Shown piece by piece: positions 1-34,649 of a stretch of 34,649 nt of DNA (the stretch's first letter is position 1; each line of letters opens with the position of its first letter). The stretch spans positions 1 through 34,649 of the forward strand of contig JAODNN010000160.1 of assembly GCA_025465355.1 (NCBI GenBank), given 5' to 3'. Position numbers and translations under genes: made by a program. The notes beneath the pieces are model-generated. The model searched no databases. It worked only from the letters and a program-made list of their open reading frames with translations, and was not told where the DNA came from. The DNA is from Blastococcus sp. (GTDB lineage: Bacteria > Actinomycetota > Actinomycetes > Mycobacteriales > Geodermatophilaceae).

Positions 1-34
1 CCGAGGGAACGGTCCGTGGGCAGCCGGCGCGGGC

Positions 35-391
35 TCACTGACGGCGCGGGTTGGGCGGCGCCGGATCGACCGGCTTGGTCGTCTCGGGGCGCATCGGTGG
101 CCGGGTCGGCGGTCCGGCCTTCGCCTCGGACACCGGTGGCCGGCCGGCCGGCGGGGGAGGCGCCTCGGGCTTGAGCTCGAACGGGCTGCCCTCGGAGGGT
201 TGAGCGCCCTCGCGCAGCTCCTGGAGCCAGTTCTCCATCACCTCGATCACCGGCAGCCGGTTGGCGTGTGACCGCTCGAACTCCAGCAGCTGCTGCACGC
301 CGTCCGCATCGAGCTGGCGGATCCGGTGCCTCAGCGTGTCCAGGGGGAGATGGTCGTAGTCGGGCAGCGGCAGAGCTTTGTGCTCAGGCAT
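35..391 (-). CDS. Conserved hypothetical protein with proline-rich tail
   Basis: This is a 118-residue protein with an ATG start (389-391) and a TGA stop. The N-terminal ~65 residues are charged and probably helical. They begin with the pattern LPLPDYDHLPL followed by HRIRQLDADGVQQLL and a segment ending VMENWLQELREGA. The last ~50 residues are rich in proline, glycine and arginine and look disordered. I know this N-terminal pattern from short uncharacterised actinobacterial proteins, but I know no function for it. No signal peptide or membrane segment is visible. It lies 109 bases downstream of glpD on the same strand, so it could be co-transcribed with the glycerol operon, but nothing in its sequence ties it to glycerol metabolism. 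Confidence 0.75.
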   Translation of the reverse strand: MPEHKALPLPDYDHLPLDTLRHRIRQLDADGVQQLLEFERSHANRLPVIEVMENWLQELREGAQPSEGSPFELKPEAPPPPAGRPPVSEAKAGPPTRPPMRPETTKPVDPAPPNPRRQ

Positions 392-500
392 GCCGAGCGC
401 GTACCCCTCTCCGGCTCCTGCGACACCGCGCGGGAGGCAACGGTCCGCACCCGGTCGCAGCTGCTGCCCGAGGACGCGCCCACGCCCTCCGCCGGGTCGG

Positions 501-2213
501 TCAGGTCATGCTGTCCACGCCGACGCGCACGTCGGGTGCGCCGAGCCGGGCGGCGTCGGCGGTCTGGTCGTCAGGTTGCTCCTGCGACTCACGCTCGGCC
601 TTGACCCGGAGCCGGTAGTGCTCCACCTCGTTGTCGACCTGCTCGGCTGTCCAGCCCAGCAACGGCGCGACGATCTCTGCCACCTCGGCCGCGGCGGCCT
701 CACCGCGGTCGGGGACCTCGATCGAGATCCGCATGCGCCGGGTGAGCAGGTCGTCCAGGTGCAGTGCTCCCTCGGAGCTTGCGGCGTAGTGCGCCTCGGC
801 TTTGAGGTATTCCGGCGCGCTCTCCAGGGGCTGCCCGAGCTCCGGGTGCTCGGCGATCAGGTCGAGCAACTCGGTGGACAGCGTGCCGTAGCGATGCAGC
901 AGGTGCTCGATGGTCGACACCGGCAGGCCGGTGCGCTCCGCGGTGAGGTGCCGGGAGTTCCACGCGGCGGCGTAGCCCTCCGCGCCGACCAGCGGTACGC
1001 GATCGGTGATCGAAGGAGACACCGCCCGCTCCAGACCGTGCACCGCGGAGTCCACCGCGTCCTTGGCCATCACGCGGTACGTCGTGTACTTCCCACCCGC
1101 GATGACGGTCAGCCCGCGGACCGGGCTGGAGACTGCGTGCTCGCGCGAGAGTTTGCTCGTCGCCTCCGATTCACCGGCGAGCAGTGGGCGCAACCCGGCG
1201 TAGACGCCCACCACGTCCTCTCGTGTGAGGGGGTCCTGCAGCAGCGAGTTGGCGTGCTCCAGCAGATAGTCGATGTCGCTGCGGCTGGCCGCCGGATGGG
1301 CGTGGTCGAGGTTCCAGTCGGTGTCCGTCGTCCCGATGATCCAGTGGCTGCCCCACGGGATGATGAACAGCAGGCTCTTCTCGGTGCGGGTGATGATGCC
1401 GGTGGCGCTGTTGATCCGGTTCCGCGGGATGACGAGGTGGACCCCCTTCGACGCGCGGACCTGGAACTGGCCACGCCCGCCGACCATGTGCTGGATCTCG
1501 TCGGTCCAGGTCCCGGTCGCGTTGATCACCTGCTGTGCCCTGATAGGGAATTCCTCGCCGCTCTCCAGGTCGCGTACGCGGACCCCGGCAACCCGGTCGT
1601 CCTCCCGCAGGAACCCGACGACCCGCGTGCTGTTCACGCAGAGCGCGCCGTAGCTCGCCGCGGTGCGCGCCAGCATCATCGTGTGCCGGGCGTCGTCGAC
1701 CTGGCCCTCGTAGAACCGGATGGCGCCGCGGATGACCGATCGCTTCCCGGACGGGAAGGACTCGGTCGTCTTCTTCCGGCTCAGGTACCGGGCATGGGAG
1801 GGGACGCCCCGTCCGGCGCCCATGAGGTCGTACACGCCGATGCCCAGCCCGACGTAGGCACGGTCGATGGGCTTCTCCAGGGGGTAGATGAACGGCACCG
1901 GCCGCGCGAGATGGGGGGCCAGGGTGGTGAGCAGGAGGCTGCGTTCCCGCAGCGCCTCGAACACCAGGGCGAAGTTGAACTGCTCCAGGTAGCGCAGCCC
2001 GCCGTGGATGAGCTTGCTCGACCGGCTCGACGTGCCGGCCGCGTAGTCCCGTGCCTCGACCAGGCCGACCCGCAAGCCCCGGGTGACGGCATCGAGGGCG
2101 GAGCCGGATCCCACGACGCCGCCGCCGATGACCAGGACGTCGAGCTCCTCCCTCCGGAGTCGTTCCAGGGCGGCGGTGCGGGTGGCAGGGCTCAGCCGTT
2201 CGGCGATCGTCAC
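501..2213 (-). CDS. glpD: Glycerol-3-phosphate dehydrogenase (aerobic, FAD-dependent)
   Basis: GlpD is a membrane-associated flavoenzyme that oxidises glycerol-3-phosphate to dihydroxyacetone phosphate and passes electrons to the quinone pool. The 570-residue product has the N-terminal FAD dinucleotide fold (DVLVIGGGVVGSG, residues ~25-37), the family segment SSRSSKLIHGGLRYLE and the later GTTDTDW and IAGGKYTTYR segments. The C-terminal ~130 residues match the usual C-terminal domain of actinobacterial GlpD. The length is normal. The GTG start has GAAGGAG five bases upstream. It is the last gene of glpF-glpK-glpX-glpD, 45 bases after glpX. The C-terminal ~25 residues are acidic and low in complexity and are probably not needed for catalysis. 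Confidence 0.96.
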   Translation of the reverse strand: MTIAERLSPATRTAALERLRREELDVLVIGGGVVGSGSALDAVTRGLRVGLVEARDYAAGTSSRSSKLIHGGLRYLEQFNFALVFEALRERSLLLTTLAPHLARPVPFIYPLEKPIDRAYVGLGIGVYDLMGAGRGVPSHARYLSRKKTTESFPSGKRSVIRGAIRFYEGQVDDARHTMMLARTAASYGALCVNSTRVVGFLREDDRVAGVRVRDLESGEEFPIRAQQVINATGTWTDEIQHMVGGRGQFQVRASKGVHLVIPRNRINSATGIITRTEKSLLFIIPWGSHWIIGTTDTDWNLDHAHPAASRSDIDYLLEHANSLLQDPLTREDVVGVYAGLRPLLAGESEATSKLSREHAVSSPVRGLTVIAGGKYTTYRVMAKDAVDSAVHGLERAVSPSITDRVPLVGAEGYAAAWNSRHLTAERTGLPVSTIEHLLHRYGTLSTELLDLIAEHPELGQPLESAPEYLKAEAHYAASSEGALHLDDLLTRRMRISIEVPDRGEAAAAEVAEIVAPLLGWTAEQVDNEVEHYRLRVKAERESQEQPDDQTADAARLGAPDVRVGVDSMT

Positions 2214-2258
2214 AGCGGCTCCTTCAGTGCAGGCAGCAAGCGGGCATCGCTGCGGCGT

Positions 2259-3260
2259 CTAGTGGCTGATCAGGTTCGAGCGGCTGCGGTCGTGCCGGGT
2301 CTGGATGAGGCGGATCGCTCCGGATCTCGACCGCATGGACAAGGACCAGGTGACGACCGAGGCCGGCTGGAAGCGGACGCCGGGGAGCAGCGCACCCCCG
2401 GTGACCCCGGTGGCGGCGAAGAACACGTCGCCGCCGGAGACCAGATCGGTGGTCGTCAGGATCCGGTCGAGGTCGTGGCCGAAGTCGAGCGCGGCTCTGC
2501 GCTCTTCCTCGTCCCGCGGCTGGAGCCGGCCGAACATCGCACCCTCGCTGCAGCGTAGGGCGCACGCGGCGATCACCCCTTCGGGGGTGCCGCCGACTCC
2601 CATCAGCAGATCCACGCCGGAGTCGGGCTGACCCACCGCGATCGCTCCGGCGACGTCACCGTCGAGCAGCGATCTGACCGCCGCCCCCGTGGCGCGGATC
2701 TCCGCCATCAGGTCGGTGTGGCGGGGCCGGTCCAGGACGGCGACGGTCAGGTCGGCCGGCTGCTTGCCCACCGCGCGGGCTACCGCGGACAGGATGTCTG
2801 CGACCGGGGCCTCGGGGTCGACCGAGTCGGCAGCTTGGGTCGGCACCACGAGCTTGTGCATGTAGACGCACGGGCCGGGGTCGAACATGGTCCCCCGCTC
2901 GGAGAGCCCCACCACGGCGATGGCGTCGGGCAGGCCCTTGGCCGCCGCGGTCGTCCCGTCGACCGGATCCACCGCGATGTCGACCTCGGGGTCCGACCCG
3001 TTCCCGACCTGCTCGCCGTTGAACAGCATCGGGGCCGCGTCCTTCTCCCCCTCGCCGATCACCACCACGCCACTCATCCCGACCGATCCCAGGACCGGGC
3101 GCATGGCGTCGACCGCGGCCTGGTCGACGCGGTTCTTGTCCCCTCGGCCCACGAAGCGCGCCGAGGAGATCGCCGCGGCCTCGGTGGCACGGACCAGTTC
3201 CAGCGCCAGGTTGCGGTCAGGGTCGAGCGCCAGCCCCCCGGCGGGGGCGGTTGCGGTCAT
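2259..3260 (-). CDS. glpX: Class II fructose-1,6-bisphosphatase
   Basis: GlpX hydrolyses fructose-1,6-bisphosphate to fructose-6-phosphate in gluconeogenesis, which is needed when cells grow on glycerol. The 333-residue protein shows the class II signatures: [17 protein letters not shown] near residue 38, the acidic metal-binding segment [19 protein letters not shown] (~residues 98-104) and GVGGTPEGV. The ATG overlaps the glpK stop as ATGA, so translation is probably coupled. The reading frame ends in TAG, one of four ordinary TAG stops in the window. The family assignment is firm. Its position between glpK and glpD suggests that glycerol uptake and hexose synthesis are co-regulated here. Confidence 0.96.
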
Positions 3261-4801
3261 GCGTCGGGAGCCGCCTCGGCGTCGCCGTCGACGTCCACCC
3301 AGTCCAGAGTCCGCTGCACGGCCTTGCGCCAGCCGGCGGCCCCGGTCGCCCGCTGCTGGTCATCCCACTGCGGCTGCCAGCGGCGGTCCTCGTTCCAGTT
3401 CTCCCGCAACTCGTCGGTGTTCTTCCAGAAGCCGACGGCCAGCCCGGCCGCGTACGCGGCGCCGAGCGCGGTGGTCTCGGCCACCACCGGCCGGCTGACC
3501 GGGACGCCGAGGATGTCGGCCTGCATCTGCATGCACAGTTGGTTGGCGGTCACCCCACCGTCGACCTTCAGGACGTCGAGGCGGACTCCGGAATCCTTCT
3601 CCATCGCCTCGGCGACGTCCCGGCTCTGATAGCAGATGGCTTCCAGCGTGGCGCGGGTGATGTGCGCCCTGGTGTTGAAGCGGGACAGCCCGACGATCGC
3701 GCCGCGCGCATCGGAGCGCCAGTACGGGGCGAACAGGCCGGAGAAGGCCGGCACGAAGTAGACCCCACCGTTGTCGGGCACCTCCCCGGCCAACTGCTCG
3801 CTCTCGGCCGCGTCCCTGATGATGCCCAGCTGGTCGCGCAGCCACTGGACCGCCGAGCCGGTGACCGCGATCGAACCCTCGAGGGCGTAGCGGACCGGCT
3901 CGTCGCCGAACTTGTAGCAGACGGTCGTCAGCAAGCCCGCCTTCGACCGCACCAGCTCGGTGCCGGTGTTGAGCAGCAGGAAGTTGCCGGTGCCGTAGGT
4001 GTTCTTGGCCTCGCCGGGGGCGAAGCAGACCTGGCCGACCATGGCTGCCTGCTGGTCACCGAGGTCGCCGGTCAGCATGATCTCCCCGCCGAGGGGACCG
4101 CCGGTCCGGATGGTGCCGTAGCCCTCCGGGTCCGAGGAGGGGCGGATCTCCGGCAGCATCGGCCGCGGGATGCCGAAGAAGGACAGCAGCTCGTCGTCCC
4201 AGTCCAGCGTCTCGAGGTTCATGAGCATCGTGCGGCTGGCGTTGGTGACGTCGGTGACGTGCCGGCCGCCGTCGATGCCGCCGGTCAGGTTCCACAGCAG
4301 CCACGTGTCGGTGTTGCCGAAGAGCGCATCGCCGCGCTCGGCGGCCTCCCGGGCGCCGTCGACGTTCTCGAGGATCCACTGCACCTTGCCGGCAGAGAAG
4401 TACGTCGCGGGGGGCAGTCCGGCCTTGCGCCGGATGACGTCGCCGCGCCCGTCCCGGTCAAGAGCCGAGGCGATCCGGTCGGTACGGGTGTCCTGCCAGA
4501 CGATGGCGTTGTACAACGGGCGGCCGGTGCGCCGGTCCCACACCACGGTGGTCTCGCGCTGGTTGGTGATGCCGATCGCGGCCAGGTCCGAGGAGCCGAG
4601 GCCCATCTGGTTCATGACCGATCGGATGACGGTCTGGGTCCGCTCCCTGATCTCGACCGGGTTGTGCTCCACCCAGCCGGCCCGCGGCAGGATCTGCTCG
4701 TGCTCGAGTTGGAACTTGCCCCGCTCGTTGCCGGCATGGTCGAAGACCATGAACCGGGTGCTGGTCGTGCCCTGGTCGACGGCTCCTACGAAGTCAGCCA
4801 C
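3257..4801 (-). CDS. glpK: Glycerol kinase
   Basis: Glycerol kinase phosphorylates glycerol with ATP, trapping it as glycerol-3-phosphate. The protein has the FGGY-kinase N-terminal phosphate-binding loop [12 protein letters not shown], followed by [18 protein letters not shown], the substrate segment WQDTRTDRI, and the C-terminal motif [21 protein letters not shown] chose the GTG at 4801 (514 residues) because the product then begins [13 protein letters not shown], as glycerol kinases usually do. An AGGAG lies 11 bases upstream. The in-frame GTG at 4813 would share its G with that ribosome site. With this start the gene overlaps the glpF stop by 8 bases and the glpX start by 4, so the three genes form a tightly coupled operon. 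Confidence 0.96.
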
Positions 4802-5696
4802 GGGTCGTTCCACTCCTAGTGTCGGTGGTCGCGTCGGCCGTCTGGCCGTCGGTGTGCTCGTGTGCCCGCGCCTTGTCCAGTTCGGGGTCGGTCGGCACGC
4901 GCCCCGGCTCCTGCTCCTCCTCCGGGAGCGGCAGGAAGCGGCCGACGATCAGGTCGTAGAGACCGGCGCCGAGGACGCCGCCTATCAGCGGTCCGATGAT
5001 CGGGACCCAGAAGTACAAGCTCCCGTACTGATCTCGCCAGGCGGTGCCGTACCCGGTGATGTAGGACGCCAGCCGGGGGCCGAAGTCACGGGCCGGGTTG
5101 ATCGCGTAGCCCGCGTTGGTGCCCCACGCGAAGCCGATCGCCACGACGATGAGCCCGATGATCCAGGGGGCGAGGTTGGCGGCGGGGGAGGTGTTGCGGA
5201 CGTCGGTGACCGCCTGGACCAGGAACAGCAGGATCGCCGTGCCGACGATCTGGTCCAGGAACGCGGTGCCGACGCTGACCGGCAGCGCCCCGTTGCCCGG
5301 CAGGGTGGAGAACACCCCCTGCGTCTTGAAGGTGTGGCCGGGGTCCGCCGCGTTCAGGACGTCGGCGTAGACCCACCGCACGAGCAGCGCCGCGGCGAAG
5401 GCCCCGAGGACCTGCGCGACCGCGTAGGGGCCCACCTTGCGCCACGGGAACCCGCGGAAGACGGCCTGCGCGACGGTGACGGCGGGGTTGAGGTGGGCGC
5501 CGCTGACGCGTGCGGCGGTGTAGACGCCGAAGACCACGCCGAGGCCCCATGCCCAGGCGATGCTGTCGTGGCCGCCGAGGCCACCGCCCACGACCTGGGC
5601 CACCACGCCGACGCCGAACAGGATCAGGATCATCGTCCCGGCGAACTCGGAAAACAGCTCAGCGACGAGGAGCTTTCTCGGGAGGGGTTCGGTCAC
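4794..5696 (-). CDS. glpF: Glycerol facilitator (MIP/aquaglyceroporin family)
   Basis: This integral membrane channel admits glycerol by facilitated diffusion. The 300-residue product has six predicted membrane spans and both pore motifs of the family. They are HLNPAVTV in the first half and [12 protein letters not shown] in the second. The second carries D after NPAR, typical of glycerol-conducting members. The C-terminal ~40 residues form an acidic, polar cytoplasmic tail. The GTG start has GAAGGG eight bases upstream. It is the first gene of the glp operon, which fits a chain of entry (GlpF), kinase (GlpK) and oxidation (GlpD). No glpR or GylR-type regulator gene is in the window. Confidence 0.95.
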
Positions 5697-5895
5697 GGCA
5701 GGCGCCCTTCGGCTGGATCGGACGGTCTCTCGGTCCCGACTGCGCCGCGCTCCCCGTGTGGTTGTTCACCGGATCCCGGGAGTTTCTGTGTCGACGGAAC
5801 GATAACGACCAGTTGTGATCACCGCCACTACTTTGGTCGCCTCCGCGCCCCGCCCTGATGCCGGCGGTCGTGGGTCCGGAACCCAGGCCCTCCGC
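5697..5895. promoter_or_regulatory. Leader/promoter region of the glp operon
   Basis: The 199 bases between the exporter permease stop and the glpF start should hold the glp promoter, because glpF is the first gene of its operon. A short A+T-richer island around 5790-5835 stands out and contains the repeated element CGATAACGA/CGTTATCGTT. I cannot assign -35 and -10 boxes or a regulator with confidence, and I see no clear terminator for the upstream exporter operon. Confidence 0.35.
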
Positions 5896-6676
5896 TCAGC
5901 GGGCCAGGCGCCCCAGCAGCGCGGACGCCGCGCCGATCGCGGCGAGCGCGGTCAGGCTGAGGACCGCGAAGTCCAGCCACAGTGTCGTCGGCGTCCCGAG
6001 CAGCAGCCCGCGCAGCGCGGACACCTCGTAGCTCAGCGGGTTGACCGCGCTGATCGCCTGCAGCCAGCCGGGCATCACCGACACCGGGTAGAGGGCGTTC
6101 GAGGCGAAGAACAACGGCATCATGATCGCCTGCCCGATGCCCATCAGTCGGTCGCGCTTGAGCACCAGCCCGGCGATGGTCACCGAGAGACAGCAGAAGA
6201 ACGCCGCGCCGAGCAGGACGACGACCAGCACGCCCAGCAGCTTCAGCGGGTTGGCCGTGTACCGGACGCCGAGCAGCAGAGCCACCACCAGGATCGCCAC
6301 CGCCTGCGCGAGCGACCGGATGCCCGCCGCGAACGCCTTGCCGGTGACCAGCGCGGCCCGCGGCGTCGGCGTCACCAGCAGTTTGGTGAGCACGCCGGCG
6401 TCGCGCTCCCAGATGATCTGGATGCCGTAGAAGATCGAGACGAACAGGGCCGACTGGGCGATGATCCCGGCCGACAGATAATCCAGGTATGGAACGTTCC
6501 CGGATGGGATGGCCCGTAGCCGGGTGAAGGTCTGCCCGAAGACGACCAGCCACAGGATCGGCTGGATCAGCCGGGTGACCACCTCCGACCGGTCGTGCCG
6601 CAGCTTCTGCAGCTCCACGAGGCAGAAGGTGCCCACCCGCGACACCAGCCGCCGGGCGGCGGCCGGCGGCCGCCGG

Positions 6677-7504
<828 letters not shown>

Positions 7505-7506
7505 GG

Positions 7507-7983
7507 TCAGCTTCCCTCCAGGTCCTGCATGGCGCTGACCAGGCGCGCCAACGCCGGAACCGCGGCGGTCAGTGCCGCGCGGTCGTCGGCGCCGAGCCGG
7601 CCGAGCGCTTCGGCGGCGAGTTCGGCGCGGTGGTCGCGCCAGCCCTCGATGCGGGTCCGTGCCGCCGTCGTCACGTGCAGACGGGCGACGCGGCGGTCGG
7701 CCGGGTCGGGCTCCCGCCGCAGCACCCCCGCGTCGGTCAGCTGGTGGACCAGCGTGGACACGGTGTTGCCCGCCAGCCCGAGAGATTCCGCGGCTTCGCT
7801 CACCGCGATGCCGGGCTCACGCCGCACCAGCCGGACCAGCTCGATCTGCGAGCCCGACAGCGTCGCGGCCGGCCACGGGCGGCCCGCCGTCCGTCGCACC
7901 TGGCGGCGGACCGATCCGAGCGACTCGAACAACTGCTCGGCGAGCCGGAGATCCTCCGGGTGCTGCTGCTCTGCCGGTTCCAC
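7507..7983 (-). CDS. MarR-family transcriptional regulator of the ABC exporter
   Basis: This is a winged-helix repressor-type regulator encoded directly before the exporter genes, which it probably controls along with itself. The 158-residue product has the MarR core: LSGSQIELVRLVRREPGIAV, the recognition helix region ESLGLAGNTVSTLVHQLTDAG and the wing with DPADRRVARLHVT. I chose the GTG at 7983 although an in-frame GTG exists at 8025. TATCGT lies exactly six bases upstream of 7983, and the 21-bp palindrome at 7993-8013 would otherwise fall inside the coding sequence. The same TANNNT-N6-start spacing occurs before four other genes here, so the transcript is probably leaderless. Confidence 0.9.
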   Translation of the reverse strand: MEPAEQQHPEDLRLAEQLFESLGSVRRQVRRTAGRPWPAATLSGSQIELVRLVRREPGIAVSEAAESLGLAGNTVSTLVHQLTDAGVLRREPDPADRRVARLHVTTAARTRIEGWRDHRAELAAEALGRLGADDRAALTAAVPALARLVSAMQDLEGS

Positions 7984-7989
7984 GACCCC

Positions 7990-7995
7990 ACGATA
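7990..7995 (-). promoter_or_regulatory. Putative -10 element of the MarR-exporter operon
   Basis: On the minus strand TATCGT is followed by six bases and then the GTG start at 7983, the pattern expected for a leaderless actinobacterial transcript. It overlaps the palindrome at 7993-8013, so an occupied operator would block the polymerase. Confidence 0.5.
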
Positions 7996-8013
7996 TCTCT
8001 GTTGCAGAGGTAT
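7993..8013. promoter_or_regulatory. 21-bp palindrome, probable MarR operator
   Basis: Two 9-bp arms (ATATCTCTG and CAGAGGTAT) flank a 3-bp centre (TTG) with one mismatched position. The inner five base pairs are perfect. The site lies immediately upstream of the marR start and overlaps its putative -10 box. It is also between the divergent marR and flippase genes. MarR dimers typically bind sites of this size and symmetry. Autoregulation is inferred from the position. Confidence 0.6.
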
Positions 8014-8133
8014 TGTCACGGCCACGGGGGCTGTGCGGTGTCACTTGTCCGGGGGATGCCCGAGGATCACCGCACCGGGTGTACTGACCGTGCAACAGTG
8101 CCCTCGCGAGGGTGGAACGCTGCAGGTCGGGAC

Positions 8134-10533
8134 ATGACGGGAAACGCTTCGATGAGTGAGCCGGCGGCGCCACCGCGGGTGGCCACGCAGGTCGACGTCG
8201 TCGAGTCCTGGCCGGCCCGCGTCCACCGGCCGCTGGATCTGGTCCGTCTCACGAGTCTGGTCGTCGTCCTCTTCCTGCTCGTCGGCGTGGCCGTGGTCGC
8301 CCGGGGGACCAGTCGCGGGGCCAATGACGACCTCATGCGCCTGCTCAGCCACGTACCCGCACTCATCGGTCACGCGCTGAGGCTCGTGTCCGCGTTCGGT
8401 GCCCTCGCCCTCCCGCTGGCGCTGATCGTGCGAGAGGTCGTCCGTGGGTACCAGCGTCGTCTCATCGAGGCGGTGCTCACGGGGTTGCTCGCGATCGGGG
8501 TCGCCGAGGCGATCGATCGGGTGCTTGCGGCGTACCCGTCGGGCGCGCTCTACATCTCGTTGACCCACCTTCCCGGCGGCGGCGTGGCCACCCGGCCGCT
8601 GGACACCTATCTGACCGCACTCTTCGCGTTCACGGCGGTGCTGGGCATCGCGGATGACTGGCGGTGGCGCAGGCTGCTCGTCGCGGTGACCGCTGTGTAC
8701 GTGATCTCGGCCTTCACGACGACCCAGGCCTCGTTGCAATCCTTGGTGTTGAGTCCGGTCCTCGGGCTGATCGTCGGCATCGGGGTTCGCTACGTCGCGG
8801 GCAGGGTGAACGAGCGGCCGGACGGGCACCGGATCGCGACCGCTTTGGGACGGCGGAACATTCTGATCGGCCGCCTCGAGGCGATCGAGGCGGCCGACGA
8901 CCACCGCGAGTATCTGGCCACGACGCGAACCGGTGAGCAGCTCACGGTGCTGGTGTTCGATCGGGAGCTGATCGCGTCAGGCGCGGTCTACAACATGTAT
9001 CGGATCGTTCGGCTCCGCGCCGAGCTCGCGCCCTCGCCGAAGCTCTCCCTGGAGCGGGTGACCGAGCATCGCGCGTTGCTGGCGATGGCGGCGCAGGACA
9101 CCGGGGTCCGGACGCCTCAGCTGGTGGCGAGCCTCCCGTGCGGGCCGGACACGATCGTGCTCGCCTACGAGTTCGTCGTGGCCACCCCGCTGGCCGAACC
9201 CACCGAACAACAACTCGATGAACTGTGGAGCAGCCTCAACAGGCTGCATTTCCACAGCGTCACCCATCGCGGCCTGTCGGCGGGAAAGATCCGGGTCGAC
9301 CCGCTCGGCCACGTCGTCCTCCCCATCCCGGTCAACGGCGCGGTGTTCGCCAGCGATCTGCGGGTGAGCCTGGATCGGGTGCAACTTCTGATCACCACCG
9401 CGCAGCTGGCCGGCCCTGAGCGGGCGGTTCGCACCGCGCGCAGGCACCTGACGGACGACGAGCTGGCCAGCGTTCTTCCGGTGTTGCAGCCCATCGCGCT
9501 TCCCAGCTCGACCCGCCTGGCGGTCAAGCAGCACAAGGGACTGCTCGAGGCCGTGCGCGACGAGATCCAGAAGCAGACGAATCAGCGGCCGCCCGAGCTC
9601 GTCAACGTGGAGCGCTTCCGGCCGCGTGCGGTCCTGTCGCTCGTCGCGTTGATCATCGCCGGTTATCTGATCATCGGGCAGCTGGGCTCGGTCCACCTCG
9701 CGACCGTGCTCGCAGAGGCACGGTGGCAGTGGGTGCCACTCGTCCTGCTCGCGTCGGCTCTGACCTACGTGGCGGCCGCCCTGTCGCTGACCGGATACGT
9801 GCGCGAGAAGTTGTCCTTCGGACGTACCGTGCTCGCCCAGCTCGCGGCATCGTTCGCGGGGTTCGTCACGCCACCGGCCGTGGGTGGTCTCGCGCTCAAC
9901 GCTCGCTACCTGCAGAGGGCAGCGATCCCGCCCGCGGGCATCGCCACCAGCCTGGGGCTGGCCCAGGCCGTGAACGCCGCGTCGCACGTGGTTCTGCTCC
10001 TCGCGTTCGCTGCCGCGACGGGCGCCTCGGCGAGAGACCATCTCCCGGTCCCGGGCTGGGCTTTCGGCGTCCTGGCTGCCGTGGCCGGCCTGATCCTGCT
10101 CGCGGTGGCGATCCCCGGTGCGCGGCACTGGCTCTCCGCCCGGCTGCTGCCACCGCTGCGCCAGGCGCTGTCGAGGATGCTCGACCTCGTCACCACTCCC
10201 GCCAAGCTGGCCGAAGCACTGCTGGGCGCGCTCGCGCTGAACGCCGCCTACATCGCGGCCCTCTGGTTCTCGGTGCGCGCGTTCGACGGCCCGATCAGCA
10301 TCCTGGCGGCGGCCGTGGTCTACCTGACCGGTGCGGCTATCGGATCCGTCGCGCCGACACCTGGCGGGCTCGGCGCCGTCGAAGTGGCCCTGTCCACGGG
10401 CCTGGCCGCTGTCGGCGTGCCCGGCACGGCGGCGGTGAGCGCCGTGCTGCTGTTCCGGCTCGCGACCTTCTGGCTGCCCGTCCCGCTCGGCTGGGTGGCC
10501 CTGCGCTGGCTACGAGACCGCGGGGCCGTCTAG
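8134..10533 (+). CDS. Membrane protein: kinase-like (degenerate) domain fused to MprF-type flippase domain
   Basis: This 799-residue protein has an N-terminal block of about six membrane segments (residues ~25-220), a soluble central domain (~225-490) and a C-terminal block of about eight segments. The last block resembles the lysylphosphatidylglycerol synthetase/flippase transmembrane family (UPF0104/MprF-like), including GSVAPTPGGLGAVEVALS near the C terminus. The central domain resembles an ABC1/Rio-type lipid-kinase fold. However, the catalytic-loop HRDxxxxN reads HRG....K (residues 378-385) and the DFG position reads IPV (398-400), so it is probably a pseudokinase. The ATG at 8134 and an alternative ATG at 8152 are both plausible. 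It is divergent from the MarR operon. Lipid translocation is the likely role, and the substrate is unknown. The gene ends in TAG. Confidence 0.85.
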   Translation: MTGNASMSEPAAPPRVATQVDVVESWPARVHRPLDLVRLTSLVVVLFLLVGVAVVARGTSRGANDDLMRLLSHVPALIGHALRLVSAFGALALPLALIVREVVRGYQRRLIEAVLTGLLAIGVAEAIDRVLAAYPSGALYISLTHLPGGGVATRPLDTYLTALFAFTAVLGIADDWRWRRLLVAVTAVYVISAFTTTQASLQSLVLSPVLGLIVGIGVRYVAGRVNERPDGHRIATALGRRNILIGRLEAIEAADDHREYLATTRTGEQLTVLVFDRELIASGAVYNMYRIVRLRAELAPSPKLSLERVTEHRALLAMAAQDTGVRTPQLVASLPCGPDTIVLAYEFVVATPLAEPTEQQLDELWSSLNRLHFHSVTHRGLSAGKIRVDPLGHVVLPIPVNGAVFASDLRVSLDRVQLLITTAQLAGPERAVRTARRHLTDDELASVLPVLQPIALPSSTRLAVKQHKGLLEAVRDEIQKQTNQRPPELVNVERFRPRAVLSLVALIIAGYLIIGQLGSVHLATVLAEARWQWVPLVLLASALTYVAAALSLTGYVREKLSFGRTVLAQLAASFAGFVTPPAVGGLALNARYLQRAAIPPAGIATSLGLAQAVNAASHVVLLLAFAAATGASARDHLPVPGWAFGVLAAVAGLILLAVAIPGARHWLSARLLPPLRQALSRMLDLVTTPAKLAEALLGALALNAAYIAALWFSVRAFDGPISILAAAVVYLTGAAIGSVAPTPGGLGAVEVALSTGLAAVGVPGTAAVSAVLLFRLATFWLPVPLGWVALRWLRDRGAV

Positions 10534-10550
10534 CTCAGGACGGAGAGCCC

Positions 10551-10727
10551 TCAGCGCAGACTGCGCGGCGTACCGCCGCGGAGCCGCCGCCGGTTCCGGC
10601 CGAGGGCGGCGGTCACGACGAACGCCAGGATGCCGATCACCGCGAGCCAGAACAGCCCCTTGATCACGACGCCGAGGACGGTGATGACCAGCCAGATGAG
10701 GAGCAGCAGACCGATGAAGCCGAGCAT
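10551..10727 (-). CDS. Small hydrophobic membrane protein, 58 residues
   Basis: This short reading frame has a textbook ribosome site: AGGAGG, six bases, then ATG. The product starts MLGFIGLLLLIWLVITVLG and holds two hydrophobic helices (~residues 2-22 and 25-42), followed by a strongly basic tail (GRNRRRLRGG). A hydrophobic hairpin with a cytoplasmic positive end is typical of small actinobacterial membrane proteins of unknown function. It lies convergent to the flippase gene, with 17 bases between the two stops. The ribosome site and the clean hydrophobic pattern make it credible as a gene. I cannot assign a role. Confidence 0.75.
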   Translation of the reverse strand: MLGFIGLLLLIWLVITVLGVVIKGLFWLAVIGILAFVVTAALGRNRRRLRGGTPRSLR

Positions 10728-10901
10728 CGAGCGCCTCCTGAGGGCAGCGGCCGGATCGGGTCGGTGGCGCGGGCCGGCGGTGTGTGGGCAGGTCCAACGG
10801 TACGTCCCACACCTCCCCCGGCAGACAGGCTGACCAGGCTCTTCTGAAACTCACAGCCGACGTGCTCCGGAGCCGGCACTCGACCGACGGCGGATCCGAG
10901 T

Positions 10902-11399
10902 TCAGGCCGCGGCGACGGGGTCGAGCAGGTGCACCTCGACGACCAGCCCCTGCAGGGCGGCGATCTCCCCGACCGAGGAGGGCAACTGCTCGGCCCGCAG
11001 GTAGCCCGGCACACCTTCCAGCCGGAAGCAGACCATCAACGGGCAGACCGTCGTCCCGGCCGGCGCGTCGGCTGCCGCGCACACGGGCTCGCCGCGCAGC
11101 GCGGTGGCCACGGCCAGGTCGGCGAGCCAGCCCGCGTGGTCGCTCACGACGACGCGCTCGTAGCGGGGCCACGGCGTCGACGGCCCGAGTACCTGCACCC
11201 GGACGCCGAGCGCGGTCAGCGTGTTGGCCGCGCCGCAGACCTGCAGGCGCTGACGACGCCGTTGGCCACCGGTCGGGAGCAGGCGGGTCTGCACCGAGAG
11301 CCCGACGCGGGTACGGGCCACCCGCAGCCGGCGCCGCCGCTGCAGCCCACGGTCGGAGCCCGCAGGGATGGTGGCGAGCGGGTGCGGTAGTGCGGTCAC
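10902..11399 (-). CDS. PlsC-like acyltransferase-family protein with altered catalytic motif
   Basis: The 165-residue product resembles the N-terminal half of 1-acylglycerol-3-phosphate acyltransferases. It has a basic amphipathic lead-in, then TALGVRVQVLGPSTPWPRYE, then VVVSDHAGWLADLAVATAL where the family has NHxSWxD. The spacing between the histidine and aspartate is one residue longer than the HX4D rule. The protein ends about where the family's second half should begin. It is therefore probably inactive as an acyltransferase, or a diverged relative. I chose the GTG at 11399 because AGGGAGA lies five bases upstream. An open frame runs back to 11534 without a better start. The homology is suggestive only. 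Confidence 0.65.
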   Translation of the reverse strand: MTALPHPLATIPAGSDRGLQRRRRLRVARTRVGLSVQTRLLPTGGQRRRQRLQVCGAANTLTALGVRVQVLGPSTPWPRYERVVVSDHAGWLADLAVATALRGEPVCAAADAPAGTTVCPLMVCFRLEGVPGYLRAEQLPSSVGEIAALQGLVVEVHLLDPVAAA

Positions 11400-11544
11400 G
11401 TCGTCTCCCTTGCGCGTCAGGACTTGCGCGTCAGAACCTCCCGGGCTGGTCCCGGTAGGTCCCGAGCGTGGACGGCCAGGGTTACGGCCGGGTGACCGTT
11501 GCCTGGCAGTCCGCCGACGAGCGGGGGAAGTCACACTCCGGCAG

Positions 11545-12669
11545 TCACTGACGTACGTGCCGGACGGCGGCGGCGACGGTGCGCGCGGTGATCCGGCCGT
11601 CGGCCAGGCCGAGCGCGACCACGTCGTCGAAGACCCGCTGGTCGGCGGCGGCTGCCCGGAACACGGCGTCCATCAGCCACGACCGGTGGCTCGCCCAGGC
11701 CGCCGTCGACGAATGCCGCAGATGTCGGCCCAGCCGCTGGTTCAGCGCCCTGCGGTAGGCCGCGCCTGCTTCCGCGCCGTGGACCGCGGCCGCCCCGGCC
11801 AGCGTGCCGGAGAGGACGGCGTAGAAGATCCCCTCCCCGGTCAGCGGGTTGATCAGCGAGGCGGCGTCCCCGGCCAGCAGCACCCGGCCGTCGGGCTGCC
11901 GAGGCCGGCCGCTGGACAACGGCAGCCGGTGCGCGCGGAGCCCGGCAGCACTCAGGCCCGGCAGCAGCAGCTCCAGCCCGGCGAGCAGGTCCGCCCGGGT
12001 GGCGCCGCTGGACACCAGCTCGCCGTAGCCGACGTTCGCGCGGCCGTCGCCGAGCGGGAACGACCATGCGTAGGCCGGCCAGCGCTGTCCGGTGGTGAGC
12101 AGCGACTGCACGCCCGCGTGCCCGTACGGCTCGGGTGCGTACCCACGGATCGCGATCGCCACCCGGCCCGGGCGGTTGGGCGGGATGCCCAGCGCGCGGC
12201 GGACGACGGACTCCGCGCCGTCCGCTCCCACCACGACCCCCGCCGTGACGGACCCGTCCAGCTCGACGTGGGTCGGGTGCACCTCGAGCCGGCGGACGGC
12301 GTGCCGGCGGAACTCCGCGCCGCCGGCCAGCGCCGCGGTGAGCAGCCGGTCGTCGAGGACGGCGCGGGGGACGACGCTCGCCGGCCGGTGCATGGTCCGC
12401 TCGACCGTCGTCCCGCCGGGGGAGCGCAGCCGGAGCCGGGACACCGGCGGGAATCCGGCAGTGAGCGCGTCGGGATCCAGGCCGAGGCGGGCGAGGACGT
12501 CGAGGGCCTCGGGGGCGATGCCGTCGCCGCAGACCTTGTCGCGGGGGAAGTCGGCGCGGTCGAGCACCAGCACGCGGGCATCGGGCTGCGCGCGCCGAGC
12601 GGCCGCGGCGCAGGCGGCCCCAGCGGGACCACCCCCGACGACGACGACGTCCCAGTGCTCGCCCGGCAT
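11545..12669 (-). CDS. FAD-dependent oxidoreductase, geranylgeranyl reductase family
   Basis: The family reduces isoprenoid double bonds. Actinobacterial members include the menaquinone side-chain reductase MenJ. The 374-residue protein has the FAD dinucleotide motif VVVVGGGPAGAACA (residues ~9-22), the family motif DKVCGDGIAPEAL (~46-58) and the second FAD contact LLAGDAASLINPLTGEGI with the active-site glycines. The length is normal. The start ATG follows TAGCGT by six bases, so a leaderless promoter may sit inside the end of the upstream hydrolase gene, and it lies nine bases from that gene's stop. A menaquinone role is plausible because menB lies 4 kb away, but substrates vary across the family. 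Confidence 0.87.
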   Translation of the reverse strand: MPGEHWDVVVVGGGPAGAACAAAARRAQPDARVLVLDRADFPRDKVCGDGIAPEALDVLARLGLDPDALTAGFPPVSRLRLRSPGGTTVERTMHRPASVVPRAVLDDRLLTAALAGGAEFRRHAVRRLEVHPTHVELDGSVTAGVVVGADGAESVVRRALGIPPNRPGRVAIAIRGYAPEPYGHAGVQSLLTTGQRWPAYAWSFPLGDGRANVGYGELVSSGATRADLLAGLELLLPGLSAAGLRAHRLPLSSGRPRQPDGRVLLAGDAASLINPLTGEGIFYAVLSGTLAGAAAVHGAEAGAAYRRALNQRLGRHLRHSSTAAWASHRSWLMDAVFRAAAADQRVFDDVVALGLADGRITARTVAAAVRHVRQ

Positions 12670-12675
12670 GCCCCG

Positions 12676-12681
12676 ACGCTA
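12676..12681 (-). promoter_or_regulatory. Putative -10 element before the FAD oxidoreductase
   Basis: TAGCGT on the minus strand lies six bases before the ATG, and its first bases overlap the TAG stop of the upstream hydrolase gene. The spacing matches four other TANNNT-N6-start cases in the window. Because the gene sits inside a same-strand cluster, this could also be coincidence. Confidence 0.35.
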
Positions 12682-13647
12682 GGCGGGAGGTGCGGTTCCC
12701 ACCGGCCGGAGTTCGACGGTCTCGGCCGCCGGCTCGCCGGCCTGGTCCTGCGCGAGCAGCGCACGCCAGCTGGCTCGGTCGTGGGCGGCGGGTTCGGTCG
12801 TCGCCATGAAGTCCATCAGTACCTGGCAGAAGCGATCGGGCTCGTCCAGGTGCGGCCAATGACCGGCGCCGGGGAAGACCTCGATGCGGGCGGTCGGGAC
12901 GAGGCTGCGCACGATCTCGGCGTGCCGGACGGGCACGATCGGGTCGCGACTGCCCCAGATGACCAGCATGGGAATGGCGTTGGCCAGGTAGAGCCGGTCG
13001 ATGGCGGTCACCGACTGGCCGCGGGCATCGACGACACCGCGGAGGGTGCGCAGGAAGGCCCGCCGAGCCTGGACGTCTTTGAGTGCCAGGAGTGCGTCGC
13101 CGGCCTCGGCGAGGTCGCGGACCTGGTGGGCCCCCAGCAGGTGCCCGGCGAGGTCGAGCATCCGCATGCCGGCGCGCAGCGGACCGGAGATCCCGGTGAG
13201 GGCAGTGAGCACCAGCTCGGTGCCCGGGAGAGTGGCCAGCCGCAGACCGGCGGAGAGCTCGGGGCCGAGACCGCCGCTTCCTACCACCGCCAGTCGCTCG
13301 CAGCGCTCCGGGAACTGGTAGGCGAACTGCAGCGCGATGCCGCCGCCGAGCGAGTGTCCGACCACGGTCGCCCGCTCGATGTCGAGCACGGACATCAGGT
13401 CGCGCATGCCGTTGGCGTAGCCGGCGACCGAGTAGTCGCCGCGCGGCTTGTCCGAGTCGCCGTGCCCCAGCAGGTCCGGGGCCAGCACCGTGTAGGAGGT
13501 GGCGAGGTGCTCGATGACACCGGCCCAGGTCTGAGCGCTGTTGCCGATGCCGTGCAGCAGGAGCAGCGGCGGACCGCTCCCCGCCCGGACGAACGCGCGG
13601 CGGTGCCCGTGCACGACACGGGTCTCCCGGACCAGCGGCGGATACAT
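12679..13647 (-). CDS. Alpha/beta hydrolase
   Basis: This is a 322-residue alpha/beta-hydrolase-fold protein. It has the oxyanion-hole motif LLLHGIGN (residues ~30-37), APDLLGHGDSDKP, the nucleophile elbow GHSLGGG with Ser99, an acid in IWGSRDPIVPV and the catalytic histidine in GAGHWPHLDEP. The cap region between the strands (~140-230) is helical. No signal peptide is present, so it is probably cytoplasmic. The substrate cannot be inferred from the sequence. Hydrolases of this type next to menaquinone genes in relatives have been discussed as MenH- or BpoC-like, but nothing here proves that. The gene ends in TAG, and its coding sequence is followed within nine bases by the flavoprotein start. 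Confidence 0.9.
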   Translation of the reverse strand: MYPPLVRETRVVHGHRRAFVRAGSGPPLLLLHGIGNSAQTWAGVIEHLATSYTVLAPDLLGHGDSDKPRGDYSVAGYANGMRDLMSVLDIERATVVGHSLGGGIALQFAYQFPERCERLAVVGSGGLGPELSAGLRLATLPGTELVLTALTGISGPLRAGMRMLDLAGHLLGAHQVRDLAEAGDALLALKDVQARRAFLRTLRGVVDARGQSVTAIDRLYLANAIPMLVIWGSRDPIVPVRHAEIVRSLVPTARIEVFPGAGHWPHLDEPDRFCQVLMDFMATTEPAAHDRASWRALLAQDQAGEPAAETVELRPVGTAPPA

Positions 13648-13697
13648 CAGTTCAGTGGATCAGATTCCTGTTGCCGTGCGGTTACCTGCGTGAGCGC

Positions 13698-14273
13698 TCA
13701 GGCGGCCGGAGATTCCCCGGTCCACTTGCGGGCCGGGTGCTCGTAGCTCTCGATGAACGCCAGCAGGGCCGGGGCGTCGGAGACGACACCCAGCGCGTCG
13801 AGTCGCCGTCCGTCGAGGTAGCCGGCGTCGACCATGGTGCGCAGCTGGGCGAGCAGCGGCTGCCAGAACCCGTCGACGTCGAGCAGCGCGGTGGGCTTGG
13901 CGTGCAGCCCGAGCATGCCCCAGGTCCAGGCCTCGAACAGCTCCTCGAGCGTGCCCGCGGCGCCCGGCAGCGCGACGAAGGCGTCCGACAGCTCGGCCAT
14001 CCGGGCCTTGCGCTCGTGCATCGACTGCACGACCTCGAGCTGCGGCAGGCCGGGATGGGCCAGCTCGTCGTCGACCAGGTGCTGGGGGATGACGCCGACC
14101 ACCTCGCCACCGGCCGCCAGAGCGGCGTCGGCGACGACGCCCATCAGGCCGACGTGCCCGCCGCCGTAGACGATGCCGATGCCGGCGCGGGCCAGCCCGG
14201 TGGCGAAGGCGGCCGCGGCGTCGCGGTGGGACGGCGGGCCGGCCTGGGACCCGGTGAAGACAGCGATGCGCAC
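13698..14273 (-). CDS. LOG-family protein (cytokinin riboside 5'-monophosphate phosphoribohydrolase type)
   Basis: LOG proteins cleave nucleoside 5'-monophosphates to the free base and ribose-5-phosphate. The 191-residue protein has the Rossmann-like start VFTGSQAG, then VYGGGHVGLMGVVADAAL (residues ~35-52), MHERKARM with the conserved Arg and Lys, and the signature PGAAGTLEELFE (103-114). The signature is normally PGGxGTxxE, and the second glycine is alanine (Ala105) here. The length is typical. The GTG start is seven bases after the MaoC stop, so the two genes are likely co-transcribed. Older annotations call this family lysine decarboxylase, which is wrong. The physiological substrate in bacteria is uncertain. 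Confidence 0.9.
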   Translation of the reverse strand: MRIAVFTGSQAGPPSHRDAAAAFATGLARAGIGIVYGGGHVGLMGVVADAALAAGGEVVGVIPQHLVDDELAHPGLPQLEVVQSMHERKARMAELSDAFVALPGAAGTLEELFEAWTWGMLGLHAKPTALLDVDGFWQPLLAQLRTMVDAGYLDGRRLDALGVVSDAPALLAFIESYEHPARKWTGESPAA

Positions 14274-14280
14274 GGGTCGG

Positions 14281-14739
14281 TCAGCCGCCGTAGTAGCGGT
14301 AGACGGGCTCGGCGATGCAGACGGGCTTGTCGCCGCCCTCGCGCTCGATGACGCACGAGAAGGTGAGCTGCAGGCCGCCGGTGATCTCCTCGGCGTTCGT
14401 GAGCGTCGCGGTCAGCCGCACCTTCGTGCCGACCGGCACCGGCGAGGGGAAGCGCACCTTGTTCAGGCCGTAGTTCACGCCCATCGCGGTGTCGGTGACG
14501 ACGAGGACCTGCGCGAACAGCGGCACCAGGAGCGACAGGGTCAGGTACCCGTGCGCGATCGGGCCGCCGAAGGGGCTCTCGGCCTTCGCCCGTTCGACGT
14601 CGACGTGGATCCACTGGTGGTCACCGGTGGCCTCGGCGAACAGGTTGACGTTCTCCTGGGTCACCTCGAACCAGTCGCTGGTGCCCAGCTCGGTGCCGAT
14701 GAGGCTCGGCAGCTCGGCCATGGTCGTCGTCGTGCTCAT
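14281..14739 (-). CDS. MaoC-family (R)-specific enoyl-CoA hydratase
   Basis: This is a single hot-dog-fold protein of 152 residues that probably hydrates trans-2-enoyl-CoA to (R)-3-hydroxyacyl-CoA. The catalytic dyad is visible in ATGDHQWIHVD, with Asp40 and His45 at the positions used by the hydratase family. The strand SPFGGPIAHGYLTLSLL follows, as does NYGLNKVRFPSPVPVGTKVR, a segment common in actinobacterial MaoC proteins. The ATG is preceded by TAGGTT at a distance of six bases and has no ribosome site, so I infer a leaderless mRNA. It begins a same-strand cluster with the LOG gene and the hydrolase. Confidence 0.92.
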   Translation of the reverse strand: MSTTTTMAELPSLIGTELGTSDWFEVTQENVNLFAEATGDHQWIHVDVERAKAESPFGGPIAHGYLTLSLLVPLFAQVLVVTDTAMGVNYGLNKVRFPSPVPVGTKVRLTATLTNAEEITGGLQLTFSCVIEREGGDKPVCIAEPVYRYYGG

Positions 14740-14745
14740 GCTCGC

Positions 14746-14751
14746 AACCTA
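14746..14751 (-). promoter_or_regulatory. Putative leaderless -10 element of the MaoC gene
   Basis: TAGGTT on the minus strand is followed by six bases and the ATG. The identical hexamer at identical distance precedes menB at 16323-16328. No Shine-Dalgarno sequence fits between it and the start. Confidence 0.5.
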
Positions 14752-14761
14752 GTGCTCTGCT

Positions 14762-14795
14762 GACAGGTGCCGGCCGACAGGTGCCGGCCGACAGG
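14762..14795. repeat. Short tandem repeat, 14-bp unit, ~2.4 copies
   Basis: The unit GACAGGTGCCGGCC occurs twice without mismatch (14762-14775 and 14776-14789), followed by a partial copy GACAGG. It lies in the divergent spacer between the MaoC and Nudix genes, next to the hairpin at 14841-14876. Confidence 0.8.
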
Positions 14796-14840
14796 GGCAA
14801 GGGCGGCACTGGCCGGCGGGGCGCAGAGGTGTCTCGGACA

Positions 14841-14876
14841 GTTGTGCTCTGCCCCGCATCGTGGGCAGAGCACAAC
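14841..14876. repeat. Perfect 14-bp inverted repeat (hairpin)
   Basis: GTTGTGCTCTGCCC (14841-14854) pairs without mismatch with GGGCAGAGCACAAC (14863-14876) around an 8-base loop. No T-run follows, and neither flanking gene ends here (the genes diverge), so it is not an ordinary terminator. Flanking G-rich (14793-14807) and C-rich (14882-14896) tracts are largely complementary and could extend the structure into one long stem. It may be a repetitive extragenic palindrome or a regulatory structure. Confidence 0.75.
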
Positions 14877-14935
14877 CTTGCGGCCCCCCTGCCCCTACCG
14901 GCGCGGACGGCCGGCAGTCGGGTTCACTTGGGCAC

Positions 14936-15424
14936 GTGGTGGTCTCGACCGACGGTTGGACGTTCTGCGCCCAGGGGCACCGGCACTGGGGCCGGGCCGG
15001 CGCGGCCGGACTGCTGCTTCATCGCGACGGCCCCGAGGGTCGCGAGCTGCTGCTCCAGCACCGCGCCGCCTGGTCCCATCACGGCGGCACCTGGGGCACG
15101 CCGGGGGGTGCGCTGCACGCCGATGAACCCGCCTCCCTCGGGGCGCTGCGGGAAGTGCGCGAGGAGCTGGGCCTTCTCCCGACCGATCTGGTCCTCGGCG
15201 AGGAGTCGATCGACGACCACGGCGGCTGGGCGTACACGACCGTCCTCGCCCGGCCGGCCCGCAAGATCGAGGCCGGCGACCTGCGGTTGGACGGAGAGAG
15301 CGACGGCGTCGCGTGGCTGCCGCTCGCCGCTCTCCACGAGGTCGAGCTGCATCCGGGTCTGGCGGCTTCCCTGCCCCGGCTGCGGCCACTGCTGGAGCGC
15401 GCCGGGACCGACATCCGGGACTGA
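14936..15424 (+). CDS. Nudix hydrolase
   Basis: This is a phosphohydrolase of nucleoside-diphosphate-type substrates. The complete Nudix box GX5EX7REUXEEXGU is present as GALHADEPASLGALREVREE followed by LGL. The segment GTWGTPGG leads into it, and an N-terminal strand reads GAAGLLLHRDGPEGRELLLQ. I chose the GTG at 14936 (162 residues, beginning VVVSTDGWTFCAQGHRHWG). The frame is open back to 14861, but that extension would run across the right arm of the perfect hairpin at 14841-14876. No ribosome site is obvious. The N-terminal C..GH..HWG pattern, common in actinobacterial members, hints at a small structural motif. The substrate is unknown. Confidence 0.85.
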   Translation: MVVSTDGWTFCAQGHRHWGRAGAAGLLLHRDGPEGRELLLQHRAAWSHHGGTWGTPGGALHADEPASLGALREVREELGLLPTDLVLGEESIDDHGGWAYTTVLARPARKIEAGDLRLDGESDGVAWLPLAALHEVELHPGLAASLPRLRPLLERAGTDIRD

Positions 15425-15552
15425 TCCGCGGGAAGCCGGGATGTGATCGCGGACTCGTCCCGCGTGTCCCGGTTGGAAGCGACGTTTCCTGGGCAAGGCC
15501 GACGGGTTACCGCACCCCGGCACCGCGAGGTCCAGCAGCTGAAGGAGACGTC

Positions 15553-16281
15553 CTGTCTCGTAGTCCCCGCCACCGAGCTCCCGGCACCGCGATCCGCCGG
15601 GTCATGGCTGTTCGGCACCTCTCTTCGCAGGACCGGGTCCGTGTCGTGCGGGCGCTTTCGATCGCCTGTATGGCCCTGCTCGTCGCGGCACCCCTGGCGC
15701 TGTTCCTCTCCGGGATCACCGGCGGCGGACCGGGCGGTGGCGGGGGCGGCGGCAGCTTCGGTGGCGGGAACGGTCGCTCCGGAGATGCCGGCACGGGCGC
15801 CGGAGGCGGCGGTGCCGGTGGCGGGATCGCTACGACGGCCGCGCTGGGTCCCGCGACCGGGGGGGCCGGGCATCAGGCAGCAGGAGGCGCGGCGGGAGCG
15901 ACCGACGGTGCGCGAGCCGGCGGTGGCGCTGCCGGCGCGACCGAGGGAGTCGCCAGGACGACCGGGCCGGGCGGCGGCATCCTCGCCGGCTCGCCTGGTG
16001 CGGGCGGCGGCACCGGTGGTGGCGCGGCCGGCGGCGGTGGTGGCACGCCGGGCGGCGGTGGTGGCTCTGGAGGTGGTGGTGCCGGCGGTGGTGGCGCCGG
16101 CGGTGGTGGCGCTGGTGGTGGTGGCGGCACACCGCCGCGGAGCAGTCCGCCGACGAGCGGCAATCCGTGCGTGTGCTCCACGGTCGGGGGCGTGGTTTCC
16201 GGCGTGACGAAGACCCTCGGTGGCCTGGTGGGCGGCGTGATCTCGACTCCGAAGCTCCTAGGTGGATTGGCCGGAGGCTGA
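15553..16281 (+). CDS. Glycine-rich protein with N-terminal membrane segment, probable CTG start
   Basis: The product has a basic N terminus, one hydrophobic helix (ALSIACMALLVAAPLALFLSG), then ~150 residues that are mostly glycine with Ala, Thr and Pro. It ends in a less biased tail with a CVC motif and two related hydrophobic stretches (TLGGLVGGVISTP, KLLGGLAGG). A strong ribosome site GAAGGAG (15541-15547) stands five bases before an in-frame CTG at 15553. No ATG, GTG or TTG lies in frame between the upstream gene and the ATG at 15604. I therefore propose CTG initiation (242 residues). The alternative at 15604 (225 residues) lacks a ribosome site. The hydrophobic segment could be a signal anchor. 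The function is unknown. Confidence 0.65.
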   Translation: MSRSPRHRAPGTAIRRVMAVRHLSSQDRVRVVRALSIACMALLVAAPLALFLSGITGGGPGGGGGGGSFGGGNGRSGDAGTGAGGGGAGGGIATTAALGPATGGAGHQAAGGAAGATDGARAGGGAAGATEGVARTTGPGGGILAGSPGAGGGTGGGAAGGGGGTPGGGGGSGGGGAGGGGAGGGGAGGGGGTPPRSSPPTSGNPCVCSTVGGVVSGVTKTLGGLVGGVISTPKLLGGLAGG

Positions 16282-16322
16282 GCCCGTATCGGCCGGTGCC
16301 CGGTCGCCATGGGGCTCCGGGT

Positions 16323-16328
16323 TAGGTT
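16323..16328 (+). promoter_or_regulatory. Putative leaderless -10 element of menB
   Basis: TAGGTT followed by exactly six bases (CGGCGC) and the menB ATG. This is the same hexamer and spacing as at the MaoC gene. No ribosome site lies upstream of the start. Confidence 0.5.
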
Positions 16329-16334
16329 CGGCGC

Positions 16335-17222
16335 ATGACCGCCCGTGACGACGTCTCCGAGATCTTCGACAGCGCGGCGTGGCGGCCGGTCCAGGGCTTC
16401 GACTTCGCCGACATCACCTATCACCGTGCCGTCGACTGCGGCGTCGTCCGGATCGCGTTCGACCGGCCGGAGGTGCGCAACGCCTTCCGGCCGCAGACCG
16501 TCGACGAGCTGATCACCGCCCTGGACCACGCCCGGCTCTCCACCGACGTCGGCTGCGTGCTCCTCACCGGGAACGGGCCCAGCCCGAAGGACGGCGGTTG
16601 GGCCTTCTGCTCGGGCGGCGACCAGCGGGTGCGCGGAAAGTACGGCTACGAGCACGCCGCGGGGTCCAGCGGCCGGCTGCACATCCTCGAGGTGCAGCGG
16701 CTGATCCGCTTCATGCCCAAGGTCGTCATCTGCGTCGTCCCCGGGTGGGCGGCCGGGGGAGGGCACAGCCTGCACGTCGTCTCGGACCTGACGCTGGCCA
16801 GCGCCGAGCACGCACGCTTCAAGCAGACCGACGCCGATGTCGGCAGCTTCGACGGCGGCTTCGGCTCGGCTTACCTGGCCCGCCAGGTCGGGCAGAAGTT
16901 CGCCCGCGAGATCTTCTTCCTCGGCGAGGAGTACGCCGCCGCGGACGCGCACGCGATGGGCATGGTCAACCGGGTGGTGCCGCACGCCGAGCTCGAGACG
17001 ATCGCGCTGGACTGGGGCCGCCGGATCGTCGCGAAGAGCCCCACCGCCCAGCGCATGCTCAAGTACTCGTTCAACCTGATCGACGACGGCCTGGTCGGCC
17101 AGCAGCTGTTCGCCGGCGAGACGACCCGGCTGGCCTACATGGCGGAGGAAGCGGTCGAGGGGCGTGACGCGTTCCTCGAGAAGCGCGACCCCGACTTCAC
17201 TCGCTTCCCCTGGCACGTCTGA
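16335..17222 (+). CDS. menB: 1,4-dihydroxy-2-naphthoyl-CoA synthase
   Basis: MenB closes the second ring of the menaquinone head group from o-succinylbenzoyl-CoA. The 295-residue crotonase-fold protein matches actinobacterial MenB: DRPEVRNAFRPQTVDEL, the active-site segment FCSGGDQRVRGKYGY, the oxyanion glycines in GWAAGGGHSLHVVSDLTLA, and DADVGSFDGGFGSAYLARQ with the catalytic aspartates. The C-terminal signature RDPDFTRFPWHV is diagnostic for MenB rather than a generic enoyl-CoA hydratase. The length is typical. A TAGGTT element six bases before the ATG suggests a leaderless transcript. A strong inverted repeat follows the stop within six bases. Other men genes are not in the window. Confidence 0.96.
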   Translation: MTARDDVSEIFDSAAWRPVQGFDFADITYHRAVDCGVVRIAFDRPEVRNAFRPQTVDELITALDHARLSTDVGCVLLTGNGPSPKDGGWAFCSGGDQRVRGKYGYEHAAGSSGRLHILEVQRLIRFMPKVVICVVPGWAAGGGHSLHVVSDLTLASAEHARFKQTDADVGSFDGGFGSAYLARQVGQKFAREIFFLGEEYAAADAHAMGMVNRVVPHAELETIALDWGRRIVAKSPTAQRMLKYSFNLIDDGLVGQQLFAGETTRLAYMAEEAVEGRDAFLEKRDPDFTRFPWHV

Positions 17223-17227
17223 ATAAG

Positions 17228-17280
17228 GGCCCCCTGCCCCCCACCGCTCGCAAGCTCGCGGCGGGACCCTGCAGGGGGCC
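17228..17280 (+). terminator. Inverted repeat after menB, candidate terminator
   Basis: GGCCCCCTGC (17228-17237) is perfectly complementary to GCAGGGGGCC (17271-17280). The 33-base interval contains further self-complementary CCGC/GCGG pieces. It begins six bases after the menB stop and ends 25 bases before the next start. There is no T-run, as is common in GC-rich actinobacteria. A similar GGCCCCCCTGCCCC tract lies beside the hairpin near 14882, so it may also be a dispersed repeat. Confidence 0.6.
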
Positions 17281-17305
17281 ACGAACCGAGGCCGAGGAGG
17301 TCGCC

Positions 17306-17638
17306 GTGATCGTCGAAGTGGTCGGAGGCACCGAGGAGCGCCCCGAGGCGCGGGTCGTCGACATCGACAACCTCACCGCCCTGCATCTGGCCCTGGGCGA
17401 GGTGACCGACGAGGAGGCCACCGAGGCGCTCCAGCGGTCCGGGCTGGGCCGGATCCAGGACGGCGACACGGCCTTCCTCGACGCGGCCGCCTTGCGGGCA
17501 GCTGCCGAGCCGCGATCCACCGAGCCCGATTGGGCGACACGATGGGATGCCATGATCGCGTTCGCCCGGAGCAAGGGGTGGGTGTCCGAGGACGGCGCCA
17601 CCGTGCAGGTTCACGTGGAGAGTGCCGCGGGGGCCTGA
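17306..17638 (+). CDS. Small conserved-type protein of unknown function
   Basis: This is a 110-residue acidic protein with a GTG start preceded by GAGGAGG five bases upstream, which is one of the clearest ribosome sites in the window. The product begins MIVEVVGGTEERPEARVVDI and has helical segments such as LTALHLALGEVTDEEATEAL. It ends in a short basic-to-acidic stretch with WDAMIAFARSKGW. There is no signal peptide, membrane segment, cysteine or recognisable domain. It follows menB but is separated from it by the inverted repeat, so it is probably transcribed independently. I do not recognise the family. Confidence 0.72.
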   Translation: MIVEVVGGTEERPEARVVDIDNLTALHLALGEVTDEEATEALQRSGLGRIQDGDTAFLDAAALRAAAEPRSTEPDWATRWDAMIAFARSKGWVSEDGATVQVHVESAAGA

Positions 17639-17736
17639 TGGGTCTGCTGTGGCGTATGAGCGGCAATCCATTGCATTGTGGTCCATCGGTCGTTGTGGTG
17701 ACTCCATTGTGGGGTCAGTATGTCGCGGTGCATATG

Positions 17737-17750
17737 ACGTGGTGTCACGT
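17737..17750. promoter_or_regulatory. ACGTG-N4-CACGT palindrome upstream of a tetR gene
   Basis: Perfect 5-bp arms surround a 4-bp centre, ending nine bases before the chosen ATG of the TetR gene. The octamer CATTGTGG also appears twice upstream (17674 and 17705), 31 bases (about three helical turns) apart. Either element could be an operator for the adjacent regulator. The evidence is positional only. Confidence 0.3.
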
Positions 17751-17759
17751 GATTCCGTC

Positions 17760-18356
17760 ATGACGGGGACGCCGGGGCGACCTCTCAGTGCGGAACTGTC
17801 CGAGCAGTTGGTCTCGGTTGCTGTCGACATCCTGGCCGAGGAGGGCTGGGGGAGGCTCAACAGTGACCGGATCGCGGCGCGCGCGCGGGCCGGCAAGGCG
17901 GGCATCTACCGCCGCTGGCCATCGATGGCCGCGCTCGCCCGGCACGCCGTGGGCGACTTCAGCCTGGTCACCATCCCCGAGGACGCCGGCTCGCTGCGGG
18001 GAGACCTGACCGGCCTGGTCGAGCGCTGGACCCGTCCGCTCGACCGGGAGGAGCGGGCCGCAGCGAGCATCGTCGGTGCGGCGCGACACGACGGCGATCT
18101 CCAGGCCGCCCTGGAGGCTGCCCTCGTGCAGCCGCTGGCTGCGGCGGTCGCCGAGATCGGGGCCCGATCCGAGGCGCGCGGTGAGCCGATCGACGCCCAT
18201 CGGCTGGCATTGCTCGGCTCGGTGCTCGAGGCCTTCTGGTGGCAGCGCTATACCGCCTCTGGCGACGGCGCCATGACCGCCGGCCAGGTGGATGCCGTGG
18301 TCGAGGAGATCCTGCTGCCGACCGTCGTACCGGCGCGCGAGGACGCGCGGGTCTGA
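17760..18356 (+). CDS. TetR-family transcriptional regulator
   Basis: This is a 198-residue regulator. The N-terminal helix-turn-helix is clear: LSEQLVSVAVDILAEEGW, then NSDRIAARARAGKAGIYRRW and PSMAALARHAV, which is the TetR DNA-binding unit at residues ~10-60. The C-terminal half is a helical ligand-binding domain of the TetR_C11 type (GDLTGLVERWTRPLDREE and LLGSVLEAFWWQRY). I chose the ATG at 17760. In-frame GTGs at 17739 and 17742 would place the ACGTG/CACGT palindrome inside the gene. It converges on a second TetR gene with only five bases between the stops. The regulon is unknown and probably not the neighbouring genes on the same strand. Confidence 0.88.
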   Translation: MTGTPGRPLSAELSEQLVSVAVDILAEEGWGRLNSDRIAARARAGKAGIYRRWPSMAALARHAVGDFSLVTIPEDAGSLRGDLTGLVERWTRPLDREERAAASIVGAARHDGDLQAALEAALVQPLAAAVAEIGARSEARGEPIDAHRLALLGSVLEAFWWQRYTASGDGAMTAGQVDAVVEEILLPTVVPAREDARV

Positions 18357-18361
18357 CCCCC

Positions 18362-19072
18362 TCAGCCCGCCGAGACCGGGATGCCCTGCGGCCGGCCGGT
18401 GTCGGGGTCGGGGTCGCGATCCCAGGCGCCGACCGGCCCGAGGGCGTGATCCAGCTGACGCAGAGTCCAGTCGGCGAGCTCGCGGAACTCGCTCGCAGCG
18501 ACGGCCGGGTCGACGCCGTCCGCCACGCGCGGGCGGCGATCGACGACCAGTACGCGGGCCGTCGACGTCCAGATGGCCGCGGTGAGCCGGGCGGCCGTCC
18601 TCGGATCTGCCGGGATCTGCTGGGTGCAGTCCTCCGACGCCTCCAGCAGGGCTGCGGCCAGCTCGCGCTCGCACTCCGTGAGGAGCTCACGCTCCTTGGC
18701 GCGGAGCAGTTCGCAGGCCTCCAGTGTCTCGACGAAAGCCCGGCGCTCCGGCTTGGCCAGCGAACCGATGCGGACCTCGACCAGGTTCACGTAGTAGGCC
18801 CGGAGCGCGCTCAGGGCCGCTACCCCTGGCTCCCGCGACCGCACCGCCTCGGCGGGCCCTTGGACCCACGGGGCGTGCCCGTCGAAGAACAGGTCTTCCT
18901 TCGTGGCGAAGTGGTTGAAGACCGTCTGCACAGCGACGTCGGCCTCGCGAGCGACGTCTGCGATGGTCACGGCTTCGAAGCCACGCTCGGCGAACAGCCG
19001 TTGCGCAACGGTGCGGACAGCTTCCCGGGTCTGGGCCTTCTTCCGTGCCCGACGATCATTGAGTTCACTCAC
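18362..19072 (-). CDS. TetR-family transcriptional regulator, divergent from an alcohol dehydrogenase
   Basis: This is a 236-residue protein. It has the TetR DNA-binding domain (AVRTVAQRLFAERGFEAVTI, then ADVAREADVAVQTVFNHFAT and KEDLFF, residues ~18-68) and a C-terminal helical domain resembling acyl-CoA-responsive or MftR-like regulators. The GTG start is preceded by TATTCT at six bases, again suggesting a leaderless transcript. It is transcribed away from the NDMA-dependent alcohol dehydrogenase at 19283, with 210 bases between them, an arrangement that often means the regulator controls its neighbour. The ligand is not known. Confidence 0.88.
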   Translation of the reverse strand: MSELNDRRARKKAQTREAVRTVAQRLFAERGFEAVTIADVAREADVAVQTVFNHFATKEDLFFDGHAPWVQGPAEAVRSREPGVAALSALRAYYVNLVEVRIGSLAKPERRAFVETLEACELLRAKERELLTECERELAAALLEASEDCTQQIPADPRTAARLTAAIWTSTARVLVVDRRPRVADGVDPAVAASEFRELADWTLRQLDHALGPVGAWDRDPDPDTGRPQGIPVSAG

Positions 19073-19078
19073 GGTCGC

Positions 19079-19084
19079 AGAATA
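19079..19084 (-). promoter_or_regulatory. Putative leaderless -10 element of the second tetR gene
   Basis: TATTCT on the minus strand, six bases before the GTG at 19072. It is close to the canonical TATAAT. The upstream spacer (19085-19282) also holds a directly repeated GTGAGGT around 19110-19135 that could bind the regulator. Confidence 0.5.
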
Positions 19085-19282
19085 AGCACAGACCGTGCGA
19101 ACCGCTCATCGGTGAGGTAACTGCCCGTGAGGTCGGAACCCTCAGATCGTCGTCTGCCAGGCGTGTCGTCGTCGTCCACCGCCGCGACGGCGGCGCCGGG
19201 GGAGGGCGGTGTCGTGGGCCGCACGGGCGGCCAGGCAGCATGGGCGACCGGCCGTGCCGTCGACCAGAGGAGGGACCGCGCC

Positions 19283-20398
19283 GTGCGGACGAGAGCTGCG
19301 GTGCTGCGCAAGCCCGAGACCGAGTACGAGATCCTCGAGCTCGAGGTCCTCGATCCCGGGCCGGGCGAGGTGCTGGTCGAGATGGCCTACGCCGGGCTCT
19401 GCCACTCCGACGAGCACCTGCGGCACTCCAACCCGGGCGGGCGCTACCCGATCGTCGGCGGGCACGAAGGCTCGGCCGTCGTCCAGGCCGTCGGCGCGGG
19501 AGTGACGAGCGTGGCGCCGGGCGATCACGTCGTCACGAGCTTCCTGCCGGCCTGCGGGCACTGCCGGTTCTGCGCCTCCGGGCGGTCCAACCTGTGCGAC
19601 AAGGGCGCCACGATCGCCCTCGGTCAGCTGCCGAGCGGGACGTATCCGTTCCGGCTGGACGGCGAGCCGCTCGGCGGATTCTGCATGGTGGGGGCGTTCG
19701 CGCGGCACACGTTGCTCAGCGAGTTCTCCTGCGTCCGGATCGAGCCGCACGTGCCCCTCGACACCGCCGCGCTGGTGGCCTGCAGCGTGCCGACCGGGTG
19801 GGGGTCGGCGGTCTACTCGGGTGGGGTCCGGCCGGGAGACACGGTGGTGGTCGTCGGGCTGGGCGGGGTCGGCGTGAACGCGGTGCAGGGCGCCGTGCAC
19901 GCGGGGGCGCTGAACATCGTGGGCGTCGACCCACTGGCCATGAAGCGCGACTTCGCCGAGTCGCTCGGCGCCACGCACACCGTCGCGAGTGCCGAGGAGG
20001 CCGTGGGGCCGGCCCGCTCGCTGTCGCGGGGGACCGGCGCGGACGTCGTCGTCGTCACCGCCGGGAAGATGTCGGCCGAGGTGATGAGCGGGGCGATGGC
20101 CTGCCTGGGCAAGGGCGGGACGATCGTGCTGACGGCGCTGGCCGACCGGCCCACGGACGGCGACGTGACCCTCGGCGGCCAGCTGGCGACGGTGTTCGAA
20201 CACCGGATCCAGGGCTCGCTGTTCGGCTCGTGCAACCCGTTCCGGGACATCCCGAAGCTGCTCCGGCTGCACGAGGAGGGCCGGCTGGAGCTCGACCGGC
20301 TGATCACGCGGCGGTACTCGCTGGACGAGGTCAACCAGGGCTACCGCGACCAGGCCGCCGGCGAGACCATCCGCGGCCTCCTCGACCACTCCCGCTGA
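19283..20398 (+). CDS. NDMA-dependent (mycofactocin-type) zinc alcohol dehydrogenase
   Basis: This is a medium-chain zinc dehydrogenase of the NDMA-dependent group, in which the nicotinamide cofactor stays bound and is re-oxidised by an external acceptor. In the known family that acceptor is mycofactocin. The 371-residue protein has catalytic zinc ligands in GLCHSDEH (Cys40) and GGHEGS, four structural-zinc cysteines in CGHCRFCASGRSNLC, and the substrate-side VACSVPTGWGSAVY. The nucleotide fold is GLGGVGVNAVQGA. The C-terminal pattern HRIQGSLFGSCNPFRDIP followed by LLRLHEEG is characteristic of the group. The GTG start has AGAGGAGGG upstream. The frame extends to 19127 but without family similarity. 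No mycofactocin genes are in the window. Confidence 0.9.
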   Translation: MRTRAAVLRKPETEYEILELEVLDPGPGEVLVEMAYAGLCHSDEHLRHSNPGGRYPIVGGHEGSAVVQAVGAGVTSVAPGDHVVTSFLPACGHCRFCASGRSNLCDKGATIALGQLPSGTYPFRLDGEPLGGFCMVGAFARHTLLSEFSCVRIEPHVPLDTAALVACSVPTGWGSAVYSGGVRPGDTVVVVGLGGVGVNAVQGAVHAGALNIVGVDPLAMKRDFAESLGATHTVASAEEAVGPARSLSRGTGADVVVVTAGKMSAEVMSGAMACLGKGGTIVLTALADRPTDGDVTLGGQLATVFEHRIQGSLFGSCNPFRDIPKLLRLHEEGRLELDRLITRRYSLDEVNQGYRDQAAGETIRGLLDHSR

Positions 20399-20459
20399 CC
20401 GGGCGTCTGTACAGAGAGCCGGGGATTGGGCCGGGCAGCCCCGGGGCACGCTGCGTGGC

Positions 20460-21131
20460 ATGAGCGCACCGCGGATCGCCGTCCTGGACGTCGACGGGAC
20501 CCTCGTCGACAGCAACTACCAGCACGCGCTGGCCTGGTACCGGGCGTTCCGCTCCCTGGGTGAGATCTATCCGGTGTGGCGGATCCACCGGCGCATCGGC
20601 ATGGGCGGCGACCAGTTGGTGCGCGCGCTCGGTGGCGACGAGGTCGAGGAGCGGATCGGGGACGAGGCCCGGAAGCGCTGGGTACAGGAGGCCGACCCGC
20701 TCATGGCCGAGGTCTCACCGCTCCCGGGGGCGCGCGAGTTCATCCTCGCGCTCAAGGAGCGGGGCCACCGGGTGGTGCTGGCCAGCTCGGGCAAGCCGCA
20801 CCACGTCGACCAGAGCCTCGACATGCTCGACGTCCGGGATGTCGTCGACGGGTGGACGACGAGTGAGGACGTCGCGGCGACCAAGCCGGCACCGGAGCTG
20901 CTGCACGTGGCGCTGAAGAAGATCGGCGAGCCGGAGGACGCGCCGAGTTTCGTCGTCGGCGACTCGGTCTACGACGTGCAGGCCGCGAAGAACGCCGGGA
21001 TGCCGGCGATCGTCGTCCGCTCCGGCGGTTTCGGGGACGACGAGCTGCGCGCGGCCGGTGCGATGGCCATCTACGACACCCCGGCCGACCTCACCGCCCA
21101 CCTCGACGCTCTCGAGCACGACCTCGGCTGA
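20460..21131 (+). CDS. HAD-family phosphatase (phosphoglycolate phosphatase-like)
   Basis: This is a 223-residue haloacid dehalogenase superfamily hydrolase. Motif I is VLDVDGTLVDSN, with nucleophile Asp10 and acid Asp12. Motif II is VVLASSGKP. The motif III lysine is in AATKPAPEL, and motif IV is FVVGDSVYDVQAAKNAG. The helical cap (~residues 20-85) is of the C1 type, as in phosphoglycolate phosphatases and beta-phosphoglucomutases. The substrate is undetermined. It lies 61 bases after the alcohol dehydrogenase, in a spacer that contains the palindrome TCTGTACAGA. Its ATG has no strong ribosome site. It converges on gpgS. Because gpgS makes a phosphorylated product, a GpgP-like phosphatase role is conceivable, but known GpgP enzymes belong to another family. 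Confidence 0.9.
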   Translation: MSAPRIAVLDVDGTLVDSNYQHALAWYRAFRSLGEIYPVWRIHRRIGMGGDQLVRALGGDEVEERIGDEARKRWVQEADPLMAEVSPLPGAREFILALKERGHRVVLASSGKPHHVDQSLDMLDVRDVVDGWTTSEDVAATKPAPELLHVALKKIGEPEDAPSFVVGDSVYDVQAAKNAGMPAIVVRSGGFGDDELRAAGAMAIYDTPADLTAHLDALEHDLG

Positions 21132-21138
21132 GCCGTTC

Positions 21139-21153
21139 GCCCGGCGCGCGGGC
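21139..21153. terminator. Short GC hairpin between convergent genes
   Basis: GCCCG (21139-21143) and CGGGC (21149-21153) form a 5-bp stem with a GCGCG loop inside the 31-base spacer between the HAD gene and gpgS stops. It could act as a bidirectional terminator, but it is short and lacks a T-run. Confidence 0.4.
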
Positions 21154-21162
21154 TTCGTGCGG

Positions 21163-22191
21163 TCAACCGACGAGCCCGGCGCGGACTGACAGGTACTCCG
21201 GGACGGTCACCATGGGCGGGCGCTCGTCGACGGCGACCGCGCTGCTCCGGGGCACGAAACCGGTGCCGTCGTGCCGGAACTGGGTGAGCAGCCCGCTGGC
21301 CTCCAGCCGCCGGTGGCCCGGCCGCCCGCACTCCGCCCGGGCGAGCACGGTCGACACCACCTGCCCGGCCATCGCGCCCAGCGCCTCCTGGCTCTGCGGG
21401 GTGTGCCGGCGGACCCCGAGGTCGACCTGGGCCAGCGAGGAGAGTCCGCCGAGCCCCAGCAGGTCGATCAGCAGGCCGACCTCCACCCCGTACGCCGAGA
21501 CGAACGGCACCCGCTCCAGGGCCGAGCGCCGGCCCGCGTACTCACCGCCCAGCGGCTGCACGAACCCGGCGAGCTCCGGCCACAGCGCGTTGAGCAGCGG
21601 CCGCGCGGTCAGCTCGGTCACCCGCCCGCCGCCGGCCGGCTCGGACCGGCCGTCGATCTCCAGCGGCCGCGTGTAGCAGCCCTTCACGTACTGCACCTGC
21701 GGATCCACGAGCAACGGCCCGAGCAGGCCGGGCACGTAGTGGGTGACGTCCCCGATCAGGTCCGCGTCGAGGAAGACGACGAGATCACCGGTGGTGGCGG
21801 CCAGCGACTTCCACAGCGCTTCGCCCTTGCCCGGCCGCGTCCCATGGTCCGGCAGCACCTCGGTCGTGGCGACGACGTCCGCACCGGCGGCCCGGGCGAC
21901 GGCTGCCGTGCCGTCGGTGGAATCGGAGTCGACGACGAGCAGCTCGTCGATCAGGGGACGCCGCTGCATCCAGTGCTCGCGGAGCTCGGTGACCAGCCGG
22001 CCGACCGTCGCCTCCTCGTTCCGGGCTGGAAGGACGACGCTGACGCGGTGCCCCGCGCGGCGCTTGGCCCGGAGCAGCGCGTCCAGGTCGAGCTCGGCCA
22101 GAGAGGTGGCCGACGTGGTGCGGTGCTGGAACCAGGCGCGCGCGTCGGGTCTCATGGCCACACTGTCGGCGACGATCACGGTCTGCGCCAC
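21163..22191 (-). CDS. gpgS: Glucosyl-3-phosphoglycerate synthase
   Basis: GpgS transfers glucose from an NDP-glucose donor to 3-phosphoglycerate, the first step towards glucosylglycerate and, in mycobacteria, methylglucose lipopolysaccharides. The 342-residue GT81-type protein shows SVVLPARNEEATVGRLV, LLVVDSDSTDGT, RPGKGEALWKSLAATTGDLV, the metal-binding LDADLI, and GGRVTELTARPLLN. It also has VQPLGGEYAGRRSALE, YGVEVGLLIDLL and the later histidine in LGVRRHTPQS. These match the family closely along its length. The start is uncertain: GTG 22191 gives the longest form, and ATG 22155 is also possible. Glucosylglycerate accumulates under nitrogen or salt stress in relatives. Confidence 0.94.
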   Translation of the reverse strand: MAQTVIVADSVAMRPDARAWFQHRTTSATSLAELDLDALLRAKRRAGHRVSVVLPARNEEATVGRLVTELREHWMQRRPLIDELLVVDSDSTDGTAAVARAAGADVVATTEVLPDHGTRPGKGEALWKSLAATTGDLVVFLDADLIGDVTHYVPGLLGPLLVDPQVQYVKGCYTRPLEIDGRSEPAGGGRVTELTARPLLNALWPELAGFVQPLGGEYAGRRSALERVPFVSAYGVEVGLLIDLLGLGGLSSLAQVDLGVRRHTPQSQEALGAMAGQVVSTVLARAECGRPGHRRLEASGLLTQFRHDGTGFVPRSSAVAVDERPPMVTVPEYLSVRAGLVG

Positions 22192-22276
22192 GATTCCGCG
22201 CCGAATTCACCGGCTCGTCACATGCAGGCAGGTCCGCTGGACGATGCGTGACCGGAGAAGCGAGGGCCGGGCGGGC

Positions 22277-24853
22277 TCAGGGAACCGGTACGACGACGTC
22301 CTCGAGCAGCGCGCACAGCTCGGCGGCGGACAGGTCGTGGGGCAGCATGCGGCCGTGCACCAGCTGGACCCCGGCGGCCAGGGCCCCGTCGAGTAGTTCG
22401 GGGGTGGAGATGCCTCCAGCGATCGCGGACAGCCCGAACCCGGACGTCGTCCGCGCGATGGCGGCCAGCACCTGCAGCGCGCGGTCGGTGTCGTCGCGGG
22501 CAGCGAGCGCGGTGAGGTCGACCCGCACCGAGTCCAGGGGGATGCGGGCGAGCAGGGCGAAAAGGCTGTGACCCATGCCGTAGTTGTCCAGGCACAGCCG
22601 CACGCCGGTCGCGCGGGCGGCCTCCAGCTGTGGCACCAGCGCGGCCGAGGAGGTGATCAGCGTCTCCTCGGTGATCGAGAGGCTCAGCCGTGACGCGGCG
22701 AGGCCGGTGTCGGCGAGCGCGGCGGCGACCTCGGCCGCCAGGCCGTCAGGGGTGACGTGACCGGCCGGGAGGCTGACGGCGATGACGACGCGCTGGTCGG
22801 GGAAGGTGACGGCCTCGGCGCAGGCCTGGCGCAGCAGCCAGCGTTGCAGCTCCCCGGACCGGCCGTGCCGTTCGGCGGCGCCCCAGAGGTCCTGGCCGCG
22901 GAGCGTGCCGTAGAGCGGGTGCGCCCAGACCGGCACGGCGTGCACCAGCCCGATCCGGCCATCCGCGTCGCAGGCCGTGTCCAGGCGAAGCGAGACCTGG
23001 CCCTGGGCGAGGGCCTGTCGGACGTCGGCCTGGCCGAACGGCGACACCCTGGCGGCGTCGGCGACCCGCACGCAGCCCTTGCCGGACTGCTTGGCCTCGC
23101 GCAGCGCGGTATCGGCCTCGCGGAAGGCCACCTGGCCGCCGGCGATGCCGAGCTCGGCGACACCGACGCTGGCACCGATGGCGAAGGCCCACTCGTCGAC
23201 GCGGTGCGGGATCGCGAGGGCGTCCACGACCCGCTGGGCGACGTCCTCCGACTCGGCCATCGACCCGGTGACCAGGATGGCGAACTCGTCACCGCCGAGC
23301 CGCGCGACCACGTCGTCGTCCCGGACGACGGTGTGCAGCCGGCGGGCGACCTCGACCAGCAACTGGTCCCCGGCCTCGTGCCCGGCGACGTCGTTGACGG
23401 CCTTGAACCCGTCGAGGTCGAGCACCAGCAGGCAGCGCTCCTCCAGCGACGGCGCGGCCATCTCCCGGAACAGCACGACGCGGTTGGGCAGGCCGGTGAG
23501 GTGGTCGGTGTAGGCCATGCGCTCGAGCTCGCGCTCGCGGCGACGGCGGGTGGTGACGTCGCGCAGGTAGAGCACGCGCCGACCGCTGCCGGGCCGCTCG
23601 GAGGACGTGACCTCCAGCTCGCGCAGGGCGTCCTCGGCGGTGCGCACGCGGAAGTGCAGCGGCGGACCGGCCCCGGCCGGGCTGTTCTCGGTCGACATGC
23701 GCACCATCGCACGGTCCTCGGCGGCGACCAGGTCGAGCAGCGAGACCTCCTGGTCGGGATCGACGATGCCCAGCAGGTGGCGGGCGGCCGGTGAGGTGAA
23801 CAGCAGCCGGAAGCCGCGGTCCATGATCGCGAGGCCGTCGGAGCTGGCCTCGACCAGCTCGCGGAAGTCCTCCTCGCTGCGGACGAGGTCCTCGGTCACC
23901 CGGCCGTCCTCGCGGATCCGGAGGACGAGCCGCAGCGCCATGAGGCAGAAGACGACGGCGCAGCCGATCTCGGCGGGGTCCGAGAGGGGCTGCCCGTCCG
24001 AGAGGCTGAGGCCGATGGCCAGCGGCAGGCCGAGCAGGCTGAGGAAGACGAGCACCATGCCGATGGGGCTGGCGACGGGGGCGTTCGCCCGGGCGCTGCG
24101 ATCGGCGACGCGCGCGGGCGCGGAGGAGACGGCGACCACCATCGTCTGCAGGCTGAGGGCCACGGCGACGTCGGAGGCGGCGGTCCACAGAGGGGACGGC
24201 GCGACGATGGCCATCGCCTCGAACCAGGCAGCAGAGGCCTGCGCTGCCACCGCGCCGAGCATGATCGTGGCCGAGCGACGCAGCGCGGCCGTCGACACGG
24301 TGCAGAGGGCGCCGGCGCCGCCGAGCATGACGGCGGCGTACCCGCCGTAGGTGAGGACCAGGGAGCGCAGGTCGCTCGGGGCGTCGACCGGGTCGACCAG
24401 TGGCGTCCGCAGCACCTCGGTGACGACCAGGAGCGAGGCGGTGATGACCGCACCGTCGACGACGAGCGCCGTCCAGCGGGTGCGGCTGACCCGGCGGGCG
24501 AGCACCGCGCAGGTGGCGATCGGCGCGGTGGCGCCGATGAACAGCAGGACGTCGTCGACGCCGAACCCGTCGAACTGCGGGCCGGGGAAGCCGGCCTGCA
24601 GCCACTGGGCGGTCATGAACAGCAGGGCGGCGAACCCGAGCGGGCGCCAGGCGCGTGCGGCCGGCCGCTCCATCGTGCCGACCGCCCGGAACACCGACCA
24701 GGCGGAGCCGGCGGCGACCGAGCCCAGGACGAGCTCGTCCCACTGCATGCCGGTGCCGTCGGGAGAGCTGAACGGCACGGCGAAAGCCAGACCCAGCAGG
24801 CCCAGCGACAGGGTCCAGCCCACGGACCGCGGGATGCTCCGCAGCAGGTTCAT
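22277..24853 (-). CDS. Membrane PAS-GGDEF-EAL protein with intact GGDEF and degenerate EAL domain
   Basis: This is an 858-residue c-di-GMP signalling protein. Residues ~10-315 hold eight or nine hydrophobic segments. A PAS-like domain (~325-435) follows, then a GGDEF domain. The synthase signature GGDEF is intact at 520-524, with a product-inhibition site RxxD (R511, D514) five residues before it. The C-terminal domain has the EAL fold but has lost catalytic residues: EAL reads HAV (638-640), the asparagine of VNLSA is serine, the glutamate of EITE is Ser726, and DDFG reads DNYG (D756, N757). I therefore predict an active, feedback-inhibited diguanylate cyclase with a non-catalytic EAL domain. 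The ATG overlaps the upstream gene's stop as ATGA. Confidence 0.93.
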   Translation of the reverse strand: MNLLRSIPRSVGWTLSLGLLGLAFAVPFSSPDGTGMQWDELVLGSVAAGSAWSVFRAVGTMERPAARAWRPLGFAALLFMTAQWLQAGFPGPQFDGFGVDDVLLFIGATAPIATCAVLARRVSRTRWTALVVDGAVITASLLVVTEVLRTPLVDPVDAPSDLRSLVLTYGGYAAVMLGGAGALCTVSTAALRRSATIMLGAVAAQASAAWFEAMAIVAPSPLWTAASDVAVALSLQTMVVAVSSAPARVADRSARANAPVASPIGMVLVFLSLLGLPLAIGLSLSDGQPLSDPAEIGCAVVFCLMALRLVLRIREDGRVTEDLVRSEEDFRELVEASSDGLAIMDRGFRLLFTSPAARHLLGIVDPDQEVSLLDLVAAEDRAMVRMSTENSPAGAGPPLHFRVRTAEDALRELEVTSSERPGSGRRVLYLRDVTTRRRRERELERMAYTDHLTGLPNRVVLFREMAAPSLEERCLLVLDLDGFKAVNDVAGHEAGDQLLVEVARRLHTVVRDDDVVARLGGDEFAILVTGSMAESEDVAQRVVDALAIPHRVDEWAFAIGASVGVAELGIAGGQVAFREADTALREAKQSGKGCVRVADAARVSPFGQADVRQALAQGQVSLRLDTACDADGRIGLVHAVPVWAHPLYGTLRGQDLWGAAERHGRSGELQRWLLRQACAEAVTFPDQRVVIAVSLPAGHVTPDGLAAEVAAALADTGLAASRLSLSITEETLITSSAALVPQLEAARATGVRLCLDNYGMGHSLFALLARIPLDSVRVDLTALAARDDTDRALQVLAAIARTTSGFGLSAIAGGISTPELLDGALAAGVQLVHGRMLPHDLSAAELCALLEDVVVPVP

Positions 24854-26766
24854 GACGACACGGCCGGAGCGTCGGCATGCTCGGGCAGCGTCAGCCCGGC
24901 CTGCCAGCCGCCGCCGGCGAGGCACTCTGCCTCGAGCGGCCGGGAGAAGACGTAGCCCTGCAGGTAGCGGTGGCCCATGTCGCGCAGCAGGGCGAGCACG
25001 GCGGGGGTGGTGACGCCTTCGACGATCACCGGCAGGCCGAGGCTGGCGCCGAGCTGGAGGACGGCACGGCACATGGCCCGCCGCGCCGGGTCGTGCTCGA
25101 CATTGGCGAGGAAGTGCTGGTCCATCTTCAGCACGTCGACCGGCATCCCGACCAGGTAGGCGAGGGACGACCATCCGGTACCGAAATCGTCGACCGCGAT
25201 GCGGACGCCGAGCTGGCGCAGGGCGCTGAGGTCCTCGATCACGTGCGAGTCGTCGAGCAGCACCGATTCGGTGATCTCGACGATGAGGCGGGACGCCGGG
25301 AGGCCGCTGCTCTCCAGCGCGGCAAGGACGTCGGGCACGAGCTCGCCGCCCCGGATCTGGCGGGCCGAGACGTTGACGGCCACACCGAGGTCGGTGTCGC
25401 CGAGGGCGGCGATCGTGGCGCAGGCCTCGCGGAGCACCCACCGGCCGAGGTCGGTGATCCGCTCGGACTCCTCGGCGAGCGGTACGAACTCGACGGGGGA
25501 GACATCGCCGAACGCCGGGTGTCGCCACCGCAGCAGCGCCTCGACGGAGACGGTGCGGTGCATGACGACGTCCACGACCGGCTGGAAGACCAGGCGCAGC
25601 TCGTCGCGGTCGAGGGCGTCGTCCAGGTCGGCGCGCAGGGTGGCCTGGCGGTCCTGCGCGAGGCGCAGGGCGTCGTCGTACCGGTGGACCGAGCCCGGGC
25701 CGGCGGCGCGGGCGCTGCGGAGGGCGAGGTCGCCGCGGCGCAGCGCCTCGCCGGTGTCGATGCCGGCGGACAGGCCGGTGACGCCCGCGGCCGCGGTGAG
25801 CCGCAGCGGGCCGTCGGGGGTCGCGATCGGGCGGACGTCGGCGACCAGGCGGGAGGCCAGGATCTCGGCGTCCGCGACACTCCCGTCGACGACGACCACG
25901 AAGTCGCCGTCCTTGCCCCGAGCCAGCCAGTCCTCGCCGCGCAGCGCGCGGGTGAGGCGGGAGGTCAGGGCGCGGAGGACGGCGGCCTCGGTCTCGGGCG
26001 TGAGGACGCCGGCGTCGAGACCGCTGATGCCGACGAGGGCCAGGGAGAACCGGTGGGCGCGGGCCGAGCGCTGGACGGCGCCGAGGCGGCGGACGAGGGC
26101 GGCGCGGTTGGGCAGGCCGGTGGCGGGGTCGGTGAGGGAGAGCTCGAGCAGTTCGGGCTCGGCGCCCGGCGCGGGCACCCGGGCCGTGACGTCGCGGCAG
26201 TACAGGACGAGCGCGCTGATCTCGGGGTCGTCGCGCAGGTCCCGCACGGTGGCCTGGATGAGCCGCCAGCGGCCGTCGGCATGCCGGATCCGCGCGGTGC
26301 GGACGGCGGACTCGGTGCTCGCGGGGGGCGAGCCGTGCGGCGCGAACAGGACCCGGGCGTCGTCGGGGTGGACGAGGCCGGCGAGGGGCAGGCCGGCCAC
26401 GGCAGCGGGGTCCAGGCCGAGCTGGTCGGTGATCGCCGTCGAGGCGAAGGTGACCCGCAGCTTGTCGTCGAGGATGACGACGGGGTCGGGGCTGCTCTTC
26501 ACGAGTGCGCGGAAGGCGGACTGGCTGCTGCTCAGGGTCCCGGCCAGGTGCCGTTGGCGGAGCCAGAGCGTCGCCTGCGAGCCGGCGAGGACGGCGATCG
26601 CCGCGGGGGCGAGGAAGGCGGTGGCGGGGCGGGCGACGAGCACGGCGGCGAGGACAGCGCCGACGGCGACCACGAGCACGGGGCCGGCGAGGAACCCGGC
26701 GTGCCCGTTTCGGGGCACGGCCGGGGACGCAGCCGCAGGCTGCCCCGGGACGGGGGCGGTGGTCAC
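24850..26766 (-). CDS. PAS-GGDEF-EAL protein with degenerate GGDEF and intact EAL domain
   Basis: This is a 638-residue protein with one or two N-terminal hydrophobic segments (~25-70), a PAS domain (~80-195), a GGDEF-like domain (~205-365) and an EAL domain (~375-620). In the GGDEF-like domain the signature reads KDGDF (285-289), so synthesis should be lost. The EAL domain keeps every catalytic position I can check: E409 of EAL, N465, E497, D526-D527 of DDFG, K547, E583 and Q603. I predict a c-di-GMP phosphodiesterase, possibly with GTP-sensing by the dead GGDEF. I chose the GTG at 26766 by domain content. The open frame reaches 27507 but runs across the divergent regulator. It is co-transcribed with the next gene through a 4-base overlap. 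Confidence 0.92.
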   Translation of the reverse strand: MTTAPVPGQPAAASPAVPRNGHAGFLAGPVLVVAVGAVLAAVLVARPATAFLAPAAIAVLAGSQATLWLRQRHLAGTLSSSQSAFRALVKSSPDPVVILDDKLRVTFASTAITDQLGLDPAAVAGLPLAGLVHPDDARVLFAPHGSPPASTESAVRTARIRHADGRWRLIQATVRDLRDDPEISALVLYCRDVTARVPAPGAEPELLELSLTDPATGLPNRAALVRRLGAVQRSARAHRFSLALVGISGLDAGVLTPETEAAVLRALTSRLTRALRGEDWLARGKDGDFVVVVDGSVADAEILASRLVADVRPIATPDGPLRLTAAAGVTGLSAGIDTGEALRRGDLALRSARAAGPGSVHRYDDALRLAQDRQATLRADLDDALDRDELRLVFQPVVDVVMHRTVSVEALLRWRHPAFGDVSPVEFVPLAEESERITDLGRWVLREACATIAALGDTDLGVAVNVSARQIRGGELVPDVLAALESSGLPASRLIVEITESVLLDDSHVIEDLSALRQLGVRIAVDDFGTGWSSLAYLVGMPVDVLKMDQHFLANVEHDPARRAMCRAVLQLGASLGLPVIVEGVTTPAVLALLRDMGHRYLQGYVFSRPLEAECLAGGGWQAGLTLPEHADAPAVSS

Positions 26767-26943
26767 CCTTTGGTAGTCGGGATTCCGCGGTCCCGCCTGC
26801 AGCGTCGTCGTCGTCGCGTCACCCGTTGGGGTGTATGTGAAGCGGAGTCGTTCCGTATCTCCGGGCAGCGGCAGATCCCGGGCGATTTCGGTGGGATGTA
26901 GTTGTGCGTTCCGGCGAGGGTCTCTGCGGACGATGATGCGTGC

Positions 26944-27690
26944 ATGCCCCTCCCCGACTCTCGCGGCGACGTCTCGGCGCTCGCCTGGAGAGGCGGCACG
27001 CAGGCGGGTGGAGGCATGCTGGCCGAGCAGCTCAGCGATCTGGCGCGCGTGATGCAGCACGAGACCGACGTCCAAGGGACGTTGGACTCGATCGTGCGGT
27101 CGGCCGTCGTCACGGTGCCGGGCGCGGAGCACGCGTCGCTGTCGGCGGTGCGGCGGCGCCGCCAGGTCGTGACGGTCGCCGCGACCGGTGAGCTGCCACA
27201 AGCGGTGGACCAGGCCCAGTACACGGCCGGCGAGGGACCGTGCCTGGACGCGCTCTACGACCGTGCCGCCGTCCAGTTGCCCGATCTGGCGTACGAGACC
27301 CGCTGGCCGAAGTTCGTCGCGCTGGTCCGCCTGTTGCCGTTGGGCAGCATGCTGGCCGTGCAGCTCTACGTCGAGGGCGACGACCTGGGGAGCCTGAACC
27401 TGCAGAGCGGGCACCCGCATGCGTTCACCGAGGAGTCGGTGCGCGTGGCGCTGCTGTTCGCCGCGCATGCGGCCGTGGCCATGGCAGCGGCCGAGCAGCG
27501 CGAGCACCTGACGGCGGCGCTCAGCAGCCGCGATCTCACCGGTCAGGCCAAGGGCATCCTGATGGAGCGCTACAAGGTGACCGCGGCGCAGGCGTTCGCG
27601 ATGCTGGTCCGGGTCTCCTCGATCACGAACCGCCGGCTGGTCGACATCGCCGAGGAGCTGAGCACCACCGGCTCGATGCCCAGGCCGTAG
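26944..27690 (+). CDS. GAF-ANTAR domain regulator
   Basis: This is a 248-residue predicted RNA-binding antiterminator. The GAF sensor domain (~residues 20-170) includes the actinobacterial pattern YTAGEGPCLDALYDR and LGSLNLQSGHPHAFTEES. The C-terminal ANTAR domain (~185-240) reads LTGQAKGILMERYKVTAAQA and FAMLVRVSSITNRRLVDIAEEL. ANTAR proteins bind paired hairpins in nascent mRNA and prevent termination. The ATG at 26944 (MPLPDSRGD) is preferred; the frame is open to 26902. It is divergent from the GGDEF/EAL pair, with 177 bases between the starts, which suggests a shared signalling function but does not prove it. The gene ends in TAG. Confidence 0.92.
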   Translation: MPLPDSRGDVSALAWRGGTQAGGGMLAEQLSDLARVMQHETDVQGTLDSIVRSAVVTVPGAEHASLSAVRRRRQVVTVAATGELPQAVDQAQYTAGEGPCLDALYDRAAVQLPDLAYETRWPKFVALVRLLPLGSMLAVQLYVEGDDLGSLNLQSGHPHAFTEESVRVALLFAAHAAVAMAAAEQREHLTAALSSRDLTGQAKGILMERYKVTAAQAFAMLVRVSSITNRRLVDIAEELSTTGSMPRP

Positions 27691-27705
27691 GCCACTCCGG
27701 GTGAG

Positions 27706-30700
27706 TCACAGCAGACCAACGGCAACCAGGACGGCAGTGGCGACGACGCCGGCGCCCGCCGCGATGCCCGCCTTGCCGACGTGGGCGCCGTCGAGTGGGC
27801 CGACAGGTAGGAGCATCGACGCGCTCATGATCAGCGAAGCCAGCGCCCACCATTGGACGAGGGGCGTGTGCGCCCAGACGAACTCCAGGAACAGCAGCAG
27901 GCTGATCACCGCGAGCGTCACGGGGGCGGCAAGGTGCACCCGCGCGATGCCGGCGTCGTCCTCGGTCTCCGTCTCGACGACGGGCAGCGGCGCCCAGGGG
28001 AAGCCGGCAGCTCCCGTGGCGAGACCCAGGAGGATTCCGGGCAGCCAGGACCGTTGCGTCAGCGCGACCCCTGCCCGTCGGGCGATCACCTCCCGGACGG
28101 TCATCACGGTCGCGGAGAGCACGAGGACGCCGAGGGCGTAGACCACCAGTGCCGTCGGGTCCGTGCTGCGGTGCAGTGCCGCGAATACGAAGGCGGCCAC
28201 GGTGGCGAGCAGCGCCCAGCCGGCATGGCGGAACCGGGCGGTCAGGGGCAGCTTCTCGAGGCGGCGGGTGCCGGCGTCCAGCCACGTGCCCGCGATCTCC
28301 GTCCCGCCGCGATCGGCCGACCTGGCCAGACCCACAGCGACCCCGAGGAGTGCCAGGAGCCCGACGGCAGCGACGGGCGCGGGGCGCTGCAGCTGGGCAA
28401 AGCTCCAGCCGGGAGGCAACGGCTTGGACACGTCGAGGGCCGTCCGGTACACCTTCCCGTCGATCGTCAGCTCGTGGCGCCGGTCGCGGAGGGCCGGGTC
28501 GAGGCCGTACGCCGTACCGAACGCGTGCTGGGCGGCGAGCAGGTGGGTGGGACCCATCGACGATTCGAGGACGCCGAGGTTGAACCAGCCGAGGGCGTAG
28601 TCGGGGCGCACGCCGACGGCCTGACGAAGCGCCTCGCGCGCCTGTGCGTCATGGCCTTGACGGGCGAGCTCGACGCCGAGGTCGTTGGCCACGGGATAGG
28701 CGCCCGGATCGCTCTGGAGTGCCGCGCGGTCCCACCGGACCGCCTCGGCGGTCGCGTTCCGCCGGTCGGCGATGAACCCTGCCGTCATGAGGAAGACGGA
28801 GTTCTGCGGATCCACGTTCAGCGCAGCCGTCTCCAGAGCGGCCGCCCGCGCGGTATCCCCCAGGCCGAGATGAGCGAGGGCCGCGTTGTTGTCCAGCGCT
28901 TCCAGGTGTGCATCCGGGGGCAGACCGTGGAGCTGGTCCTCCCACGACAGAGCTGCCGTGTAGTCCTCGACGGCGGCGCGCAGCTGACCCGACTCTCGTT
29001 CCTGGTCCGCCAGTTGGGCACTGGAGTGGTAGGAGACAGTGGCGAATCCAGTGCTGTTTCCGTTGACCGTCTTGTTGTAGCTGAAGCCCTGCACCCCCAG
29101 CGTGACGAGGGGACGGAGAGCGGCTTCGGCTTCGGCCGTCCGGCCGCCTGCCTTGAGCGCGGCGCCGCGGTCGAGACCGGCTCGGGCTACGGTCAGGTCG
29201 TCGTTCCACTGCACCAACCTCGCGCGTCGCCCGGCGAGGTCGAACTCCGCCGCGGCATCGTCGAAGCGGCGCTGCAGGAAGGCGATCTCGCCCGCCCTCA
29301 GGGCGGGAAGGTAGCTGCTGTCCCCGCGGACGGACTCCCAGTCTCCGACGAAGGTGCGCGCCCGGGGCAGGTCGCCCGCCCAGCGGAGCAGGTTCTGCCA
29401 GTCGTCGGCCGGGGTGTCACTGGATCCGTTCTGAAGGGCCTTCCGCCCGACCGTCAGGAACTCGGCGACCGCCTGCAATGCGTCGGAAGAGTTGCAGTTC
29501 AACCAGCTCGGTCGAACGTAGACGTCCACACCCGACCAGGACTGCAGTGCGTCCGCGGGGTGACCGGCCAGCACGGCGTCCCGCCGCCACGTCCAGGACG
29601 CGCAGGCTGCATTTGTGCCGGTCAGACCGGGAGCGTCCCGGAACGGCGGGATGAAGGCGACATTGTCGACCCCGCCGCCGGCTCCTCCGGCCCCGATGAG
29701 CATGTCGTCCAGCGGCCTCAGCCGGTCGGCGCCCAGGGACAAGGCCAGCGACCGATCCTTCAGGGTGTTCACGTCGTACGTGTCGGACCCCACGGGCACG
29801 GGGATCAGCGCGTTGCCGTCCGGATAGGCCTGGGTGCCCAGATCGGCGAGACGGCGAGCGCTGCTCTGGGCGTCGGCGTAGCGGTGCGCCGCCTCCTGGG
29901 CGGCGATGAGCATCTCCAGGAACGGCCCGGGTGACGGACTGGATCCCACGTAGGGGGCCAGGAGCGGGATCGCCTCGGACGGGTCACCGAGCATGATGAG
30001 TGCGCGAGCCAGGCCCGGCGCCGCCGCGTGGTGACCACCCTGCCGAACGGCCCGCTGGTAGGCGTCGACCGCCTGCCGCAGGTAGCGCCGTGCCGTGAAC
30101 GGCTCGGAGTCGTTGAGCCTCAGCCCGGCGGCCAGGTAGGCGTCCCCCAGCCCGGTCAGTGCACCGATGCCGGTCGGGTGGTCGGTGACGAGTCGGGCCA
30201 TCGTCGTCGCGCCATCGGATGTCCGGCCCATGCCCGGCGGGCTGTACGGCACGGTGACCGGATCGTTGTGAAGCTGCGCCTGGCCGACCAACCAGGCAGG
30301 AGTTGCGTCGTGCGGACAGGCGCCTTCTGCCTGCCGTTGCTCGCGCGCCACGATCGCGTGATCGGTCGAGCCATCGCCGGCGAGCAGGAGCAGCAGATCG
30401 AGTTGCGGGGCGCAGGCCCCGCCCGCGCGCACCCGATCGAGGACGGCGAAAGCCGCCGGCGCGGCGTTCTCGAGAGTATGTGTCCGGTCGAGTGGTGACC
30501 GCCGTTCGGCGGCAAGCACCGTCAGCGCCGCCCCCAGCGCAGTGCCACCGGAGCGGAGACCATCGGGTGGAACGGCGTCGAGCAGCGTCTCCATCGAGGG
30601 ATACCGGTACGGATAGACGCCGCCGATCCCGTTCTGAATCCCCGCGACGGTGGTGTTCAGGCTCACCGGCCCGTTGAGGGTGGCGGTCAGCGTGTCCGCG

Positions 30701-31101
30701 CCGGCCGGCCCGAGCGCAGCGACCGCATAGGCTCGCACGTCGGCCAGCGTGTGGATGCGCGTGCCGGCCGGCAGGCCGGCGGGGACGACCTGGATGCCGG
30801 ACGAGACGCCCGGGATCTTCGGGCCCTTCCCCAGGTCTGTTGGTAGAGCGGGTGAGGGTGCCGGTGGCCGGCCCACCAGCCCGCTGAGCGGCGCGAACGC
30901 CAGCAGCAGTACCACGCCGAGCACAACGGCGACCGACGCGACGAGCCGGAGTCGCGAGGGAGGACCACGATCTCCGGGCCGCTCCGACGGGACAGTGCGT
31001 GACGCCGACTCGGACGCCTGCTCGTCGTCCGGGGCGGGACGCGCGCTCGGGATCGGCGCGTCGCCCGTGACGCCACCGGGCAGCGACGAATCCCGTGTCA
31101 C
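27706..31101 (-). CDS. Large TPR protein with C-terminal membrane domain resembling an inactive M50 site-2 protease
   Basis: This is a 1131-residue protein. A polar N terminus is followed by one membrane helix (~51-75), then a long extracytoplasmic part (~80-905) with repeated helical hairpins of TPR type, for example EALRQAVGVRPDYALGWFNL. The last ~225 residues contain about six membrane helices. In that domain TVREVIARRAGV (~1001) occupies the place of the S2P motif HExxH..A.R.G, and LLPVGPLDGAHV (~1097) matches the second zinc-binding segment NxxPxxxLDG. The HExxH histidines are missing, so proteolysis is unlikely. The GTG start at 31101 has GGGGGAG five bases upstream. The extracytoplasmic TPR region suggests a scaffold or sensor role. 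Confidence 0.8.
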   Translation of the reverse strand: MTRDSSLPGGVTGDAPIPSARPAPDDEQASESASRTVPSERPGDRGPPSRLRLVASVAVVLGVVLLLAFAPLSGLVGRPPAPSPALPTDLGKGPKIPGVSSGIQVVPAGLPAGTRIHTLADVRAYAVAALGPAGADTLTATLNGPVSLNTTVAGIQNGIGGVYPYRYPSMETLLDAVPPDGLRSGGTALGAALTVLAAERRSPLDRTHTLENAAPAAFAVLDRVRAGGACAPQLDLLLLLAGDGSTDHAIVAREQRQAEGACPHDATPAWLVGQAQLHNDPVTVPYSPPGMGRTSDGATTMARLVTDHPTGIGALTGLGDAYLAAGLRLNDSEPFTARRYLRQAVDAYQRAVRQGGHHAAAPGLARALIMLGDPSEAIPLLAPYVGSSPSPGPFLEMLIAAQEAAHRYADAQSSARRLADLGTQAYPDGNALIPVPVGSDTYDVNTLKDRSLALSLGADRLRPLDDMLIGAGGAGGGVDNVAFIPPFRDAPGLTGTNAACASWTWRRDAVLAGHPADALQSWSGVDVYVRPSWLNCNSSDALQAVAEFLTVGRKALQNGSSDTPADDWQNLLRWAGDLPRARTFVGDWESVRGDSSYLPALRAGEIAFLQRRFDDAAAEFDLAGRRARLVQWNDDLTVARAGLDRGAALKAGGRTAEAEAALRPLVTLGVQGFSYNKTVNGNSTGFATVSYHSSAQLADQERESGQLRAAVEDYTAALSWEDQLHGLPPDAHLEALDNNAALAHLGLGDTARAAALETAALNVDPQNSVFLMTAGFIADRRNATAEAVRWDRAALQSDPGAYPVANDLGVELARQGHDAQAREALRQAVGVRPDYALGWFNLGVLESSMGPTHLLAAQHAFGTAYGLDPALRDRRHELTIDGKVYRTALDVSKPLPPGWSFAQLQRPAPVAAVGLLALLGVAVGLARSADRGGTEIAGTWLDAGTRRLEKLPLTARFRHAGWALLATVAAFVFAALHRSTDPTALVVYALGVLVLSATVMTVREVIARRAGVALTQRSWLPGILLGLATGAAGFPWAPLPVVETETEDDAGIARVHLAAPVTLAVISLLLFLEFVWAHTPLVQWWALASLIMSASMLLPVGPLDGAHVGKAGIAAGAGVVATAVLVAVGLL

Positions 31102-31270
31102 AGGAACTCCCCCGGCGCCACCGTGATCTGGATGCCATGGGCGCGGCAGCGCCGGTCCCAGTGAAAGGCCCCAGCACATCATCGGACAAGGGATTTCTGC
31201 CTTTGGCAGATCCACAGCCACTGTTCAGCCGATCGTCACCTCACGGCCAGCGGGGTCGTTGATCATCGCG

Positions 31271-31399
31271 ATGATGATTCTCACCGCTGTAGGAGCCTGG
31301 TTCGTCCTCTCCGTCCTCGTGACGGTCGCCTGTGCGGCCGTCGTCCGCGGCGGCCAGCGCGAGGACCGGATGCGCGGTTACCTCACCGACCATTTCTGA
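31271..31399 (+). CDS. 42-residue single-pass membrane peptide
   Basis: This is a short reading frame, ATG to TGA, coding a peptide that starts MMILTAVGAWFVLSVLVTVA. It has one hydrophobic helix (~2-28) followed by a charged tail (RGGQREDRMRGYLTDHF). The balance of hydrophobic segment and basic-acidic tail is what a small membrane protein shows. No strong ribosome site is visible. The start could also be the second ATG or a TTG at 31259. It lies between the divergent TPR gene and the formate dehydrogenase gene, 38 bases before the latter, so it may be co-transcribed with it. Confidence 0.5.
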   Translation: MMILTAVGAWFVLSVLVTVACAAVVRGGQREDRMRGYLTDHF

Positions 31400-31437
31400 G
31401 CGCGGATGGCCTGCCGGATCCGATTCCAGATGGCAGA

Positions 31438-34400
31438 GTGCCTGACGTGAAGACCTGGCTCGACTCCTGGCCGGTGTACAGGCAGCTGACCGGCCCCGAT
31501 CCGCTCGGCCGCGGCAAGGCGGCGCGCAGCAAGGCGACCGACCACCTGGTTGCCCGTACCGCCACGGCCGACCGCGTCGTCCAGAGCGTCTGCCCCTACT
31601 GCGCGGTCGGGTGCGGGCAGAAGGTGTTCGTCAAGGACGAGAAGGTCGTCCAGATCGAGGGCGACCCCGATTCGCCGATCAGCCGCGGTCGGCTTTGCCC
31701 GAAGGGCAGCGCCAGCAAGTCACTGGTGACCAGCCCGACCCGCGTCACCACGGTCAAGTACCGCCGTCCATACGGGACGGAGTGGGAAGACCTCGACCTC
31801 GACACGGCGATGGAGATGATCGCCGACCGCGTGCTCGACGCCCGCCGGAAGGGCTGGCAGGACGAGGACGGCGGCAAGCGCGTCAATCGCACCATGGGGA
31901 TAGCGAGCCTCGGAGGGGCAACCCTCGACAACGAGGAGAACTACCTCATGAAGAAGCTCTACACGGCCATGGGCGCGGTCCAGGTCGAGAACCAGGCCCG
32001 GATATAGCACTCCTCCACGGTGCCCGGTCTGGGTACCTCGTTCGGTCGTGGCGGCGCCACGAACTTCCAGCAGGACCTCTCGAACTCCGACTGCATCGTC
32101 ATCGAGGGTTCGAACATGGCGGAGTGCCACCCCGTGGGCTTCCAGTGGGTGATGGAGGCCAAGGCCCGCGGCGCGAAGGTCATCCACATCGACCCGCGGT
32201 TCACCCGCACGAGCGCCGTCGCCGACCTGCACGTGCCGCTGCGGGCCGGGAGCGACATCGCCTTCCTCGGCGGGCTGATCAAGTACGTCCTGGACAACGA
32301 GCTGTACTTCAAGGAGTACGTGCTCGCCTACACCAACGCCGCGGCCCTGCTGCGCGAGGACTTCCAGGACACCGAGGACCTCGACGGCCTCTTCTCCGGC
32401 TTCGACCCGGAGAAGAAGCACTACGACGAGACGTCCTGGGAGTACGAGGGCGATCCGGTGCCCTCCGCCGCCGGCGAGCGCGGCCTCGACGAGCCCGCGG
32501 GCGGTTCCAGGACCTCGGGGGCCGAAGGCCGACAGGCCGGCCAGCACGGCCCCGACGTGCGCGACGCCAGCCAGCACGAGGCGGCCGGCAGCGGTGGCCC
32601 GACCGTGCGGGTGAAGGCGAAGCGCGACGAGACCCTGCAGCACCCGCGCACCGTGTTCCAGGTGCTCAAGCGGCATTTCTCCCGCTACACCCCGGAGATG
32701 GTGGCCGACGTCTGCGGCGTGGAGCCCGAGGCGTTCCTGCAGGTGGCCGAGTGGATCACCGCCAACAGCGGCCGCGACCGGACGACGGCGTTCGTCTACT
32801 CGGTCGGCTGGACGCAGCACTCGGTGGGGGCGCAGTACATCCGGACGGCGTCGATCCTGCAGGCGCTGCTGGGCAACATCGGCCGTCCCGGCGGCGGGAT
32901 CATGTCGCTGCGCGGGCACGCCAGCATCCAGGGGTCCACAGACATCACGACCCTGTTCAACCTGCTGCCCGGCTACCTGGTCATGCCGCACGCCGCGCAG
33001 CACGAGACGCTGGACGACTACTGCGCGCAGAGCAAGAACACGGCGGGCTTCTGGGGGAACATGCCGTCGTACATCGTCAGCCTGCTGAAGGCCTACTGGG
33101 GTGACGCGGCACAGCCGGAGAACGACTTCTGCTTCGACTACCTGCCGCGGGTCAACGGCGACCACAGCTCCTACCGCACGGTCGCCGACATGATCGAGGG
33201 CAAGGTTCCCGGCTACTTCCTGGTCGGGGAGAACCCGGCGGTCGGGCACTCCAACGGCCGGATGCAGCGCTTCGGGCTGGCGAACCTGGAATGGCTCGTC
33301 GTCCGTGACCTGCAGATGATCGAGTCGGCCACCTTCTGGAAGAACGCGCCGGAGATCGAGACCGGCGAGCTGGTCACCGAGCAGATCGCCACCGAGGTGT
33401 TCTTCCTGCCCGCCGCCTCGCACGTGGAGAAGGCCGGCACCTTCACCCAGACGCAGCGCCTGCTGCAGTGGCGGCACAAGGCCGTCGAGCCGCCGGGTGA
33501 CTCCCGCAGCGACCTCTGGTTCTACTTCCACCTGGGCCGGCTGTTGAAGCAGCGGCTGGCCGGGTCGACCGACCCGCGCGATCGTCCCCTGCTGGATCTG
33601 GCGTGGGACTACCCGACCGAGGGCCCGACTGCCGACCCCGATCCGGAGGCGGTGCTGCGTGAGATCAACGGCTGGGGCGCGGACGGCAAGGCGCTGTCGG
33701 CCTACACCGAGATGAAGGACGACGGCTCGACCGTTGGCGGCTGCTGGATCTACACCGGTGTCTACGCCGACGAGGTGAACCAGGCCGCCCGGCGCAAGCC
33801 CGGCCGGGAACAGAGCCTCGTGGCGCCGGAATGGGGGTGGGCGTGGCCGGCCAACCGCCGGATCCTGTACAACCGCGCGTCCGCCGACCCCGACGGCAAG
33901 CCGTGGAGCGAGCGCAAGAAGTACGTCTGGTGGGACCAGTCGGAAGGGAAGTGGACCGGCGAGGACGTGCCCGACTTCGAGCCGAAGAAGCGGCCCGACT
34001 ACGTGCCGCCGGAGGGGGCCACGGCGCAGGACGCGATCGCCGGCACCGACCCGTTCATCATGCAGAGCGACGGCAAGGCCTGGCTGCACGCGCCGGCGGG
34101 CCTGGCGGACGGGCCGATGCCCGCGCACTACGAGCCGGCCGAGTCGCCGGCACGCAACCTGCTGTACGGGGTGCAGTCGAACCCGGCCAAGGAGGAGCTC
34201 GAGGCGGCCTACAACCGGAGCAACCCGCCGGAGAGCGACGTCTACCCGTACGTGTTCACGACCTACCGGCTGACCGAGCACCACACGGCCGGCGGGATGA
34301 GCCGCACCCTGCCGTACCTGGCCGAGCTGCAGCCGGAGTTCTTCGTGGAGGTCAGCCCGCAGCTGGCCGAGGAGCGGGGCCTGGAGAACGGTGGCTGGGC

Positions 34401-34649
34401 CACCGTCGTCACGGCGCGGGCGGCGGTGGAGGCACGGGTGCTGGTCACCGAGCGGATCCGGCCGCTGAAGGTGGCAGGGCGGATCGTGCACCAGGTCGGC
34501 GTCCCCTATCACTGGGGTTCCGAGGGCATCTCCACCGGCGACTCGGGGAACGACCTGACCGGCGTGGTCATGGACCCGAACGTGCACATCCAGGAGTCGA
34601 AGGCGGCCACCTGCGACATCCAGCCGGGACGCCGTCCCCGTGGGCCGGC
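31438..34649 (+). CDS. fdnG: Formate dehydrogenase catalytic subunit, selenoprotein with in-frame UAG (partial at window end)
   Basis: This is the molybdenum/tungsten bis-MGD enzyme that oxidises formate to CO2. The frame from GTG 31438 has an N-terminal [4Fe-4S] site (CPYCAVGCG, Cys52, 55, 59, plus Cys87). It reaches NQARI, meets UAG at codon 190, and continues HSSTVPGLGTSFGRGGATN. In the family, selenocysteine or cysteine sits between NQAR(V/I) and H. I translated codon by codon to the window edge and found no further stop (~1070 codons). MopB segments follow: IEGSNMAECHPVGFQW, VIHIDPRFTRTSAVADLHVP, VGWTQHSVGAQYIRT, GNIGRPGGGIMSLRGHASIQ and GENPAVGHSN. The C-terminal VPYHWGSEGISTGDSGNDLT is also present, so little is missing. 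There is no twin-arginine signal, so a cytoplasmic enzyme is likely. A polar Gly/Ala/Ser-rich linker lies at ~residues 339-393. GTG 31447 is an alternative start. Confidence 0.93.
32005..32007 (+). other. UAG codon read as selenocysteine (recoded stop)
   Basis: This TAG sits in the formate dehydrogenase frame at residue 190, exactly at the active-site selenocysteine position (family pattern NQAR-V/I-U-H). A Cys (TGC) or canonical Sec (TGA) codon would need two base changes to become TAG. The SECIS-like hairpin follows at the correct distance. Selenocysteine insertion is inferred. What the sequence shows is the codon, its place and the hairpin. Confidence 0.88.
32019..32037 (+). promoter_or_regulatory. 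Bacterial SECIS hairpin
   Basis: GGTGCCC (32019-32025) pairs with GGGTACC (32031-32037), giving seven base pairs including one G-U, around the loop GGTCT (32026-32030). The stem begins 11 bases after the UAG. In E. coli fdhF the SelB-binding hairpin also starts 11 bases after UGA and has the same GGUCU loop. The hairpin is inside the coding sequence, as is usual in bacteria. Confidence 0.88.

Follow-up and report, generated by a model that had tools for sequence, protein, structure and literature searches.

The analyzed stretch of DNA (hereafter the window; 34,649 nucleotides) constitutes the entire contig JAODNN010000160.1 of a 4.90-Mb, 195-contig genome of Blastococcus sp. It carries a gene for the alpha subunit of a formate dehydrogenase (FDH) which, because the window is the whole contig, is lacking its 3' end. 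The reading frame extends from GTG at position 31438 to the end of the window (1070 residues) and, as a first-pass annotation of this DNA had recognized, is broken only by a TAG at codon 190 (positions 32005-32007; NQARI-TAG-HSSTV), the site at which homologues carry selenocysteine (Sec) or cysteine. The start may alternatively be placed at GTG 31447, and several homologues align from residue 3 or 4 only. The following features were distinguished:

31438..32004, + strand: 5' part of the FDH alpha-subunit gene (covering the Fe4S4 domain and the first part of the molybdopterin domain), from GTG 31438 or 31447, based on the ORF, Pfam and NF041513
32002..32004, + strand: AUA (Ile) codon immediately 5' of the Sec codon, the same in 114/114 family sites
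32005..32007, + strand: UAG, codon 190, predicted to be read as selenocysteine; TAG in 115/115 readable family sites
32008..34649, + strand: remainder of the FDH frame, open at the contig end and 3' incomplete, based on the ORF, Pfam, NF041513 and homologues
32019..32037, + strand: bacterial-type SECIS hairpin with a 7-bp stem and the loop GGUCU, based on the fold and on covariation in 99 distinct sequences

A profile search with the read-through product, in which the UAG was entered as Cys, revealed that residues 7-1070 score 1962.6 bits against the actinobacterial formate dehydrogenase family NF041513 of NCBIfam (cut-off 1400), and that the product contains three molybdopterin-oxidoreductase Pfam domains. 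The part following the TAG shares 86% protein identity with its nearest homologue, with 86, 61 and 208 differences at codon positions 1, 2 and 3, respectively. ORF calling with table 11 cuts the gene into a 189-aa ORF and an 876-aa ORF that is open at the contig end. It had been anticipated that a standard pipeline would return a 189-residue protein and an unstarted fragment; the first half of this forecast proved accurate, but the second ORF can start at GTG 32020. A second FDH copy, found on another contig (C150) of the same Blastococcus genome, has TAG at the same site.

Bacterial Sec insertion competes with termination, and it is therefore conceivable that the UAG is readable with the help of the hairpin while most of the product is a truncated form of 189 residues, with recoding as a rare regulatory event. 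This is considered unlikely, since the Molybdopterin and Molydop_binding domains are located wholly or mostly 3' of the UAG and the downstream frame is under constraint.

The presence of a SECIS hairpin behind the TAG, also proposed in the first-pass annotation, was borne out at positions 32019-32037 (GGUGCCC-GGUCU-GGGUACC). As a single fold this hairpin is unremarkable: four stretches gave z-values of -1.40, -0.16, -1.31 and -0.48, i.e. not stronger than shuffled sequence, and the window contains no match to Rfam families over their cut-offs. It is nevertheless supported by covariation within the family. Among 99 distinct family sequences, the pair +17/+29, both members of which are third codon positions, is G-U in 46, C-G in 34, G-C in 14 and U-A in 5, so that it pairs in 99/99 sequences, compared with an average of 50, and never more than 66, in shuffles (both shuffles and pair counts treat the sequences as unrelated). 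In the same set, the outermost pair of the hairpin shows 4 mismatches and the third pair 1, and a shift of one arm by 1-3 bases reduces the paired fraction from 0.993 to 0.612 or less.

A search of the Blastococcus genome with the Rfam tRNA-Sec model yielded 6 matches, one of which is over the cut-off (66.8 bits, cut-off 47) and has the anticodon CUA. This match spans all 91 positions of the model, and no other Rfam family matches the locus; the remaining five listed matches correspond to tRNAs for Ser, Leu, Ser, Tyr and Gly, and no UCA tRNA-Sec was found among the model matches in this genome (95.35% complete). On the same contig (C164), the tRNA-Sec(CUA) gene is adjoined by selA (424.1 bits against TIGR00474, cut-off 267.9) and selB (282.7 bits, NCBIfam cut-off 242.25), both on the same strand as the tRNA gene, and selD (386.9 bits, NCBIfam cut-off 125) lies close by. 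The genome thus holds selB, a single selC over the cut-off, of the CUA type, and both other sel genes, which, together with the family-wide TAG described below, supports the earlier assignment of the FDH gene to a recoded UAG-Sec system. Of the 90 stretches found in the database scan presented below, the named sel locus closest to this one comes from a Blastococcus metagenome-assembled genome (MAG) (82.4% identity over 4.9 kb). UAG still acts as a stop codon in this organism: in 27 genes hand-picked from the ORF lists, UGA terminates 25 and UAG 2.

ARAGORN names the CUA tRNA "tRNA-Pyl", a label that is due to its CUA anticodon and that would be in line with the insertion of pyrrolysine, or of another amino acid via a general amber suppressor, at the UAG. 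Such a decoding appears very improbable, given that the same tRNA scores 66.8 bits as a complete tRNA-Sec and is encoded together with selA, selB and selD, and that outside the family the counterpart of this UAG is TGA (Sec) or a Cys codon in all 46 sites that could be read (of 47).

Codon and anticodon were then compared within and outside the family Geodermatophilaceae. The tRNA-Sec(CUA) pattern is present in 101 of 112 genomes of the family. The 11 genomes without it comprise nine from three genera (g5, g6 and g7), in which no full-length match to this FDH was found, and two incomplete ones (G097 and G098), the FDH genes of which still have TAG. At least 119 FDH loci of the family were scanned (the window included), and TAG occupies the Sec site in 115/115 readable cases; left out were one locus on a contig ending 2 bases past the match, before the site (L126), and three pieces of a single genome, G079 (L294-L296), of which L294 and L295 are without the stretch bearing the site and L296 comes from the 3' part of the gene. 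In other families of the order, 46 of 47 FDH sites (7 loci and 40 short stretches) were readable, with TGA in 41, a Cys codon in 5 and TAG in 0; the remaining one, from G209 (L402), an FDH for which one TGA and one TAG are recorded, gave no motif and was left out. The codon is therefore TAG in all readable sites of relatives within the family and TGA or Cys outside it, and random disabling mutations are not what the relatives show.

This distribution bears on the idea that the TAG is a disabling mutation, i.e. that the gene is a pseudogene or contains a sequencing error. Either could account for a single premature stop codon in a gene located at the end of a contig; yet the same TAG recurs in every readable family site across many assemblies, the frames on both sides of it are constrained and a matching tRNA is present, and hence we regard this option as hardly credible.

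With respect to the anticodon, a tRNA-Sec over the cut-off was detected in 224 of 298 genomes of the order. All of the best 30 tRNA-Sec loci of the order (29 from other families and one from the Geodermatophilus-group genome G058, see below) have UCA, in a sample of best-scoring loci, the choice of which favours UCA. When 84,980 species genomes were scanned for the tRNA-Sec(CUA) pattern, 90 stretches emerged. By their labels, 86 of these belong to a single family (Geodermatophilus, Blastococcus, Modestobacter, Klenkia, Goekera, Trujillonella or "Geodermatophilaceae bacterium"). Three more (L029, L037 and L063) are labelled otherwise but carry an almost identical tRNA, and the last one, L098, is of a different kind. 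Codon and anticodon were thus directly observed to agree both within and outside the family, and the codon switch appears to follow the border of Geodermatophilaceae, as far as the sites have been read. Since UGA-using relatives have a hairpin at the same position, with a similar stem, the codon changed and the hairpin stayed. On these genomic grounds, codon and anticodon very probably changed together, from UGA to UAG, with the SECIS left in place, the UAG system being a derivative of the UGA system.

The gene very probably (with a probability of roughly 0.96) encodes an actinobacterial FDH catalytic subunit whose active-site Sec is specified by UAG via tRNA-Sec(CUA), the known Geodermatophilaceae variant, here in a Blastococcus-like member of the family. 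According to the proposed mechanism, tRNA-Sec(CUA) would be charged with serine, and SelA would convert the Ser-charged tRNA to Sec-tRNA with selenophosphate from SelD. SelB would then carry the Sec-tRNA, bind the hairpin just 3' of the UAG and compete with release factor 1 at this codon, while other UAG codons would still terminate, and the full-length protein would presumably be made.

The 2016 study of Mukai and co-workers (Angew Chem 55:5337) is said to name Geodermatophilus and Blastococcus as the UAG-Sec genera and to have shown UAG-Sec in relatives by 75Se labelling or mass spectrometry. In excerpts of a later survey (Santesmasses et al. 2017, PMC5330540), UAG at the FDH Sec site and tRNA-Sec CUA in Geodermatophilaceae are cited from Mukai et al. 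2016, and three genomes of the family are described as having tRNA-Sec CUA as well as FDH and UGSC selenoproteins; an AhpC with TAG is also described. More generally, the portions consulted of Mukai 2021 (PMC8124441) state that some bacteria use UAG or Cys codons for Sec, and those of a 2023 review state that Sec codons include ten sense codons in addition to UAG and UAA; in the part of the main text consulted of a 2026 review (PMC13188914), the strings "Geodermatophil" and "Coriobacteri" are absent. UAG-Sec in Geodermatophilaceae is therefore already published and the window is one more case.

Compared with the system of Mukai et al. 2016, the present one has the same UAG at the FDH Sec site and the same tRNA-Sec CUA, but in another species and gene copy; the family-wide count, the evidence that the hairpin covaries across the codon switch and the invariance of the AUA are added here. 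The UAG-Sec AhpC of Blastococcus saxobsidens (excerpts of PMC5330540) likewise combines UAG, a downstream bSECIS and tRNA-Sec CUA, but it is a peroxiredoxin and not an FDH. Canonical UGA-Sec FDHs of other actinobacterial families are the same protein (the nearest is 74% identical), differing in the UGA codon, in the UCA anticodon of tRNA-Sec and in the preceding Ile codon, which is mostly AUU (36/41).

The codon immediately 5' of the TAG is AUA in 114/114 full-length family sites. Of the 188 Ile codons counted in 16 other genes of the window, one is AUA, as are 2 of the 33 in this FDH. In other families, the codon preceding the Sec UGA (41 sites) is AUU in 36, AUA in 4 and AUC in 1, and the codon preceding Cys in five Cys-type FDHs is GUG in three and GUC in two. 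The invariance may stem from common ancestry, yet synonymous drift in genomes that are GC-rich across the family should have broken AUA. Our guess is that the P-site codon could influence how SelB and release factor 1 compete. No report of an invariant AUA before UAG was found among the best 15-20 full-text matches, with most subscription papers outside the search.

The Geodermatophilus-group genome G058 contains a family-type CUA tRNA-Sec as well as a UCA tRNA-Sec (81.8 bits, contig C17), and so appears to hold both Sec tRNAs and two Sec codons in one cell. The UCA tRNA gene is located about 315 bases from an AhpD-like gene interrupted by TGA (CFY-TGA-MESH). No other gene more than 40% identical to the latter occurs among the matches listed for 112 family genomes (84 with a match), and the hairpin after its TGA is not better than in shuffled sequence. 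Contamination, including a chimeric contig, is a possible source of the UCA tRNA: it lies near the end of contig C17, the first 6 kb of which have a G+C of 0.61-0.68 (compared with 0.72-0.82 in a stretch of contig C11), and ISAs1, IS30 and IS21 transposases are encoded within 15 kb. This reading is weakened by the finding that 12 kb of the same 69-kb contig align at 81% to another genome of the genus; the 40-60 kb part of the contig aligns with other genomes of the genus.

We consider it likely that G058 acquired a foreign Sec unit, which it may use. When the UCA region was used as a query against plasmid DNA, five records were retrieved (Arthrobacter, Tsukamurella, Nonomuraea, Indioceanicola and Embleya), each match covering 7-11% of the query, at the tRNA end, with 78-83% identity; the two records inspected contain selB-selA-selD-fdh cassettes around the matching stretch. 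For the AhpD-like gene, 333 plasmid records gave only matches of less than 60% identity, and no match was confirmed in viral contigs. The co-occurrence of both Sec tRNAs in one genome was not reported in the best 15-20 full-text matches, as judged by title and beginning of abstract; priority is unsettled, subscription papers being mostly outside the search.

In three other genomes (G009, G085 and G005), weak AhpD-like matches with one internal TAG were noted (E-values of 1.3e-5 to 8.4e-4), which could be UAG selenoproteins or chance matches. A phage origin of tRNA-Sec(CUA) was also considered and rejected: two IMG/VR contigs show the pattern, but their tRNAs reach only the general tRNA family of Rfam and not tRNA-Sec. 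These two tRNAs may be amber suppressors and look unrelated.

The one different stretch of the database scan mentioned above comes from a Coriobacteriia MAG (1.5 Mb; genome G359, contig JAUNNF010000009.1), in which the only tRNA-Sec over the cut-off is CUA. Its gene comes after selA and selB, with selD (391.6 bits) downstream. The glycine-reductase operon of this MAG has TAG at the Sec sites of both GrdB (LTST-TAG-GTCTRCGA) and GrdA (ECFV-TAG-TSAGAM), and both proteins match their own families strongly. SECIS-like folds of this MAG are not better than those of shuffled sequence. In a set of 60 genomes (the MAG and its relatives), tRNA-Sec is over the cut-off in 32, and 29 further tRNA loci of the relatives, covering most of the matches over the cut-off, comprise 27 tRNA-Sec genes, all UCA, and two other tRNAs. 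Among 100 genomes searched for GrdB (the MAG and relatives), four others contain six full-length GrdB-like genes with one TGA each, against one TAG in the MAG, and three more gave partial, weak matches only. The MAG thus appears to represent a second, independent origin of UAG-Sec from UGA in a distant lineage, as suggested by the genes of a single MAG. UAG-Sec in Coriobacteriia was not reported in the best 15-20 full-text matches, again assessed by title and the start of the abstract and with most subscription papers outside the search, so that priority is unsettled here as well.

Avoidance of clashes, with Sec shifting to the less frequent stop codon, was also considered as a cause. This fits the Blastococcus genome, with its UGA to UAG ratio of 25 to 2 given above, but not the Coriobacteriia MAG, where, on one contig, 44 ORFs of 200 aa or more end with TAA in 29 cases, TAG in 13 (one being the GrdB Sec codon) and TGA in 2. 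Because UAG is commoner than UGA in the MAG, the idea was dropped as a general cause.

On balance, the evidence leans towards a broader picture, in which Sec would have switched from UGA to UAG on at least two occasions within Actinomycetota (in Geodermatophilaceae and in the Coriobacteriia MAG), one Geodermatophilus-group genome would combine its CUA system with an acquired UCA tRNA-Sec and thus two Sec codons in one cell, and the UAG of FDH would be locked to AUA, with the P-site codon tuning UAG decoding. In practical terms, a table-11 ORF list splits such UAG-Sec genes in two. The side results are worth more than the window itself: the comparison points to a clean codon-anticodon switch at the family border with the SECIS preserved, to an apparent second origin and to a genome seemingly with both Sec tRNAs. 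The transfer of a recoded codon to another stop codon may accordingly be tested directly in living relatives from either side of the switch.

The UAG selenocysteine (Sec) codon of the formate dehydrogenase (FDH) gene is directly preceded by the rare codon AUA (32002-32004), which is invariant among 114 sites of the Geodermatophilaceae; AUU predominates at this position in UGA-using relatives. A second FDH copy of the window's genome (G000:C150 near 30456, locus L170; 65-69% identical) also has TAG at the Sec site. Two FDH copies of genome G079 (L294 and L295, on contigs C12 and C4, respectively) lack the stretch holding the Sec codon and the SECIS hairpin, with different end points, reflecting either deletion or an assembly fault.

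Outside this family, UAG-Sec features were found in a Coriobacteriia MAG (contig JAUNNF010000009.1):
L098:7597-7693, tRNA-Sec, anticodon CUA
L206:5945-5947 and 10448-10450, TAG at the Sec sites of the glycine-reductase proteins GrdB and GrdA, respectively

The relatives that were read have, in contrast, a UCA anticodon and a TGA Sec codon; this is an apparently independent switch to UAG-Sec.

The Geodermatophilus-group genome G058 appears to carry both tRNA-Sec types, the CUA type of the Geodermatophilaceae and a UCA type, the latter close to an AhpD-like gene:
L145:1173-1263 (G058:C17), minus strand, tRNA-Sec, anticodon UCA
L145:1579-2157 (G058:C17), AhpD-like gene, TGA at the CxxC site

Weak AhpD-like matches, each with one internal TAG, could be additional UAG selenoproteins or chance:
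G009:C1:1292973-1293368
G085:C79:69418-69546
G005:C40:185981-186331

Two viral tRNAs with the CUA anticodon scored as ordinary tRNAs rather than as tRNA-Sec and are possibly phage amber suppressors:
L403:6364-6457, IMG/VR contig
L404:1928-2017, IMG/VR contig

The selB-selA-selD-fdh cassette was identified on two actinobacterial plasmids, one of them typed as conjugative:
L361, plasmid NZ_CP110115.1
L362, plasmid NZ_LR134459.1

In both cassettes a tRNA-Sec-like stretch sits between selA and selD. Judging from these plasmid-borne cassettes, Sec decoding may be mobile.
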